Made by a program: the position numbers and the translations under genes. Below the pieces are notes generated by a model that saw only the letters and a program-made list of their open reading frames with translations, did not search any database and was not told the DNA's origin. A stretch of DNA of 64,000 nucleotides from NCBI GenBank assembly GCA_947448955.1, contig CANFPU010000006.1, positions 1 to 64,000 of the forward strand, in the 5' to 3' direction. Position 1 is the stretch's first letter. Each line of letters opens with the position of its first letter. The DNA comes from Burkholderiales bacterium. GTDB taxonomy: Bacteria > Pseudomonadota > Gammaproteobacteria > Burkholderiales > Burkholderiaceae_C. Below, piece after piece: positions 1 to 64,000 of the stretch.

Positions 1-436
1 AGCTCATGCCCTGCGCAGCCAGCACATCCTTGTTGACACTACCGTCAGGGTTGCGCAGCGACGCGAATTGCGGATCGGTGACAAACAAGCGCTGCAAACG
101 CTCGTCTGACACCTTCAAATCGAGCTTTTCCATCGCGGTGGACATCACGCGCTCACGTACCAGGGCGTCAAGCGTCTCGGCCCGTGCCGCGGGCGAATCC
201 AGCAATTTGATGTCGATATTGGGCGCCTGACGGCGCATCCGCTCGACCTGGCTCAGGTGGCTGGCATCCCAATCGCCCTGGGTGATCGGCACACCGTCCA
301 CCTTGGCCACCGGGGTGGTGTTGCCATCGCCGAACTTGGAATAGCCCTGAATGCCAAAAACCACAAACGACGGCAAGATCAGGATCAGCAACAGGAACTG
401 AAACAGCCGGTTGTGGGTGCGGACGAATTCGAACAT
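1..436 (-). CDS. ppiD: Peptidyl-prolyl cis-trans isomerase PpiD, N-terminal part (cut by window edge)
   Basis: Periplasmic folding chaperone anchored in the inner membrane. Only about 145 N-terminal residues are present. The start is an ATG at 436 with GAGG about 8 nt upstream. The protein begins MFEFVRTHNRLFQ and continues into one hydrophobic segment (residues about 11-30), followed by the SurA_N-type chaperone region (KVDGVPIT, then a helical stretch with ALVRERVM). The parvulin domain would lie outside the window. A tRNA-Val gene just upstream on the same strand is a common arrangement in beta-proteobacteria. The family call rests on the N-terminal anchor and chaperone region only. Confidence 0.85.
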   Translation of the reverse strand, partial: MFEFVRTHNRLFQFLLLILILPSFVVFGIQGYSKFGDGNTTPVAKVDGVPITQGDWDASHLSQVERMRRQAPNIDIKLLDSPAARAETLDALVRERVMSTAMEKLDLKVSDERLQRLFVTDPQFASLRNPDGSVNKDVLAAQGMS

Positions 437-510
437 GGTGACAGCCTCAGGATTGGGCGTGCGAAGTCTGCCCTGGCGAACAGGCAGCAAATAGCGCAGT
501 TCTGCGGTGA

Positions 511-586
511 TGGTGGGTGCTGAGGGGCTCGAACCCCCGACCTACGCCTTGTAAGGGCGCCGCTCTACCAACTGAGCTAAGCACCC
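511..586 (-). tRNA. tRNA-Val (anticodon UAC)
   Basis: A 76-nt cloverleaf including an encoded 3' CCA. Acceptor GGGTGC pairs with GCACCC, the D-arm carries AGCTCAGTTGGTAGAGC, the anticodon loop is CTTACAA (anticodon TAC) and the T-arm contains GGTTCGAGCC. It reads GUA/GUG valine codons and lies between the EamA gene and ppiD on the same strand. Confidence 0.97.
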
Positions 587-629
587 GCAGAAATCAGGAT
601 TATCCATCGTGCGCCCGGCAAGGGTCGCC

Positions 630-1520
630 TCAACTGGCGTCAGCCCTCAGCACCAGACCAACACCGACGGCGCAAAGCGCCATGCCGGCCCAGGTGGCCG
701 TGGTCAGCCGCTCGTCAAACAGCCACCAGGCCAGCAACGCCGTGCAGGGCGGCACCAGGTAGAACAAACTGGTCACCCGGGTTGCAGCACCGCGCTGGAT
801 CAGCAGCATCAGCAGCGAACTCGCCCCGAGAGACAGGCCTAACACCGACCAGATCAGCGCCAACAGCAGGTCGGGATGCCAGTCGATGCGATCCGACTCG
901 AGCAACGCCAGCGGCACCGACAGCGCCAGCGCGGCCAGCAGTTGCACGAAATTACCCGAACGAACATCACCCGGCAGCACATGGCGCTTCTGGTAAAGCG
1001 TGCCGGCGGTGATGGACGCCAAAGCCAGCACTGACAGGCCTAAATTGAACAGGGTGACCTCGCCGGCGCGCATTTTGGGCCAAACCACCAACGTCAGGCC
1101 GACCAAGCCGAGCGCCAAACCCAGCCAGTGCCATGGGCCGACTCGGTGTTGACCACGCCCGCTGATCCACAACGCCGTCAGCAAGGGCTGCAGGCCGACC
1201 ATCAATGCCACCGTGCCGGCGGGAATACCCGCCTTGACCGCCGCCCACACCCCACCCAGATAGCCAGCATGCATCAGCACACCGCTGACCGCCAGATGAC
1301 CCCACTGGCCGCGCCCAACAGGCCAGGGCACCGATGCCAGGCGGATCCAAATGCCGAAGGCCAGCAGAGAGAAGGCGTAGCGCCAACACAGGAAAGTGAT
1401 CGGCGGCGCATGCGGCATCGCCAACCTGGCGACCACAAAACCGGTGCTCCAGACACCCACGAACACCCAGGGCATCGCTGCCAGCAGGCTGCGCTGGCTC
1501 ACGGCAGCCACGGGGTTCAT
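630..1520 (-). CDS. EamA/DMT-family transporter
   Basis: A 296-residue inner-membrane protein with about ten hydrophobic segments arranged as two EamA repeats, the layout of drug/metabolite transporters (RhaT/YdcZ type). The N-terminal repeat has the typical WVFVGVWSTGFVVARLAMPH start and the C-terminal repeat ends WAGMALCAVGVGLVLRA. These carriers usually export amino acids or other metabolites, but the substrate cannot be read from sequence. The ATG overlaps the pgsA stop (ATGA), so the two genes are probably translationally coupled. Confidence 0.85.
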   Translation of the reverse strand: MNPVAAVSQRSLLAAMPWVFVGVWSTGFVVARLAMPHAPPITFLCWRYAFSLLAFGIWIRLASVPWPVGRGQWGHLAVSGVLMHAGYLGGVWAAVKAGIPAGTVALMVGLQPLLTALWISGRGQHRVGPWHWLGLALGLVGLTLVVWPKMRAGEVTLFNLGLSVLALASITAGTLYQKRHVLPGDVRSGNFVQLLAALALSVPLALLESDRIDWHPDLLLALIWSVLGLSLGASSLLMLLIQRGAATRVTSLFYLVPPCTALLAWWLFDERLTTATWAGMALCAVGVGLVLRADAS

Positions 1521-2083
1521 CGCGCCTTGGACCGAATTTCAGGCAAGGCGCGCTGCAGGTAATAGACCATCGACCAGATCGTCAACACGGTGGCGACAAC
1601 GATCAGCGCGGTGCCCCAAATCCGAGTGTCAATGAAGCCGAACAAACGACCATCGAAGAGCAAAAAGGGAATCGCCGTCATCTGGGTCGCCGTTTTGAAC
1701 TTGCCCAACATATGCACCGCGACACTGCGCGAGGCGCCAATCTGTGCCATCCACTCACGCAGCGAGGAGATCGCGATTTCCCGGCCAATGATCACCAGCG
1801 CCAACAGCACATGAATCCGGTGCTGGTCAACCAGCACCAGCAGCGCTGCGCAGACCAGAATCTTGTCGGCCACTGGGTCGAGAAACGCGCCGAATGCCGA
1901 GGTCTGGTTGAGTCGGCGCGCCAACCAACCATCCAGCCAGTCTGTGGCTGCGAACCCGACAAACATCACCGTGGCCACCAGGTTGCGCGTCGCGCCATCC
2001 AACGGCAGGTAGAAAACCCCGACGATCAAGGGGATCGCGACGATGCGGGTCCAGGTCAACAAGGTCGGCAGGGTGAAAAACAT
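1517..2083 (-). CDS. pgsA: CDP-diacylglycerol--glycerol-3-phosphate 3-phosphatidyltransferase
   Basis: Makes phosphatidylglycerol phosphate, the committed step to phosphatidylglycerol and cardiolipin, in the inner membrane. The 188-residue length fits the family. The CDP-alcohol phosphotransferase signature D-x2-D-G-x2-A-R-x8-G-x3-D-x3-D is complete (DWLDGWLARR, then GAFLDPVADK). The start at 2083 (MFFTLPTLLTWTRI) matches the conserved N-terminus of the family, although no good Shine-Dalgarno is visible; an ATG at 2092 is the nearest alternative. It overlaps the EamA gene by 4 nt. Confidence 0.95.
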   Translation of the reverse strand: MFFTLPTLLTWTRIVAIPLIVGVFYLPLDGATRNLVATVMFVGFAATDWLDGWLARRLNQTSAFGAFLDPVADKILVCAALLVLVDQHRIHVLLALVIIGREIAISSLREWMAQIGASRSVAVHMLGKFKTATQMTAIPFLLFDGRLFGFIDTRIWGTALIVVATVLTIWSMVYYLQRALPEIRSKAR

Positions 2084-2163
2084 GGCAACCATTGTGCAGG
2101 AGGACCAGGCAGGCGCGGCCAGCATCGCCATCGATCGCCCGATGACGGGCCGCAAGGCATTGC

Positions 2164-2880
2164 CTAGGGAGGCGAAAGCTGGATGCTGCCGCTCACTGTG
2201 ACGCTCACCAACGCCTTGCCCGCCTCGACCGGCTGGGATTCTTCAGCCGGTGCCGCGCCCATCAGCCGGGCACGCAGCATGGGAGCACCCACCTCGCCAC
2301 CGCCCACGGCCACTTCGCGCAACACATAGCTGCCGAAACCAAAGAGCTGGGCATAGGCCTGCGCACGCGCCCTGAAGCGGCTGATGGCTTGCGCCGCCAC
2401 CTCGGACTCGACCTTCTCGCGAGCCTCGCGCGACAAGCCGAACACCGTCCGCACCACCTGCAGGGTGCTGAGTCGGCCGGCCAACTGGCTGATCGCAGCG
2501 ATGTCCTTGCCTTCGATCACCAGTTCGGCGCGGCCCAGCCAGCCATTGATGTTGTTGCCGCCTGGGGTCGGCTTGGCCGCATAGCGGGGGCTGACCGAGA
2601 AGCTCCCGGTTCGCAAGTCCAGCTGGCCCGCCCGAACCGCCTTGCGGGCCTCGGCGAGCGCGCTGTCGAGCGCCTGGCGCAGTTGCGCCTGCACAGTTGC
2701 AGGCTCGAAACCCTCACGGGTGACAGACAAGGTGACGACGAGCAGGTCCTGCGGCAACTCAAGGCTAGCCTCGGCGCTGAGGTTGACCACGTTCTGCGGC
2801 GCGGACTGGACCTGCGCCTGCGCGACAGCTGCTGACGCAAGCAAGGCCAAGGCAAGCCAATGGGCGGGTTTCAGGCACAT
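2164..2880 (-). CDS. SIMPL (DUF541) domain periplasmic protein
   Basis: A 238-residue exported protein. A signal peptide (MCLKPAHWLALALLASAAVAQAQ) precedes a SIMPL/DUF541 domain with the usual opening of basal beta-strands (VNLSAEASLELPQDLLVVTL) and the FSVSPRY and VVRTVFGLSREARE stretches. Relatives such as E. coli YggE are linked to oxidative stress tolerance, but the molecular role is unclear. The start has a GAGGA Shine-Dalgarno. A G-tract cluster lies just upstream (2917-2941). It may be co-transcribed with the acyl-CoA synthetase gene, about 150 nt upstream on the same strand. Confidence 0.85.
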   Translation of the reverse strand: MCLKPAHWLALALLASAAVAQAQVQSAPQNVVNLSAEASLELPQDLLVVTLSVTREGFEPATVQAQLRQALDSALAEARKAVRAGQLDLRTGSFSVSPRYAAKPTPGGNNINGWLGRAELVIEGKDIAAISQLAGRLSTLQVVRTVFGLSREAREKVESEVAAQAISRFRARAQAYAQLFGFGSYVLREVAVGGGEVGAPMLRARLMGAAPAEESQPVEAGKALVSVTVSGSIQLSPP

Positions 2881-2916
2881 GGAAGTCCTCAGGGGTTTGA
2901 AGCGCAGCCGACGATC

Positions 2917-2941
2917 GGGGGTCGGGGGTCGGGGATCGGGG
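2917..2941 (+). repeat. G-tract repeat, possible G-quadruplex
   Basis: Four runs of four or five G separated by TC or ATC spacers (7-bp period) on the plus strand. They lie 37-61 bp upstream of the SIMPL start, so the minus-strand transcript would be C-rich here. Whether this is regulatory is not known. Confidence 0.5.
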
Positions 2942-3033
2942 AAATCACCCTGGACACCACTCTACAGCGCTACTGCGGCACTGCGCAGCGCCAGCCCAGG
3001 CGCTCGACGTCACGCAGGCGTCCAACACGGCCA

Positions 3034-4686
3034 TCAGCTGATCGCCGGCGCATGGCTGCCCAGAAACAGTTTGCGCAGTTCACGCTTGAGCACCTTGCCC
3101 GTGGCGTTGCGCGGCAACGCCTCGATGGTCGCGACGTCATGGGGCACCTTGAACCTGGCCAGCCGCTCGCCGCAATAGCCCACCACGGTGGACCGATCCA
3201 GTTGCTGGCCCGGCTTCAGGACCAGCACCGCGAGTCCGACCTCTCCCCATTTGTCATTCGGAATGCCAATCACCGCCGCTTCAGCGACCTGAGGCAGCTG
3301 GTACAGCACATTCTCGACTTCAGCCGGATAGACGTTCTCCCCACCAGAGATGTACATGTCTTTCCAGCGGTCGACGATGTAGACAAAACCCTCGTCGTCG
3401 AAGCGTGCCGCATCGCCAGTCTTGAGCCAGCGCCCTTCAAAACTGGACGCCGTCGCATCCGGGCGGTTCCAGTACCCAGGGGTGATGTTTGGGCCCGCGA
3501 CCCAGAGCTCACCGACCTCATCCGGGCCACAGTCGCCGCCCAGGTCATTGACGATGCGAAGCTCGGTGTGCAGCAGCACCTTGCCGGTCGACCCCAGCTT
3601 GCGGATGGCATCGGCAGGGTCGAGGAAGATGCAGGCTGGGCTGGTCTCGGTCATGCCGAAACCCTGCAGCAGCAAGACCCCTCTGGCAGCCCAGTTCTGC
3701 AAAATCGTCAAGGCACAAGGTGCGCCACCGACACCGGCACAGCGCAGCCGGGACAGGTCGGTGGTCTCAAAGTCGGGGTGCTGCATCATGAACTGGTAGG
3801 GCGCCGGTACCGCGAAGAAGTGCGTGATGTGCTGCGCCGGATCGCCGATGACCTGCAAGGCCAGACCTGGGTCGAAAGTTCGCATGATCACCACCGTGCC
3901 GCCGGCGTGCAGCACTGGGTTGGAGTAGCAATTCAGACCGCCCGTGTGGAACAACGGCAGCACCGACAGATGCACGGTGTCGAGACCGATGCCGGCCGGG
4001 ATGCCGAGGTTGACGCAGTTCCAGAAGTTCATCCCGTGGGTGATCATCGCGCCCTTGGGGTGCCCGGTCGTGCCCGAGGTGTACATGATGGTGCTGACGT
4101 CATCGTGCGTCAGCGCCTCGCGAACACCCGCCTGACCGTCGAAGGCGTTGACCACTGCCTCATAGGGGTTGGTGGCCGAACCGACACCGGCGCTGGTGCC
4201 GATGCACAACAAGGTCTCGATGCCACACAAGCGCTGAAGCGCCTGGGCGGCATCGGTGAAAGCCGCATCGTGGACGAGAATTTTGGGCGAACTGTCGTTC
4301 AGGATGTACTCAAGCTCGGTGACTGTGAGGCGCCAGTTCAGCAGCACTGCGATCGCGCCCGTGCGGCCGCAACCGAACTGAACATCGAAGAATTCGACGC
4401 CGTTGTGCGCCAGCAAGGCCACGCGATCGCCACGCCCGACGCCGCGCGACGAGAAATACGCGGCCACCGCATCGGCGCGGCGGTCCAGGTCGGCATAGGA
4501 AAAGCTTCGCTGGCTGCCAAGTTCGCGAACCGCTTCCTTGCGGGGTCGGTGGGCTCGATGGTGCGTGAGCCAGTCATAAGCTGGCACGGCGCCACGGCTC
4601 GCCGGGCGCGAACTCCGCATTGCGGCAATCGCTTGGGGGTCGGGAACAAAGTTCTGGGGTGCGGGCATGGCGGGAATTTCAGGCAT
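3034..4686 (-). CDS. AMP-forming acyl-CoA synthetase (fatty-acid--CoA ligase family)
   Basis: A 550-residue ANL-superfamily enzyme that activates a carboxylic acid to its acyl-AMP and then acyl-CoA. Visible motifs are the P-loop-like MYTSGTTGHPKGAM (A3), the GFGMTETSP region (A5), W-LKTGD (A7), the hinge D-R-W-K-D and the C-terminal lysine in PRNATGKVLKREL (A10). It most resembles medium/long-chain fatty acyl-CoA ligases of the FadD/FadK/MenE-like groups. The start is taken at the ATG at 4686 (MPEIPAMPAPQ). A TTG at 4695 is also possible, and neither has a clear ribosome binding site. Substrate chain length cannot be told from sequence. Confidence 0.88.
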   Translation of the reverse strand: MPEIPAMPAPQNFVPDPQAIAAMRSSRPASRGAVPAYDWLTHHRAHRPRKEAVRELGSQRSFSYADLDRRADAVAAYFSSRGVGRGDRVALLAHNGVEFFDVQFGCGRTGAIAVLLNWRLTVTELEYILNDSSPKILVHDAAFTDAAQALQRLCGIETLLCIGTSAGVGSATNPYEAVVNAFDGQAGVREALTHDDVSTIMYTSGTTGHPKGAMITHGMNFWNCVNLGIPAGIGLDTVHLSVLPLFHTGGLNCYSNPVLHAGGTVVIMRTFDPGLALQVIGDPAQHITHFFAVPAPYQFMMQHPDFETTDLSRLRCAGVGGAPCALTILQNWAARGVLLLQGFGMTETSPACIFLDPADAIRKLGSTGKVLLHTELRIVNDLGGDCGPDEVGELWVAGPNITPGYWNRPDATASSFEGRWLKTGDAARFDDEGFVYIVDRWKDMYISGGENVYPAEVENVLYQLPQVAEAAVIGIPNDKWGEVGLAVLVLKPGQQLDRSTVVGYCGERLARFKVPHDVATIEALPRNATGKVLKRELRKLFLGSHAPAIS

Positions 4687-4847
4687 AGCGGGCAAGGTGA
4701 AAGGTGTGAACGTTCAGCCGAATCATGCCCAAGCATCACCACCCCGGCTGGCGTGAAAACCCTCTGTTTCGCGAGCGCCGAGGTCGCATTGGCAACCACC
4801 GCTTGTCGACACCGACGGGCCCTCAAGTCGCCGCAGCCATCAAACGC

Positions 4848-6821
4848 TCAGCGCAGTGCCCGGTAGATCTCTTCGGCCAAGTCGCGAGAGATGCCGTCCA
4901 CGCTGCACAACTCGTCGACGCTGGCCGCAGCAACGCCGCGCAGACCCCCAAAGCGCTGCAGCAGGCTGGCGCGCTTTTTCGGTCCAACCCCGGCGATGTC
5001 CTCGATCCGGCTGCCGCCAGTGCGAACACTGGCGCGCTTGGCGCGCATGCCAGTGATCGCGAAACGGTGCGCCTCGTCGCGGATCTGCGCCACCAACATC
5101 AATGCGGCCGAGTCGTGGCCGAGGTAGACCTTGTCACGGCCATCGGCGAACACCAGTTCCTCCAGGCCGACTTTGCGGCCTTCACCTTTTTCAACCCCAA
5201 CGATCAGCGCCAAATCCAAGCCCAAGGAGGTAAAAACCTCACGGGCCATCGACACCTGGCCACGGCCCCCATCGACCAGCACCAGGCCGGGCAGGCGCAA
5301 AGCCTTGGGCGGCAGAACCGCTTCATGGCCCGAGAGCTGCGCCGCAGCGCGGGCCTCGGCCATCTTGGCGTAGCGGCGGGTCAGCACCTGCCGCATTGCG
5401 GCGTAGTCGTCGCCGCCGGTGATGCCCTCAATGTTGTAGCGCCGGTACTCGGCCGGCCGCATCGCATGGTTCTCATAGACCACGCAGCTGGCCTGGGTGG
5501 CCTCGCCAGCGGTGTGGCTGATGTCGAAACATTCGATGCGCAGCGCGTCCAGGTCGTCCAGCCCCAAGTCCAGCGCATCGACCAGTGCGCGGGTTCGCTC
5601 ACGCTGCGAACCCTCCTCGGCCAGCAAGCGCGCCAGCGCGATCTGCGCCCCCTTTTCAGCCATTTCCAGCCAAGTGCGGCGCTGCTCACGCGGCTGGTGC
5701 TGAGCATTGAGCTTGACCCCCAGCTGCTCGCCCAGTGCCGACAGCAGCTCGGACGCCACCGAATGGCTCAGCACCAGCCCGGGAGGCGGCGCAACCCCGA
5801 GGTAATGTTGCGCAATGAAAGCCTCCAACACCTGCTGCTCGACGCTGAGTTCGTCGGCACGCTCATCAGCCTGTTCGGCAGACAGCGCCGCAGCATCCTC
5901 GACATGGGTCGGAAAATATGCGCGGTCGCCGAGATGGCGGCCACCTCGAACCATCGCCAGGTTGACGCAGGCCCGCCCACCCGAGACCCGCACCGCCAGG
6001 ATGTCGACGTCGCGATCGCGCGAGGACAGGCTGCTCTCGTCCATACTCTGCTGGTGCAGCACCCTAGACAGCGCACTGATCTGATTGCGCACCTCGGCCG
6101 CGCGCTCGAATTCCAGTGCGTCTGAGAACGCCATCATCTGAACTTGCAGCGAACTGACCACCTCGCCGGCATCGCCGAGCAAGAAGCGCTCGGCATTTGA
6201 GACGTCGCGGCGATAGTCCTCGCTCGAGATCAGGCCGACGCAAGGGCCTGAACAGCGCCGGATCTGGTAGAGCAGGCAAGGCCGCGAGCGGTTCGCGTAA
6301 ACCGTGTCCTCGCAAGTGCGCAGGCGAAAAGCCTTCTGCAGCAGCAAGATGGTTTCTTTGACGGCCCAAGCGCCGGGGTAAGGGCCGAAATAGCGGTGCT
6401 TGCGGTCAATCGCGCCGCGGTAATAGGCCAGCCGGGGGAAAGTGTGGCTGTGCAGTTTGAGGTAGGGATAGCTCTTGTCGTCGCGAAACAGGATGTTGAA
6501 CTTCGGCGCCAAGGTCTTGATCAGGTTGTTCTCAAGCAGCAAGGCTTCAGCCTCGGTGCGCACGACCGTGGTCTCCAGCCGGGCGATCCGGCTGATCATG
6601 TGGCCAATGCGGGTGCCACCGTGGTCTTTCTGAAAGTAACTGGCGACGCGCTTTTTCAGGCTGCGTGCCTTGCCCACGTAAAGCACCCCGCCCTGCGCAT
6701 CAAAATAACGGTAGACACCCGGCAGTGCCGGCAGCGCAGCCACCTCGATCAGCAGGCGCTGGCGCAATGGCCCATCGACGGGCAAGTCATCGGCGGGCAG
6801 CGGGTCGGCGGGCGAAGGCAT
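4848..6821 (-). CDS. uvrC: Excinuclease ABC subunit C
   Basis: Dual-incision endonuclease of nucleotide excision repair, acting on the UvrB-DNA complex. The 657 residues carry, in order, a GIY-YIG domain ([25 protein letters not shown], about residues 35-60) for the 3' cut, the four-Cys-type region around [20 protein letters not shown], a UVR motif ([13 protein letters not shown]), the RNase-H-like C-terminal nuclease ([20 protein letters not shown]) and a double helix-hairpin-helix ([13 protein letters not shown] ... [12 protein letters not shown]). The start at 6821 (MPSPADPL) is preferred; the frame stays open up to 6914. It is divergent from earP. Confidence 0.95.
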
Positions 6822-6925
6822 TGAAGGCGTGGACAGCAAGGGCGGCAGCGGACGAAGTGGCCGATTCTGCCGTCCGCCCTGGCCCTTCTCCGGCCCTGAC
6901 GATCCATGCACCAATAATCAGCCCC

Positions 6926-7969
6926 ATGTTGTGGGACCTCTTCTGCCGCGTGATCGACAACTTCGGTGACATTGGCGTGAGCTGGCGTTTGGCCGCCGAA
7001 CTGGCACAACGTGGCCATCAAGTGCGGCTTTGGACCGACGATGCATCGGCCCTGACCTGGATGGCGCCCGCCGGCGCGCCGGGCGTGCAGGTGCTGCAAT
7101 GGACCGATACAGCGCCCCACTCAGCGCCGGGCGACGTGGTGGTCGAGACCTTTGGCTGCGCGCTGCCCGACGCCTTCCTGGCCAGCATGGCCCAGGTCCG
7201 TCGCCCACCGGTCTGGATCAATCTGGAATACCTCAGCGCGGAGCCCTATGTCGAGCGATCGCACGGCCTGATGTCACCGCAGTTCAGTGGGCCGGCGGTT
7301 GGCTTGAACAAGTGGTTTTTCTACCCGGGTTTCACCGCCGCCACCGGCGGGCTGATGCCGGCGGGCGCACGGGTTACAGCCGACCAGACCCGCGCGTGGG
7401 CCCAGGAGATGGGCTGGCTAGGCAATGCCGAAGAGCAACTGGTGACGGTGTTTTGCTACCAGAACGTCGCGTTACCGGCCTTGCTGCAAACCTTGAGCCC
7501 GCAGCGCTGTGCACTGCTGGTGCCGCCAGGTCCGGCGCGGGCTCAATTGCAGACGCTGGACTTGCCGCCTGGCCTGCGACAGGTCGACCTGCCCTACCTC
7601 CGTCAACCCGATTTCGACCGACTGCTGGCCTGTGCCGACCTGAATTTGGTTCGCGGCGAGGACTCGTTCGTGCGCGCCCAATGCTGCGCCACCGGACCGT
7701 TTCTTTGGCAAGCCTACCCCCAGCACGATGGCGCCCAAGGACCCAAGCTCGAGGCCTTTCTCGACCTGTACCTGGCAGACCAAGCGCCGCCGCTGGCGAC
7801 CGAGATTCGAGCGGTCTTCCGGGCTTTCAATGGCCGAGGGTCGGTGCCGAACAGCCTGCCAGACCGTGCCGCATGGCGCGCTGCCCATGCCCTATGGGGC
7901 CGCAAGCTGCAAGCCCAAACAGACCTCTGCAGCCAATTGATCGCCTTTGTCAGGCAAAAGCAAGCCTAG
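6926..7969 (+). CDS. earP: EF-P arginine rhamnosyltransferase EarP
   Basis: Transfers rhamnose from dTDP-beta-L-rhamnose to Arg32 of elongation factor P, the modification EF-P needs to rescue ribosomes stalled at polyproline. The 347 residues begin MLWDLFCRVIDNFGDIGVSWRL, a hallmark of EarP (DUF2331), in which the N-D/DNFGDIGV segment lines the active site. RGEDSFVRAQ near the C-terminal third is the conserved nucleotide-sugar binding motif. The start at 6926 fits the conserved N-terminus; longer in-frame starts would run back into uvrC. efp follows 75 nt downstream and carries the matching Arg32. Confidence 0.96.
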   Translation: MLWDLFCRVIDNFGDIGVSWRLAAELAQRGHQVRLWTDDASALTWMAPAGAPGVQVLQWTDTAPHSAPGDVVVETFGCALPDAFLASMAQVRRPPVWINLEYLSAEPYVERSHGLMSPQFSGPAVGLNKWFFYPGFTAATGGLMPAGARVTADQTRAWAQEMGWLGNAEEQLVTVFCYQNVALPALLQTLSPQRCALLVPPGPARAQLQTLDLPPGLRQVDLPYLRQPDFDRLLACADLNLVRGEDSFVRAQCCATGPFLWQAYPQHDGAQGPKLEAFLDLYLADQAPPLATEIRAVFRAFNGRGSVPNSLPDRAAWRAAHALWGRKLQAQTDLCSQLIAFVRQKQA

Positions 7970-8044
7970 GATGGCGCTAAAATCCTCGGTTTTGCTCCAA
8001 ACCGCATGCCAGCCTTGGCCGCGGCCCAGACTACGGGACTTCCC

Positions 8045-8599
8045 ATGAAAATCGCTCAAGAAATCCGCGCCGGCAACGTCATCATGCAGGACAAGAACCC
8101 TTGGGTGGTGCTCAAGACCGAGTACTCCCGGGGCGGGCGCAACGCCGCCACCGTGCGCATGAAGCTGAAGAGCTTGCTCAACAACCAGGCCACTGAACTG
8201 GTGTTCAAGGCCGACGACAAGATGGACCAGGTCATCCTCGACAAGAAGGATTGCACCTACACCTACTTCGCGGATCCGATGTACGTCTTCATGGACGAGG
8301 ACTACAACCAGTTCGAGGTCGAATCCGAGAACATGGGCGACGCGCTTCACTACCTCGAAGACTCGATGCCTGTCGAAGTGGTGTTCTACGACGGCAAGGC
8401 GATTTCGGTCGAACTGCCAACCTCGCTGGTGCGCGAAGTGACCTGGACCGAGCCGGCCGTCAAGGGCGACACCTCGGGCAAGGTGCTCAAGCCAGCCAAG
8501 ATCGCTACCGGCTTCGACATTCCGGTGCCCATCTTCGTCGCCCAGGGCGACAAGATCGAGATCGACACCCGCACCCACGAGTACCGCAAGCGGGTCTGA
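8045..8599 (+). CDS. efp: Elongation factor P (Arg32 type)
   Basis: Translation factor that promotes peptide bond formation at proline stretches. The 184 residues start [15 protein letters not shown] and show the three-beta-barrel fold of EF-P. The modification loop reads SRGGRNAA with Arg at position 32, not Lys, matching the EarP-dependent subclass. Its neighbour is earP, as expected. The ATG at 8045 is chosen because it matches the family N-terminus. A UUCG-type terminator follows at 8636-8658. Confidence 0.97.
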
Positions 8600-8635
8600 T
8601 CGGCTAGACAACGCCCGCCAAGTCTGCGAATCAAC

Positions 8636-8658
8636 AGGGCACTTCGGTGCCCTTTTTC
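8636..8658 (+). terminator. Intrinsic terminator after efp
   Basis: A 7-bp stem AGGGCAC/GTGCCCT closed by a TTCG tetraloop and followed by a T-run. It lies 37 nt after the efp stop. Confidence 0.9.
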
Positions 8659-8702
8659 TTGGCCGGCGGGGATCCGGCCATGCAGGTGATACCTTCGCTG
8701 GC

Positions 8703-9677
8703 ATGAGCTTCGATTTCGACGCTGCGGTCGGTACGCCCCACCGCTCACAGCCCGGCCTGCGCCGGCTGTCACCGGGTGCGATGCAACTGACGCCGACGGT
8801 CGCCCCCCAACGCGGCCTCGCGCGACACCTGCGCGAGAAGCTGGCGGTGTTGTGGGCATTCCGCCATCAATCGCTGCTCTGCGCGCCGGGCTTTGATGCC
8901 TTGCCCGCGCAGGCGGCACTGGCAGCCCACGCCAGTGCCGAGCACCCCCAAGCGATGCGACTGTTCGACGGCCAGTGGCAGGCACCCTGGCTGGGCTGGG
9001 CCATCGCTGACGATGACCAAGCACAGGACATCAGCACCGAAGGCGCCAACCCGTGGCCAGAGATCGGCACCTTTCTGAACCAACTGCCGGCCGAGTGGCG
9101 CCGAACGGCACTGCTGTCGCTAGCGTTCGCCGAAGACTTTGCAGTGCTCGACGGCAACACGGGCACCCTGCCCTGGCTGGCCGTCGCGCTGCCGTCGATG
9201 TGGGCTCCCGAGCACAAGATCGGCCGCCACTTCTGCGAGGTCCACGCGCCGGTGGCCGACAACCAACCCATCATCAACGCCGCGCCGCAGCTGGTGAAAC
9301 TGGTCACGTCGGGCATGCGCTGGGAGCGCTTTGTCTGGACCCTGAGTCCCCACCCTCGCCTGCATGCTCACCCACAAAGGGTAGACCCAGCGCGCTGGGC
9401 GGGCTGTGACCACGATGCGGACGTCGCGGCCCAGACCTGGTGGCGCACCGAGCGCCAGACCTTCATCCCGGTGCCCGGACTCGCCGCCGGCCGGGCCCAA
9501 GCGGTGTTCACGATCCTGGTCGATGTCAAGCCATTGACGCAAGCCCTGGCAACGCCGCAGCAGGCCGGACGGGTGCACGATGCGTTGGCGTCGATGAGCC
9601 CGGCCGTGCTGGCCTACCGCGGCCTGACGGCGGTCCAGGCGCCGCTGCTGCGATGGCTGGCCGCGGCAGCGCGATGA
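8703..9677 (+). CDS. DUF3445 family protein (heme-dependent oxidative N-demethylase-like)
   Basis: 324 residues. The region HFCEVHAPVADNQP, followed some 30 residues later by RWERFVWTLSPHPRLHAHP, matches the conserved core of DUF3445, known in Pseudomonas as the heme-binding alpha subunit of an oxidative N-demethylase. The likely heme-coordinating histidine would be the one in CEVHAPV. No ferredoxin or FMN subunit gene is adjacent, so the actual reaction is uncertain. Its stop overlaps the ATG of the downstream MnmC-like gene (ATGA at 9674-9677), implying coupled expression. The family call is from pattern memory and is moderate. Confidence 0.6.
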   Translation: MSFDFDAAVGTPHRSQPGLRRLSPGAMQLTPTVAPQRGLARHLREKLAVLWAFRHQSLLCAPGFDALPAQAALAAHASAEHPQAMRLFDGQWQAPWLGWAIADDDQAQDISTEGANPWPEIGTFLNQLPAEWRRTALLSLAFAEDFAVLDGNTGTLPWLAVALPSMWAPEHKIGRHFCEVHAPVADNQPIINAAPQLVKLVTSGMRWERFVWTLSPHPRLHAHPQRVDPARWAGCDHDADVAAQTWWRTERQTFIPVPGLAAGRAQAVFTILVDVKPLTQALATPQQAGRVHDALASMSPAVLAYRGLTAVQAPLLRWLAAAAR

Positions 9678-11602
9678 GTTGGGGACCGCTGCGCCCGATC
9701 AGCTCGGCAGCCGAACCGAAGGACGTCTCGGCGCTGCGTCAGGCCGGAGCAGTCTTTCTGGCCGGCAACCACCTGCCCACGCGCTGGAACGGCCGCCAAC
9801 GCTTCGTGGTGCTCGACACAGACTTCGGCCTCGGACATCGCTTTCTCAGCACTTGGCAGGCCTGGCAACAAGACGTCGGACGCTGCAACCAGCTCTGGTA
9901 CCTGGCGATCACGCCGACCCCGCCGCAACGTGAAAGCCTGGCGCTGGCCCATGCCGGTTCGTCGCTGCAGGGACTGGCCGACGCGCTGAGCGCGCGCTGG
10001 CCGCCGCTCACGCCCGACCTGCATCTGATCGATGTCGACGGCGGGCGGGTTCGATTGTTGCTGGCGCTGGGCGATGTTGCCCAGGTGCTGCCTGAGTTGG
10101 TCGCGCGGGTTGACGCCTTCTTCCTGACCGGCAACGCGTGTTCGGCCGGCCCAAGCTGGGATCGCTACCGGCTGCGCAGCCTGGCGCGCTTGGCAGCTGA
10201 CGGCGCCACACTGGCCGCCACAGGGCTGGACGACAGGTCGCGCGAAGGCTTGACCGCCACGGGCTTCGTGGTCGAGGCAGCGAGTGGCGCGCACGAAACC
10301 CCCGCATGCAACGCGGCTTGCCAAACGACGATCGCCCGCCATTGCCCGCGCTTCAGCAGCAGCGCACCGCCAGGCCGCCAGGCGATGGCTCCCTCGCCTA
10401 GGCAGCGCGTGGCAGTGCTGGGCGCCGGACTGGCCGGTGCGGCCGTGGCCAAGGCACTCGCTGCGCAAGGCCTGGCGGTCCAGGTGTTCGACCGCCAGCC
10501 GGGCTGCGCCGGCGAGACCTCGGGCAATGCCGGCGGCCTGTTCCACGGCATCGTCCACGGCCAGGACGGCACCCATGCACGCTGGCTGCGCGCCGCCGCA
10601 ATCCACACCGAGCGCTTGCTGCGGCCGTTGATTGCAGCCCAGCAGGTGACGGGCGGTGTCGCCGGCCTGTGGCGCGCCGAACAAACCATGAACCCTGAAG
10701 CGATGGCCGCGATGATTGCCCGTCTGGGCTTGCCCGCAGCCTACGTCTCGGTGCAGTGCGACGCGCTGCCCGATGGCCGACCGGCCTGGGTCTATCCCGG
10801 CGGCGGCTGGGTCGCACCGCCATCGCTGTGCGCGCATTGGTTGGACGCGCCCGGCATCACAACGATTTACAACACCTCGATTGACAGGCTGCAGAGGCTG
10901 CACGACGGCTGGCGCTTGCTCGACCTCAGTGGGCGATGCCTGGCCGAGGTCGACGCGGTGCTGCTGTGCAATGCCGGCGACGCGGCCCGCTTGGTGGGGT
11001 CGGCTGGCAGCGATCAGCCGACCATGCGGACCATGCCGACCATGCCATTCTGGCCACTGCACCGACTGCGCGGCCAGACCAGCTTGCTACCCGCTCATCT
11101 GCCGGGGCAACCCGATCTAGCCAGACCCCTGGCCGACACCGGCTATGTGCTGCAACTGGCCGACGGTCGCTGGCTGTGCGGCGCCAGCTCGCAAGCCGAC
11201 GACGAGGACAGCACGCTGCGCGCAGCGGATCAGGCGCTCAACCTGGCGACGCTGCGCCGCTTGACCGGCTGGGCCGGTCCAACCGATGCGGCGTTGGACG
11301 GCCGGGTCGGCTGGCGCTTGCAAAGTGCCGACCGCCTACCGCTGATCGGCGCTGTGCCGGTCGCAGAGCCCGCGGCAGGCTGGCGCCGGCTCGACCAGCC
11401 CCGGTTCGTACCGCGCCAACCCGGGCTCTACCTTTTCACCGCGCTCGGGTCCCGCGGCATCACCCAGGCCGCGCTGGGCGGCGAGTTGCTGGCCTCATGG
11501 CTGACAGGCGCGCCGATGCCTGCGCCGACCTCCCTGCTCGATGCGCTAGACCCTGCACGCTTCATCGCGCGGGGACAGCGGCGACCCCAGGCCAGGCGCT
11601 GA
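9674..11602 (+). CDS. mnmC: MnmC-like tRNA modification fusion with degenerate methyltransferase half
   Basis: Bifunctional MnmC converts cmnm5s2U34 to nm5s2U34 (FAD domain) and then mnm5s2U34 (methyltransferase domain) in tRNA. The 642-residue length fits the fusion. The C-terminal half has a good FAD Rossmann motif (VAVLGAGLAGAAVAKALAAQG, about residue 245), the ETSGNAGGLFHGIVHGQDG region and a C-terminal GSRGITQAALGGELLASWL. The N-terminal half keeps the MnmC1 outline (RFVVLDTDFGLGHRFLSTWQAW), but the SAM glycine motif is altered (DFGLG instead of GFGTG) and the usual L-D-G-F-A-P catalytic segment reads FFLTGNACSAGP. The FAD activity is probably intact; the methyltransferase activity may be lost. 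The ATG overlaps the upstream stop. Confidence 0.82.
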   Translation: MSWGPLRPISSAAEPKDVSALRQAGAVFLAGNHLPTRWNGRQRFVVLDTDFGLGHRFLSTWQAWQQDVGRCNQLWYLAITPTPPQRESLALAHAGSSLQGLADALSARWPPLTPDLHLIDVDGGRVRLLLALGDVAQVLPELVARVDAFFLTGNACSAGPSWDRYRLRSLARLAADGATLAATGLDDRSREGLTATGFVVEAASGAHETPACNAACQTTIARHCPRFSSSAPPGRQAMAPSPRQRVAVLGAGLAGAAVAKALAAQGLAVQVFDRQPGCAGETSGNAGGLFHGIVHGQDGTHARWLRAAAIHTERLLRPLIAAQQVTGGVAGLWRAEQTMNPEAMAAMIARLGLPAAYVSVQCDALPDGRPAWVYPGGGWVAPPSLCAHWLDAPGITTIYNTSIDRLQRLHDGWRLLDLSGRCLAEVDAVLLCNAGDAARLVGSAGSDQPTMRTMPTMPFWPLHRLRGQTSLLPAHLPGQPDLARPLADTGYVLQLADGRWLCGASSQADDEDSTLRAADQALNLATLRRLTGWAGPTDAALDGRVGWRLQSADRLPLIGAVPVAEPAAGWRRLDQPRFVPRQPGLYLFTALGSRGITQAALGGELLASWLTGAPMPAPTSLLDALDPARFIARGQRRPQARR

Positions 11603-11758
11603 CCACATGAACCTGGGCTAGCATCGGCGCTCGAGATGAGGGCCCCGCCAAACGCTGCGACCCGATCGGCGCGCGTCCTGCCTGGGTGGACGGCGCGGAC
11701 ACGACAAGCAGCGAGAATTGACGCGCCCCGTGCCTAGATGCGCGGACCTCTGGTTGAG

Positions 11759-11826
11759 CTAACCGAACGGACCGAACGACTCAACCAAACCGACTAAATG
11801 AACCAAACGAACCCAATGAACCAAAC
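11759..11826 (+). repeat. Imperfect AACCAAAC/ACCGAACG-type short repeats
   Basis: Low-complexity stretch built from ACCGAAC and AACCAAAC units, with ATGAACCAAAC occurring twice. It lies just upstream of the nitroreductase gene and ends before its ribosome binding site. In-frame ATGs inside it (11798, 11816) would extend the protein with MNQTNPMNQT, which looks like repeat-derived, untranslated sequence. Confidence 0.55.
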
Positions 11827-11845
11827 AGCGATGGCGGAGACGACG

Positions 11846-12523
11846 ATGAAATTTGATGAAGTAGTCCAGGGGCGCAGGAGCATTCGGGGGTACCAGAAGA
11901 AACCTGTGCCCAAGGCGCTGATCTTGGAAATCCTTGAACTCGCGATGCGTGCGCCGACCTCGCTCAACACCCAGCCCTGGAATTTCTATGTCGTCACCGG
12001 CGAGGTGCTGGACCGAATCCGACAAGGGAATGTCGAGCGCAATCTGGCTGGCGTGCCGGACTCGCGCGAATTCCGCATGGGACCAGGCTATGTCGGCGCG
12101 CACCGCGAGCGGCAGATCGGGGTTGCCAAGCAGCTCTTCGCTGCGATGGGCATCGAACGCGACAACAAAGAAAAGCGGCAGGACTGGGTTTTGCGTGGCT
12201 TTCGCCAGTTTGACGCGCCGGTCTCGATCGTCGTGACCTATGACCGCGCCATCCATGGCGGCGACATTGCCCCCTTCGACTGTGGTGGCGTGGTCAACTG
12301 CCTCGTCAATGCCGCCTGGTCGCGCGGGCTGGGCTGCGTCATCAACAGCCAGGGCATCATGCAGTCACCCGTCGTCCGCGAACATGCCCGCATCCCGGAC
12401 GACCAGGTGATCCAGACCTGCGTCGCGATGGGTTGGCCGGACGACACCTTCCCCGCGAATGCGGTGGTCTCGCAGAGAAAGTCAGTGGCCGAAGCCGCGG
12501 TGTTCGTGGGCTTCGAGGACTGA
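11846..12523 (+). CDS. Nitroreductase family protein
   Basis: A 225-residue FMN-dependent, NAD(P)H-using oxidoreductase. The N-terminus MKFDEVVQGRRSIRGYQKKPVP is the family FMN-binding opening (RRSIRGY), followed by APTSLNTQPWNFYVV, the second FMN-contact motif. The C-terminal part has MGWPDDTFPANAV. The natural substrate is unknown; relatives reduce nitroaromatics, quinones or enones. The start at 11846 is chosen because GGAGA lies 5 nt upstream and the conserved N-terminus begins there. It is convergent with rpiA, with only 3 nt between the stops. Confidence 0.88.
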   Translation: MKFDEVVQGRRSIRGYQKKPVPKALILEILELAMRAPTSLNTQPWNFYVVTGEVLDRIRQGNVERNLAGVPDSREFRMGPGYVGAHRERQIGVAKQLFAAMGIERDNKEKRQDWVLRGFRQFDAPVSIVVTYDRAIHGGDIAPFDCGGVVNCLVNAAWSRGLGCVINSQGIMQSPVVREHARIPDDQVIQTCVAMGWPDDTFPANAVVSQRKSVAEAAVFVGFED

Positions 12524-12526
12524 GGG

Positions 12527-13195
12527 CTAGCGGTCGAAATCGATCGTCCGCACACCCTGCGCGGTGCCCAGCAGGCACACACGCGCCTTGTGCCGGGCAA
12601 AGATGCCGACCGTGACCACGCCTGGCCATTGGTTAACCTCGGCCTCCATCGCCAGCGGGTCGGTGATGGCCAGGCCACGCACGTCCAAGAGGTCGTTGCC
12701 GTTGTCAGTGGTCACGCCGGCGCGCAGCGTGGCCACGCCGCCATAAGCTGACGCAAAGCGCCGCGCCACCTGAGCCGCCGCCATCGGAATCACCTCCACG
12801 GGCAGTGCAAAGCGGCCCATCACGTCGACCAGCTTGCTTTCGTCGGCGATGCAGACAAAGCGCTCGGCCAGATCGGCAACGATCTTCTCCCGCGTCAATG
12901 CCGCGCCCCCACCCTTGACCATGAAGCCACGGTGGTCGATCTCGTCGGCGCCGTCGACATAGACCGGGATGCTGAGCAAGTCATTGGCATCGAAGACCTT
13001 GATGCCCAGCGCCTGCAGCCGCACCGTGCTTTGCACCGAGCTCGACACCGCACCGGCAATCTGGTGTTTGATGCTGGCCAGTGCATCGATAAAGCAATTG
13101 ACAGTCGATCCCGTGCCCACGCCGACCACGGTGCCAGGCACGACATAGTCCAACGCGGCGCGGCCGACTAATGCCTTGAGTTCATCCTGGGTCAT
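12527..13195 (-). CDS. rpiA: Ribose-5-phosphate isomerase A
   Basis: Interconverts ribose 5-phosphate and ribulose 5-phosphate in the pentose phosphate pathway. 222 residues from [15 protein letters not shown]. The substrate loop [13 protein letters not shown], the catalytic D-G-A-D-E-I-D segment and the [13 protein letters not shown] lysine motif (general family residues Asp, Glu and Lys) are all present. The start at 13195 was chosen over 13246 because it matches the family N-terminus. The 5' end faces pyrD, whose start lies 41 nt away on the other strand. Confidence 0.96.
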
Positions 13196-13235
13196 GGGCT
13201 GGGCCGCCGAAGCGGTCTGGGACAATCCGAAGATT

Positions 13236-14276
13236 ATGGCTTTCATACCCTACGCACTGACCCGTCCCTTCCTGTTTGGCCTGGACCCCGAGCGCGCCCA
13301 CGACTTGACCCTGGACGCGATCGCCACGCTGCAAAACACGCCGGCACAGTGCCTGTGGTCACAGCCCCGCAGCGCCGATCCAGTGACGGTAGCGGGGCTG
13401 AAGTTTCCCAACCGCATCGGCCTGGCCGCCGGCCTGGACAAGAACGGCCGTTGCATCGACGGCCTGGGCGCGATGGGCTTCGGTTTTATCGAGGTTGGCA
13501 CCGTCACACCCAAAGGCCAGCCCGGCAACCCCAGGCCGAGGATGTTCAGGCTGCAGCGGGCCGAAGCCCTGATCAACCGGCTAGGCTTCAACAACGAAGG
13601 GCTTGAGGCCTTCATCGCCAACGTCAGGCACGCCAGGACATTTCGCGCTAGCGGTGGCTTGCTGGGCCTGAACATCGGCAAGAACGCGGCCACGCCGATA
13701 GAGGACGCCGCCAGCGACTACTTGCTGGGCCTGGACGGCGTCTATCCGCATGCCGACTATGTGGCGGTCAACATCTCCAGCCCCAACACCCAAAACCTGC
13801 GCGAACTGCAGAGCGATGCTGCGCTCGACGCGCTACTGGGCGCGCTGCAAACACGGCGCGCCCAGTTAGACCGGCAACTCGGCCGCAGCGTGCCGATGTT
13901 CGTCAAAATCGCGCCGGACCTGGATGAAGCGCAGTTGCGGGTGATCGCCGCCACGTTGGTGGCCAACGGCATCGACGGCGTGATCGCCACCAACACCACG
14001 CTCGCGCGCGACGCCGTTCAGGGCCAGGACCATGCCCATGAAGTGGGCGGGCTGTCGGGCCGGCCCTTGTTCGATGCCAGCAACCGGGTGATCGCGATGC
14101 TGCGCGCCGAACTCGGCTCGAGCTACCCCATCATCGGCGTCGGCGGCGTGATGAGCGCCGCCGATGCCCGTGCCAAACGCGCCGCCGGCGCCGACTTGGT
14201 GCAGCTCTACACCGGGCTGATCTACAAAGGGCCAGGACTCGTCAGCGACTGCGCGAGAGCCCTGGCCGGACGCTGA
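13236..14276 (+). CDS. pyrD: Dihydroorotate dehydrogenase (quinone), class 2
   Basis: Oxidises dihydroorotate to orotate in pyrimidine synthesis, passing electrons to membrane quinone. 346 residues from [14 protein letters not shown], whose amphipathic N-terminus is the quinone-tunnel helix of class 2. FMN- and substrate-binding motifs visible are [45 protein letters not shown] (catalytic Ser in the class 2 loop), ATNTTLARD and IGVGGVMS. The start is chosen to match the conserved N-terminus. Confidence 0.97.
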
Positions 14277-14300
14277 CCAAGCTTGACGCGACGCCGCCGG

Positions 14301-14364
14301 TTACCGCGCCAAATTACGGCACCAAAACACGGCACCAAAGCACCGCAGCAAAGTACCCACCAAA
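14301..14364 (+). repeat. 13-bp tandem repeat, about 5 copies
   Basis: Five successive 13-bp units of the form TTACGGCACCAAA with substitutions (TTACCGCGCCAAA, TTACGGCACCAAA, ACACGGCACCAAA, GCACCGCAGCAAA, GTACCCACCAAA). It fills the gap between the convergent pyrD and waaC genes. Confidence 0.85.
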
Positions 14365-14390
14365 TCACAGTGTGGCGCTAGAGCGCGGCA

Positions 14391-15341
14391 TCACAGCAAC
14401 AAATGGCGTTCGAGCTGGTCCATCACCTCGGCGAGCGCCGGCATCTGCCCTTTGCCGCCCAAGCTGGCGACCGGTCCTGGGCCAGTGATGCCGGCCAGAC
14501 CTGGCTCGTGGTCGCAATAGATGCCGATGGTCGGTGCGCCAAACGCCGCTGCCAGATGCGAAAACCCAGTGTCCAGACCGACGATCTGGCGCGCCCGACC
14601 CAGCACCGCCGCAGTCTCGGCCACGCTCAGGAAAGGCGGCACCATGCCGCCACAGCCGGCGGCGATGCGTTCGGCGCGCTCACGCTCGGGATAGCTGCCC
14701 CATACCAGCACAGGGGTCAGCCCGGCCGATTGCAAACGCTGGCCGACGGCGATCCAGCGGTCCTCGGGCCAGAGCTTGCTGGGCCGACTGGCGCACGGGA
14801 TCAGCACCGCGCTGGGTATCGGCGCAACCCAGCCACCGTCCGGCACAGCGATGCCGAAATCGGGTGCGTGGTCAGGCACCGGATAGCCCAGATGCGCCGC
14901 GGCCAGGCGCCGGTTGCGCTCAACCGCCTGCAACTCACGCGGCACCGTGGCGCGGCGACGGTAGAACAACGCCGCCGCAGGCTCGCGGATGCTGGCCAAG
15001 CCATAGCCCAGCAGCGGCCCCTTCGCCTGCAAACCCCATAAAACGCTTTTCAGCAAGCCTTGCAGATCGAGCACTGCGTCGTAGCGCTCGCGCCGCAGTT
15101 CGCCGCGCAGCGCGGCCATTGCAGCGCGCGTGTCAGCAGCCCACAAGGACTTGCGCCATTTGCGCCAGGCCAAGGGCAATACGCGCTGCACGCCGGCGTG
15201 CAAGCGCGGAATGGCAGCGAACGGCGCCTCGACCAGCCAGTCCACCTGAAGGCCGGGCTGCGCATGCAACATGTCGCTGACGGCCGGCAGCGCGTGCACC
15301 ACGTCCCCCATCGAAGTGGTCTTGACGATCAGGACGCGCAC
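14391..15341 (-). CDS. waaC: Lipopolysaccharide heptosyltransferase I (WaaC-like)
   Basis: Glycosyltransferase family 9 enzyme adding the first heptose to Kdo2-lipid A at the inner membrane. 316 residues. The N-terminus VRVLIVKTTSMGDVVHALPAVSD is the classic WaaC opening, and the C-terminal donor-site motif appears as GLDTGFSHLAAAFGAPTIGIYCDHEP. The start is taken as GTG at 15341, which has GGGAG 5 nt upstream and matches the family N-terminus; an ATG at 15395 would add 18 residues. It is divergent from the glycosyltransferase at 15450, with a TATAAA box between them at 15421. Confidence 0.9.
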   Translation of the reverse strand: MRVLIVKTTSMGDVVHALPAVSDMLHAQPGLQVDWLVEAPFAAIPRLHAGVQRVLPLAWRKWRKSLWAADTRAAMAALRGELRRERYDAVLDLQGLLKSVLWGLQAKGPLLGYGLASIREPAAALFYRRRATVPRELQAVERNRRLAAAHLGYPVPDHAPDFGIAVPDGGWVAPIPSAVLIPCASRPSKLWPEDRWIAVGQRLQSAGLTPVLVWGSYPERERAERIAAGCGGMVPPFLSVAETAAVLGRARQIVGLDTGFSHLAAAFGAPTIGIYCDHEPGLAGITGPGPVASLGGKGQMPALAEVMDQLERHLLL

Positions 15342-15449
15342 CCGGTCTCCCAGGTGAGCCAACGCCCAGGCTGGCGCGGCGCGGGCGCCATCCACCGGAT
15401 CGATGGCCAGGAACCCGCCCTATAAACTGCCTTTCCGACCCGATTGTCC

Positions 15450-16538
15450 ATGTTGCCCATGCCGCCCATTGTCTTCTCCAACCACGCGCTGCGGCATTCT
15501 GGCGGCATCGAGCGCTACCTGCTGACGCTGGTCGAAGCCTTGCGCCAGCGACAAATCCGGCCGACGGTGGTGGCACGGCGCTTCGCCCCGGACTTGCCTG
15601 AGTTCGGCTGGGTCGACCCTGTGCGCATCCAAACCTGGGGACTCGGCGGCGCGCTGCGCGACCGCTGGTTCGATCAACGCCTGCGCCGCCTCAAACAACA
15701 GCAGGGCTGGTACCCATTGATCGCGCTGAACCAGACCGCAGCCGCAGACATCGCAATCTGCGGCGGTACGCACCCTGGATTTCTGGCCGCCACCGACAAG
15801 CGCCCGGGTTGGAAAGACCGCCTGGCCATCGCGCTGGAACGGCGCCACCTAGAAAATGCGGCGGTGGTGATCGCGCACTCGAAACTGATGGCCGACCAGG
15901 TCCAGCAGTTCTACGGCATCGCCAAAACCAAGGTGCAGGTGCTGTACCCGCCAGTGGACCGCCAGCGATTCCACCCGGTGCTGCCGGCCCAGCGACGCGC
16001 GCTGCGTGAGCGCCTGGGGTTGCCGCAAGACCGCTTGATATTCCTGCTGGCCTCGACCGGGCATGCGCGCAAAGGTCTGGACCTGCTGGTGCGCGCGCTC
16101 GGCCACAGCGAACAACCGGTGCTGCTGGTGGTGGCAGGCCGGCCAGTCGAGCTTCAGGCACCCAACTTGCGCTACATCGGCTACCGCAGCGACATCGAGG
16201 ATGTCTATCGCGCCGTCGACTGCACCATCATGGCCTCGCGCTACGAACCCTTCGGGCTGGTCGGCGTCGAGTCGGTGCTGTGCGGCACGCCGCTGATCGG
16301 AGCCGAAGGTATGGGCTGCATGGAAGTGTTGCGGGGCGACGCAGCAACGCCATTCCAAGTCGACCAGCCCGACAGTCTGGCCAAGGCCATCCAGCAAACC
16401 CTGACACGCTGGCGTGCGGGTCAGTTGACGCTGGCGAACCCGCTCGAATCCCTGCGCTATGACCCGTCGATCGATGCGCACCTCGATGTGCTGCTGGGCT
16501 GGGTGGCCCATCTGCGGGCAGCCAGGCCATCCTGCTAG
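15450..16538 (+). CDS. Glycosyltransferase family 4, LPS core (WaaG-like)
   Basis: A 362-residue GT-B glycosyltransferase. The N-terminal acceptor half opens with IVFSNHALRHSGGIERYLLTLV, typical of WaaG-like enzymes that extend the LPS core. The C-terminal donor half has STGHARKGLDLLVRAL and the E-x7-E type segment SRYEPFGLVGVESVLCGTP. It is the first of a plus-strand run of core/O-chain transferases facing away from waaC. The exact sugar cannot be deduced. Starts at 15450 or 15459 (ATG) are both possible; a TTG at 15444 is less likely. Confidence 0.85.
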   Translation: MLPMPPIVFSNHALRHSGGIERYLLTLVEALRQRQIRPTVVARRFAPDLPEFGWVDPVRIQTWGLGGALRDRWFDQRLRRLKQQQGWYPLIALNQTAAADIAICGGTHPGFLAATDKRPGWKDRLAIALERRHLENAAVVIAHSKLMADQVQQFYGIAKTKVQVLYPPVDRQRFHPVLPAQRRALRERLGLPQDRLIFLLASTGHARKGLDLLVRALGHSEQPVLLVVAGRPVELQAPNLRYIGYRSDIEDVYRAVDCTIMASRYEPFGLVGVESVLCGTPLIGAEGMGCMEVLRGDAATPFQVDQPDSLAKAIQQTLTRWRAGQLTLANPLESLRYDPSIDAHLDVLLGWVAHLRAARPSC

Positions 16539-16607
16539 CACCCAATGGGCGACTGGCGCAATGGGACAATCCGCCGACGCCGCCGCAGGCCCTCTGATAC
16601 CCCTCCC

Positions 16608-17720
16608 ATGCCCGTCCCCCTCCACATCGTCGAGCCCACGCTAACCGGCGACGCTGGCCATTGCCAAAGCCTGGTACGCGCGCTGGTTGGGGCTGCGACT
16701 GCGCACGACGTGACGGTGTGGGCCGGCCGCAGCATCGGGCCGGATCGGCTGGATCGGCCGGATTGGGCGGGCGCTGGCCGTCTGGTGCCACACTTCCGAC
16801 GACGCTGGCGCCGGCTGCAGGCCTTTGGGCTGTACCGCAAGTTGCTGCGCCAGCCTGGCCAAATCCTCGTCTCGACGGCGGGCAGCAGCGATGTGGTGAC
16901 CGCGCATTGGGCGGCGACCGGCCAAATCCCACCGAACAAGCTATTCCTGTTCGTGCACTGGCTGGGCGGCAAGGCTGGCAAGGCGGGATTGTGGTCGGCG
17001 ATGGCCCGTCAACAGCCCCATATCGAGATCCTGACCCCGACCGCCTCGGTGGCCGATTTCTTCCGGTCCTGCGGTTTCCCCACCACCGTCGTGCCCTACC
17101 CCATCGAGGGGCCGCCCGAACACTCGAGCACAGCCCCGCGCGCTGCGCCGCAAGCCTTCAAGCACCTGCTGGTGGCCGGCGGGGCACGCCTTGACAAAGG
17201 CCTGGTCCAAATCGTCGACCTGGTGCGCGAGATGGAAAGGTGCGGCCTGAACCTGCCGCTGGTGGTGCAGACCTCGAGCGAACAACGCCACCCGAATGAC
17301 CCCGCATTGGCAGCGGCGCTGGAGAGCCTGCGCAACAGCGCCTATGCGGGGCTGACGCTGCGTGAGGACACCTTGAGCCCGGCCGACTACCGCGCGCTAT
17401 TCGACGGTGCGGTCACGCTGCAGCCCTACAACCTGGCCGACTTCAAGGACCGGGTCAGCGGCGTGACGCTCGATGCGCTGGGCGCAGGCTCGCCAGTGGT
17501 GGTCACCGACGGCACGTGGATGGCCGCGCTGGTGCGACGTTTCGATGCCGGCGTGGCCACAGCCGACCTTTCGGCCCAAGGCCTGCTGCAGGCCATTTCG
17601 AAGGTGTTGGCCGATCATCCGAGCTATGCGGCCAGGGCTCGGGCCGCCGCAACAAGCGTGCGATCGGACCATTCGGCGCAGCGCCTGATGGACCATGTGC
17701 TGCGGCGTGCGCTGCCATGA
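16608..17720 (+). CDS. Glycosyltransferase (GT4-like), LPS cluster
   Basis: 370 residues from MPVPLHIVEPTLTGDAGHC. The N-terminal half is divergent, with THE-type glycine region TGDAGHCQSLVRALVGAA, while the C-terminal half shows a GT-B donor site (LLVAGGARLDKGLVQIVDLV, then RVSGVTLDALGAGSPVVVTDGTW). The donor and acceptor are unknown. It lies 69 nt after the previous transferase and its stop overlaps the ATG of the next one (ATGA at 17717-17720), supporting one operon. Confidence 0.75.
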   Translation: MPVPLHIVEPTLTGDAGHCQSLVRALVGAATAHDVTVWAGRSIGPDRLDRPDWAGAGRLVPHFRRRWRRLQAFGLYRKLLRQPGQILVSTAGSSDVVTAHWAATGQIPPNKLFLFVHWLGGKAGKAGLWSAMARQQPHIEILTPTASVADFFRSCGFPTTVVPYPIEGPPEHSSTAPRAAPQAFKHLLVAGGARLDKGLVQIVDLVREMERCGLNLPLVVQTSSEQRHPNDPALAAALESLRNSAYAGLTLREDTLSPADYRALFDGAVTLQPYNLADFKDRVSGVTLDALGAGSPVVVTDGTWMAALVRRFDAGVATADLSAQGLLQAISKVLADHPSYAARARAAATSVRSDHSAQRLMDHVLRRALP

Positions 17721-18553
17721 ACACCACGCCGTTAACGCCCAACACGCCAAGCTTGTCGGTGATCGTCATCACCAAGAACGAGGCCGCTCGGCTACCGACC
17801 TGCTTGACGTCGGTGTCATTCGCCGACGAACTGATCGTGGTCGATGCCGGCAGCACCGACGGCACCGCGGACCTGGCACGCCAAATGGGCGCCAGGGTGA
17901 TCGAGACCCACGATTGGCCTGGCTTCGGACCGCAGAAGCAGCGCGCACTGGCAGCCGCCACCGGCACCTGGGTACTGTCCCTGGATGCCGACGAGTGGCT
18001 GGACAGCGAACTGGCCGCGGCCATCCGCAGCGTGGTCGCCTCTGAGGGTCATTGCGATGCAGCGAATGGGCCGCCGGGTCTGGCCGGCTACGCCGTGGGC
18101 AGGATGTCGGCGTTCTGCGGCCAGTGGATGCGAGCCGGCAGTTGGTACCCCGATCTGGGCGTGCGCTTGTTCAGACGCGGACGAGCCCGTTTCTCGGACG
18201 ACCAGGTGCACGAGCGGCTGCTGCTCGACGGCCCGTCCGGCCGTCTGCCCGGCCTGTTGCTGCACAACAGCATCACCAGCCTGCACGATGGGCTGGACAA
18301 GATGAACCGCTACACCACCGGCCGAGCGGCCGATCAACGCGGCCGCGGACGTCGAGGTGGACTGACCGCCGCCATCGGCCACGGCCTGTGGGCTTTCATT
18401 CGGTCTTACTGGTTACGCCAAGGATTCCGCGATGGTCGGCTCGGCTTCGTGCTGGCGATGCTGGACGCGCAGGCTTCGTGCAACCGCTACCTGAAGCTGT
18501 GGCTGGACGGCCAGCCCCAGCCGCACGACCTGCCGCCACCGCGCCGGCGTTGA
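17717..18553 (+). CDS. Glycosyltransferase family 2 (WaaE/KdtX-like)
   Basis: A 278-residue GT-A enzyme. The N-terminal LSVIVITKNEAARLPTCL and D-E-L-I-V-V-D-A-G-S-T-D-G-T are the nucleotide-sugar and DXD-type segments, and VLSLDADEW is the second acidic motif. Relatives (WaaE/KdtX) add beta-glucose to heptose in the inner core. The R-x-R-R stretch RTRASGRSTRPRT-like region and a C-terminal hydrophobic helix (IGHGLWAFIRSYWL) suggest membrane association. Its start overlaps the upstream stop. Confidence 0.85.
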   Translation: MNTTPLTPNTPSLSVIVITKNEAARLPTCLTSVSFADELIVVDAGSTDGTADLARQMGARVIETHDWPGFGPQKQRALAAATGTWVLSLDADEWLDSELAAAIRSVVASEGHCDAANGPPGLAGYAVGRMSAFCGQWMRAGSWYPDLGVRLFRRGRARFSDDQVHERLLLDGPSGRLPGLLLHNSITSLHDGLDKMNRYTTGRAADQRGRGRRGGLTAAIGHGLWAFIRSYWLRQGFRDGRLGFVLAMLDAQASCNRYLKLWLDGQPQPHDLPPPRRR

Positions 18554-18563
18554 GCGCAGCCGA

Positions 18564-19217
18564 TCAGCGCCCGGCCCGCGCCAGTTCTGCAACCAGCGCC
18601 GGGTTGAAGCGCGGGTCGTTGTACATCTTGAACTGCCGATAAACCTTGAAATAGGCTCGCCCCGCCAAGGCGTCGGCGAGCAGCGCCTCCAGGCAATCGC
18701 CGAGGTCTGCGCGTTGCTGCTGCAGTCGGGCCAGCTTGCCGAGGCTGGCCTCGACGTGATCGGCCTCGACGTCGCTGCGCAAAGTCTGGGCCCGCATCGC
18801 GTTCACCTTCAGCGCCATGATCGACATCCGGTCGACGATGCTGCCTGCAGTCTCGCTGTTCAGACGCGCACCGGCCGGCGCGATGGCCACTGGCGCGTCG
18901 GTGCGGGCCGAGGCCACATCCACCAAACCCAGCGCCATCAGCAGCAACTCGTCGACCCGCTCGGTGGCGTCGTTACGGGCTTGGTTGAAGCTGTCGATGG
19001 CACGTTTGTTGGCAGCAATCTGGGCGTCGCACACTGTCGTGCGACGCGCCAGATCCTCTTCGGCCCAGAGCCGGCAGTTGAAACGGTGGTTGGTCTGCAC
19101 CCAGCGCCACAAGCCGTCGTCAGGCATCGCAGGCTCGTCAACCGGCCAGCCCGCCGTGACGAGGAGTCGGTCGTGCAAGGCGATCACCTCGGCGGCAGTG
19201 GGCAGATGGATGCGCAT
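18564..19217 (-). CDS. DUF4254 family protein
   Basis: 217 residues, mostly helical, with the family pattern DGLWRWVQTNHRFNCRLWAEEDLARR, followed by IAANKRAIDSFNQARNDATERVDE and a C-terminal helical region with YFKVYRQFKMYNDPRFNP. The family is of unknown function but is often encoded inside LPS glycosyltransferase clusters, as here. It is transcribed opposite to the surrounding transferases: convergent with the GT2 gene (10 nt apart) and divergent from the GT9 gene. Confidence 0.75.
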   Translation of the reverse strand: MRIHLPTAAEVIALHDRLLVTAGWPVDEPAMPDDGLWRWVQTNHRFNCRLWAEEDLARRTTVCDAQIAANKRAIDSFNQARNDATERVDELLLMALGLVDVASARTDAPVAIAPAGARLNSETAGSIVDRMSIMALKVNAMRAQTLRSDVEADHVEASLGKLARLQQQRADLGDCLEALLADALAGRAYFKVYRQFKMYNDPRFNPALVAELARAGR

Positions 19218-19344
19218 GGTGGGCTGGCAGAATACAAACGGCCAATTATCGACGTTGATCTGCCCGCGGCACCGTCAACCGCGCCAGCGCCGCCCGCCCG
19301 ACCCAGCCCGACCTCCACTGCGCCGCGTTGCGCCCCACCACAGC

Positions 19345-20325
19345 ATGACAACCCGTCCGCTGATCGTCCGCCTGTGCAACTGGATTGGCGATGTCGTGCT
19401 GAGCTTGCCAGCGCTGCAACGCCTGCAGGACGCCGGCTACGACCTTCATCTGTACGGCAAAAGCTGGGCGCCGACCCTGCTGTCGGGCTACGACTGGCCG
19501 GTCACCATCCGCGGCAAGACGCTGCGCGATCAGGTGCGGCAGCTCAAGGCAATCCGCCAGCAGTGCGCTGCACGGGATCCTGGATTCGGCAGGCGCATCA
19601 ATGCGCTGGCCATGCCGAACTCGTTTTCCAGCGCGCTGGAGTTGTGGCTGGCTGGCCTGTCGGTCGCCGGCTTGGCGAAGGATGGCCGATCCCTGATGCT
19701 GAGTCAGCGCATTGCCGCAGCCACCGGTTCGCACGAGCTGGAATCATTCTGGGCACTTGCCGGCGGCCTGATCGACAGGTCGGAGCGCCTGAGACTGCAG
19801 CCGCCCGAGTCGATCCATATGCGCATCGCGACCCAGGCCAAGGAACGCGCGTTGTCAATCGCAAACGACCACGGCTGGGCAACCAGGGACCGCCATGGCG
19901 CCAGTGGCTACGTCTGCATTGCGCCGTTTGCTGCGGGGACGCTGAACAACCAGGACAAGCGCTGGCCCGGATTTCCCGAACTAGCGCAGCGACTGGCCGC
20001 CCGGGGCCTGCCAGTGGTGGTCTGCCCCGGCCCCGGCGAGACCGAGGTCGCGCGCAGCGCCTACCCGCAAGCCGCGGTGGTGGAGAACCTACCGCTCGAT
20101 GCCTACGCCGCGCTGCTGCAGGCCAGCCGCGGCGTGATCGCCAACGACACCGGCCCGGGTCACATGGCCGCGGCCACGGGTGCGCCTTTGATCAGCGTGC
20201 TGGGCCCAACCCAGGTCGAGCGATGGCGGCCCTGGGGACCAAACATCACGCTGTTGTCGGCAAGGCCGGATTGGCCGACGGTCGATCAGGTCGAAGCGGC
20301 GGTTCGCATGCGTTTCGAGTGCTGA
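19345..20325 (+). CDS. Glycosyltransferase family 9 (heptosyltransferase II-like)
   Basis: 326 residues from MTTRPLIVRLCNWIGDVVLSLPAL, the GT9 N-terminal signature, with the donor-site motif appearing as GVIANDTGPGHMAAATGAPLISVLGPT. This suggests addition of the second or a further heptose, or another core sugar, from an ADP-heptose-type donor. It is the third GT-B enzyme of the cluster and the only plus-strand GT9. No strong ribosome binding site is visible upstream. Confidence 0.85.
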   Translation: MTTRPLIVRLCNWIGDVVLSLPALQRLQDAGYDLHLYGKSWAPTLLSGYDWPVTIRGKTLRDQVRQLKAIRQQCAARDPGFGRRINALAMPNSFSSALELWLAGLSVAGLAKDGRSLMLSQRIAAATGSHELESFWALAGGLIDRSERLRLQPPESIHMRIATQAKERALSIANDHGWATRDRHGASGYVCIAPFAAGTLNNQDKRWPGFPELAQRLAARGLPVVVCPGPGETEVARSAYPQAAVVENLPLDAYAALLQASRGVIANDTGPGHMAAATGAPLISVLGPTQVERWRPWGPNITLLSARPDWPTVDQVEAAVRMRFEC

Positions 20326-20395
20326 AGTTTTTACCGCTTCATTGGCCTGATAGGTCGCGGGTCTCGAGGCCCAAGGTCTCCATCGATTCGGCACA

Positions 20396-20427
20396 CGGCA
20401 ACGCCACCCCCCGGCAACGCCACCCCA
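20396..20427 (+). repeat. 16-bp direct duplication
   Basis: Two adjacent copies of a 16-bp unit (CGGCAACGCCACCCC plus C or A) in the gap between the GT9 and methyltransferase genes. The rest of this 197-bp gap shows no gene. Confidence 0.6.
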
Positions 20428-20522
20428 CCAGCGCCAATCCACCCGCACCCCCTGCGACACGGCGCGCCAAGCGGGGACAATCAGTCGCTGAACGCCGTTC
20501 ACTATCCCGGAAACACCGCACC

Positions 20523-21188
20523 ATGGCACACCCCCAACAAGCCGAATTCTTCCTTAGTGTCCGCGAGCGTTACCCGGCGAATTTCAGTCACGCAAAGGTG
20601 CTGGAGGTCGGGTCTTTGGATATCAATGGGTCGGTACGCGATCTGTTCGATGCATGCAACTACACCGGCGTCGACCTGCAGCCCGGACCCGGCGTGGATC
20701 TCGCCTGCCCGGGTCACCTGCTGGCACTGCCCACTGGACAGTTCGACACCGTGATTTCGGCAGAGTGCTTTGAGCACAACCCGTTCTGGCGCGAGACGCT
20801 CGCCAACATGCTGCGCATGACGCGCCCTGGCGGTTTGGTGGTGATCAGCTGCGCCACCACCGGTCGAAAAGAGCACGGCGCCACGCGCACCAATCCAGAC
20901 GCTTCGCCTTTCACGGTGGCGGCACGCTGGGATTACTACCTCAACCTGACGGCTGCTGCGATTGAGCGTGGCGCCCATCTGCCCGGCTGGCTGGCCGACT
21001 GGCACAGCTGGACCAACTACATCAGCCGCGACCTGTATTTTCTCGGCGTGCGACAGGGCGGTGCGGCGAAACTAGACGCTGCATTGCTGCGTTCGCTGGA
21101 CGCTCGCTATTCGATGACCGCCAGCGCGAAGGCGCTGCGCCGGGGGCTGAAGAGCAAGCTGATCGGCGATCGCTTTCTGTTGCCCTGA
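20523..21188 (+). CDS. Class I SAM-dependent methyltransferase, LPS cluster
   Basis: 221 residues. KVLEVGSLDINGSVRDLF is a variant motif I, D-L-Q at the end of the second strand binds the ribose, and FDTVISAECFEHNPFWRE plus MTRPGGLVVISCAT are motifs II and III of the Methyltransf_11 fold. It may methylate an LPS sugar, but the acceptor is unknown. It sits between two glycosyltransferases, so a role in core or O-chain decoration is a contextual inference. Confidence 0.82.
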   Translation: MAHPQQAEFFLSVRERYPANFSHAKVLEVGSLDINGSVRDLFDACNYTGVDLQPGPGVDLACPGHLLALPTGQFDTVISAECFEHNPFWRETLANMLRMTRPGGLVVISCATTGRKEHGATRTNPDASPFTVAARWDYYLNLTAAAIERGAHLPGWLADWHSWTNYISRDLYFLGVRQGGAAKLDAALLRSLDARYSMTASAKALRRGLKSKLIGDRFLLP

Positions 21189-21210
21189 CGGGTCACTGCC
21201 CCATGTCGGG

Positions 21211-22245
21211 ATGGCAATTTCGGTCAGCGCAGTGATCTCAGCAGAAAGCGCTGCCGAGGCACTGCCCAGGGTGTCGATGCTGCTGATCGCTTACCGCCAG
21301 GTCGACACCGTGGCGGCGGCGATCGCCGGCGCGCTGGCGCAGACCTACCCGGCGCTAGAAATACTGGTCTCGGACGATGCCTCAGACGATGGCACCTGGG
21401 CCGAGATCGAAGCAGCGCTGGCGGACTACCGCGGACCGCATCGCATCGTGCGCAACCGCAACCCCATCAACCTCGGTATCGGCGCCCACCTGTCCCAACT
21501 GGTGGCGATGTCGCAAGGCGAGTTGATTTTCATCGCCGCCGGCGATGATGTCTCGATGCCGCAGCGCTGCGAGCGCACTGTCGCAGCTTGGCTGGCGCAC
21601 CAGCGCCGGCCCGACCTGATCGCCAGCGCGCTGATCGACATCGATGCTCGAGGTCACCGCCACGGCACGGTGCGGCCGAGTGACCTGGCGGCATGGCGCA
21701 GCGCGGCTGACTGGATCGCCCGCCAGCCGCATGTCATCGGCGCTGGCCAGGCCTGGACCCGGCGCGTCTTCGACCGCTTTGGCCCTTTGCCGGCGGGCAC
21801 TGTGGCCGAGGACTTGATCATGGTCTTCCGGGCCGTGGTCTCGGGCGGCGCCATCACGCTGGACGAAGCACTGGTGCAGTACCGGCGCGGCGGGCTGTCG
21901 CAACGCCGCCGCGCCCTCCACGCGTCACAGGTCAGCGCCAAGCTGGCCAACAACGCCCGACACTCGCTGGTCGAACTGCCCTGCCTGCTGCGCGACGCCG
22001 CGCTGGCCGGTGTCAGCGAGCAGGTGGCGCCCGGGCTGCAAAAACAACTGGCGCGCGAGCGACATGTGGCTTCGCAACTGGCGGACGGGCCGCTGTCTCC
22101 ACGCCTGCGTCGTCTGCTGACCGACCGCGAGGTGCCAGCGTTGCTGCGGCTGCGGGTGTTCCTCTACGCCGCCTGCCCGGTACTGCTGGCACCCGGCTTC
22201 GCGGTCAAACGCTGGGCGCTGGGCCGACCTGTCAAGCCCCTTTGA
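21211..22245 (+). CDS. Glycosyltransferase family 2
   Basis: 344 residues. RVSMLLIAYRQVDTVAAAI and ILVSDDASDDGTW are the GT-A nucleotide-binding elements, and FIAAGDDVSMPQRCERT contains the D-D pair typical of metal binding. The C-terminal part has a hydrophobic stretch (LRLRVFLYAACPVLLAPG) that could associate with the membrane. It is the last gene of the LPS transferase run, 22 nt after the methyltransferase. Confidence 0.85.
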   Translation: MAISVSAVISAESAAEALPRVSMLLIAYRQVDTVAAAIAGALAQTYPALEILVSDDASDDGTWAEIEAALADYRGPHRIVRNRNPINLGIGAHLSQLVAMSQGELIFIAAGDDVSMPQRCERTVAAWLAHQRRPDLIASALIDIDARGHRHGTVRPSDLAAWRSAADWIARQPHVIGAGQAWTRRVFDRFGPLPAGTVAEDLIMVFRAVVSGGAITLDEALVQYRRGGLSQRRRALHASQVSAKLANNARHSLVELPCLLRDAALAGVSEQVAPGLQKQLARERHVASQLADGPLSPRLRRLLTDREVPALLRLRVFLYAACPVLLAPGFAVKRWALGRPVKPL

Positions 22246-22372
22246 ACCGGGCATCTACCCGAGCAGCGTCAACCACCCGCCGTCGCGCCACGTTGTGCAC
22301 TGACCCGGCAAGATCGCTTGTCGGGTATCTCAAATGAGGGTTTCGGCCCTCGACCATCCACTGGAGATCTGC

Positions 22373-22861
22373 ATGTTCAAACGCCTGCTAGCAGCACTTT
22401 TCGCTTTGATCGCCGCTTCGGCATTCGCAGCGGTCGATGTCAACAAGGCCAGCCAAGCCGAGCTCGAGTCGATCAAGGGCATCGGCCCGGCGATCGCCGG
22501 CAAGATGCTCGACGAGCGCAAGAAGAGCCCGTTCAAGGACTGGACCGACATGGTCACGCGGGTCAAGGGTGTCGGCGATGGCAATGCCGCAAAGTTCTCG
22601 ACCGAAGGCCTGACGGTCAACGGCCAGACCTACAACAAGTCAGCGGCCGCCCCCGCCACGGCCAAGCCGGCAGACAAGCCAGCAGCGACGGCAGACAAGC
22701 CAGCCGCTGCGGCTGACAAACCAGCCAAGGCCGAAGACAAGGCTGCGGCGACCAAAGCGGACGAAAAAGCGGACAAGAAAGCTGCCAAGAAAGCCGAGAA
22801 GGCCGAGAAAGCTGCCAAAGCCGACGCTGCAGCCTCTGCGACGCCAGCCGCCAAGAAGTGA
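22373..22861 (+). CDS. Helix-hairpin-helix protein, ComEA-like, with Ala/Lys-rich tail
   Basis: 162 residues. A signal peptide (MFKRLLAALFALIAASAFA) is followed by a double helix-hairpin-helix DNA-binding domain (VDVNKASQAELESIKGIGPAIAGKML and VTRVKGVGDGNAAKF), as in ComEA-type periplasmic DNA receptors. The last 80 residues are a low-complexity tail of A, K, P and D (ADKPAATADKPAAAADKPAK repeats), which resembles histone H1-like tails and could bind DNA through charge. GGAG lies 9 nt before the ATG. A role in DNA uptake is inferred from the family, not shown. Confidence 0.85.
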   Translation: MFKRLLAALFALIAASAFAAVDVNKASQAELESIKGIGPAIAGKMLDERKKSPFKDWTDMVTRVKGVGDGNAAKFSTEGLTVNGQTYNKSAAAPATAKPADKPAATADKPAAAADKPAKAEDKAAATKADEKADKKAAKKAEKAEKAAKADAAASATPAAKK

Positions 22862-22878
22862 TCTTTTTCTGACCTCCG

Positions 22879-22901
22879 AACGCCCCGCAAGTCGGGGCGT
22901 T
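22879..22901. terminator. Bidirectional intrinsic terminator
   Basis: A 9-bp perfect stem AACGCCCCG/CGGGGCGTT with a 5-nt loop lies between the convergent HhH gene and patatin gene. It carries A/T-rich flanks, with TTTTT upstream for the minus strand context. Confidence 0.8.
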
Positions 22902-22913
22902 CTGTTGGGAGGA

Positions 22914-24149
22914 TCAATGTGCCGCCGACAGTGCTTGGCGCTGAACCGGCAGCTCAGGCGTACGCCAGCCGAAGAAGGCCAGCACCTCGTCGCGCCGCGC
23001 CAGCGTGTCAGCCACACCCAGCGCCATCAGCGCCCGGGTGTACGGCGCCTCGAACAACAGGTAGCTGGCGAGCGCAGAACCATGTGCGCCCTGGCTGGCG
23101 AGCCGACTGCTAACGCCCACCGCACGCAACATCGTTCTCACGGGCACCGGTAGACAATCGATGTGCTGGGCCGCGAGGTCGTCGAGGCGCTGGCTCGGGG
23201 CAATCACCAAGGCTTGAACCGATCGCAGCGGCGTGGCCAGACGCTGGGCCTCTGGCAACAAGGCCAGCGTTCGGTTGATGCGATCCAGGCGCTCGACATC
23301 GACCGCCAGCGCGTCGAGAAAAATGCCCGACATGGCATGCCCTGCGATCTGCGCGATGCTGGGGTAACCAGGGCTCGGCGCCAAACGGCGCGGCGGCTCG
23401 TACATGCGCCCAGCGCCGATCACCAGCAGACGCTGTGCGCCAAGATGAATCGCCGGCGAGATCGGCGCGGTCTGACGCATCGAGCCATCGCCAAACCACT
23501 CGAGCTGACCGCCGCGATCGAGTTCGGTGGCCGGAAAGACGAAAGGTATCGCCGACGAAGCCAGCAAATGCTGCGAAGTCAAAGGCGCCGACAGCGCCAC
23601 CCGTTGCGAGCGGGTCCAGGGCTCGATCGGCGCGGCAGCCTGGTAGAACGTGACATGCTCGCCACTGCCATATCCCGAAGCGGTGATCGCCAAGGCCTGC
23701 AGGTGGCGCGACGCCAGCAGCTCGGGCAGGCGTTGCAGCGGCACCGTGGCCTCCAGCAATTCCCCCAACGGCCGGTTGTCGAGCAGCGAGCGCGGCCTGG
23801 CCTGCCGGAAACGGTGCAGCGCCCAGCCGATCGACAACATCGTCAACCATTGCGCACCGCTGCGGATCACGCCCAACGAATCGGCGCGGTAGACCTGCTC
23901 GGCACGGAAGTCCTGCCACACCGCGACCAGGCGAGCGACCGAGTCGTCGAAGTCATCGCAGCGGCAAGCCAGCGCCGCCGAATTGATCGCGCCGGCCGAG
24001 GTGCCACAGATCACCGCAAAAGGGTTACGCCGCAGGTCGGCACCCGATGTGCGGCGCAATCTGGCAATCGCATCCAGCACGCCCACCTGGTAAGCAGCGC
24101 GGGCGCCGCCCCCCGAGAGCACCAAACCCGTCAGCGGCGTCTCGTACAT
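22914..24149 (-). CDS. Patatin-like phospholipase
   Basis: 411 residues, cytoplasmic RssA-type serine lipid hydrolase. The oxyanion-hole glycine motif GLVLSGGGARAAYQVGVL is at the N-terminus, the nucleophile elbow is FAVICGTSAGAINSAALA and the catalytic dyad Asp is in LEWFGDGSMRQTAPISPAI. The substrate is unknown; relatives release fatty acids from phospholipids. The start is the ATG at 24149 (MYETPLTG); a GTG at 24155 would add two residues. It lies 32 nt after dnaE on the same strand. Confidence 0.88.
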   Translation of the reverse strand: MYETPLTGLVLSGGGARAAYQVGVLDAIARLRRTSGADLRRNPFAVICGTSAGAINSAALACRCDDFDDSVARLVAVWQDFRAEQVYRADSLGVIRSGAQWLTMLSIGWALHRFRQARPRSLLDNRPLGELLEATVPLQRLPELLASRHLQALAITASGYGSGEHVTFYQAAAPIEPWTRSQRVALSAPLTSQHLLASSAIPFVFPATELDRGGQLEWFGDGSMRQTAPISPAIHLGAQRLLVIGAGRMYEPPRRLAPSPGYPSIAQIAGHAMSGIFLDALAVDVERLDRINRTLALLPEAQRLATPLRSVQALVIAPSQRLDDLAAQHIDCLPVPVRTMLRAVGVSSRLASQGAHGSALASYLLFEAPYTRALMALGVADTLARRDEVLAFFGWRTPELPVQRQALSAAH

Positions 24150-24181
24150 GCCCACACTCTAGCGCGGCTCAGGTCGCTGAA

Positions 24182-27100
24182 TCATTCGTAGGCAATTGCC
24201 GCGCGCCCGCCTTGGGCCAGCGCTTTGCAACGCGCCAGCGCCTCGTCGCTGGGCCAGAAGCGACCGGCATCGCCCAGGTCGATCTCGGCGCTCGCACCGG
24301 GCCGGTCGATCAGCAGCCGAAGGCCCAGTCCCAGCATCAGCTCGCCCTGCTCGCTGGACGTTCGTCGGGCTGGCCAAGTCTTGACCAGTTCGGCCAGCGT
24401 GCTGCCATTGCCTGCGAGCGACAAGCCGAGATAACGCCCAAAACGAGCGCGCGCGCCAGCCAGATCCCAAACGGCATTGACGTTGAGCCTCAAGCCGCCG
24501 GCGAAGCGATCGGTCTGCACCTTGCCTTGCACGATCAACAACTCATCCTCGACCAGCAGCGACTTGTGGGCTTCGATCAGTTCGTCGTTGAGAACGGCCT
24601 CGATCGTCTCGCTGCGGTCATCGAGCTTGAAGATCGCCACCCGGCCGCGCTGGCCGTTGACGAAGCGAAGATCGCTGACGATACCCGCTAACAGTTGTGG
24701 ATCACGGCTATCGACCAGATCAGCAATCTGGCGCTTGCAGAAGCGCCGCACCTCGTCTTCGTGTTCTTCGAACAGATGTCCCGACAGGTAAAAACCGACC
24801 GCGGTCTTCTCGAGCAGCAAGCGCTCCTTGACTCCCCATGGCTGCGCCGCCAGCAGCGGCGGCTCTTGCGCCGCGGAGCCGTGATCGGCGTCGTCGAACA
24901 AGCCGCCTTGCGACGCGTTGACCACCTGGTGATCGGCGAAGTCGAAGCCCAGACCGACGCTGGCCAGCAAACGCGACCGCCCAGCCGTGGGGTCGGCCGC
25001 CAGGTTCAAACCTGCACCAGGCAGCCCATCAAAAGCCCCAGCCTTGATCAGCGCCTCGACCGCCCGCTTGTTGACGCGCTTGCGGTCGACCCTGGCGCAG
25101 AAATCGAAGAAACTGCGAAACGGCCCGCCCAGATCGCGGGCCTCGACGATCGCCTCGACCGCACTCTGGCCGCTGCCCTTGACGGCACCCAGGCCATAGC
25201 GAACGACCTTGGTGCTGACCGGCTCGAAGCGGTGCGTGCCGCGGTTGACATCCGGCGGCTCGAAGCTGATGCCGAACAATTTGGCGTCGCCCAACAAGAC
25301 CCTGAGCTTGTCGGTGTCGCCCATCTCGACCGTCATGTTGGCGGCATAGAACTCGGCCGTGAAGTGCACCTTCAACCACGCCGTGTGGTAGGCCAGCAGC
25401 GAGTAGGCCGCCGCATGGCTCTTGTTGAAACCGTAGCCGGCGAACTTCTCCATCAGGTCGAAGACCTTGTCGGCGGTCTCGGTCGAGATGTCTTTCTTGG
25501 CCGCGCCGTCTCGGAAGATCGCCCGGTGCTCGGCCATTTCCTCGGCCTTCTTCTTGCCCATCGCGCGACGCAGCAGATCGGCGCCGCCGAGCGAATAACC
25601 GCCCAGCACCTGCGCGGCCTGCATCACCTGCTCCTGGTAGACAAAAATGCCGTAGGTTTCGGCCAGCACGATGTCGAGCAAGGGGTGGGGGTACTCAATC
25701 GTTTCACGGCCGTTCTTGCGGGCGCAAAAGCTCGGGATGTTCTCCATCGGGCCGGGCCGAAACATCGCATTGAGCGCGATCAGGTCCTCCAACCTGGACG
25801 GCTTGGCCTCTTTCAGCATTGCCTGCATGCCACGCGATTCAAACTGAAACACGCTCTCGGTCAGACCGTCCGAGAACAAGCGGTAAACCTTGGGATCGTC
25901 GAGCGCAACGGTCTCGAAGCTGAACTGCTCGCGCCCGGGGTGGCGCGCGACGATAAAGTCCTTGGCCAGTTCCAAGATGGTCAGCGTTGCCAGCCCCAGG
26001 AAGTCGAACTTGACCAGGCCGATCGCCTCGACATCGTCCTTGTCATACTGGCTGACCGCAGAGTCGCTGCCCGGCTGCTGGTAGAGCGGACAAAAATCGG
26101 TGATCTTGCCCGGCGCGATCAATACACCGCCGGCGTGCATGCCGATGTTGCGCACGATGCCTTCGACCCGCATGGCCAGGCTCAGCAACTCGGCCACCTC
26201 TTCCTCGGCGGCCTCGCGCTGCTCGAGCTCGGGCGCCTCCTTGCGGGCGTAAATCAAGCCCGGGTCGGGGTCCTCGGGCACTCTGGCCAGTGTCACCGAC
26301 TTGCCCGGCGGCGCGGGGATCAGCTTGGCGATCGAGTCGACATGGCCATAACCCATGCCCAGCACGCGACCAACGTCGCGCAGCGCGGCCTTGGCGGCCA
26401 TGGTGCCAAAGGTGACAATTTGTCCGACCGCCTCGCGACCGTACTTGTCCTTGACATAGTCGATCACCCGGTCACGATTGGCTTGGCAGAAGTCGATGTC
26501 GAAGTCGGGCATCGAGACCCGCTCGGGGTTCAGGAAGCGCTCGAACAGCAGGTTGTAGCGCAGTGGGTCGAGGTCGGTGATCTTCATCGAATACGCGACC
26601 AGCGAGCCAGCGCCCGACCCTCGCCCCGGGCCGACCGGGCAGCCATGGGTCTTGGCCCAGATGATGAAGTCGGCCACGATCAGGAAGTAGCCGGGGAAAC
26701 CCATGTTCAGGATGGTGTTGATCTCGAAATCAAGCCGGTCCACATAACGCGGTCGCTGGGCGTCTCGTTCGATGGGATCAGGAAACAGCGTGACCAGCCG
26801 CTCCTCCAGCCCGTCGAAGCTGACCTGCCGGAAATAGTCTCCCATCGGCATCGGCACGCCGTCGACCAGCGGCGTCGGAAAATCAGGCAGGTAGTTCTTG
26901 CCCATCGCCAGCGTCAGGTTGCAGCGCTGCGCAATCTGCAGCGTGTTGGCCAGCGCGGCAGGCAGGTCGGCAAACAAGTCGGCCATCTGGGCCTGGGTCT
27001 TGAAATACTGCTCACGCGAGAAGCGCTTGGCTCTCTTCGGGTTGGCCAGGGCCTCGCCCTCGGCGACGCAGACTCTGGCTTCGTGGGCATCGAAGTCGTC

Positions 27101-27730
27101 GGTGCTGGAGAACTCGATCGGATGCGTGGCCACCACTGGCAGGCCGAGTTCAGCCGCCAGCGGCACCGCGGCGCGCACATGGGCCTCGTGCGTCGGCAGC
27201 CCGGCACGCTGCAGTTCCAGGTAAAAGCGGCCCGGAAACAGGGCCGACAGCCGCCTCGCTGCGCTGCGTGCCCGATCAGCATCACCGGCCAGCAAGGCCA
27301 GACCGACTGCACCAAAATCGGCCCCCGACAGCGCGATCAGTCCGCCGCCCAGTTCCGCCAGCCAGTCCCATTTGATCCAGGCCTGGGCACGCTGGGCGTT
27401 CTTGACCCAGCCGCGGGCCAACAGTTCGCACAGGTTGAGATAGCCCTGGCGGTTTTGCACCAGCAGCACCAGCCGGCTGGCCTGCTTGTCACTGGGGACG
27501 CCCGAGGCCAAAGCCTCGGGTTCGAGAAAAATGTCGACGCCGATGATCGGCTTGACGCCCTTGCTGCGGCAGGCCTTGTAGAACTTGATCGCCCCGAACA
27601 AATTGGACAGGTCGGTGATCGCCAGCGCAGGCTGACCGTCGGCCCGGGCCGCCGATGCCGCATCGTCGATCCTCAAAGTGCCGTCGACGACGGAGTACTC
27701 GGTGTGGGTGCGCAAGTGGACGAAATGCAT
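24182..27730 (-). CDS. dnaE: DNA polymerase III subunit alpha
   Basis: Replicative polymerase catalytic subunit. 1182 residues. The N-terminal PHP domain opens MHFVHLRTHTEYSVVDGTLR. The polymerase core includes GPGRGSGAGSLVAYSM (palm), MPDFDIDFCQANRDRVIDYV (catalytic aspartates, about residue 405) and the finger segment ALRDVGRVLGMGYGHVD. A helix-hairpin-helix follows, with LIKAGAFDGL and a C-terminal OB/tau-binding part. The start at 27730 gives a family-like N-terminus; 27739 (MIAMHF) is the alternative. It is the longest gene of the window. Confidence 0.97.
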   Translation of the reverse strand: MHFVHLRTHTEYSVVDGTLRIDDAASAARADGQPALAITDLSNLFGAIKFYKACRSKGVKPIIGVDIFLEPEALASGVPSDKQASRLVLLVQNRQGYLNLCELLARGWVKNAQRAQAWIKWDWLAELGGGLIALSGADFGAVGLALLAGDADRARSAARRLSALFPGRFYLELQRAGLPTHEAHVRAAVPLAAELGLPVVATHPIEFSSTDDFDAHEARVCVAEGEALANPKRAKRFSREQYFKTQAQMADLFADLPAALANTLQIAQRCNLTLAMGKNYLPDFPTPLVDGVPMPMGDYFRQVSFDGLEERLVTLFPDPIERDAQRPRYVDRLDFEINTILNMGFPGYFLIVADFIIWAKTHGCPVGPGRGSGAGSLVAYSMKITDLDPLRYNLLFERFLNPERVSMPDFDIDFCQANRDRVIDYVKDKYGREAVGQIVTFGTMAAKAALRDVGRVLGMGYGHVDSIAKLIPAPPGKSVTLARVPEDPDPGLIYARKEAPELEQREAAEEEVAELLSLAMRVEGIVRNIGMHAGGVLIAPGKITDFCPLYQQPGSDSAVSQYDKDDVEAIGLVKFDFLGLATLTILELAKDFIVARHPGREQFSFETVALDDPKVYRLFSDGLTESVFQFESRGMQAMLKEAKPSRLEDLIALNAMFRPGPMENIPSFCARKNGRETIEYPHPLLDIVLAETYGIFVYQEQVMQAAQVLGGYSLGGADLLRRAMGKKKAEEMAEHRAIFRDGAAKKDISTETADKVFDLMEKFAGYGFNKSHAAAYSLLAYHTAWLKVHFTAEFYAANMTVEMGDTDKLRVLLGDAKLFGISFEPPDVNRGTHRFEPVSTKVVRYGLGAVKGSGQSAVEAIVEARDLGGPFRSFFDFCARVDRKRVNKRAVEALIKAGAFDGLPGAGLNLAADPTAGRSRLLASVGLGFDFADHQVVNASQGGLFDDADHGSAAQEPPLLAAQPWGVKERLLLEKTAVGFYLSGHLFEEHEDEVRRFCKRQIADLVDSRDPQLLAGIVSDLRFVNGQRGRVAIFKLDDRSETIEAVLNDELIEAHKSLLVEDELLIVQGKVQTDRFAGGLRLNVNAVWDLAGARARFGRYLGLSLAGNGSTLAELVKTWPARRTSSEQGELMLGLGLRLLIDRPGASAEIDLGDAGRFWPSDEALARCKALAQGGRAAIAYE

Positions 27731-27876
27731 CGCAATCATTGTAGGCAGCAGGTGCGGCGCCATGGCCCGAGGCGGCTGAGGCGGCTGAGGCGATACCGAC
27801 ACGCACCCGAGGGTTCGGGAAGAACGGGCCATGGCGCGCCTACAGTACGATGCCCAGACTTCAGGAGAACCCCGCG

Positions 27877-28254
27877 ATGAACAGCGAAGACCGCCAAGCG
27901 ATCGGGCAGACGATCCAAACCTACTTTGATGGACTCTACGAAGGCGATGCCGACAAGCTCGCGAGTATTTTTCACGACACCAGCGCGTTGACCTTCGAGC
28001 AGGACGGCCAGCTCAGCGTGCTGACACTGTCGCAATGGCTGACAGCGGTGCGGGAGCGCCCCGCGCCCAAGGCCAAAGGCCTGGCGCGCGACGACGCAAT
28101 CCTGCTGATCGACCAATCCGGACCGACGACCGCCCTGGTCAAGGTTCACTGCCAGATCCCACCGCGCTATTTCACCGACTACCTGAACCTGCTCAAAGTG
28201 GGCGGCCAGTGGAAAGTGGCGCAGAAGGTGTTTGCAACGCGGGCCACGCCCTAA
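27877..28254 (+). CDS. NTF2-like / putative lumazine-binding family protein
   Basis: 125 residues. The segment IQTYFDGLYEGDADKLASIFHDTSALTF is typical of the putative lumazine-binding members of the SnoaL/NTF2-like fold, with the C-terminal strand pair YFTDYLNLLKVGGQWKVAQKVF. Function is unknown; some relatives are small-molecule enzymes or binding proteins. The start has AGGAG 9 nt upstream. It is divergent from dnaE. Confidence 0.78.
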   Translation: MNSEDRQAIGQTIQTYFDGLYEGDADKLASIFHDTSALTFEQDGQLSVLTLSQWLTAVRERPAPKAKGLARDDAILLIDQSGPTTALVKVHCQIPPRYFTDYLNLLKVGGQWKVAQKVFATRATP

Positions 28255-28305
28255 GCTCGAAGCCTCGTCTGAGCCCTGGCCCGCGACCTCGCCTGCGGCG
28301 GGCGC

Positions 28306-28968
28306 TCAGCGTGCCAGCTTCAGCGTCGCGCCGCAGCGTGCGGCCAAGCTCGCGTCGTGGGTGACCACCACAAAGGCGGTGCCCTGCTCACGGGCGCAGT
28401 CCATCATCAGCGCGAACACCGCATCGGCGGTGCTGCGGTCAAGGTTGCCGGTGGGCTCGTCGGCCAGCACGCAGGCCGGCCTCGTGACAAGTGCGCGAGC
28501 AATCGCCACGCGCTGGCGCTCACCGCCCGAGAGCTGGGATGGATGGTGCGCGGCGCGATCGGCCAGGCCAACCCGGGCCAACATCGCAGCGGCCTGGTCG
28601 CGTGCCGCGGCCACCGAGTTGCGCCGGATGCGCAGGGGCATCGCCACGTTGTCAAGCGCGCTGAACTCGGGCAGCAGGTGATGGAACTGGTAGACAAAGC
28701 CGAGGTGCCGGTTGCGCCAGACGCCTTGCTCGGCCGCACGGAGGCTGGCGAGGTCGCGGCCCATCAGCAGCACCTGGCCGGCACTGGGCGCGTCGAGCCC
28801 GCCCAACAAATGCAGCAGCGTGCTTTTGCCAGCACCCGAAGGCCCGACCACGGCCAGCGTGTCGCCTGCCTGCACCTGCAGGTCCACGCCTTGCAGTACC
28901 GGCACGTCCAGCCCGCCCTCGGTGAAACGCTTGGCCAGACCGTGGCATTGCAGTACCGGATCACTCAT
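28306..28968 (-). CDS. lolD: Lipoprotein-releasing ABC transporter ATP-binding protein LolD
   Basis: ATPase of LolCDE, which extracts outer-membrane lipoproteins from the inner membrane and hands them to LolA. 220 residues. Walker A is [18 protein letters not shown], the signature is [16 protein letters not shown] and Walker B is [13 protein letters not shown], followed by TAFVVVTHD (switch). Its start overlaps the upstream permease gene by 8 nt. Confidence 0.93.
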
Positions 28969-30217
28969 AGCGCAGCGCTTCGGCAGGCTTGACCCGGCTT
29001 GCCCGCCAGCTCGGGTAGATCGTCGCGACGAAGGCCAGCGCCAGCGAGATCAAGGCGATCGGCAGGATGTCGGCCGCTCGCGGGTCGCTGGGCATGCGGC
29101 TGATCAGGTAGACGCTGGCCGGCAGGAACACCGTGCCAAGCAAACGCTCCAGCGCGGGCACCAAGGTGCCAATATTGACGGCCACCAGCAGCCCGAAACC
29201 CACACCGCCCAACGTCCCGATCACGCCGCTGGCGGCGCCCTGCACCACGAAGATGCCCATGATTGAACGCGGGCTCGCCCCCAGTGTTCGCAAGATCGCG
29301 ATGTCGGCGCGCTTGTCGGTCACCGTCATCACCAAGGTCGAGACCAGGTTGAAGGCCGCGACCGCGACGATCAAGGTCAGGATGATGAACATCAGGCGCT
29401 TCTCCAACTGCACCGCGTCGAACCAGTTTCGGTTGGTGCGGGTCCAATCGCGTACCAGCAGCCCAGGCGGCATCTGCTCGATCAACTGCTGCGACACCGC
29501 GCGGGCCCGATGCAGATCGGCCAGCCGCAGCTGCACGCCACTCGCACCATCGAGCCGGTACAGCTTGGCGGCGTCGGCCAGATGGATCAGCGCCAGCCCG
29601 CTGTCATATTCGTAATGCCCGGCCTCGAAGGTACCCGCCACGGTGAAACTCTTGAGCCGCGGCACGGTGCCTGCCGGCGTGATCTGTCCGCCCGGGGCCA
29701 CCAAGGTGACGCTGTCGCCCACCCGAACCCGAAGCGTTCGCGCCAACTCTAGCCCCAACACGATGCGCCAGGCGCCGGGCTGCAATTGCGCCAACACGCC
29801 GTCGCGCAGTTGCGCCGCCAGCGGCGTGACCTGGGCTTCCTCGGCGGGGTCGATGCCGCGCACCACCGCACCACGCATTTCATCGCCGCGAGCGATCAAC
29901 GACTGCGCCGCGATGAATGGCGCAGCGGCCAACACGGCAGGGTTGCGACGCGCCTCGGCCGCCGTGGCGCGCCAATCGGCCAAGGCCTGGCCCTGGGCGT
30001 CCAGCAGTTCGACATGGGACACGACGCTGAGCATGCGGTCGGTCACCTCTTTCTGGAAGCCGTTCATCACGCTGAGCACGATGATCAACGCGGCAACACC
30101 CAGCGCGATGCCCAGCATCGACACCAAGGAGATGAAGGAGATAAAGCCGTTGCGCCGGCCGGCACGCCCAGCCCTGGTGTAGCGCCAGCCGATCTGCCAT
30201 TCATAGGGCCAGTTCAT
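28961..30217 (-). CDS. lolC: Lipoprotein-releasing ABC transporter permease LolC/LolE
   Basis: A 418-residue inner-membrane permease. One N-terminal membrane segment ([30 protein letters not shown]) is followed by a large periplasmic domain (residues about 60-265) and three C-terminal membrane segments ([65 protein letters not shown]). This is the LolC/LolE topology, and the YTRA and [14 protein letters not shown] elements are characteristic. Only one permease gene is present, as in species with a single LolF-like subunit, so the C versus E call is not firm. Confidence 0.92.
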
Positions 30218-30375
30218 GGGGTCGGGATGCTAACAGCGGCGTTCGTTGAACCGACGCGAGGCCACGGCCAGACCACGACCAGGGTTGGATGGCTGCCGCC
30301 CTGGCGCAGTGGCAACGGTCGCCAACAGGCTCTGGCCGCCGTGGTGTCGGGCTCGATCAGCATGGATCGCTGATA

Positions 30376-30410
30376 GAAAAAAGCCTCGACAAGCAATCTG
30401 CCGAGGCCTT
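30376..30410 (-). terminator. Intrinsic terminator, minus strand, after TonB receptor
   Basis: On the minus strand GCCTCG and CGAGGC pair across a 13-nt loop, followed by a TTTTTT run (30376-30382). It sits 114-148 bp after the receptor stop codon, past the 13-bp repeat array. Confidence 0.75.
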
Positions 30411-30490
30411 TCTGCCGCGCCCTTCTGCAGCGCCCTTCTGCAGCGCCCTCCTGCAGCGCCCTTCTGCCGACGCCTTCTGCCGACGTCTTC
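30409..30490 (+). repeat. 13-bp tandem repeat, about 6 copies
   Basis: Six successive 13-bp units of type CTTCTGCAGCGCC with point changes, the last two reading CTTCTGCCGACGC or CTTCTGCCGACGT, followed by a partial CTTC. It lies between the TonB receptor stop and its terminator. The rest of the 306-bp gap (30218-30523) shows no gene. Confidence 0.9.
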
Positions 30491-30523
30491 AGTGGGATGC
30501 CGCCCAGGCGGCCCCCCGCGCGA

Positions 30524-33226
30524 TCAGAACTTGTAGCTGCCGCGCAGGTAGTAAGTCCTGCCTGTCGGGTCGGTGTAGCGCGGGTCATAGCCCGCCTGGA
30601 AGGTCTGGGTCTGGTAGGACAGCGGCGGGGCACGGTCGAATAGATTGCGCACGCCTACCGTCACACCAAAGCCCTTGGCCGCAGTCCACGAACCGAAGGC
30701 GTCGATCGTCGTGTACGACGCCACCTTGAAGCCGGCATCCGGCGCATCAGCTGAATCGGTGTAACCAGACTTGTAATGCGCAGCCAAGCCCGCGCCATAG
30801 GCACCGCTGCTCCAGTTCATGCTGGCGTTGTGCTGCCACTGAAACACCGGGCCGATGCCCGAGTAAACACCGGCGTTCTGGTTCCATTCACCGCCTTCGG
30901 TGTTCTGGTATTCGTATTTCTGAACATAGCTGCTGCTCAGCATGAAGCCGAATTGACCCAGCGCCGTGCGCAGTTTGTAGTTCGCGCTCAGGTCCACACC
31001 GCTGGTGTTGACGCCGCCCAGGTTCTGGGTCCGGAGGTCGACATAGCCGCAGGTCACCGGGTTGGGGCATTCAGAACCGTCTGTCGCCAGATAGCCGCTG
31101 GCGGTGCGGTGGTAGAGGCCGGCATAAATGGTCTTGGACTTGGGACCGAAGACATCGTCCTGGCTGATGCTGCCGATCGAGTGCTGCAGGCGAATCCACC
31201 ACAAATCGACGCCAAAGTTCAGCCCGGCCGTGGGTTCGAACACCATGCCCAGCGTCGCGTTCTTAGACGTTTCAGGCTTCAGGTTCGGATTGCCACCGGT
31301 CAAGGCCATGAACTGCGCCGCGCAACTCACCGCCGTCGTCTTGCCCGGTGCGACCACGCCAGCCGGGCAGTTGATCGGGTCGTTTTGCTGCGTGGTGTTG
31401 GTATAGGACTGCGCGGCGTTGATCTCATAGAGTGACGGCGCACGGAAGCCTGTCGAGTACGAACCGCGCAGCAGGAACTGCGGCATCGGCGTGAACTTGA
31501 AGTTCACTTTGGGGTTGGTGGTGTTGCCGAAGTCGCTGTACTTGTCGTAACGCAGCGCCGCGGTCAGGTCCAGATTCTTCATCAACGGCAGGTTCAGCTC
31601 AGCATAGGCGGCATAGACATTGCGCGTGCCCTGGTTGAGCGTGTCCGGATCAATACCGGTGCTGGCGACCACCTTGGCGGCATAAGGCGCGTTAGCCGCG
31701 CTGCGGAAGTCCTGCCGCTGCGCTTCGCCACCCACCGCCAAGGCCACTTGGCGACCGGCACCCATCCAGTCACCGAGTTCCCGGCTGGCATGGCCGTCGA
31801 CACCCTTGGTCGTGCCCTTGGCGTTCATCACGTTGCCGTCGAGCGCCGCGCCGTTGATCAACGCGGTACCGGCAGCGTCCTGCGCGCCAAACGGGTTGAT
31901 GATGCCGTTCAACATGCCGGCCGTGATGATCCCGCCGTCGCTGTAGCCTTTGAGGTTTTCCTTGACCTTGTTTTCGTTGTACGAGGCGGCAGCCTGGTAG
32001 TCCCAGGCACCCAAGCTACCCGTCAACGAAGCGACCAAGCGCTGCTGGTTGTTGATGTTCTGGTCAGCGCGCGGGCCGTTCGGCAGGTCACGCCACTTGA
32101 TGTTGACAAAGCCAGGCTTGATCCCGGACGCCAGTTGTGCTGCGGTCGGGGCGTAAGTGGCGCTTAGCGGGATGTTCGGCACAAATGAATTGCCAGAATT
32201 GCCCGGGTAATACGGATTGGCTGAACCATCCAGCCGGGTTCTGTTTTGCTTGAGGCCACCATAAGGCACTGGCGCAATCTGACTTTGAACCGTGCTTTCG
32301 CTGGCGAAATACTCAAGACCCAGTTCCTGGTTCGCGTTGAGCTTGAGCCCGCCCTTGAGCAGGCCCGTCGTGCGCTCACTTCGGGGCACATAGTCCACAA
32401 AGCTCGACGTCGTCATCTGGCATCCGAGCATGTTGGCGTTCGGGATCAGATTGGTCCCGGCCGCGCAAGTCGGCGCGGTCGGATTGCCGGTGCTGCCATC
32501 TTGATAGTAGTTAGCCGGGCTCGTGGTGGGCGACAGTCCCCCTGCATAACGCGCGTTGAATGGGCGCTGCATGCCGCCCACCCGGTCCTGGATCTGGCGG
32601 TCCAACATCGCGAAGACATTGAAACCGTCCTTGCCCAGGTCGCCAAAGCCGTAGCCAATGTTGCCGCTCTTGGCCTGGCCGCCAGCATGCTGGGGCGAGT
32701 CAATCCCGCCGGTGATCACGCCGCCGGTGAAGTCCTTGCGCGTGATGAAGTTGATGACGCCGCCGACCGCATCGCTGCCGTACAGCGCAGAAGCGCCATC
32801 TCGCAGCACCTCGACGCGCTCGAGCGCGGCGAAAGGAATCATGTTCAGATCGGGGGCCGAACTGTCAAAAGCGTTGTTCGCCAAACGGCGGCCGTTCAGC
32901 AGCACCAAGGTCTTGTTGGCGCCAAGGCCCCGCATGTTCGCAAAGGACGCGCCGCCGGTGCCCAGGCCCACGACCTGGCTCGTGCTCTGCTGCATTTGCA
33001 TCGAACTCAAGCTGGCCATCACCTGCTCGATCGTCGTCACACCTTGGCTCTTGAGGTCTTCCATCTTGACGACAGTGACCGGGACCGCTGTTTCGGCATC
33101 GATGCGCCGAATCGCCGAGCCTGTGATCTCTACCCGCTGAGACGCTTGCTGCGCCATGGCGCCGATGGACGCCAAGCTGCCAACCGCCAGCGCGACCGCA
33201 AGGCCAATTCTTGATCGTTTGAACAT
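30524..33226 (-). CDS. TonB-dependent outer-membrane receptor
   Basis: 900 residues. A signal peptide (MFKRSRIGLAVALAVGSLASIGAMA) precedes an N-terminal plug domain with VEITGSAIRRIDAETAVPVTV, FANMRGLGANKTLVLLNGRR, RVEVLRDGASALYGSDAVGGVINFI, then a 22-strand-type barrel ending YYLRGSYKF with a terminal Phe (BAM recognition). The style is that of large Xanthomonas/Caulobacter-type receptors for oligomers, siderophores, carbohydrates or cobalamin; the ligand is unknown. The start at 33226 has GGAG 8 nt upstream; longer starts lack a signal peptide. No TonB/ExbBD gene lies nearby. Confidence 0.9.
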   Translation of the reverse strand: MFKRSRIGLAVALAVGSLASIGAMAQQASQRVEITGSAIRRIDAETAVPVTVVKMEDLKSQGVTTIEQVMASLSSMQMQQSTSQVVGLGTGGASFANMRGLGANKTLVLLNGRRLANNAFDSSAPDLNMIPFAALERVEVLRDGASALYGSDAVGGVINFITRKDFTGGVITGGIDSPQHAGGQAKSGNIGYGFGDLGKDGFNVFAMLDRQIQDRVGGMQRPFNARYAGGLSPTTSPANYYQDGSTGNPTAPTCAAGTNLIPNANMLGCQMTTSSFVDYVPRSERTTGLLKGGLKLNANQELGLEYFASESTVQSQIAPVPYGGLKQNRTRLDGSANPYYPGNSGNSFVPNIPLSATYAPTAAQLASGIKPGFVNIKWRDLPNGPRADQNINNQQRLVASLTGSLGAWDYQAAASYNENKVKENLKGYSDGGIITAGMLNGIINPFGAQDAAGTALINGAALDGNVMNAKGTTKGVDGHASRELGDWMGAGRQVALAVGGEAQRQDFRSAANAPYAAKVVASTGIDPDTLNQGTRNVYAAYAELNLPLMKNLDLTAALRYDKYSDFGNTTNPKVNFKFTPMPQFLLRGSYSTGFRAPSLYEINAAQSYTNTTQQNDPINCPAGVVAPGKTTAVSCAAQFMALTGGNPNLKPETSKNATLGMVFEPTAGLNFGVDLWWIRLQHSIGSISQDDVFGPKSKTIYAGLYHRTASGYLATDGSECPNPVTCGYVDLRTQNLGGVNTSGVDLSANYKLRTALGQFGFMLSSSYVQKYEYQNTEGGEWNQNAGVYSGIGPVFQWQHNASMNWSSGAYGAGLAAHYKSGYTDSADAPDAGFKVASYTTIDAFGSWTAAKGFGVTVGVRNLFDRAPPLSYQTQTFQAGYDPRYTDPTGRTYYLRGSYKF

Positions 33227-33578
33227 TGAAACTCCAATTTCGGTAACCAATGGACCTGCAAACCCCTCGACGCAGAAATTCACTTGCTGCGCAGGAGGTG
33301 CTGATCGAAACCCTATTCGGGTGATGTGTGACGGCATTGTGACCAAGGGAATGCCCACCCCCGCCGAATTGGCTCCATCTAAAGGCCAATTCGTCATCAA
33401 AATTTGCAAGAAATTCGCCGATAACTCAAGCGTCAAAGGCTGAAATTCTTTACCCAGCAGGCATTCAAGACCACGCCACCACGGTCTTTGCAGGGCTGGA
33501 TCGACCATCGAGATGGCGACGGCGCGCCGGTCGACAGGTCAAAGCGGACGACAGCGCCCCAGGTCGTTCACCCTCATC
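33227..33578 (-). promoter_or_regulatory. Upstream region of the first TonB receptor
   Basis: 475 bp separate the two receptor genes (33227-33701). The part nearest the first receptor start is locally less GC-rich (33375-33460), in keeping with a promoter, but no clear -35/-10 pair was found. No gene is seen here. Confidence 0.35.
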
Positions 33579-33623
33579 AACTGGCGATGAATCAACTGGC
33601 GATAAATCATCTGGCGATGGCAC
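33579..33623 (+). repeat. 15-bp tandem repeat, 3 copies
   Basis: Three 15-bp units AACTGGCGATGAATC, AACTGGCGATAAATC and ATCTGGCGATGGCAC in the gap between the two TonB receptor genes. Confidence 0.75.
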
Positions 33624-33646
33624 AGCGTTCGCCAAGACGCCAGACG

Positions 33647-33680
33647 AAAAAAAGGCCCGCCGGGACCAACCGGCAGGCCT
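33647..33680 (-). terminator. Intrinsic terminator, minus strand, after Oar-like receptor
   Basis: On the minus strand an 11-bp stem with one mismatch (AGGCCTGCCGG / CCGGCGGGCCT, 6-nt loop) is followed by a run of T. It lies about 20 bp past the receptor stop codon. Confidence 0.88.
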
Positions 33681-33701
33681 GGGACGTTCAGCGTTTGACG
33701 G

Positions 33702-36700
33702 TCAGAACTTGTAGTCGTAAGTCGCGGTGAACTTCACCGAGGCTGGCGCGGTATAACTGATCACCCGGCCGTAGGTCGGGCTGACCGTGGCGGGGTCATA
33801 GGCGGGCTCATGCACCTCGTCGACCGCCTGGACCGTCTGGCGGTTGAAGACATTGAACACATCGACCCTGAACTGCAGTCCCTTGACCATCGCCGGGCGG
33901 TAAATCAAATTCATGTCCAGCCGGGTGTCCCAGGGCAAATTGCCGGCACTGCCACGCGGCGAGAACGTCGTGACGCCGCCCACGGTGCAATAGCGGTAGG
34001 CGGCGCCATAGTCCAAGTCGTCAAACGTCGCGGTCGCGCCAGAGGGCGCCCAAGGCGTGCCGCCGAAGTTGCCAATGCAGTTCTTCGGCCGACCCGATGC
34101 CAACAGCAGATTCGCACCCACCTGGAATTCCGGCGTCACCGACACGAAGCCGTGGGCCTTGACCTGGTGCCGACGGTCGTTGGGCAGGAAACCGTAAGCG
34201 CCGAGCATCAGTTCCGGGTGATCCCAGGTCTGCGTCGCAGAAACGTCAGTCTGCGCCACGTCGGACAAGGTCTGGCCCTCGGTGTTGCCTTTGCTCTGCG
34301 AGTAGGTGTAATTGATCTTGCCGTACCAACCGTCGGACAACGGATGTTCAGCAAAGAAGTCCAGCGCGAAATAGCTGCGCTTGGCCTTCTCGAAGCCCAG
34401 GTCGGCGGCACTCAGGTTGACCGTGGTGTACTGACCTTTGCCCGAGTAATCGACCAGGAACTTGTTGGCCTGGCCCGGATTGAACGATGCACATCCGAAG
34501 CCGCCGTAGTTGGTGGTGTCGATCTTGTTCCTGGCTGCGAAGGCCTCGAAGGGTCGTGGGTCGCACAAGTCATCGATCGTCGCCACCAGCGACCGATAAG
34601 TCGCTTTCACCCCGACGTTGAGCTTGTTCGTCAGCGCCTTGGAGATCCCGAGCGACAACTCGTCCTGGCTGTTGGGCTTCAGGTCCTGGGCCGCCACCGT
34701 GTTGGCATCCTTGGCTTGGCCGTACTCGTTGTTCGCGGAATTCGGAGCACCCAGGTTCGTGCGACCGATCGGCGCACCGTTGGCATCGACCCCGGTGTAA
34801 GTGAAGTACTGCTTGGTGTAGGTGGAGCGGCTGGCACCACGCACGGCCAGGTGGGTCGGAATCTGCACGCCGTAGCGGCCCGCAGAGCCTTCGAGCTTGG
34901 TGGATTTATCGCCAGCCAAGTCATAAGTGAACTGAAACCGCGGATGCAGCTGGGTGTTGACCTTCAGGAAGGTCTGGCCATCCCCGTTGACGTTCTCATA
35001 CTTTTCGACCCGAACCCCCGGGATCAACAGCAGATCCTTGTTGAACTGCCACCGGTCCTCCAGGTAGAAGGCGGACTGGTTGGACCCGGCGTTGGTGGTC
35101 GTCGTGAAAACCTGCTCGCGGCCGTAGAAGTAGTTGGTCTTGCCGCCCACCACGGCCGAAATGGCATTGGCTTCAGCCAAGGTCTTGGTCATGCCTGCCG
35201 GCTTGAGGGCGCCATTGGTCGTGTTGGCATACACGTAGATCGCTCCGCCCGCGTACTGCTCGCCAGCGGCGATCGACTTCAAACTCACCTGGTCGGCGCC
35301 TGCACGCAACAGGTGTGCGCCGAACTTGTACTCCAGGTCAAAGCGAAGCGAGTCAACCTTGTCCTTGGAACCAGGCGACAACACTGTCGTGCCGGCGCCG
35401 AACGGGTAGGGATTGGTGTAGGTGTAGCCCGGGAAACGCGAGGCCGTCGGCGCGCTGACCTGGGGCTTGTTCGCGAACACGTCGACACCCGAGTAGGTGT
35501 TGGTGTGCGGCGACTCGCTGCGTCCCGCCAATGCGGTGATCGTCAAGTCATCGGTCAGGTAACCGGTGTACTTCAGAATCTGCGCCGTCCCACCGACACC
35601 ACCGGTGTGGTCGGGATGGTTGGCATAGTTGGCGACGGACGCCGGGATGCCGTCACGCGCCCCAGTGACGAAGTTGTAACCCGAGACGGTTTCCTGCTGT
35701 TTGTAGTTGTCGCCGAGCAGCGTCAGTTCGAGCGCATGGTTCTTGGTCAGATTGCCATCGAACTTGACCAAGTAGCGCTCGGTCGTATTTTTGCGGTCGG
35801 ACCAGCCATTGGCGAGGTAATTGGGCGTGGCACCCGTGGTCGGGAACGCCGCTGCAGACACCGCCTGCGAGCTGTCTCTGGACGACAGCTGCTCGACCGC
35901 TGCAAACATGAACAACTTGTCCTGAATCAGCGGGCCGCCCAGGTACGCCCCCGCCGACGTGGCCTGGGTCGAACGGTCGCTGCCACGAAGGTAGAGCTTG
36001 CCGTCAGTGGCGGCATTGCCGGCGAAGCCGGTCACCGGGTACAGGCGGTCGTTGTAGGTTGACCGGAGCGACGCCGGGGTGATGCTGGTGCTGAAGCCGC
36101 CTTCCCAGCTGTTGCCGCCAGACTTGGTGATGATGTTGACAACGCCACCGATCGATCGGCCGAACTCTGCGCCAAAGCCGCCCGAGGCCACGTTGGCTTG
36201 CGCGATGGCGCCGAACGGCAGTTCCATCGATCCCAGCTGGCTCAATGGGTTGGTGACCGGAAAGCCATTGATGTAGTAAGAGTTTTCCGAAGGCGCGCCG
36301 CCGCCGATGCTGGCGCCGCCCGAGTAGCGCGGGTCAGCGCGCGTGGTGTTGGGTGCGAGTTGGATGATGCCATCCAGGCTGCGCGCCATCGGCAGCGCGT
36401 CAAGTTGCTTGGCCGTGAAAGTCACCCCGTTGGTGGCAGCCGACATGTCAAGCCGGCGCGCATTGGCGGTCACCTGCACCACCTGGGTGTCACCGGCGAT
36501 CACCAATTCACTGCCTCGACCGAGCAGAACTTCAACCTCGGCACTGCTGCCGGCAGGTTGACCATTGCGCAGCAAGGTCGCCTTGTAGGTGCCCGTGGGC
36601 AACGCTGTGGCCGAGAAACGGCCGTTGGCGTCAGGGGTCAGCGTGCGCGTCGCCCCAGTCGCCACGTTTTGAACCACAACCGTGATGCCCGCACCGGGCT

Positions 36701-36842
36701 GCACCGTGCCATAAACGGTGCCGGATGCATTGGACTGCGCGAAGGCGCTGTTCGACATTGCGGTCATCAGCACGAGGCTGCTGACGGCCATGGCGATCGC
36801 ACGGCGCGACCGAGGCAACGAATTTGATGGGGTTTTTGTCAT
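33702..36842 (-). CDS. TonB-dependent receptor with carboxypeptidase-regulatory-like domain (Oar-like)
   Basis: 1046 residues. A signal peptide (MTKTPSNSLPRSRRAIAMAVSSLVL, ending at SAFAQS) is followed by a small beta-sandwich domain (GTVYGTVQPGAGITVVVQNV to TGTYKATL, residues about 40-110), the CarboxypepD_reg-like repeat of Oar proteins. A plug with DALPMARSLDGIIQLAPNTT and the NIITKSGGNSWEGGF signature, and a barrel ending ATYDYKF, follow. Oar in Myxococcus is linked to adventurous motility and social behaviour; many relatives import peptides or polymers. The ligand is unknown. It lies just downstream of the peptide ABC importer genes on the same strand. Confidence 0.9.
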   Translation of the reverse strand: MTKTPSNSLPRSRRAIAMAVSSLVLMTAMSNSAFAQSNASGTVYGTVQPGAGITVVVQNVATGATRTLTPDANGRFSATALPTGTYKATLLRNGQPAGSSAEVEVLLGRGSELVIAGDTQVVQVTANARRLDMSAATNGVTFTAKQLDALPMARSLDGIIQLAPNTTRADPRYSGGASIGGGAPSENSYYINGFPVTNPLSQLGSMELPFGAIAQANVASGGFGAEFGRSIGGVVNIITKSGGNSWEGGFSTSITPASLRSTYNDRLYPVTGFAGNAATDGKLYLRGSDRSTQATSAGAYLGGPLIQDKLFMFAAVEQLSSRDSSQAVSAAAFPTTGATPNYLANGWSDRKNTTERYLVKFDGNLTKNHALELTLLGDNYKQQETVSGYNFVTGARDGIPASVANYANHPDHTGGVGGTAQILKYTGYLTDDLTITALAGRSESPHTNTYSGVDVFANKPQVSAPTASRFPGYTYTNPYPFGAGTTVLSPGSKDKVDSLRFDLEYKFGAHLLRAGADQVSLKSIAAGEQYAGGAIYVYANTTNGALKPAGMTKTLAEANAISAVVGGKTNYFYGREQVFTTTTNAGSNQSAFYLEDRWQFNKDLLLIPGVRVEKYENVNGDGQTFLKVNTQLHPRFQFTYDLAGDKSTKLEGSAGRYGVQIPTHLAVRGASRSTYTKQYFTYTGVDANGAPIGRTNLGAPNSANNEYGQAKDANTVAAQDLKPNSQDELSLGISKALTNKLNVGVKATYRSLVATIDDLCDPRPFEAFAARNKIDTTNYGGFGCASFNPGQANKFLVDYSGKGQYTTVNLSAADLGFEKAKRSYFALDFFAEHPLSDGWYGKINYTYSQSKGNTEGQTLSDVAQTDVSATQTWDHPELMLGAYGFLPNDRRHQVKAHGFVSVTPEFQVGANLLLASGRPKNCIGNFGGTPWAPSGATATFDDLDYGAAYRYCTVGGVTTFSPRGSAGNLPWDTRLDMNLIYRPAMVKGLQFRVDVFNVFNRQTVQAVDEVHEPAYDPATVSPTYGRVISYTAPASVKFTATYDYKF

Positions 36843-37034
36843 CGAAGATGGTCCAGGAGGTCTGTTAAAAGTTAACCCATGATGTCGACACTGGGTACTG
36901 AGTTAAAGCCCGTAAATAATGTAAACAATTATTTCAAGCGTATGACACAGCGTCATGAGGGTAAACCCTTATTTTGATCGTGAGCGCAACAATCCATTGG
37001 CGCGTTGCATGGGCACCGCGACCGGTCAGACCCT
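36843..37034 (-). promoter_or_regulatory. AT-rich leader/promoter region of the Oar-like gene
   Basis: 192 bp with the lowest GC content around here (36860-36985), including TAATTGTTTACATTATTTAC and AACTTTTAACAG on the minus strand. Candidate -35 boxes TTGAAA or TTTACA are visible but the -10 is ambiguous. It separates the receptor from the ABC transporter operon, so the receptor probably has its own promoter. Confidence 0.5.
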
Positions 37035-38948
37035 TCACATCCGCGGTACCGCCGACAGCAGCGTTCGGGTGTAGTCCTCGGTCGGCCGAAGCAGCACGTC
37101 GGCGCCATCGCCCTGCTCGACGATGCGGCCTTCGCGCATCACCGCGACCCGGTCGGCGATGTACTCGACCACCGCGATGTTGTGCGTGATGAACAGGTAG
37201 CTGACACCGAGTTCGCGCTGCAACTCACGCAGCAGGTTCAGGATCTGCGCCTGCACCGACACATCCAGCGCCGAAGTCGGTTCGTCGCAGACGATCAGTC
37301 TTGGCTGCACCGCCAGCGCCCGCGCGATCGCGATGCGCTGACGCTGGCCACCCGAGAATTCATGCGGGTAGCGCTGCAGCGCATCGGCACGCAGACCCAC
37401 TTGATCGACGATGCGCAAGATGCGGGCGTGGCGCTCCTCGGGCAAGGTCTGCGCTTGCAGCGCGGCCAGGCCTTCATCGAGGATCTCGGCCACCCGCATG
37501 CGCGGATTCAGCGAAGCGAACGGGTCCTGGAAAATGATTTGCACCGAGCGCCGGGCTTCACGCAGCGCGGCACCTTGCAACTCGAACAAGTTGCGGCCGT
37601 CGAGCAGCGCCGATCCGCTGATCTCGGCCTGGCCGCGCAGCAGTTGCACGATGGCCTTGCCGGCGGTGGTCTTGCCACAGCCTGACTCGCCCACCAACGC
37701 CAGTGTTTGACCGGCTGCAATGTTGAAAGACAGTTGGCTGACCGCATCGAAGCGCGGCGCCTGGCGCTCAAAAACGCGCTTGGGCAACGAAAAGCTGACG
37801 CAAAGGTCTTTGACCTGCAGCAGCGGTACCGCGCCCGCATTGGCGGCAAGCGCCGGAACGTTTGGGGCCGCGGCTGCCGCGGCCGGGGCGGTGGCAGCCA
37901 ACGTTGAGACTTGCCTTGAGTCCGAGGTTGCGACCGACGTTGCGACCGGCGTTGCGACCCGCGTTACGGCCTCCACCCGGCCCAGACCCGAGCCGCCCGG
38001 CGCGAGCAACAGGCACCGCACCTGGTGGCCTGGCTCGCCCGTCAGTGCCGGGGCCGTGATGTGGCAAGCGGGCTGGGCGTGGACACAGCGCGGCGCGAAG
38101 CGGCAGCCGGTGAAGTCTTGCGTCAGCGGCGGCACCGTGCCAGGAATCGCTGCCAAAGCCTGGTCGCGCCGACCGGCACCGGGCAGCGCCTGCACCAGCG
38201 CACGGGCATAAGGGTGCTGCGGCTGGGCGAAGAACTGCGCCGCCGGCGCCACCTCGATGATCTGTCCGGCATACATCAGCGCCACTTGGTCGGCCATGCC
38301 AGCCACCACCGCCAGGTCATGGGTGATCAGCAACAGGCCCATGCCGTGCTCGCGCTGCAGGTCAGCCAGCAGGTCGAGGATCTGCGCTTGAATCGTCACG
38401 TCGAGCGCGGTGGTCGGCTCGTCGGCGACCAGGTAGTCGGGTTCGCAGGCCAGCGTCATCGCGATCATCACGCGCTGCTTCTGGCCGCCGCTCATGCGGA
38501 AGGGGTAATCGTCGATTCGCCGCTCGGGCTCAGGGATGCCGACTCGCTGGAGCCAGTCGATCGCCTTGGCGCGCGCCGCGTCACCACGCAGCGCGGTGTG
38601 GGTCTCGATCGCCTCGACCATCTGCCGGCCGACGGTCAGCACCGGGTTCAGGCTGGTGCCGGGCTCCTGGAAGATCATGCCGATGCGCCCGCCGCGCACC
38701 GACCGCATCCGGTATTCGGGCAAGCCGAGCAAGTCGGTGTCGTCGAGCGTGATGTCGCCGCCGACGACCGCGCCGTTCTCGGGCAGCAATCGCATCAGCG
38801 CCAGCGCGGTCATGCTCTTGCCGCAGCCCGATTCGCCCACCAGCGCAAAGGTCTGGCCTTGGCAAATCGTCAGGCTCAGGCCGGCAATGGCCTTGACGAT
38901 GCCCGCCTCGGCATCGAGCGCGACCTCCAGCTGCGTGGTCGTCAACAT
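37035..38948 (-). CDS. Peptide ABC transporter ATP-binding protein, two fused ATPase domains (YejF-like)
   Basis: 637 residues. The first ATPase (about 1-265) has Walker A VGESGCGKSMT, signature RMSGGQKQRVMIAM and Walker B YLVADEPTTALD; the second (about 365-637) has VGESGCGKTTAGKAIV, FSGGQRQRIAIARAL and LIVCDEPTSALD. Each is followed by the oligopeptide-transporter C-terminal region (PALTGEPGHQVRC). Together they form the nucleotide-binding pair of a YejABEF/Dpp-type importer. The linker (about residues 290-355) is rich in V, A and T and is partly built from a 12-bp tandem repeat. The start at 38948 (MLTTTQLEV) is chosen 23 nt after the upstream stop; longer starts overlap the permease. Confidence 0.9.
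   Translation of the reverse strand: MLTTTQLEVALDAEAGIVKAIAGLSLTICQGQTFALVGESGCGKSMTALALMRLLPENGAVVGGDITLDDTDLLGLPEYRMRSVRGGRIGMIFQEPGTSLNPVLTVGRQMVEAIETHTALRGDAARAKAIDWLQRVGIPEPERRIDDYPFRMSGGQKQRVMIAMTLACEPDYLVADEPTTALDVTIQAQILDLLADLQREHGMGLLLITHDLAVVAGMADQVALMYAGQIIEVAPAAQFFAQPQHPYARALVQALPGAGRRDQALAAIPGTVPPLTQDFTGCRFAPRCVHAQPACHITAPALTGEPGHQVRCLLLAPGGSGLGRVEAVTRVATPVATSVATSDSRQVSTLAATAPAAAAAAPNVPALAANAGAVPLLQVKDLCVSFSLPKRVFERQAPRFDAVSQLSFNIAAGQTLALVGESGCGKTTAGKAIVQLLRGQAEISGSALLDGRNLFELQGAALREARRSVQIIFQDPFASLNPRMRVAEILDEGLAALQAQTLPEERHARILRIVDQVGLRADALQRYPHEFSGGQRQRIAIARALAVQPRLIVCDEPTSALDVSVQAQILNLLRELQRELGVSYLFITHNIAVVEYIADRVAVMREGRIVEQGDGADVLLRPTEDYTRTLLSAVPRM
37927..37962. repeat. 12-bp tandem repeat inside the ABC ATPase linker
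   Basis: Three 12-bp units GTTGCGACCGAC, GTTGCGACCGGC and GTTGCGACCCGC, with a fourth partial copy. On the minus strand they encode V-A-T-S-type repeats in the linker between the two ATPase domains. Confidence 0.8.
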
Positions 38949-38970
38949 GCGCGGGGTCCAGTCTCGATCA

Positions 38971-40413
38971 TCAAACCGCGACCCGCCGCGACAGGCGGGG
39001 CCGCTGGGCGCGCGAACGCGGGTCGAAGGCATCGCGAACGCCATCGGCAAACAAATTGGCGGCCAGCACCAGCGTGACCATGAAGCCGAAGGCCGACGCG
39101 AAGCTCCACCACACGACCGGGTCGCGGCTCATCTCGCTGCGCGCCAGATTGATCATGCCGCCGAAACTGCTGGTGCTGGGGTCGACGCCGACGCCCACAT
39201 AAGTCAGCACGGCTTCGTACAAGATCAGGTCGGAAAAGCTCAGCACCGTGGTGATCAATACCAGGTGCATCACGTTGGGCAGGATGTGGCGCGCCATGAT
39301 GCGCCACGGTGCAACCCCGAAGGCGGTGGCGGCCTGCACAAATTCCAACTCTCGCAGCTTGAGCGTTTCGGCCCGCACCAGCCGGCACAGCGTGGACCAA
39401 CCAGTGACGCCGAGGATGAAGCACAGCAGGAAAACCTTGATGTCGGCGCGCTCGGCACCGGTCTCGAACCAATCGGGGTGTTTGTCCAGCGCCACCTGCA
39501 CCATCAGCACGCAGGCGGCAATCAGCAGCACGTTGGGCACCGAGGTCAGCGTGGTGTAGAGGTACTGCACCACCTCGTCGACCCAGCCACGGCACCAGCC
39601 CGCCAGAATGCCGAGCACCACCGCGAACGGCAGCGCCGCCAGCGTGCTGAGCATGCCGATCACAAAAGCGGTGCGGATGCTCTTGAGGGTCTGCACCAGC
39701 ACATCGTTGCCGGTGCGGTCGGTGCCAAACACGTGGTAACTGCCCATCAGCGCGATCACCGGGCCAACACACAGGCACACGCCCGTCAGCGTCAACAACA
39801 TTGCCCGCCAAGGGTAGTGGGTACGGTCGGCAGCGATGTCGCGCCAGGCGGCCCACACCCCGCCGTGCGAGGTCGCCAGCAGCACCGCCGCGACCCAGGT
39901 AGCCAGCAGCGCGACCAACAGGCCACCGGCCACTCCCCAAGCCCCGCGCTGCCAAAGGTCGGCCGCCCATTCAGTTTCCGGATGGCCGAGGTGCGCGCCG
40001 CCATACAGCAGGCGCGGCAGTTCACGCAGGGATTGGCCGTCGCGGTTGACGGTCTGCTTGGTGATCGCACGGTAGCCCAGCGGGGCTGAATAAGTGGTTT
40101 CGCGCATCTCGATCTGGCGTGCCAGCGCCAGATCGAGCAGCGACTCGGTGCGGGTGTCGAAGAACTGCTGTCCGGGGGGCTGCCCCACCGACGCTGCCAA
40201 GCCACGGCGAAAGTGGACGCTGTCGAGTGCAGTAACGCCGACGAACAGCAGCAGCAGCATCGACGAACACAGCGCCGGCGCGTCACGCAGCACCCGGCGC
40301 CAGGTCGCACGCAGCGTGTCGTGGCGCGACACCCGCCAGGCATAGCCGATCAAGCTGGCGAACAGCGCCCACAGCGCCACATCGGTCCAGAGGATGACGA
40401 ACTTGAAACCCAT
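38971..40413 (-). CDS. Peptide ABC transporter permease (YejE-like)
   Basis: A 480-residue inner-membrane permease. Near the N-terminus are two hydrophobic segments (FVILWTDVALWALFASLIGYAW; LLLLFVGVTALDSVHF), then a periplasmic part, and the BPD_transp_1 domain with GTDRTGNDVLVQTLKSIRTAF (DppC/YejE signature) and EYVQAATAFG-like EFVQAATAFGVAPWRIMARHILPN (EAA loop). The ending is FADGVRDAFDPRSR. It pairs with the YejB-like permease upstream. Confidence 0.9.
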   Translation of the reverse strand: MGFKFVILWTDVALWALFASLIGYAWRVSRHDTLRATWRRVLRDAPALCSSMLLLLFVGVTALDSVHFRRGLAASVGQPPGQQFFDTRTESLLDLALARQIEMRETTYSAPLGYRAITKQTVNRDGQSLRELPRLLYGGAHLGHPETEWAADLWQRGAWGVAGGLLVALLATWVAAVLLATSHGGVWAAWRDIAADRTHYPWRAMLLTLTGVCLCVGPVIALMGSYHVFGTDRTGNDVLVQTLKSIRTAFVIGMLSTLAALPFAVVLGILAGWCRGWVDEVVQYLYTTLTSVPNVLLIAACVLMVQVALDKHPDWFETGAERADIKVFLLCFILGVTGWSTLCRLVRAETLKLRELEFVQAATAFGVAPWRIMARHILPNVMHLVLITTVLSFSDLILYEAVLTYVGVGVDPSTSSFGGMINLARSEMSRDPVVWWSFASAFGFMVTLVLAANLFADGVRDAFDPRSRAQRPRLSRRVAV

Positions 40414-40438
40414 GGTGGTCTTTTTCGAGTGTCCAGGG

Positions 40439-41422
40439 TCAGGAAAGCCGCACGCGCGGGTCGACCCAGGTGTAGGCGATGTCGATCAGCACATTGCTGG
40501 CGATGTACAGCGCAGCGCCCAGGAACACCATGCTGCGAACGATCGCGAAATCCTGGCCCGAGATCGCTTCGATCACGAAAGCGCCGAGCCCCGGAATGCC
40601 GAAGAAGCTTTCGAACACCAGACTGCCCATGAAGACGTAAGGCAGGTAAGCGCCGGCGCTGGTGATGATCGGGATCAGCGCGTTGCGCAGCACATGGCGG
40701 AACAGCACGACCGTCTCGGACAAGCCTTTGGCCCTGGCAGTGCGCACATAGTCGCGGCCAATCTCCTCCAGGAACATCGCCCGATACAGCCGCGCCTCGC
40801 CGCCGAGCCGCGCCAGCAGCGACAGCATCACCGGCAGCGCCAGAAAACGGATCGCGTCCAGCCCCGGCGCGAAACCCGAGATCGGCACCAGGCGCAACAC
40901 CCGCGAGAACAGGTACTGGCCGACGATGATGTAGAACAGCGCCGATATCGACAGCATCAACACGCACAGCACAACACCCCAGAAGTCGATCGCCGAGTGA
41001 CGAAAAAACACCAATGCCAATGAGAAAGTGATGCTGACCAGCAGCTGCAGCAGAAACAGCGGCAGCGCGAGCTGCAGGCTCACGCCCATGCGGGAGGACA
41101 CCTCATGCCCGATGTCCGTCGAGCGGGACGAATCGCTGCGACCGAAATCCAACACCAGCAGCGACACCGAGCGCTCCCACAGCACCGTGCGCTTGATTTT
41201 TTCGATCCCGTTGGCGGTCTCGTTCCAGTACAACGGCCGGTCGTAACCGCGCTCGGACTTCCACTTCTCGATCTGCTCCTGGGTCACGCGCTTGCCCCCG
41301 ATATTGAGCCGCGCCATGTCGTCTGGCGTGTTGACCGTGAAGAACAGGCAGAAGGTCAGCAGGTTGACACCGACCAGGATCAACAGGCCGTAGCCGATGC
41401 GACGCAGGATGAAACTCAACAT
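40439..41422 (-). CDS. Peptide ABC transporter permease (YejB-like)
   Basis: 327 residues with six membrane segments. The N-terminus MLSFILRRIGYGLLILVGVNL is the DppB/OppB/YejB opening. The EAA loop is RDYVRTARAKGLSETVVLFRHVLRN, and the family's C-terminal ENVF/FGIPGLGAFVIEAI motif is present. It is in the same operon as the SBP gene (16 nt upstream) and YejE-like gene (25 nt downstream). Confidence 0.9.
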   Translation of the reverse strand: MLSFILRRIGYGLLILVGVNLLTFCLFFTVNTPDDMARLNIGGKRVTQEQIEKWKSERGYDRPLYWNETANGIEKIKRTVLWERSVSLLVLDFGRSDSSRSTDIGHEVSSRMGVSLQLALPLFLLQLLVSITFSLALVFFRHSAIDFWGVVLCVLMLSISALFYIIVGQYLFSRVLRLVPISGFAPGLDAIRFLALPVMLSLLARLGGEARLYRAMFLEEIGRDYVRTARAKGLSETVVLFRHVLRNALIPIITSAGAYLPYVFMGSLVFESFFGIPGLGAFVIEAISGQDFAIVRSMVFLGAALYIASNVLIDIAYTWVDPRVRLS

Positions 41423-41437
41423 CGTGGGCTTTCGGGG

Positions 41438-43702
41438 TCAGGATGTGCCGGCGGCTGGGCCACGCCTGGCGGTGGCAGTCTCGCGGGCCCGCAGGCTGCG
41501 CCAGCCCACCCAGACCAAGCCGGCCAGCGCCAACACCATCAGCGCCAGCGGCCACATCACGGGTGAATTCCACTCGGCCTGCTTGGCTGCGCGCCGCGCC
41601 GGATCGATCCGGTAATACATCGCCATGTCGCGGATCAAGATGCTGGGCTTGCCATTCGTGACCCATTGCTGGAAGGCCAAGCCGCCGTAAGGGAAGTAGC
41701 CGAAGGACCAGGGCGAGTCCTGCTGCAACATCGCCACCATCTGGTCGATCAGCGCTTGCTTGGCCGGCCCATCGTCGAGCGCTTGCAACTGGCGGTACAG
41801 CGCGTCGTAGGCCGGATTGTCGTAGTTGGCGTAGTTGTCGCCCTGGTGCTTGCTGCGCCCGATCGGACCATAGGTCAGGAACAGAAAGTTCTCGGCGTCA
41901 GGATAGTCGGCGAGCCAACCGCCCCAGAAGATCTGGTGCTTGCCGCGCAAGGTTTTGTCTTGGTATTGGTTGAAATCGGTCGCGCGGATCTCGAGCTGCA
42001 CACCGATCTTGGCGAACTGCTTGACCATCCAATCGTTCTCGCTCTTGAACTCGGGGGTCAGCGCGCGCTGGAAATCGTAGTTCAGCACCAGCGGCTTGCC
42101 GGTCCCGGACTCGCGTCCGCCGGGGTAGCCGGCCTCAGCCAACAGCCGCTGTGCGTCAGCAATCGGTCGGCGCAGCACCTTGCCGTCGACCATTCGATGG
42201 GTGACCGGGTTGAAGTAACCCGGCTGACCTTCGCGCGATCCGAACAGGCCCGGGGGCAACGGACCGTGGGCGGCCACGCCCCCCTTGGACTTGAAGATCC
42301 GGCCGTAGCCCTCTTCCCAATCGATCGCAATCGCGATGGCTTGGCGCAGCTTGCGGTTTTTCGCCTGCTGGTCAGGCGTGTCGCCGCGTCCGACCACCGG
42401 GTCGAGCATGTTGAAACCCAGGTACCAGCAGCTGATATCGGTCATCAGCGGGAACTTGAAGCCCCGCTCATCGAACAGCTTTTTCACCGCGTTCGAGTCG
42501 TCAGCGTCGTTGCGGAAGTCCACTCCCCATTCGGGTCGCTCAATCTCGGGCACATCGAGATAGCCTTGGCGGAACTTTTCCTTGCGCGAAACCTTTTCTT
42601 TCTCGATCGTGACGTAGAGCGTGTCAATGAACGGCATGGTCTTGCCGCAATCGGCGAGCAGACCGTCGGCCTGGTCCTCAGGCATGCCTTCGCAGGGATA
42701 GGGTTCGCCGCGGAAGTTCGGGTTGCGCTTCAGCACATGACGCCGGTCGCGAACGAAGTCGACCATCATGTAAGGCCCGGTGCCGACCGGCCATTGGTTG
42801 AGCGACAAGCCGTTCTGGCTCATGCCCGGCTGGGCATAAAAAGCGTCGGCCTCCCAGGGCACTGGCGCCATGAAAGGCATCGCCATCCAGTAGCTCCACT
42901 GCGGATACTTTCCTTTCAGGCGAACGCGGTAAGTCGTTTTGTCCAATGCCACAGCACCCGCCAGTGGCCATTTTCTGAAATCAAGAAAAGGCTTGTCACC
43001 CACGTCCCGCGGCAAACCCGCCAGCAGCTTGGCATCTTCTTTCTTGATGGTCTCAGCGTAGTCTTTCAGACCGATCAGGTAGTCGGCAAAAACAGCAAAC
43101 ACCGGCGCCTCGATGCGCGTCGTCGCATGTCGCTTCAGCGCATAGACGAAATCATCGGCCACCAGTTCGCGGGTGCCCTGGTGCTCGAAGTCCAGCGGCG
43201 ATCGCTTGTCGCCGAGTTCGGCGCGGGTCAGGCCGAGGTAGCGAGGTTTGCCCAGTTCATCGAGCGCGAAAGCCGGGTGCGGCTGGTAGCGGATGCCGGG
43301 CTTGATCTTGACGTCATAGACGCTCTCGGCGATGGCCTCGGCCGGTGCATCGTCGGGCAGCGGCTGGCCGCTTTTGTCCAGGTAGCGAGGCTTGATGACT
43401 TCAGCGGCAGACTTTGGAATCAGCGTGTACGGCCGCTTCAGGTAGTGGTAACCGTAGGGCGGCTCGTAAATCTGAAATGTGTAGGCCGACTCAGGGTTGG
43501 CATATGACGCCGTCGGGTCGAGGTAGCGCGGAGAACGCTCATCGAACGAATAGAACATCGTGTTCTCGCGTTCGGCCCCTGCCGGGTACGGGCTGTTGTT
43601 GCAACCGGCCAGCGTCACCAGGCCTGTCAGCCAGCAGACGGTGACCAACAGCCAGCGACAGCAGCACCAAAGATTGCGCAGTGAGTGGGCGATACCGCGC
43701 AT
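41438..43702 (-). CDS. Peptide ABC transporter substrate-binding lipoprotein (SBP family 5) with C-terminal membrane segment
   Basis: 754 residues. The N-terminal signal peptide ends with a lipobox (TLAGC-N at about residue 34), so it is likely a lipoprotein. The SBP_bac_5 fold follows, with LDFEHQGTRELVADDFVYALKRH, the GTGPYMMVDF motif and YPDAENFLFLTYGP. The last about 70 residues contain a hydrophobic helix (MWPLALMVLALAGLVWVGW) and a basic tail, an unusual second anchor for a binding protein. Such YejA-like proteins bind oligopeptides. It is the first gene of the importer operon. Confidence 0.88.
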   Translation of the reverse strand: MRGIAHSLRNLWCCCRWLLVTVCWLTGLVTLAGCNNSPYPAGAERENTMFYSFDERSPRYLDPTASYANPESAYTFQIYEPPYGYHYLKRPYTLIPKSAAEVIKPRYLDKSGQPLPDDAPAEAIAESVYDVKIKPGIRYQPHPAFALDELGKPRYLGLTRAELGDKRSPLDFEHQGTRELVADDFVYALKRHATTRIEAPVFAVFADYLIGLKDYAETIKKEDAKLLAGLPRDVGDKPFLDFRKWPLAGAVALDKTTYRVRLKGKYPQWSYWMAMPFMAPVPWEADAFYAQPGMSQNGLSLNQWPVGTGPYMMVDFVRDRRHVLKRNPNFRGEPYPCEGMPEDQADGLLADCGKTMPFIDTLYVTIEKEKVSRKEKFRQGYLDVPEIERPEWGVDFRNDADDSNAVKKLFDERGFKFPLMTDISCWYLGFNMLDPVVGRGDTPDQQAKNRKLRQAIAIAIDWEEGYGRIFKSKGGVAAHGPLPPGLFGSREGQPGYFNPVTHRMVDGKVLRRPIADAQRLLAEAGYPGGRESGTGKPLVLNYDFQRALTPEFKSENDWMVKQFAKIGVQLEIRATDFNQYQDKTLRGKHQIFWGGWLADYPDAENFLFLTYGPIGRSKHQGDNYANYDNPAYDALYRQLQALDDGPAKQALIDQMVAMLQQDSPWSFGYFPYGGLAFQQWVTNGKPSILIRDMAMYYRIDPARRAAKQAEWNSPVMWPLALMVLALAGLVWVGWRSLRARETATARRGPAAGTS

Positions 43703-43833
43703 GCACAGGTTCCAAAGACGTGAGGGCTACCGGGCCGGCGCCATCGGCCATGAACCGAACGCACGGCATGCCTCGCTCGCCAGAAGATCGCGAAGCACCC
43801 AACGCATTTTAGGACTGAGGCTGGCGCCCTCGC

Positions 43834-44733
43834 CTACCAGCCCACCATCACGTCGCGCCCCTGGACCGCCAGCTCGACCCGCAGCCCCATGGGCAGCGTC
43901 ACTTTGGTCTGGACATGGCCGAATGGCAGACCCGTCAGGATCGGCGTGTCACAGACGCTGCGCAGTCGGGCGACCACGGTCTTGAGCGTGAAACCACGGT
44001 CCAGCGGGCTCTTGCGCCAGTCGCTGAAAGCGCCCAGCAGCACTGCTTTCTGGCGCTGTAGCACGCCGGCTTGATGCAGTTGCAGCAGCATGCGCTCGAT
44101 CCGGTACGGATGCTCGCCGACATCCTCCAGGAACAAGATACCGCCGCGCAGCTTGGGCCAATGCGGCGTGCCCAGCAGCGACAAGACCATCGTCAGGTTG
44201 CCGCCCCAGAGCTGGCCGCGCAATTGCAAGCCGTCGAAGCCGGGCTCGGTGCGAAATCCCAGCGCCTCGAGCTCGCCCGACATCGCCTCGGCAAAGCAGT
44301 CGCGGGTCACCTCGTCGACGCCGCCAACCTCAGCGCTGCGGCCGAAGTCGTCGCAGGCCATCGGCCCATGCCAGCTGGTCGCGCCGGTGTGGGCCAGCAA
44401 ACCGAGCTGCAGCGCCGTCAGGTCCGAGAATCCCACCCAGCGGGTGCCTTGCTCGACACTGCGCGCCAGCCGTGGCCAGTCGATGCGGTCGAGCAAGCGG
44501 CTCAGGCCGTAGCCGCCGCGGCACGCCATCGCCACGCTGGGCGCGGCATCGGCGATGCGGTGCAAGGTCTCGAGCCGGGTCTCGTCATCGCCGGCAAAGC
44601 GCTGGTGGCGCGCGCGAACGCTAGGGTCGAGTGTGACCTCGAAACCCATCGCACCCAGGCGCTGGCGCGCCAGCTTGAGAGCGGCGGTTCGGAGCTCGAC
44701 CCCCGAGGCGCTGTAGACATGCAATGAGTTCAT
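43834..44733 (-). CDS. ldcA: LD-carboxypeptidase (peptidase S66)
   Basis: 299 residues. It removes the terminal D-Ala from murein tetrapeptides during cell-wall recycling. The N-terminal VYSASGVELRTAALKLARQRL, the nucleophile region WVGFSDLTALQLGLL (Ser in G-F-S-D), WGGNLTMVLSLLGTP and GGILFLEDVGEHPYRIERML (Glu) and the C-terminal LPFGH (His) make up the S66 Ser-Glu-His triad. It is next to a peptide importer, which fits murein-peptide recycling, but co-transcription is uncertain (131 nt gap). Confidence 0.9.
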   Translation of the reverse strand: MNSLHVYSASGVELRTAALKLARQRLGAMGFEVTLDPSVRARHQRFAGDDETRLETLHRIADAAPSVAMACRGGYGLSRLLDRIDWPRLARSVEQGTRWVGFSDLTALQLGLLAHTGATSWHGPMACDDFGRSAEVGGVDEVTRDCFAEAMSGELEALGFRTEPGFDGLQLRGQLWGGNLTMVLSLLGTPHWPKLRGGILFLEDVGEHPYRIERMLLQLHQAGVLQRQKAVLLGAFSDWRKSPLDRGFTLKTVVARLRSVCDTPILTGLPFGHVQTKVTLPMGLRVELAVQGRDVMVGW

Positions 44734-44790
44734 CGTGCGGGCCGGTGGTCGTGAGATGGTTGCGAGGTGGTGGTGAGATGGTCGTGAAAT

Positions 44791-45414
<624 letters not shown>

Positions 45415-45501
45415 TCAAGGACCAGGAGATCCCTGGCCATCGTTGCCTATTATCGAGCGCAAGGCGGTACGGGGGACACCGAACGAGCTGGCGGCTCAGC
45501 G

Positions 45502-45566
45502 CCTTGCGTCATTGCCTTGCGTCATTGCCTTGCGCCATTGCCTTGCACCAGTGCTTTGCAACAACG
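45502..45566 (+). repeat. 13-bp tandem repeat, 5 copies
   Basis: Five successive 13-bp units of type GCCTTGCGTCATT (two exact, three diverged) in the 359-bp gap between tadA and the glutathione S-transferase gene. No gene is seen in this gap (45361-45719). Confidence 0.88.
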
Positions 45567-45662
45567 CCACGCGCCAGTGTCTTTCCCTACCTTGCATCGG
45601 AAGCCAAAGCAGATCGTGGAAACTATCGAACCCTGCGTGATCAAGCTTACCAACGCCCTCGA

Positions 45663-45710
45663 CACCACCCACGCCACCACCCACGCCACCATCCACGCCA
45701 CCACCACGGA
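45663..45710 (+). repeat. 12-bp tandem repeat, 4 copies
   Basis: Four 12-bp units of type CACCACCCACGC (two exact, CACCATCCACGC, CACCACCACGGA) ending 10 bp before the glutathione S-transferase ATG, leaving little room for a ribosome binding site. Confidence 0.88.
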
Positions 45711-45719
45711 CAAATCAAC

Positions 45720-46331
45720 ATGACCCAACCCAAACTCTTAGGCATTTCCGGTTCACGCGCGCTGCGCGCGATCTGGGGCATGGAAGAAGTCGGCATCGCC
45801 TACGAGCATGTCCCGGTCACCTACGGTGCCGACTCCAAATCCGCCGAGCACCTGGCGGTGAACCCCAATGGCCGCATCCCGGCCTTGATCGATGGTGAGC
45901 TGCAGCTGTTCGAGTCGATGGCGATCAACCTCTATCTCACCAAGCGTTATGGCGGTGCGCTCTACCCAACCAGCGCCCAGGACGAGGCCAAGGCCCTGCA
46001 ATGGAGCGTCTGGGCGATCAGCGAGATCGAACCGCTGCAGATGCAGATCGTCGTCCAGAAGCTCTTCACGCCTGAAGAAAAGCGCAACCCCAAGGTCTCC
46101 GAAGGTGCCGCCAAGGGCTTGCAGCGCCCGCTGCGGGTGCTCAATGCGGCGCTGGCCGGCCGCGACTGGCTGGTCGGTGACCACTTCTCGGTGGCCGACC
46201 TCAACGTGGCGTCGGTGATGTACCTGATGAAGCGGATCGACTTCGGCTACTCGGAGCATGCCAACGTTCAACGCTGGGCCGACGCCTGTTATGCCCGCCC
46301 GGCTCTGGCCAGAGCACTGGCCAAGCCCTGA
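45720..46331 (+). CDS. Glutathione S-transferase family protein
   Basis: 203 residues. The N-terminal thioredoxin-fold domain (KLLGISGSRALRAIWGMEEVGI) holds the likely catalytic Ser (SGSRALR) and the glutathione contact NPNGRIPALIDGELQLFESMAI with cis-Pro and E-S. The all-alpha C-terminal domain has DWLVGDHFSVADLNVASVM (N-capping box). The substrate is unknown. The start at 45720 is used; upstream in-frame sequence is the repeat array and is not credible as protein. Confidence 0.88.
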   Translation: MTQPKLLGISGSRALRAIWGMEEVGIAYEHVPVTYGADSKSAEHLAVNPNGRIPALIDGELQLFESMAINLYLTKRYGGALYPTSAQDEAKALQWSVWAISEIEPLQMQIVVQKLFTPEEKRNPKVSEGAAKGLQRPLRVLNAALAGRDWLVGDHFSVADLNVASVMYLMKRIDFGYSEHANVQRWADACYARPALARALAKP

Positions 46332-46384
46332 CGACCAGCGTCACTGCGCCGGTGGACAGGCTTCGCCGCCGTTGACAATCCGCC

Positions 46385-47173
46385 ATGCTCAACGCCGTCG
46401 CCCGACTGCGCGCCGTCCGCTTGGCGCGCAGCACCAAACCCTTTCTCGCCCGAGGTGGGTTCAAGCGTGAGCGCTGCCCCGATTGCAGGCTGGTGCCCAG
46501 CCACTGCCTGTGCGCATTTCGGCCCTCGGTGGCCACCAGCGCTGGCGCCTGCCTGTTGATGGCCGATGTGGAGCCACTCAAGCCCAGCAACACGGGCTGG
46601 CTGGTGGCCGATGTGGTGACCGACACCTTTGCCTTTGGCTGGGCCCGCACCGAGACTGACCCGGCATTGCTGGCGCTGCTGGCAGATCCGCAGTGGCAAC
46701 CGTATGTGGTGTTTCCTGGCGAATACGCGGCGCCCGAGCGGGTGGTGCATGCGCTCGAACCGACGGCCGCTCAGGGCGGGTCCGGCAAGCGTCCGCTCTT
46801 CGTGTTGCTGGACGCGACCTGGTCCGAGGCGCGCAAGATGTTTCGCAAGAGCCCTTGCCTGGACCACCTGCCGGTGCTCAGCCTCCAACCTGACCAGATC
46901 TCGGCTTACCAGCTGCGCCGCTCGCGCCGCGACGACCATTTCTGTACCAGCGAGGTGGCCGCGCTGTGCCTCAGCTTGGCCGGTGAGGTGCTGGCTGAGC
47001 AGACCCTGGCAGCCTACCTGGACGTCTTCACCCACCATTACCTGCGTGCCAAGCATCAATTGCCGGTGCTTTGGGAGGGTGAGGCCCATCTGCGCCTGCG
47101 CGACCTGGCGCGGCCGACAGCGGTTTCCGGTCAGTCGCAAGGCATCGACATCAAACCTGCAAGCGACGCTTGA
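46385..47173 (+). CDS. DTW-domain tRNA-uridine aminocarboxypropyltransferase
   Basis: 262 residues. The N-terminal zinc ribbon CPDCRLVPSHCLCAF and the DTW-type motif FVLLDATWSEARKM are present. The E. coli homologue TapT makes acp3U47 in tRNA from S-adenosylmethionine. SLQPDQISAYQLRRSRR and FCTSEVAALCL complete the SPOUT-like domain. The 3' end overlaps the convergent NTF2-like gene by 23 bp. Confidence 0.85.
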   Translation: MLNAVARLRAVRLARSTKPFLARGGFKRERCPDCRLVPSHCLCAFRPSVATSAGACLLMADVEPLKPSNTGWLVADVVTDTFAFGWARTETDPALLALLADPQWQPYVVFPGEYAAPERVVHALEPTAAQGGSGKRPLFVLLDATWSEARKMFRKSPCLDHLPVLSLQPDQISAYQLRRSRRDDHFCTSEVAALCLSLAGEVLAEQTLAAYLDVFTHHYLRAKHQLPVLWEGEAHLRLRDLARPTAVSGQSQGIDIKPASDA

Positions 47174-47594
47174 TCCAGCGCAGCAAGCCACCCAGCAATG
47201 GGACCTTCTCGTAGACTTCCTCGGCAGCGTCCCAGTAATCTCGGTGATAGGCGATGCGGCCATCAGCGCCAAAGCGCAGATGGCTGCTGCCGTGGATGCG
47301 ACGCTCGAGCGACTGGCCCTGCAGTTGAAACATGAAATCCCAGCTCAGAAAACACTGCTGGTCCTGTACCAAGGCATCGAGCACCTTGAATCGAGGCGCG
47401 TCCAAGGACTCGAACATATGGCCGAACACGCGCCGCACGCCGGCCAGGTCATGGACCTCGTTGAACGGATCCTTGAAGAAGGCCTGATCGGTGTAGAGCT
47501 GGCCCAACGCCGCGACATCAGCCGGCTGCAGATGTTCAAAGAAAGCGATCACTGCGGCGACCCGCGGGTCAGCATTCAGGCTTGGCGTCATCAT
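47151..47594 (-). CDS. NTF2-like (SnoaL-type) family protein
   Basis: 147 residues. AAVIAFFEHLQPADVAALGQLYTDQAFFKDPFNEV is the N-terminal helix-strand element of nuclear transport factor 2-like proteins, with GSSHLRFGADGRIAYHRDYWDAAEEVYEKVPLLGGLLRWIKRRL at the end. Function is unknown; in similar clusters such a protein accompanies the SDR. It is the last gene of the nine-gene operon, its ATG overlapping the SDR stop (ATGA at 47591-47594). Confidence 0.8.
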   Translation of the reverse strand: MMTPSLNADPRVAAVIAFFEHLQPADVAALGQLYTDQAFFKDPFNEVHDLAGVRRVFGHMFESLDAPRFKVLDALVQDQQCFLSWDFMFQLQGQSLERRIHGSSHLRFGADGRIAYHRDYWDAAEEVYEKVPLLGGLLRWIKRRLQV

Positions 47595-48379
47595 CGAGTG
47601 GCGCGCTTGATCGCGCGGAAATACAGCCCATAGCTGAGGTGACGCAGCAACTTGAGCCAGCGCGTGAAGCGCTTGGGGAAATGGATCTCGAATTCGCCGC
47701 GCGCCCAGCCTGCCAATATCGACTGCGCGGCCTGCTCCGGCGTCAGCAACGCTGGCATGTGGAAATCATTGCCCGCCGTCATCGGCGTGGCGACAAAGCC
47801 GGGTTGGATCACCGACACGCCAATCTGTTCAGGCGAAAGATCCAAATACAGCGCTTCGGCCAGATGTGTCAGTGCCGCCTTGGAGGGCCCATAGCCAAGC
47901 GCCTTCGGCAGCCCACGATAACCAGCCACACTCGACACCAGGCTCAGATGCGCTGGGCTGTTCTGCCGCGCCTGCAGCAGCAACTGCGGCAGCAGCGCAT
48001 CGAGCAGGTTCAGCGCGCCGACATAGTTGATCTCCAGATGGCGCAACGCTTCGTGTCGTGAAAATTCTTGCGCGCGCATCGGCTGGTAATAACCTGCACA
48101 GTAAACGCACAGATCAATCCGACCATGCTCGCGCAAGACAGCCTGCGCCGCCTGCTGGAGCGCCGGGGCATCGAGCACGTCGAGCGCGATGGCCTGCGCA
48201 CGGGCATGCTCACGCAAGAAGTCATCGAGCAGCGCTTGCTGGCGAGCCGAGACGATGACACGCGCGCCAGCACGGTCAAGCGCTGCGGCCAGTGCACGAC
48301 CGATGCCGCTGGACGCACCCACCAGCCAGACGACGCGGCCTGACCATTCGCGCAACAGCGGGTTCAACGCCAGGCTCAT
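47591..48379 (-). CDS. Short-chain dehydrogenase/reductase
   Basis: 262 residues. NAD(P)-binding GASSGIGRALAAALD, the N-x-x-G type segment CVYCAGYY, the catalytic YGPSKAAL (Tyr and Lys) and SSVAGYRG (Ser) are all present. The C-terminal about 35 residues contain a basic amphipathic stretch (FPKRFTRWLKLLRHLSYGLYFRAIKRA) that may bind membrane. It belongs to the SDRs found with DUF3833 proteins. Both ends overlap neighbours. Confidence 0.88.
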   Translation of the reverse strand: MSLALNPLLREWSGRVVWLVGASSGIGRALAAALDRAGARVIVSARQQALLDDFLREHARAQAIALDVLDAPALQQAAQAVLREHGRIDLCVYCAGYYQPMRAQEFSRHEALRHLEINYVGALNLLDALLPQLLLQARQNSPAHLSLVSSVAGYRGLPKALGYGPSKAALTHLAEALYLDLSPEQIGVSVIQPGFVATPMTAGNDFHMPALLTPEQAAQSILAGWARGEFEIHFPKRFTRWLKLLRHLSYGLYFRAIKRATR

Positions 48380-48918
48380 GGCTTTTGGAACGACAAGGTG
48401 ACGTCGCCGAGGTGCACGCCGAATTTGCTCATGCGCGCCTTGTTGAGCATCACGCGATCGTCGACCAGAAACATCCAGTCATCGAAATCGACCTCGTAAA
48501 CGCTGCCATCAACCGGCAGCTTCAACGCATAACGCCAACGCAGCGCGTTGCCTGCCGCTTCGCCCAACGCTTGCCCGACCACATCCTCAGCGCTGCCGCT
48601 GTAACGACCACCGCCGAGATGACGGATCGTCCAGACGCGGCGTTCGCGGGCGCCGTCGCTGTACTCGAAGTCCTCCTCCAGCACGCCGACATCGGCTTGC
48701 CAGCGCCCGACCAGTCTGACGATAAAGCGCCGCTTCACCTGCCCGCTGCGATCGGTGAAGATGCCGTGCGCTGTCAGCGGGCCGTTGAAATACTGGCGCA
48801 GGTCCAGCGCAGGCTTTTCGCCCGCATAGTCGGCAGGCACGGGTGACGCGCAGCCGGCCAGCAGCAGGGCGCCTGCGCTCAGCAGCGCGGTACGGCGGTT
48901 CAAGGTCGATGAGTTCAT
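48376..48918 (-). CDS. DUF3833 lipoprotein
   Basis: 180 residues. The N-terminal signal (MNSSTLNRRTALLSAGALLLAGC) has a good lipobox LLAGC. The mature domain begins LDLRQYFNGPLTAHGIFTDRSG and includes KRRFIVRLVG and a closing VHLGDVTLSFQKP. DUF3833 proteins are of unknown function, often next to SDRs and Cfa-like genes. The ATG overlaps the MFS stop by 4 nt. Confidence 0.88.
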   Translation of the reverse strand: MNSSTLNRRTALLSAGALLLAGCASPVPADYAGEKPALDLRQYFNGPLTAHGIFTDRSGQVKRRFIVRLVGRWQADVGVLEEDFEYSDGARERRVWTIRHLGGGRYSGSAEDVVGQALGEAAGNALRWRYALKLPVDGSVYEVDFDDWMFLVDDRVMLNKARMSKFGVHLGDVTLSFQKP

Positions 48919-50186
48919 GCGGTTTCCAAGGCAACAGGTCGAATCTGTAAAAAATAGAGCAGGGCGGCTGCGCTCAGCTTCAACAAGCAGGGCAACACGC
49001 AGTACGCCAGCGTCAAAGCCAGCAAAGCGGCATCGTGGCGCTGCCCCGGCGCGTACCCCAGCCACTGCAGCAGTGGCAGCGCCAAGCCTGCGGCCAGCGC
49101 CAGGTTGAGCTTGTTGGCCGCGTTCCACCAACCGAAGAACGCGCCCTCAGCGCGGCCAGCCAGCCCAGTTTGTTGCACCACCAGGCTCAGCATCGCGCCA
49201 GGAATCGCCAGGTCGGCGCCCAATGCCGCGCCGCTGGCCAGGCACACCAGCGTGAAAGCGATGCGATCACCGGCGCCCAATGCCGCAGCCCAGCCGAAAG
49301 CCAGCAGCGCCAGCAGCATGCCCACACCCCAGGCGCGCGCCTGCCCGAGCTTTGCGACCGCACGCAGCCAGAGCGGCAGCGACAGCGCGGCGGCGACGAA
49401 GTACGCGCCCAGATACAGCCCTTCAAGCCCGGGCGTCTGCAAACGGTCACGCACAAAGAACAGCAGCAACGTCGCCGGTATCGCGGCAGCAATGCCATTG
49501 AGCAGGAACACCGCCAGCAAACGCCTGAAGGCCGGTACCCGCCAAACGGCCAACGCCAGACCGGCGCTGGGCATGGGCCGGCGCGGCGACCACCGCGGCA
49601 CCCATCGCAACAAGACCAGGCCCGCCGCCAATGCCAGCGCCAAGAGGGCCGCAGTGATCGGCAGCCCGACCAGGCTCGGCAAGAGACTGGCGCAAATGAC
49701 GCCGGCGAGCGCAAAGCCCTCTCGCCAGGCGACGATGCGCGTCTGCTGCACCGCGTCGCCGCCCAGCCGCGCGCCCCAGGCTTGGTGCAGCACGCTCAGC
49801 ACGCTGTAGCCCAGGTAAGTCACGACCAGCCACAACCCGCACCAGGACAGCAAGGCGCTGGATCCGCGCAGCGGCGGGAAGAACAAGGCCGTGAAGCCAC
49901 CGCCCAGCAACAGCGCTGCGACCGCCATCCAGACCATCAGTCGCCGCGGCGCGCCATTGAGCCAGACATCGCAGCGCCGCCCGATCCAAGGGTCGACCAA
50001 AGCATCGAGTGTTCTGGCCAACAGCAGCACCGCACCCAACAGCGCCAGCGGCACGCCGTACTGCTGCGCGTAATGGGCCGGCAGCGTGACGTAGAGCGGC
50101 AGCGCGACAAAGGCCAGCGCAAATCCCAGCGCACCGTAGCGCAGGCCGGCGACCGGGCTGAACCCGCCAGCTGCATCAGCGCCCAA
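48915..50186 (-). CDS. MFS/GPH-type transporter
   Basis: 423 residues with about twelve membrane segments. LARTLDALVDPWIGRRCDVW and GAPRRLMVWMAVAALLL correspond to the glycoside-pentoside-hexuronide (MFS_2) loop. The substrate is unknown. The start is taken as TTG at 50186: it has a GGAGG Shine-Dalgarno 7 nt upstream and overlaps the end of the upstream gene by 11 nt. ATG starts further up would overlap that gene much more. Confidence 0.82.
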   Translation of the reverse strand: MGADAAGGFSPVAGLRYGALGFALAFVALPLYVTLPAHYAQQYGVPLALLGAVLLLARTLDALVDPWIGRRCDVWLNGAPRRLMVWMAVAALLLGGGFTALFFPPLRGSSALLSWCGLWLVVTYLGYSVLSVLHQAWGARLGGDAVQQTRIVAWREGFALAGVICASLLPSLVGLPITAALLALALAAGLVLLRWVPRWSPRRPMPSAGLALAVWRVPAFRRLLAVFLLNGIAAAIPATLLLFFVRDRLQTPGLEGLYLGAYFVAAALSLPLWLRAVAKLGQARAWGVGMLLALLAFGWAAALGAGDRIAFTLVCLASGAALGADLAIPGAMLSLVVQQTGLAGRAEGAFFGWWNAANKLNLALAAGLALPLLQWLGYAPGQRHDAALLALTLAYCVLPCLLKLSAAALLYFLQIRPVALETA

Positions 50187-50700
50187 GCGCGCCCTCCAGC
50201 AACTGCCGGCGCAATGCAGGCTCTGAGCTTTGCGGCGCCAACCAGATCCCAAAGAACAGTCGGCTGAATTCGGCGTCGGCAATGCGCCGCTGGGGCCGAC
50301 CATTGACAAAAAACTGCACCGCCCGACCTGGCTCATACAGGCCGCTGATGCGATCGCCCGCTTGGACGTCGGGAAATGCCGCTTCCATCTCGGCGAGCCA
50401 GGTCGCAGCCTTGGTTTCAGCAATCTCAGCCTGACGGCGCATCTCGGCCAGCGAGCGCTTGGCGATCTCGCGCCCGCTCAGCGATCTGACGTATTCAAGC
50501 TCCAGCGCGAGCGATTGTTGGGCCCAGTTCTGGGCATCGACCGTCTCGCGCGCCCACAGCCGAATGTGGTAAATCAGCAGGCCCCACCAGCGCAACTGTC
50601 CTCGGCCTTGTGGTCGCAGTTCCCCCAGTTCAGGCGGTGAGGCGGCTACCGCCATCAGCGGCAGACACAGCAAACCCGCGATCGCTGGGCGCCGGTGCAT
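50176..50700 (-). CDS. Chalcone-isomerase-like exported protein
   Basis: 174 residues. A signal peptide (MHRRPAIAGLLCLPLMAVAAS) precedes RPQGRGQLRWWGLLIYHIRLWAR and LALELEYVRSLSGREIAKRSLAEMRRQ, the pattern of the chalcone-isomerase-like family of periplasmic proteins. In bacteria these may bind fatty acids; the true chalcone isomerase reaction is unlikely here. It is immediately next to the Cfa-like gene (1 nt gap). Confidence 0.78.
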   Translation of the reverse strand: MHRRPAIAGLLCLPLMAVAASPPELGELRPQGRGQLRWWGLLIYHIRLWARETVDAQNWAQQSLALELEYVRSLSGREIAKRSLAEMRRQAEIAETKAATWLAEMEAAFPDVQAGDRISGLYEPGRAVQFFVNGRPQRRIADAEFSRLFFGIWLAPQSSEPALRRQLLEGALGR

Positions 50701-50701
50701 C

Positions 50702-51922
50702 TCAGTCGCGCACCAGCGTGAACTGGATCACGTCGGTACTGCCGGCATTGAAAGCCGCCTCGCAAGACGCCAGATAAAACTCCCACAACCGCATGAAGCG
50801 ATTGTCAAATCCTTGCTCCAGCACCAGGCCCTCTTGACGCAAAAAGGCCTCGCGCCAGCGCTTCAGCGTCTCGGCATAGTCGTGGCCAAATGCCAGTTCG
50901 GCCTCGACACGGAGCCCCGCCCGATGCGCCTGCTGGCGGAACTGGCTCGGGCTGGGCAGCATGCCGCCTGGAAAGATGTACTGCTGGATGAAGTCGGTCG
51001 ATCGCGCGTAGCGCTCGAACAAATCGTCGCGGATCGTGATGGTCTGGATGCAGGCGCGACCGTCGGGCCTCAGACAGTCATGCACCGTCTTGAAATAACT
51101 CCCCCAATATTCGCGCCCGACCGCTTCGAACATTTCGATCGACACCACCGCATCGAAAGGCGCATCGGGGATGTCGCGGTAGTCCTGGAAGCGCAGGTCG
51201 GCGCGGTCGCTCAGGCCGGCGCTTTGCAAGCGCGCCCGACCCCAGTTCAGCTGTTCGGACGACAAGGTGACCCCGGTCAGGTGCGCACCAAAGTCACGCG
51301 CTGCGCATTCGGCGACGGCGCCCCAGCCGCAGCCTATTTCCAGCACGCGAGAACCCGGCTCGACACGACATTGCTGCAACGAGCGGCGCATCTTGGCGGC
51401 TTGTGCCGACAACAGGGATCGCGTCGTGTCGCCGTCGAACCAGGCGCTCGAATAGTTCATGCTCGGATCGAGCCAAAGCTGATAAAACGAATTGCCGAGA
51501 TCGTAGTGGGCATGGATGTTCTTGCGGCTGCCCTTGCGGCTGTTGCGGTTCAACAGGTGGCGCGCGCGGTGCAGCAAAGCGCCCCACCAATGACCGAACA
51601 CGACAGACTCCAACGCTTCGCGGTTGCGGATGAACAATTCGAGCAAGACCTGCAGGTCTGGGCTGGTCCAATGCCCGGCCATATAGCTCTCGGCAAAACC
51701 GATGTCACCACTGCGCAGCGCCGCAGCGCAGACCGCCCAGTCGCGGATCCGCAGTCCAGCGCGCGGCCCCTCGGCCACGCCGAAATGGGCCGAGCTGCCG
51801 TCAGGCAGTTGCACGTCGAGACTGCCGAAGCGCAATCGCTGCAACAGTTTGAAGACCGTGCGCGCTGCGCTCGGTGCGCCGCTGGGCAGGCTGAAGTCTT
51901 GTTTGAGAGTGGTCGTGTTCAT
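50702..51922 (-). CDS. Cfa-type SAM-dependent fatty-acyl methyltransferase
   Basis: 406 residues of the cyclopropane-fatty-acyl-phospholipid synthase family, which methylates double bonds of membrane lipids. HAHYDLGNSFYQLWLDPSMNYSSAWF, SRVLEIGCGWGAVAECAARDFG (SAM motif I), LSSEQLNWGRARL, SIEMFEAVGREYW (catalytic-pocket Glu) and QQYIFPGGMLPS are all present. In related clusters such enzymes work with FAD and DUF1365 partners. The product (cyclopropane or methyl-branched acyl chain) is not certain. Confidence 0.88.
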   Translation of the reverse strand: MNTTTLKQDFSLPSGAPSAARTVFKLLQRLRFGSLDVQLPDGSSAHFGVAEGPRAGLRIRDWAVCAAALRSGDIGFAESYMAGHWTSPDLQVLLELFIRNREALESVVFGHWWGALLHRARHLLNRNSRKGSRKNIHAHYDLGNSFYQLWLDPSMNYSSAWFDGDTTRSLLSAQAAKMRRSLQQCRVEPGSRVLEIGCGWGAVAECAARDFGAHLTGVTLSSEQLNWGRARLQSAGLSDRADLRFQDYRDIPDAPFDAVVSIEMFEAVGREYWGSYFKTVHDCLRPDGRACIQTITIRDDLFERYARSTDFIQQYIFPGGMLPSPSQFRQQAHRAGLRVEAELAFGHDYAETLKRWREAFLRQEGLVLEQGFDNRFMRLWEFYLASCEAAFNAGSTDVIQFTLVRD

Positions 51923-51938
51923 CGCAAAGCTCGGTCAA

Positions 51939-52733
51939 TCAACGGGTAACGAATTTCTCAGGTGGCGGCGGCTTGCCGAAAAAGGGCACGCGCTTGAGCG
52001 CCAAGCGAAGCGCCTGCCAATGGATTCGCGCCACCAACATCAGGCTCAGCACGGGCATGGCGAAAAAGGCCGCGCGCGCGCTGGCATCCGTCAAAACATG
52101 CAGCCGGCCGCTGACGCTGGTCTGCAGCAGAGGCCCCGCTTCGTCCTCATGGTCGATGCGGGCGAGCGTGCGGCCGCCCGCCGCGTCACTGCAGTTCATG
52201 AATCGCATGCTGTAGCTGCCGACGACGCGGCAAAACGGTGACACGTGGAACACCTTGCGCGCCTGCAGCGCCAAGCCGTACCCCATCGCCTCGCCTTGCA
52301 GCAGATAGACATGCCGCTGGCCGAAAGTGTTATTGACTTCGATAACCACCGCCGCCAGCGACTCATCTTGGCGCAGGCAGTACCAGAAACTGACCGGCTT
52401 GAACGCGAAGCCGAGCACGCGCGGGAAACAATGCAGCCAGACCTCGCCGTCAGCGTCGGCGACGCCCTCGGCCACCAGCAAGGCATCCAGCCATGCGAGG
52501 CTGTCGGCGCCGCCTTCGCCATGGTCGGCATCATGAAAACTCAGCCAGTTCAGACCACCCGCGTTGCGATGCAGCGCTGGGCAAGCCTCGCTGCGCAAGC
52601 TGCGCATCGGCAGCATCAGGAAATAGCTGCGGTAGCTGAATTGATGCGGCGCCGGGCGCAACCTGCGATGCCGAACCTCGCCGCGGCCCAGCAAGGCTTG
52701 GCGCGGCCAATGCGATGTGCCGGCCCAGGTCAT
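51939..52733 (-). CDS. DUF1365 domain protein
   Basis: 264 residues. The family opening GEVRHRRLRPAPHQFSYRSYFLMLPMRSL, PRVLGFAFKPVSFWYCLRQDESLAAVVIEVNNTFGQRHVY and KVFHVSPFCRVVGSYSMRF are strongly conserved in DUF1365. The molecular function is unknown; the gene is nearly always paired with an FAD amine-oxidase-like and a Cfa-like gene, as here. It overlaps the FAD gene by 4 nt. Confidence 0.92.
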   Translation of the reverse strand: MTWAGTSHWPRQALLGRGEVRHRRLRPAPHQFSYRSYFLMLPMRSLRSEACPALHRNAGGLNWLSFHDADHGEGGADSLAWLDALLVAEGVADADGEVWLHCFPRVLGFAFKPVSFWYCLRQDESLAAVVIEVNNTFGQRHVYLLQGEAMGYGLALQARKVFHVSPFCRVVGSYSMRFMNCSDAAGGRTLARIDHEDEAGPLLQTSVSGRLHVLTDASARAAFFAMPVLSLMLVARIHWQALRLALKRVPFFGKPPPPEKFVTR

Positions 52734-54130
52734 GCGGCCAGCGCGGCAGGCTGCGTCGCCCAGCGCTCAACCATGTCCTTGGCCACCGTCAGTCCCGACA
52801 GCAATCCATCCTCATGGAAACCGTAGCGCGTCCAAGCCCCGCAAAACCAGGTGTCGCGCCGCCCTTGCAAGGACGGGATGCGCGCCTGAGCGGCCACCGC
52901 TGCGGCGTCGAACACCGGATGCGCGTAATCGAATTCGCCCAGCACCGATTCAGCGGCCGGTGCACGCGTCGGATTCAACGACACCAGCACCGGCTGCTGC
53001 CAGGGCAGCGGCTGCAAGCGGTTGAGCAGGTAGTGCAGGCAGACTGCAGATTGCTCGCCACCAGTGCTGCCGCGATGTTCGTAATTCCATGCCGCCCAGG
53101 CCCGCCGGCGCTGCGGCAACAGTTGGGTATCGGTGTGCAGCACCGCGCGGTTGCGGTGGTAGCCAATCGCACCGAGCAGGGCCTGTTCCTGCGCGCCCGC
53201 ATCGTCGAGCAGCTTCAGGCATTGATCGCTGTGCGCCGCCATCACGACCGCATCGAAGAGTTCGCTGCCCTGCGCGGTTTGCACCAGTGCACCTTGCGAC
53301 AGCCGCCGAACCGATGTCACCGGCGAGGCCAGTCGCCTGTCGGCGATGCGTGGCAACATTTTTTCAACATAGTGGCGCGCGCCGCCGCGCACGGTGAACC
53401 ATTGCGGACGGTCGCTGATCTGCAGCAGGCCGTGGTTGTGGCAGAAGCGGATCAAGGTGCTGATCGGGAAACTGAGCATCCGCGCCGTCGGGCAGGACCA
53501 GATACACGCGACCATCGGCAGCAAATACCAGTCGGTGAACGCTGAGCCAAAGCGCTGTTCGCGCAAGAAATCACCGATCGGCTGCGCCAGCGAGGCCTCT
53601 TCGCCGCGGCTGGCGAGCATGGTGCACAGCCGATTGAATCGCAGCAGGTCGGCGAGCATGCCCCAGAAGCGCGGCCTCAGCAGGTTGGCGCGCTGGGCGA
53701 AGACCCCATTGAGGTCGGTGCCGCTCCACTCCATGCGTTGCGCTGGTATCTGGACCGAAAACGACATCTCGCTGGCCGCCACCTCGACACCGAGTTGCTC
53801 GAACAGCGCGATCAACAGCGGATAGGTACGCTCGTTGAAGACCAGAAACCCCGTGTCGACGCCGTGGCGCCGCCCTTGCAACTCGACGTCGACCGTGTGC
53901 GTATGACCACCGAAATAGTCAGCCGCCTCGAACAGCGTGACCCGCGCATGGGCGCTCAAGCCCCAAGCCGCTGACAAGCCGGCGATGCCTGAGCCGATGA
54001 CTGCAACGCGACGTTGCGGTGCTGCCCCCCGCGCGACACCCAGCCCAAGCTGGCGCAAGAACGACTGCAAAGCCGCCGAAGAGTCGGCACCGGCGTCCTG
54101 CCCCAAGCTCGGGGTCCGGGAGGGCCGCAT
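52730..54130 (-). CDS. FAD-dependent amine-oxidase-like protein
   Basis: 466 residues. The FAD Rossmann motif is RVAVIGSGIAGLSAAWGLSAHARVTLFEA (about residue 42), followed by GGHTHTVDVELQGRRHGVDTGFLVFNERTYP, a signature of the bacterial NAD(P)-binding amine-oxidase group found with DUF1365 and Cfa. The C-terminus has GRRDTWFCGAWTRYGFHEDGLLSGL (second FAD contact). The likely substrate is a membrane lipid acyl chain. A 40-residue N-terminal extension precedes the FAD motif. Confidence 0.9.
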   Translation of the reverse strand: MRPSRTPSLGQDAGADSSAALQSFLRQLGLGVARGAAPQRRVAVIGSGIAGLSAAWGLSAHARVTLFEAADYFGGHTHTVDVELQGRRHGVDTGFLVFNERTYPLLIALFEQLGVEVAASEMSFSVQIPAQRMEWSGTDLNGVFAQRANLLRPRFWGMLADLLRFNRLCTMLASRGEEASLAQPIGDFLREQRFGSAFTDWYLLPMVACIWSCPTARMLSFPISTLIRFCHNHGLLQISDRPQWFTVRGGARHYVEKMLPRIADRRLASPVTSVRRLSQGALVQTAQGSELFDAVVMAAHSDQCLKLLDDAGAQEQALLGAIGYHRNRAVLHTDTQLLPQRRRAWAAWNYEHRGSTGGEQSAVCLHYLLNRLQPLPWQQPVLVSLNPTRAPAAESVLGEFDYAHPVFDAAAVAAQARIPSLQGRRDTWFCGAWTRYGFHEDGLLSGLTVAKDMVERWATQPAALAA

Positions 54131-54134
54131 CGGC

Positions 54135-54728
54135 TCAGCGCTTGGCCAGCAGGCGTTCGACTTCCTGGGTGAATGCTCGGCTTCCAGGGTCGGTCATGGA
54201 GCCAAAGCTCTGCACCTCCAGGCCGTCGCGCGCGATCAGATATTTGTGGAAATTCCACTTCGGCGTGCTGCCTGTTTTCTTCCCGAGCTCGGCAAACAGC
54301 GGGTTGATGTCGGACTTGCCGGACTTCACACTGGACTTGGCAAACATCGGAAACTTGACGTTGAAGGTGTTCTCACAGAACTCGGCGATCTCCTTGTTGC
54401 TGCCTGGTTCCTGGCTGCCAAAGTCATTGGACGGAAAACCCAACACGACCAGACCTTTGTCGGCATAGCGCGCGGACAAGCCTTCCAGCGCCTTGTACTG
54501 CGACGTGAAGCCACAGAAGCTGGCGGTGTTGACAACCAGCACGACCCGACCCGCGTATTGACACAGCGCTTGCGGCTTCTCGTCCTGCAAACGCGGTAGC
54601 TCTCGCTGCAGCAACTCGGGACAAGCCGGCGGCGCCGCCTGCGCGGGATTCAACTGAACCATCGCCGCCAGCCCGGCAACCAGGGCCATGCCGCCCAAGC
54701 GTCGCATGGCATTCAAAATGAAGCTCAC
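54135..54728 (-). CDS. Glutathione peroxidase (Cys type, exported)
   Basis: 197 residues. The N-terminus carries a signal peptide (MRRLGGMALVAGLAAMVQLNPAQA after a short leader). The active site is VVNTASFCGFTSQYKALEGL with Cys at the peroxidatic position; PSNDFGSQEPGSNKEIAEFCE and PKWNFHKYLI (Gln and Trp of the tetrad) are complete. It reduces peroxides, probably thioredoxin-dependent. The GTG start at 54728 has AGGA 6 nt upstream; an ATG at 54707 is possible. It is the first gene of the nine-gene operon. Confidence 0.9.
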   Translation of the reverse strand: MSFILNAMRRLGGMALVAGLAAMVQLNPAQAAPPACPELLQRELPRLQDEKPQALCQYAGRVVLVVNTASFCGFTSQYKALEGLSARYADKGLVVLGFPSNDFGSQEPGSNKEIAEFCENTFNVKFPMFAKSSVKSGKSDINPLFAELGKKTGSTPKWNFHKYLIARDGLEVQSFGSMTDPGSRAFTQEVERLLAKR

Positions 54729-54761
54729 TGTTTGTCCTAGTCAAAACACGATCTGAACAAC

Positions 54762-54790
54762 ATATTAGGCGATCACAGGATATTTGTCCT
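54762..54790 (-). promoter_or_regulatory. Putative promoter of the gpx-led operon
   Basis: On the minus strand AGGACA (54790-54785) and TAATAT (54767-54762) are separated by 17 bp. TAGGACAAA occurs here and again over the gpx ribosome binding site (54739-54731). The segment AGGACAAATATCCT is an inverted repeat that could be an operator. The boxes are only partial matches to the sigma-70 consensus. Confidence 0.45.
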
Positions 54791-54935
54791 ATTAATGCCC
54801 AAGACAAAAGGGGCAAATCCAGCTTCTCGCACTCTACAGGGCTGAACCTTTGGCGCACCAGGGTTGGCGCGGCTGCAATGACCGGCATATCGTCGGTCGA
54901 ACGCGACACGGCGTCCGCAAGGACAAGCTGCGCAC

Positions 54936-55112
54936 TTGGCCGCGGCGCTGGGCGTGCAGATGCCGCTGGATACATTGCCGCCAGTGCTTGCGGCGCATGG
55001 CGCCGACCTGCTCGCGCTGAGCTTCAGCGGCTGGCTGTCGCCCGGCGTGGTGCAACCCAGCCTCGGAAAATTGCGGGCCCGTCTAAGGCCTGACGGGACT
55101 CGCTTCGCTGGC
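54936..55112 (+). pseudogene. Remnant of MerR/LitR/CarH-type regulator, cobalamin-binding domain
   Basis: In one plus-strand frame the translation LGVQMPLDTLPPVLAAHGAD followed by LLALSFSGWLSPGVV and QPSLGKLRARL matches the core of cobalamin-binding domains in light-sensing MerR regulators, where a LG-x-x-TPL turn precedes the ALSFS strand and a LRA-x-L helix. Only about 55 residues are recognisable. There is no MerR helix-turn-helix, no B12 E-x-H motif, and the frame degrades after about 55100. The 678-bp gap (54729-55406) shows no other gene. The family call is by eye. Confidence 0.5.
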
Positions 55113-55406
55113 CAGCGAGGTGGCGGGCTGGCGAGCCAGCCATGCAAGCTCAGCCGCTCCGCCCGGCACTGCCTGCCTGGCCAGATGATCGAGCGCTGGA
55201 CTGAGCGATAGCCAGAGCGCTGTGCTGATCGCGCAGCGCCAATCCGCTGATCAGATCGGGTTTTCACCGGCTTGCAGGCGGCGATAGCTTGGCATGATGG
55301 CTCGGATGACCCAGTCTGCGCGGGCTTGGTCTTGCGACCGCATCAAATGCAACGGCGCCTGCTGCGACCCCTGAGATTGACACACCTCTTCCCGGCGGCC
55401 TCCGCC

Positions 55407-56426
55407 ATGGACCTCATCATGCATAGACACTCGCTGGGCCGGACGTTGGGCGCCCTGCTAACCGCGGCGCTGCTGGCCGCGCTGCAGACCGCGCCCAACG
55501 CGAACGCACAAACTTCACCCTCACCAACGCCATACCCCAGCCATGCGATCCGGATCATCGTGCCGTTCGCGCCAGCCGGGGCGACCGACGTCGTGGCCCG
55601 ACAGGTGGCGCAGAAGATGAGCGAGCGACTGGGGCAGCCGGTGCTGGTCGAGAACAAGCCCGGCGGCGCCACCGTGATCGCCAACGACCTGGTGGCCAAG
55701 GCTTCGGCCGACGGCTACACGCTGCTGTTCGGCGCCGCACCACTGGCGCTGAACACGGCACTCGGCATGAAACTGCCCTACGACGTGCACAGCGACTTCG
55801 CGCCGATCTCGCTGGTGGCGTCGATCCCGGTGATGTTGGTCGTCAACCCAGCCACGCCCTACCGAACACTGCAAGACGTCGAGGCCGCCGCCCGCAGCAC
55901 CGCCGGCGGCCTGAGCTACGCCACCGCTGGGGTCGGCAGCTCGCCCCACCTGATCGGCGAACTGTGGCGCGCGAGAAGCGGTGCGCCGCTGGTCCACATC
56001 GGCTACAAAGGTGCAGCACCTGCAATGCAAGACACCATCGGCGGCACCGTGCCAGTGATGATCGACGCTTACATCCCCACCGGCGCGCAGGTGACCGCCG
56101 GCAAGCTGCGTGGGCTGGCGATCGCCGCAGAACGCAGATCACCGGTGCTGCCCGATCTGCCCACTACCGCGGAACAGGGACGACCCGAACTGGTGGCCTC
56201 GGGCTACTACGGTCTGCTGGCGCCAGCCCGCACACCGCAGGCCATCATCGACAAGCTGCACGCCGCAGTGGTGGCAGCGGTCAACGGCACGGAGGTGCGT
56301 GAGAAGCTGATCTCGCAAGGCTACGAGGTGCACGCCTCGACGCCGGCCGAATACGCCGCCTACCTCCGCCGCGAGATCGAGCGCTGGACGCCCATCGTCA
56401 AAGCTGCCGGGATCAAGCCGCAATAA
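55407..56426 (+). CDS. Bug-family tripartite tricarboxylate transporter substrate-binding protein
   Basis: 339 residues. The signal peptide (MHRHSLGRTLGALLTAALLAALQTAPNANA after a 4-residue leader) is followed by IRIIVPFAPAGATDVVARQVAQ, GKPGGATV-like ENKPGGATVIANDLVAKA, LMVVNP, and the conserved VHIGYKGAAPAMQDTIGGTVPV region binding the carboxylate. Bug proteins capture small organic acids or amides in the periplasm. No TctA/TctB membrane genes are near. The start could be 55407 or 55419. Confidence 0.9.
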   Translation: MDLIMHRHSLGRTLGALLTAALLAALQTAPNANAQTSPSPTPYPSHAIRIIVPFAPAGATDVVARQVAQKMSERLGQPVLVENKPGGATVIANDLVAKASADGYTLLFGAAPLALNTALGMKLPYDVHSDFAPISLVASIPVMLVVNPATPYRTLQDVEAAARSTAGGLSYATAGVGSSPHLIGELWRARSGAPLVHIGYKGAAPAMQDTIGGTVPVMIDAYIPTGAQVTAGKLRGLAIAAERRSPVLPDLPTTAEQGRPELVASGYYGLLAPARTPQAIIDKLHAAVVAAVNGTEVREKLISQGYEVHASTPAEYAAYLRREIERWTPIVKAAGIKPQ

Positions 56427-56463
56427 GCAGACGCGCCAAACCAGCCACCGAAGGACTTGAGCC

Positions 56464-57285
56464 ATGACCACCCGACAAACTATCCCGCCAGACAATTTTG
56501 TGCACACCGGGTTCGCGCTGACCCACCATGTGCTGACCATCACGCTGAACCGACCCGAACGCCGCAATGCGCTGAACTGGCGCGCCTACGCCGAACTGGA
56601 ATCGGCCTTTCTGGCCGCACACGATGACCCGCAGGTGCGCTGTGTGATCGTCACCGGCGCTGACCCGGCTTTTTGCTCGGGCGACGATGTCACCGAGATC
56701 ATGGCCGCACCCGATGGCGGCATCGCCAAGCGCGGCGCGGCCATCGTGCACAACCCGCCGACGCCGGCGGCGATTGCCGCGCTGGAATGCGCCAAGCCGG
56801 TGATCGCGGCGGTCAATGGTGCGGCCATCGGCTGGGGCTTCGAACTCGCGCTGTTTGCCGATCTGCGCATCGCCTCTGATCGGGCCAAGTTCTCGGAGAT
56901 GTTCGTCAAACGAGGACTCACCTGTGATGTGGGCGGCTTTTACCGGCTGCCTGTGTTGGTCGGCCCCGAAAAGGCTGCCGAGCTGCTGTTCACCGGCGAT
57001 GTCATCGACGCCGCCGAAGCCTTGCGCATCGGCCTGGTCGGACGGGTGGCCGCGCATGCTGACCTGATGCGAGACGCGCTTGCGCTGGCCGAGCGCATCG
57101 CCGCCAATCCGCCGCTGGCCGTGCGAGCGCTCAAGGCGGGACTGAAGCGCAGCAGCTATGGCGACCCGCGCGAGATCGGCGGCTGGGCCATCGACACCAT
57201 CCGACGTCTGGCCCACACGGACGACCACCGTGAAGGCGTGGCCAGTTTTATGGAAAAACGCGCGGCGGTATTCCACGGGCGCTAA
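56464..57285 (+). CDS. Enoyl-CoA hydratase/isomerase family protein
   Basis: 273 residues. The crotonase fold is shown by LNRPERRNALNWRAYAELE, VIVTGADPAFCSGDDVTEI (oxyanion hole), and KPVIAAVNGAAIGWGFELALFADLRIAS. The second oxyanion glycine region and the position of a catalytic Glu (FSEMFVKRGLTCDVGGFYRLP) are similar to hydratases. It lies 37 nt after the first Bug gene with AAGGA upstream, suggesting a shared acyl-CoA pathway; the substrate is unknown. Confidence 0.88.
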   Translation: MTTRQTIPPDNFVHTGFALTHHVLTITLNRPERRNALNWRAYAELESAFLAAHDDPQVRCVIVTGADPAFCSGDDVTEIMAAPDGGIAKRGAAIVHNPPTPAAIAALECAKPVIAAVNGAAIGWGFELALFADLRIASDRAKFSEMFVKRGLTCDVGGFYRLPVLVGPEKAAELLFTGDVIDAAEALRIGLVGRVAAHADLMRDALALAERIAANPPLAVRALKAGLKRSSYGDPREIGGWAIDTIRRLAHTDDHREGVASFMEKRAAVFHGR

Positions 57286-57335
57286 AGGCCCGAGGCCCGC
57301 CGCCACCCATCCTTGCCAACCTCCGAGGACCCGCC

Positions 57336-58346
57336 ATGACCGACCCCAACCAACGCCGTCGCTTCCTGCATCAAGCGACCGCCGCAGGCCTGGCGATGAG
57401 CCTGGGCGACCAGGCCCGCAGCCAGGCCACCCAGCCCGAATGGCCGCAGGCGCTGGTCAGGCTGATCGTGCCCTATCCCGTCGGCGGTGCCACCGACATC
57501 CTGGCACGGCTGATCGGACGCGGCATCGCGGCGCGCATCGGTCAACAACTGCTGGTCGACAACCGCGCCGGCGCGGGCGGCATGATCGGCATCGGCGCGA
57601 TGGCCAAGGCAGCACCCGATGGCCACACCTTCGGCGTCATCGGCGTGTCTCAGGTGATCACCGCGCCCTTCCTGTTCGAGAAGGTGCCCTACGACACCGA
57701 CCGCGACATCAGCTTCGTGACCTTGCTCGCCACCGTGCCGATGGTGCTGGCAGTGCATCCCAGCGTGCCGGTCCAGACGGCGACAGAACTGATGCAGCAT
57801 CTCAAGCGCCACAAAGGCAAGCTGTCCTACGGCTCGGTGGCCACCGGCCACTACGGCCACGTCGCCTCGGAGCACATCAACGCCACCTACGATGCTGGCA
57901 TGGTCCATGTGCCCTACAAAGGCGAGGCGCCCATGCTGCAAGACCTGCTGGCCAACCAGTTGCCGCTGAGCTTCGTGACCATTGCCACGGCCAAACCGCA
58001 AGTCGAGGCCGGCAAGCTCAGGCTTTTGGCCATCACCGGGACACGGCGTCACCCGTCGATGCCGAACCTGCCCACATTTGCCGAGCAAGGCCTGGACGCG
58101 GATGTCTTCAAGATGAATCCGGGCTGGATCGGCATCGGCGCGCCGGCCAAGACACCGACCGCCGTGGTTCGGCGCATGGCATCCGAGACCGTGGCCGCGG
58201 CCCGCGAGCCTGAAGTCTTCGAGCGCATCGCCGCCTTGGGCATGGACTTCGTTGGCAACACGCCGGAGGCATTTGCCGAGACTTACCGGGCCGAGAAGCC
58301 GATCTGGCAGAAGCTGCTGAAGCAGGCGGGCATTCGCCCGGAGTGA
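57336..58346 (+). CDS. Second Bug-family substrate-binding protein
   Basis: 336 residues. The N-terminus has a twin-arginine-like RRRFLHQATAAGLAMSLG, then VRLIVPYPVGGATDILARLIGRG, DNRAGAGGMIGIGAMAKA and HVPYKGEAPMLQDLLANQLPLSFV, all Bug-family elements. It differs from the first Bug protein in its Tat-like signal and sequence, so probably has a different ligand. It is 50 nt after the enoyl-CoA hydratase gene. Confidence 0.9.
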   Translation: MTDPNQRRRFLHQATAAGLAMSLGDQARSQATQPEWPQALVRLIVPYPVGGATDILARLIGRGIAARIGQQLLVDNRAGAGGMIGIGAMAKAAPDGHTFGVIGVSQVITAPFLFEKVPYDTDRDISFVTLLATVPMVLAVHPSVPVQTATELMQHLKRHKGKLSYGSVATGHYGHVASEHINATYDAGMVHVPYKGEAPMLQDLLANQLPLSFVTIATAKPQVEAGKLRLLAITGTRRHPSMPNLPTFAEQGLDADVFKMNPGWIGIGAPAKTPTAVVRRMASETVAAAREPEVFERIAALGMDFVGNTPEAFAETYRAEKPIWQKLLKQAGIRPE

Positions 58347-58451
58347 AATCTAGAATCAGTGCGCCTGCGGCATCGGCCATGCCTGTGGCATCAAACCCGA
58401 CGACTGGCCTCTTTCAACGCCCCATCTGGGGCATGACTCAGCGGAGCTCCC

Positions 58452-59546
58452 TTGATCACCGTCCTCAATGAACAACGCGAGACGCGACCAGCCCATGCGC
58501 TGGCCGAAGGCGACTCGCTGTGGCTGGACCGCAGCGGCATCGAGGCTGCGACAGGCTGGCAGTGGAAGCCCGAAGGCCTGTGCCAGGGCGACCTCTGCAC
58601 GCCCTTGCCGCGCCAAACCGCCAAGCCGATGGTGCGCGGCGATCAGCTCGACATCGCGGCACTCTGGCAGCACATGGGCCATCCGGTCGAACATGATTCA
58701 GCGGGGCAGACCTGGGTGCTGGGCACCGCAGCCGCAGCGCGCGCGCAGGCGCTGTCCACGCTGGAGGCGCCAGACTTCGAACTGCCAGACCTGGACGGCC
58801 AAACACACCGACTCTCAGATTACCGCGGCAAAAAGGTGCTGCTGGCCACCTGGGCCTCTTGGTGAGGGTGTAGAGCCGACCTGTCCGTGTGGCAGGTACT
58901 GTTCGACGAACTCAAGTCACAAGGCTTCGTGATCCTGGCGGTGGCGACCGACCAGGCTGAGCCGGCGCGACCCTGGATTGATGCTGCCAAGCCCAGCTAT
59001 CCCTGCTTGATCGACCGCGACCACCACGTCGCAGACCTCTACGGTCTGGTCAACGTGCCGCAGGCGGTCTGGATCGACGAGCAAGGCCGCATCGTGCGTC
59101 CGCCGGAAACAGCGGGCTCAACCGATGGCTTTCGAGGCATGGACCGCAAGACCTTCACCTTGTCCGATGCGATCATCGCCGAGCGCGAACGCATCAAGTC
59201 GCTGTACCTTGGTGCGGTCCGCGACTGGGTGACCCATGGGGCGAAGAGCAAACACGTGCTTTCGGCAAAGGCCGCACAAGCGCGCGTGAAGGCTGCTGAT
59301 CCGGCGATCGGTCGGGCGCATGCGCTGTTCCGACTCGGCCAGCACCTGCTGCGCGAGGGCCAGGGGGACGAAGCGGCGCAGCATTTCGCGCAAGCCATCG
59401 CACTGCATCCAGATTCCTGGAACGTCTGGCGCCAGACCGCACAGAAAGACGCGCGCGGGCTGGCCGCAGGGCCCGCGTTCTGGGCCCGCGTCGACGCGCT
59501 AGGCCCCCGGCCGTACTACCAGCCGATCGAGATGGACGGGGTCTGA
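58452..59546 (+). CDS. Candidate selenoprotein: redoxin/thioredoxin-like protein with C-terminal TPR (in-frame UGA at codon 138)
   Basis: Read through one TGA, this is a 364-residue protein. Residues about 1-105 are an unrecognised N-terminal region, about 106-235 a redoxin domain (PDFELPDLDGQTHRLSDYRG, VLLATWASW, then U-G-C-R-A-D-L-S-V-W-Q, FVILAVATDQ, LYGLVNVPQAVWIDEQGRIV), and the last about 130 contain a TPR (HALFRLGQHLLREGQGDEAAQHF). The TGA (58863-58865) falls exactly on the first Cys of the usual W-C-G-C-R motif, with Cys140 kept. Both halves stay in one frame with no other stop, and a hairpin follows the TGA. Start is TTG at 58452 with GGAG upstream. A plain nonsense mutation or sequencing error is the alternative. 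Confidence 0.75.
58866..58897 (+). promoter_or_regulatory. Putative bacterial SECIS element
   Basis: A hairpin starting 14 nt after the UGA: ACCTGTC (58879-58885) pairs with GGCAGGT (58891-58897), 7 bp including one G-U, around the loop CGTGT (58886-58890). The apical loop begins 21 nt after the UGA and has a G in its second position, as known bacterial SECIS loops do. No selA, selB, selC or selD gene is in this window. Confidence 0.6.
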
Positions 59547-59599
59547 GATCGACAGCCAAGCCCGAGCGATGCACCGGGAACACCCAGCCCGGTGCATTC

Positions 59600-59683
59600 A
59601 ACCGCCGCCTAAACCGCCGCCTGAACCGTCACCGAAGCCGTCACCAAAGCCGTCACCAAAGCCGTCACCGAAGGCGCCACCGA
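59600..59683 (+). repeat. 12-bp tandem repeat, 7 copies
   Basis: Seven successive 12-bp units drifting from AACCGCCGCCTA to AGCCGTCACCAA and AGGCGCCACCGA. It lies in the 180-bp gap between the candidate selenoprotein gene and the alpha/beta hydrolase gene. Confidence 0.88.
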
Positions 59684-59727
59684 AGCCGCGATCGCTACGG
59701 TGAGCGCCGCGCAGCAGAAAGCCCGCA

Positions 59728-61845
59728 TTGATCCGCTATTTGAAAACCTTCGCCGCGGCCGCGTTGGCCTCGACACTCGCCCTCGCTTTCACGTCCAGCG
59801 CCCAGGCGCGCGTGACCCGGATCGTCATCGACGAGATCGTCGCATTCGCGGCGCCAGCCGGTACCCCCGCGCCCGCTTTCCCCTACGAGCAAGTGGCCGG
59901 GCGCGCCTTTGGTGAACTGGACCCCGCGCTGCCGGGCAACGCGATCATTCAAGACATCGCGCTGGCCAAGGAGGCGGATGGTCGGGTGCGATATGTCGCG
60001 ACCTTCGTGATCTACAAGCCGGTCGACCGCGCCAAGGCGAGCGGCCTGATGTGGCACGACGTGCCCAATCGCGGTCGGGTGTACGCGATGGCACCACAAG
60101 AACGAGCGCTGGGCGACATCATGCTGGCCTCGGCCTGGCAAGGCGACAACGCGGGACAGACGGCGGTTCGCGAGAAAGCTGCCGCCAACGGCCTGCAGTG
60201 GCTACAGCTACCAGTCGCACGCGGCATTGGCGGTGCGCCGATCACTGGCGAAGTGATGGGCCGCATCGTCAACCGCTCGGGTCTGGGATCGCAGCCGCTG
60301 CTGGTGCAGACCAACCCGGTGCCCTACAAGCCCATGACCCTCGACACCCGCAAAGCGCGGCTGGTGTCGAGAGGCGGCGAAGGCATGCATGGCCAAGTGA
60401 TCGATGAGTTGGAAATTCCCGCGACGGACTGGGCCTGGGCCCACTGCGACGCCACCCATCCTTTTCCAGGCAAGCCGGATCCGACGCAGGTTTGCCTGAA
60501 GCAGGGCTTCGACTTGAAACGCCTGTACCAAGTGGTTTTCACGGCAGCCGACCCGTATGTGCTGGGCATCGGCTTCGCCGCCTGGCGCGACGTCGCCACG
60601 TTTTTCAAGACGGCCGCTGCCGACGACACGGGCACGCCCAACCCGATCGCCAAATGGGTCAAGCATTCAATCGGGCGCGGTGTTTCGCAGTCCGGCAACT
60701 ACCTGCGTGGCTGGCTACACCTGGGATTCAACCAGGGCGAGGACGGCACGCTGGTGCATGACGGCATGTGGCCGATCATCGCTGGGCGACGCATCGCCCT
60801 CAACTTTCGATGGGCGCAACCGGACGGCGTGCTGGAGCTGTATCAGGCGGGCAGCGAGGGACCGCAGTGGTGGCTGCCGCATCCTGATCCACTGCGCAAC
60901 TTGCCGGCTGCCGGCATCCTGGACCGCTGCACCGCGACCAAGACCTGTCCGAAAATCATCGAGCATTTCGGCTCGGCCGAAGTATGGGCGCTGAAGCTCA
61001 CGCCAGAATGGGTGGGCACTGACGCCAAGGCGGATCTGCCCTTGCCGGACCACGTGCGTCGCTATTACATCGCCAGCAGCAGCCATGGCGGCGGTGCCGG
61101 CGGCTTCGACACCAGCCTGCCTGGCGCAGGCCTGCCGACCCAGGGCGCGACCTGCCCGGGCAACAACTTCGGCACCGGCGTGCTGCCCGCCAACCCCGTG
61201 ACCCATGTGCAGACGGTCAACGCGATTCGGGCTCATTTCCGCCAATGGGTGATCGAAGGCACACCGCCGCCGCCCAGCAGATTCCCGCGACTGGCTGACG
61301 GCACGCTGGCCGAAGCCCACAAGGCGGCGATCGGCTTCCCCACGCTGCCAGGACTGCGCCCGACCCTGCCAGAGCCAGACTTCATCATGCCGGTCCTTGA
61401 TTACGACTGGGGGCCACAGTTCGACCCGAAGGACGGCTCAGGCATCGCCGCCAACGCGCCGCCGCGCATCAAGCAGGTGCTGAAGATGTTCGCGCCCAAG
61501 GTGGATGCCGACGGCAACGAGAAAGGCGGCGTTCCGGTCGTGCTGCTCGACGCACCGCTAGGCACTTACCTGGGCTGGAACATCACCGCCGATGGCGCCC
61601 TGCCTTTCCACAAAGGGCAAATCTGCAACTACGTGGGCGGCATGATTCCTTTCGCGCGCACCGAGGCTGAGCGCAAGGCCACCAACGATCCTCGCCCCTC
61701 CCTCGAGGAGCGCTATGGCCATCACGACGGCTATGTGGCAGCCATTCAGAAAGCCACAAAACGGGCGCTGGCAGCAGGTTTCCTGCTGCCCGAAGACGCC
61801 ACCCTCTTGATTCAGGCGGCCGACGCCAGCAAGGTACTCAAATGA
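59728..61845 (+). CDS. Large exported alpha/beta-hydrolase-domain protein
   Basis: 705 residues from a TTG start (MIRYLKTFAAAALASTLALA, signal peptide). The conserved GRGVSQSGNYLRGWLHLGFN contains the probable nucleophile Ser (about residue 320) and is typical of the bacterial alpha/beta hydrolase domain family of about 600-700 residues. Two further signature areas are WDVPNRG-like GLMWHDVPNRGRVYA and DGYVAAIQKATKRAL near the end. The substrate is unknown. No ATG gives a signal peptide, so TTG is preferred. The stop overlaps the acyl-CoA dehydrogenase start. Confidence 0.8.
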   Translation: MIRYLKTFAAAALASTLALAFTSSAQARVTRIVIDEIVAFAAPAGTPAPAFPYEQVAGRAFGELDPALPGNAIIQDIALAKEADGRVRYVATFVIYKPVDRAKASGLMWHDVPNRGRVYAMAPQERALGDIMLASAWQGDNAGQTAVREKAAANGLQWLQLPVARGIGGAPITGEVMGRIVNRSGLGSQPLLVQTNPVPYKPMTLDTRKARLVSRGGEGMHGQVIDELEIPATDWAWAHCDATHPFPGKPDPTQVCLKQGFDLKRLYQVVFTAADPYVLGIGFAAWRDVATFFKTAAADDTGTPNPIAKWVKHSIGRGVSQSGNYLRGWLHLGFNQGEDGTLVHDGMWPIIAGRRIALNFRWAQPDGVLELYQAGSEGPQWWLPHPDPLRNLPAAGILDRCTATKTCPKIIEHFGSAEVWALKLTPEWVGTDAKADLPLPDHVRRYYIASSSHGGGAGGFDTSLPGAGLPTQGATCPGNNFGTGVLPANPVTHVQTVNAIRAHFRQWVIEGTPPPPSRFPRLADGTLAEAHKAAIGFPTLPGLRPTLPEPDFIMPVLDYDWGPQFDPKDGSGIAANAPPRIKQVLKMFAPKVDADGNEKGGVPVVLLDAPLGTYLGWNITADGALPFHKGQICNYVGGMIPFARTEAERKATNDPRPSLEERYGHHDGYVAAIQKATKRALAAGFLLPEDATLLIQAADASKVLK

Positions 61846-62966
61846 ACGTAACCCCTGAGATGGAAGACCAACTCGTGCTGCGCGCCAGACGCTTCTTGGC
61901 CGAGCATGTGACGCCCAGGCTGGAGGCTGGCGAAAAGCCCTGGTGTGACGCGGCGCTGTGCGAAGCGGCGGCCGCAGCCGGCATTTTGGGGATCTCGGTG
62001 CCCACCGAATTCGGTGGAAGCGGGGCCTCGTTCAGCTGCAAAGCCCGTGTCGTTGAGGTGCTGGCCGAAGCCGATTTCGGGCTGTCGATGGCGCTGATCA
62101 ATTCGCACAACACCGCCGAAAACCTTGCACGCAACGCCAAACCGGCTATAGCACGGCGCTTCGTCCCGGAGATCGTCGCCGGGCGCATGGCGGGCTGCAC
62201 CTCGCTGACCGAGCCAGGCGCGGGCTCGGACTTCGCCGCGATCACCACCCGCGCCACCCGCGTCGAAGGCGGCTGGCGACTCGACGGCGAAAAAGCCTGG
62301 ATCATCAACGCGATCCGCACCGGCGTCGCGGTGTGCTACGCGCAGACCGAAACCGGTAGCGGCGCGGCTGGCATCGCCTCGTTCGTCGTCGACGCCTCGC
62401 GCCCAGGCTTTGTGCGGGGTGGCCCGATCACCAGCGCGCTACCGGCGCTGGGCACCGGGTCCTACCGACTGGACGGCTACCTGGCCACCGACGACGATTT
62501 GCTGGCACCGGCCGGACAGGCCTTCAAGCGTGCGCTGACGTCGATCAACGGTGCCCGCATCTACGTCGGCGCGATGTGCAGCGGCATGGTGGCCGAATCG
62601 ATCAGGGTGGCCGCCGAATATGGGCGCTCGCGAAAAACCTTCGGCGAGCCACTTGCCGACCACCAGTCCTGGCGCTTCGCGCTGGCCGACGCGTCGGTGG
62701 ATCTCGAGGCGGCACGCCTGCTGATCTATGACGCGGCCCATCGCCTCGATGCCGGCGAGGATGTGCAGGGTCCGGCCGCTCGCGCCAAGATCTTCGCCAC
62801 CACCATGGCGCATCGTCACGTCGGCGCGCTGTTGCACTGCATGGGCGCGGCAGGCTTCGCCGACCGCTACCCCTTTCTGCGACACCTTGAAAGCGTGCAA
62901 GCTGCTGCTTTCACGGATGGCTCGACCGAAATGCTCAAGGAGCGTATTGCGCGCGCCTTCAGGTAA
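61842..62966 (+). CDS. Acyl-CoA dehydrogenase family protein
   Basis: 374 residues. GCTSLTEPGAGSDFAAITTRA and GGWRLDGEKAWIINA are the FAD/substrate signatures, GRSRKTFGEPLADHQSW the helical-domain signature, and AAAFTDGSTEMLKERIAR the C-terminal segment, where the catalytic Glu is expected near the end. It oxidises acyl-CoA thioesters to enoyl-CoA; together with the enoyl-CoA hydratase this suggests degradation of an organic acid. ATG overlaps the hydrolase stop (ATGA at 61842-61845). Confidence 0.9.
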   Translation: MNVTPEMEDQLVLRARRFLAEHVTPRLEAGEKPWCDAALCEAAAAAGILGISVPTEFGGSGASFSCKARVVEVLAEADFGLSMALINSHNTAENLARNAKPAIARRFVPEIVAGRMAGCTSLTEPGAGSDFAAITTRATRVEGGWRLDGEKAWIINAIRTGVAVCYAQTETGSGAAGIASFVVDASRPGFVRGGPITSALPALGTGSYRLDGYLATDDDLLAPAGQAFKRALTSINGARIYVGAMCSGMVAESIRVAAEYGRSRKTFGEPLADHQSWRFALADASVDLEAARLLIYDAAHRLDAGEDVQGPAARAKIFATTMAHRHVGALLHCMGAAGFADRYPFLRHLESVQAAAFTDGSTEMLKERIARAFR

Positions 62967-62985
62967 CGGCGAGGTGCCGATCCGG

Positions 62986-63005
62986 CCCTGACGCTCGCGT
63001 CAGGG
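62986..63005. terminator. GC-rich hairpin between convergent genes
   Basis: CCCTGACG and CGTCAGGG form a perfect 8-bp stem with a 4-nt CTCG loop. It overlaps the stop codon of the small minus-strand gene and follows the acyl-CoA dehydrogenase stop by 19 nt. There is no long T-run, so termination is plausible but not certain. Confidence 0.6.
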
Positions 63006-63245
63006 TGCTGCCTTCTTGGCTTCGATCAGCTTGGCCAAGGCCTGTTTCATCAGCACAATGGCCTCACCGCGCGGCCCTGTGCAGCCGGATCCATCCTTGC
63101 CACCGCCACCGCATTGAATCGCCTCTTTGATCGCCATGTTCATGTTCACGATCGAAGCTTCCAGGTGCGACACGCCCTGACCGAACGCATAGCCTATAAA
63201 GCCTGCCAAAACAATTGAACAGGCAAAAGTGGGAAATTTCTTCAT
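63000..63245 (-). CDS. Small membrane or exported protein of unknown function
   Basis: 81 residues from MKKFPTFACSIVLAGFIGYAFGQG, a signal peptide or single membrane helix. The rest is mostly helical and has a short Gly-rich loop between two cysteines (CGGGGKDGSGC), then a charged C-terminus (LAKLIEAKKAAP). I do not recognise a family. GAGG lies 6 nt before the ATG, supporting a real gene. Codon use is like its neighbours. A small redox or metal role for the two Cys would be a guess. Confidence 0.65.
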   Translation of the reverse strand: MKKFPTFACSIVLAGFIGYAFGQGVSHLEASIVNMNMAIKEAIQCGGGGKDGSGCTGPRGEAIVLMKQALAKLIEAKKAAP

Positions 63246-63438
63246 GGTGAACCTCATTCAATCAATCTAAAAAATATCAGTCAAAAGCGGTAACTGAAGC
63301 CTAGTTCAACAAAAAGTACTAACACGAGCTTAAGCGACTTGAAGTAGTTTGTAAACTCTCTGCGTAAACTCGCGGTCGCCGCTATTCACGAACCACCCAT
63401 GACGACCAGGCCAGCTTGGCCCATTCAGGAGCGACGAC
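63246..63438. promoter_or_regulatory. Divergent promoter region
   Basis: AT-rich 193-bp gap between the small minus-strand gene and the quinone-oxidoreductase gene. It holds GTAAACT twice (63352-63358 and 63364-63370) and CTAAAAAATATCAG near the small gene. No clear -35/-10 pair is claimed. Confidence 0.4.
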
Positions 63439-64000
63439 ATGAAAGCCATTGAAGTTGACGGCGATAGACTGGTGTGGGCCGATGCGCCGAGCCCGACCTT
63501 GGGTGACGGCGAGATCCGTATCCGTGTCAAGGCCAGCGCCGTGAATCGCGCTGACCTGTCGCAACGCAAAGGCGGCTACCCGCCCCCGCCGGGCGCGAGT
63601 CCAATTCTCGGACTCGAGTGCTCGGGTGTGGTCGAGGAAATCGCCGACCATGTGACGGGTTTCAAGGTCGGCGATGCGGTTTGTGCGCTGCTTGCCGGGG
63701 GTGGCCATGCCCAAGAGGTGGTCGTCCCGGCCGGTCAGGTGCTGCCGATTCCCAAGGGCCTGTCTTTCATCGAAGCCGCGGCACTGCCCGAGGTCTTCGC
63801 CACCGCTTATCTCAATCTCTACGCCGAAGCGGCCCTCAAGCCCGGCGAACGGGTCTTGCTGCACGCCGGCGCGAGCGGGGTCGGCACCGCCGGCATTCAA
63901 CTGTGTCGGGCCTTCGGCAACCCGGTCTTCGTCACCGCCGGGTCCGATGACAAGATCGAGCGCTGCTTGTCGCTGGGCGCGGCCGGTGGTGCCAACCGGC
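63439..64000 (+). CDS. NAD(P)H-quinone oxidoreductase family (zinc-type dehydrogenase fold), C-terminus cut by window edge
   Basis: The first 187 residues of an about 330-residue protein that runs off the window. MKAIEVDGDRLVWADAPSPTL is followed by VKASAVNRADLSQRKGGYPPPPGASPILGLECSGVVEEI, the PIG3-type quinone oxidoreductase N-terminus, and LLHAGASGVGTAGIQLC, the NADPH-binding Rossmann glycine motif. The PIG3/QorA-like group reduces quinones by one- or two-electron transfer. CAGGAG lies 7 nt before the ATG. Confidence 0.92.
   Translation, partial: MKAIEVDGDRLVWADAPSPTLGDGEIRIRVKASAVNRADLSQRKGGYPPPPGASPILGLECSGVVEEIADHVTGFKVGDAVCALLAGGGHAQEVVVPAGQVLPIPKGLSFIEAAALPEVFATAYLNLYAEAALKPGERVLLHAGASGVGTAGIQLCRAFGNPVFVTAGSDDKIERCLSLGAAGGANR

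Follow-up and report, generated by a model that had tools for sequence, protein, structure and literature searches.

A gene in the window (the whole 64,000-nucleotide stretch of DNA analysed here) very probably encodes a selenoprotein, a ResA/TlpA-like oxidoreductase with selenocysteine (Sec) as residue 138, which falls within or at the edge of the NCBIfam family NF041054. The reading of its internal TGA as Sec is well supported by the content of the genome and by comparison with relatives. As listed in Table 1, the gene occupies a single forward frame that opens with TTG and is broken only by this TGA, located at the position of the first redox cysteine (A-T-W-A-S-W-(TGA)-G-C-R-A-D-L-S-V-W-Q). 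The original prediction had described a frame interrupted only at this cysteine, continuing for about 680 nt through a TPR and conserved on both sides of the TGA. Sequence and translation agree with this description: 226 sense codons (678 nt) follow the internal TGA before the terminal stop, PF13428 is matched in the distal part, and identity to the homologue in locus L027 is 65% before the TGA and 70% after it. A start codon at an equal distance from the TGA (-137 codons) is available in L027, L029, L034, L045 and L047.

Table 1. Features of the candidate selenoprotein gene (positions in the window).
Feature	Position	Strand	Remarks
Probable ribosome-binding site GGAG	58443..58446	+	5 nt upstream of TTG; read in sequence
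Predicted selenoprotein CDS	58452..59546	+	364 residues, Sec at 138; TTG start 58452; stop TGA 59544-59546
N-terminal domain, residues 1-95	58452..58736	+	Cys44 58581-58583, Cys49 58596-58598
AhpC-TSA / redoxin (ResA/TlpA-like) domain, residues 105-215	58764..59096	+	Pfam PF00578 1.2e-22, PF08534 1e-15
In-frame TGA, residue 138 (W-A-S-W-U-G-C)	58863..58865	+	TGA or Cys codon in 80 rows
Cys140, second redox residue of U-G-C	58869..58871	+	invariant in 41/41 aligned members
SECIS-like hairpin	58879..58897	+	7-bp stem, loop CGUGU starting 20 nt past TGA
Single TPR repeat, residues 289-331	59316..59444	+	PF13428 TPR_14 26.0 bits, cut-off 23.5

When 399 genomes of the order were searched (E <= 1e-20), eight were found to carry the gene, the window's own genome included, and all eight copies contain exactly one in-frame TGA; a scan of GTDB contigs yielded 76 loci. 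In the resulting set of 80 family rows, the window among them, the redox column holds TGA in 33 rows, TGC in 43 and TGT in four, and nothing else, so that only UGA or Cys occurs at this site among the homologues, as the original prediction implied. Rows were removed from the set where they represented paralogues of the ordinary TlpA-like type within the own genome (L022, L023), weak paralogues in which the site was uncovered at the threshold used (L024-L026), a fragment stopping short of the site (L084), matches outside the redoxin domain (L108, L109) or a second record of the L027 gene (L036). The TGA rows are mostly Pseudomonadota MAGs, with one labelled Deltaproteobacteria.

These rows bear directly on two simpler readings of the TGA. 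A sequencing or assembly error that turned TGC or TGT into TGA is conceivable in a draft MAG of 324 contigs, but the identical codon is present in two other MAG assemblies (L034 and L035, 94% identical) and in 30 further distinct relatives, and the probability left to such an error is practically negligible. The second is that the TGA is a true stop, marking either a pseudogene or two adjacent genes, the first of 137 aa and the second restarting at the GTG at 58887; a mechanical ORF listing indeed gives 58452-58865 and 58887-59546. A pseudogene, however, would show decay elsewhere, whereas here 33 of 80 rows share a single TGA at one and the same position, the frame is open on either side of it and both halves are conserved; two genes meeting inside U-G-C would leave no intact active site. 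Termination at this codon is thus very unlikely. Since the same TGA is found in L034, L035 and the other relatives, with both halves homologous, the same holds for chance and for a pseudogene private to this genome.

The Sec machinery whose presence the original prediction made a condition was found complete in the own genome. A tRNA-Sec (71 bits; identified by ARAGORN as SeC with anticodon TCA) adjoins selB (356 bits), and selA (562 bits) and selD (428 bits) are also present, each of the four scoring above its curated cut-off. These genes lie on contigs other than that of the window, in a draft bin that is 95% complete with 6.5% contamination; tRNA-Sec also occurs in the genomes of the near-identical L034 and L035, which speaks against a contaminant origin. 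Among the genomes of the relatives, tRNA-Sec (E <= 1e-9) was detected in 30 of 33 with a TGA gene versus 16 of 45 with a Cys gene (Fisher p 5.6e-7, kinship uncorrected), the filters having been stricter in the search of the Cys genomes. In these counts G240 and G401 are probably one genome counted twice, L069 and L071 belong to one genome, and L098 was left out; the bins of the three TGA genomes in which tRNA-Sec was not found may be incomplete. Three further frames were observed around the Sec genes of the own genome. In the mechanical listing, an ordinary TlpA-like ORF (L110:8570-9187, forward strand, WASWCEPC) begins before the selA ORF (6885-8639) has ended. Upstream of selB, on the same strand, lies a 500-residue ORF (L111:10185-11687, reverse strand) that carries a CPTC motif early in its sequence and was matched neither by Pfam at 1e-8 nor by NCBIfam at E <= 1; it probably ends at its TGA stop, as several more TGA codons follow. 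Just after selD, L112:7587-8684 (forward strand) is akin to FMNH2-dependent alkanesulfonate monooxygenase, below the family cut-off.

A third reading, in which UGA is decoded as Trp (code 4) or as Cys through an unusual tRNA, draws on the fact that Cys is the alternative residue among the homologues. Against it, TGA serves as an ordinary stop in the window, both at the end of this gene and, at 58344-58346, at that of the TctC gene; of the ten hits of the tRNA-Sec model, the eight scanned by ARAGORN comprise one tRNA-Sec and seven ordinary tRNAs; the Sec machinery is complete; and the SECIS-like constraint described below is stronger in TGA members. Such decoding is therefore considered extremely unlikely, and insertion of Sec is the preferred reading.

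The candidate SECIS element spans nt 17-35 counted from the TGA and has a predicted energy of -9.4 kcal/mol. In the accessible part of PMC13188914, a bSECIS is given a loop of 3-9 nt with a G in its first two positions, a stem of 4-16 bp, a location 16-37 nt after the UGA and an MFE <= -7.5, and the hairpin lies within every constraint stated there. These limits are weakly specific: under three choices of stretch they accommodated 29, 29 and 31 of the 33 TGA genes, and also 29, 10 and 34 of the 47 Cys genes. The first 42 nt of the 33 TGA members align without gaps, and the pattern GA-Y-Y-TG-Y-C-x-G-x-x-TGGCAG is nearly frozen, in part because of amino-acid constraint (W and Q). Codon usage at these positions nevertheless differs between the two groups: TGA members use CAG in 33 of 33 cases and GTG at the V position in 30 of 33, whereas Cys members use CAG in 32 of 47 cases and have no uniform codon at the V position. 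Similarly, when compared with random synonymous recoding, the hairpin gave a mean z of -1.10 in the 33 TGA genes versus -0.15 in the 47 Cys genes (Mann-Whitney p 1.0e-6, kinship uncorrected). The fold of the single sequence is unexceptional (z -1.04 and -1.92). No compensatory base changes were seen in the stem: 98.7% of the cells are paired and no pair varies on both sides; of five stem pairs, three are invariant, one varies one-sidedly and one departs through unpaired cells only. A search of Rfam with positions 58000-60000 returned no match at E <= 5, which says little about a SECIS. With the machinery in the genome, a column of TGA or Cys only and a SECIS-like hairpin behind the codon, the central claim of the original prediction, that Sec replaces the first redox cysteine, is well borne out.

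A quick tree built from the 80 rows requires at least five changes between Sec and Cys by parsimony, or four when only well-supported branches are counted. Two Cys members, L042 and L064, fall within the window's own clade of 14 rows, and tRNA-Sec was not found in their genomes, the pattern to be expected from a switch to Cys upon loss of the machinery. The same clade also contains three Cys members from Myxococcaceae (L039-L041), whose genomes do have tRNA-Sec. Since the two forms of one enzyme have been exchanged at least four times on this tree, the family offers a fair natural test of the benefit of Sec in a thioredoxin-like enzyme.

An AlphaFold2 model of the protein, with Sec given as Cys, had a mean pLDDT of 95.8 and a pTM of 0.92. 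Its residues ~97-264 match ResA and a DsbE-like protein as the best PDB matches (Z ~16, rmsd ~2.2, 135-139 residues). The structure alignment, which covered 41 of the 80 rows, shows no variation at Cys44, Cys49, Cys140 or His191, and residue 138 is always Cys or Sec; Cys44 and Cys49 form a C-x4-C pair in an N-terminal domain that all the aligned members conserve. The N-terminal domain was also modelled with confidence on its own (pLDDT 93.5). The window's copy of this domain had no Pfam match at E <= 0.1; in the alignment of 34 members, four Pfam families each match one member at that threshold, the window's copy not being among them. Structural searches with it gave no Foldseek match in the PDB at E <= 0.001 and, against 70 chains with VIA-align, a best Z of 4.0, too low to mean anything, while among PDB sequences a profile of the domain matched a single one (E 0.062). 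As VIA-align compared 70 chains only, the fold of this domain may already be known elsewhere. By eye, neither a signal peptide nor a membrane anchor is apparent in the N-terminus, LITVLNEQRETRP.

The gene is preceded in the window by genes for a TctC receptor, an enoyl-CoA hydratase and a second TctC receptor, and followed by an abhydrolase, an acyl-CoA dehydrogenase and an ADH-like gene, a setting earlier taken for a catabolic cluster. This part of the original prediction did not stand. When 40 loci were searched for the flanking proteins, the block of TctC, enoyl-CoA hydratase, TctC, acyl-CoA dehydrogenase and ADH-like genes was recovered only in the near-identical MAG represented by L035 and L084; L034, whose protein is 94% identical, shares the redoxin gene alone within 9.4 kb. 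Even in L035 the Abhydrolase_10 gene that follows the selenoprotein gene in the window (59728-61845) is missing from its place between the redoxin and acyl-CoA dehydrogenase genes, and has thus apparently been inserted in one locus or lost from the other. Distant relatives of individual neighbours were found in other flanks: TctC proteins with 30-48% identity in L027 (one locus with L036), L031, L038 and L042, enoyl-CoA hydratases (35-39%) in L028, L044, L045 and L061, acyl-CoA dehydrogenases (27-30%) in L036 and L042, and the abhydrolase (71%) about 4.6 kb downstream of the gene in L037. These occurrences may argue against a purely accidental setting; the flanking genes belong to large families, and no function is therefore read from them. 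Clustering of the flanking ORFs of 80 loci gave the gene itself and the frame antisense to it as the two largest clusters, and no other among the 25 largest exceeds five TGA loci; the picking of these ORFs was crude, many of them resembling spurious antisense frames. In L045, L046, L055 and L060 the gene has a luciferase-like monooxygenase nearby, too few cases to build on. Elsewhere in the window, a gene of the glutathione-peroxidase family (54135-54728, reverse strand; PF00255) with Cys in the motif NTASFCGFT is located 3.7 kb from the selenoprotein gene, and the sole tRNA found is a tRNA-Val with anticodon TAC (511-586, reverse strand).

Most likely, the gene yields a soluble thiol/selenol oxidoreductase of the ResA/TlpA-like type that resides in the cytoplasm, and a scheme for its synthesis and action can be proposed. 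SelB loaded with Sec-tRNA-Sec would be placed by the hairpin 20 nt past the UGA and insert Sec at residue 138, and translation would then go on to residue 364. The selenolate of Sec138 would attack a disulfide, a peroxide or another oxidised substrate, and Cys140, two residues on in the Sec-Gly-Cys sequence, would resolve the selenenyl intermediate. A thiol donor would re-reduce the Se-S bond, possibly via the invariant Cys44/Cys49 pair, and the TPR would probably serve in protein contact. One extension of this scheme, rather unlikely as it stands, is that the N-terminal domain serves the Sec-Gly-Cys centre as an internal relay of electrons or as a module for binding substrate; if this were true, the protein would be a self-contained selenoenzyme with two centres, of a type so far uncharacterised.

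The combination of N-terminal domain, redoxin and TPR had been thought possibly new, yet it is already covered by NF041054 (WAxxUGC_long, 'ResA-like WAxxUGC motif-containing protein'), which is similar in length and whose motif appears here as W134-A-S-W-U138-G-C140. The read-through protein, with U given as C, scored 305.3 bits over residues 25-331 against an equivalog cut-off of 300, whereas the gene read from DNA in a six-frame search, with the TGA inside, scored 298.8, under the cut-off. Six of ten relatives scanned scored above 300 (L028 300.9, L031 468.4, L039 301.2, L065 329, L069 537.4, L080 435.8) and four below (L046 283.5, L049 293.6, L062 271.5, L088 217.9). With the window's score barely past the cut-off and four of the ten relatives below it, this branch lies at the margin of the model; the 300-bit threshold divides the family. 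A search of 369 genomes of the class, the own genome included, gave an NF041054 match at E <= 1e-40 in three; scored from DNA, none of the three reaches the cut-off.

Selenoproteins of this description have been listed before. In the parts of these sources available to us, the Global Ocean Sampling survey of 2008 includes a Prx-like (UGC-containing) selenoprotein (PMC2398784), later lists give a 'UGC-containing Prx-like protein' (PMC9312934) and a 'UGC-containing TlpA disulfide reductase family protein' (PMC13188914), and none of the three states a function for the family. The described family shares with the present protein an AhpC-TSA/TlpA domain with a U-G-C motif, and judging from these partial descriptions rather than from sequences, it is likely the family of the window's gene. 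A search of the accessible literature found no paper with 'WAxxUGC' and none with 'ResA-like' plus 'selenoprotein'. Because of the NF041054 match and the listed UGC selenoprotein family, the gene is assigned to an already known kind; the family is catalogued and no new principle is opened, and the gene provides a clean case of a selenoprotein split in two by ordinary gene calling.

The peroxiredoxin motif PxxxTxxC, in which the peroxidatic residue follows Thr/Ser at a distance of three residues and Pro at a distance of seven, is absent here, the corresponding places being occupied by Ala135 and Leu131. Thiol-disulfide oxidoreductases of the ResA/TlpA type usually have a C-x-x-C active site and a membrane anchor or signal peptide. 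With ResA, TlpA and DsbE the present protein shares the thioredoxin fold of the subgroup and the W-A-x-W ahead of the first redox residue; it differs from them in its U-G-C centre, with one residue between the redox pair instead of the two of C-x-x-C, and in having an additional N-terminal domain and a TPR, with no signal peptide obvious by eye.
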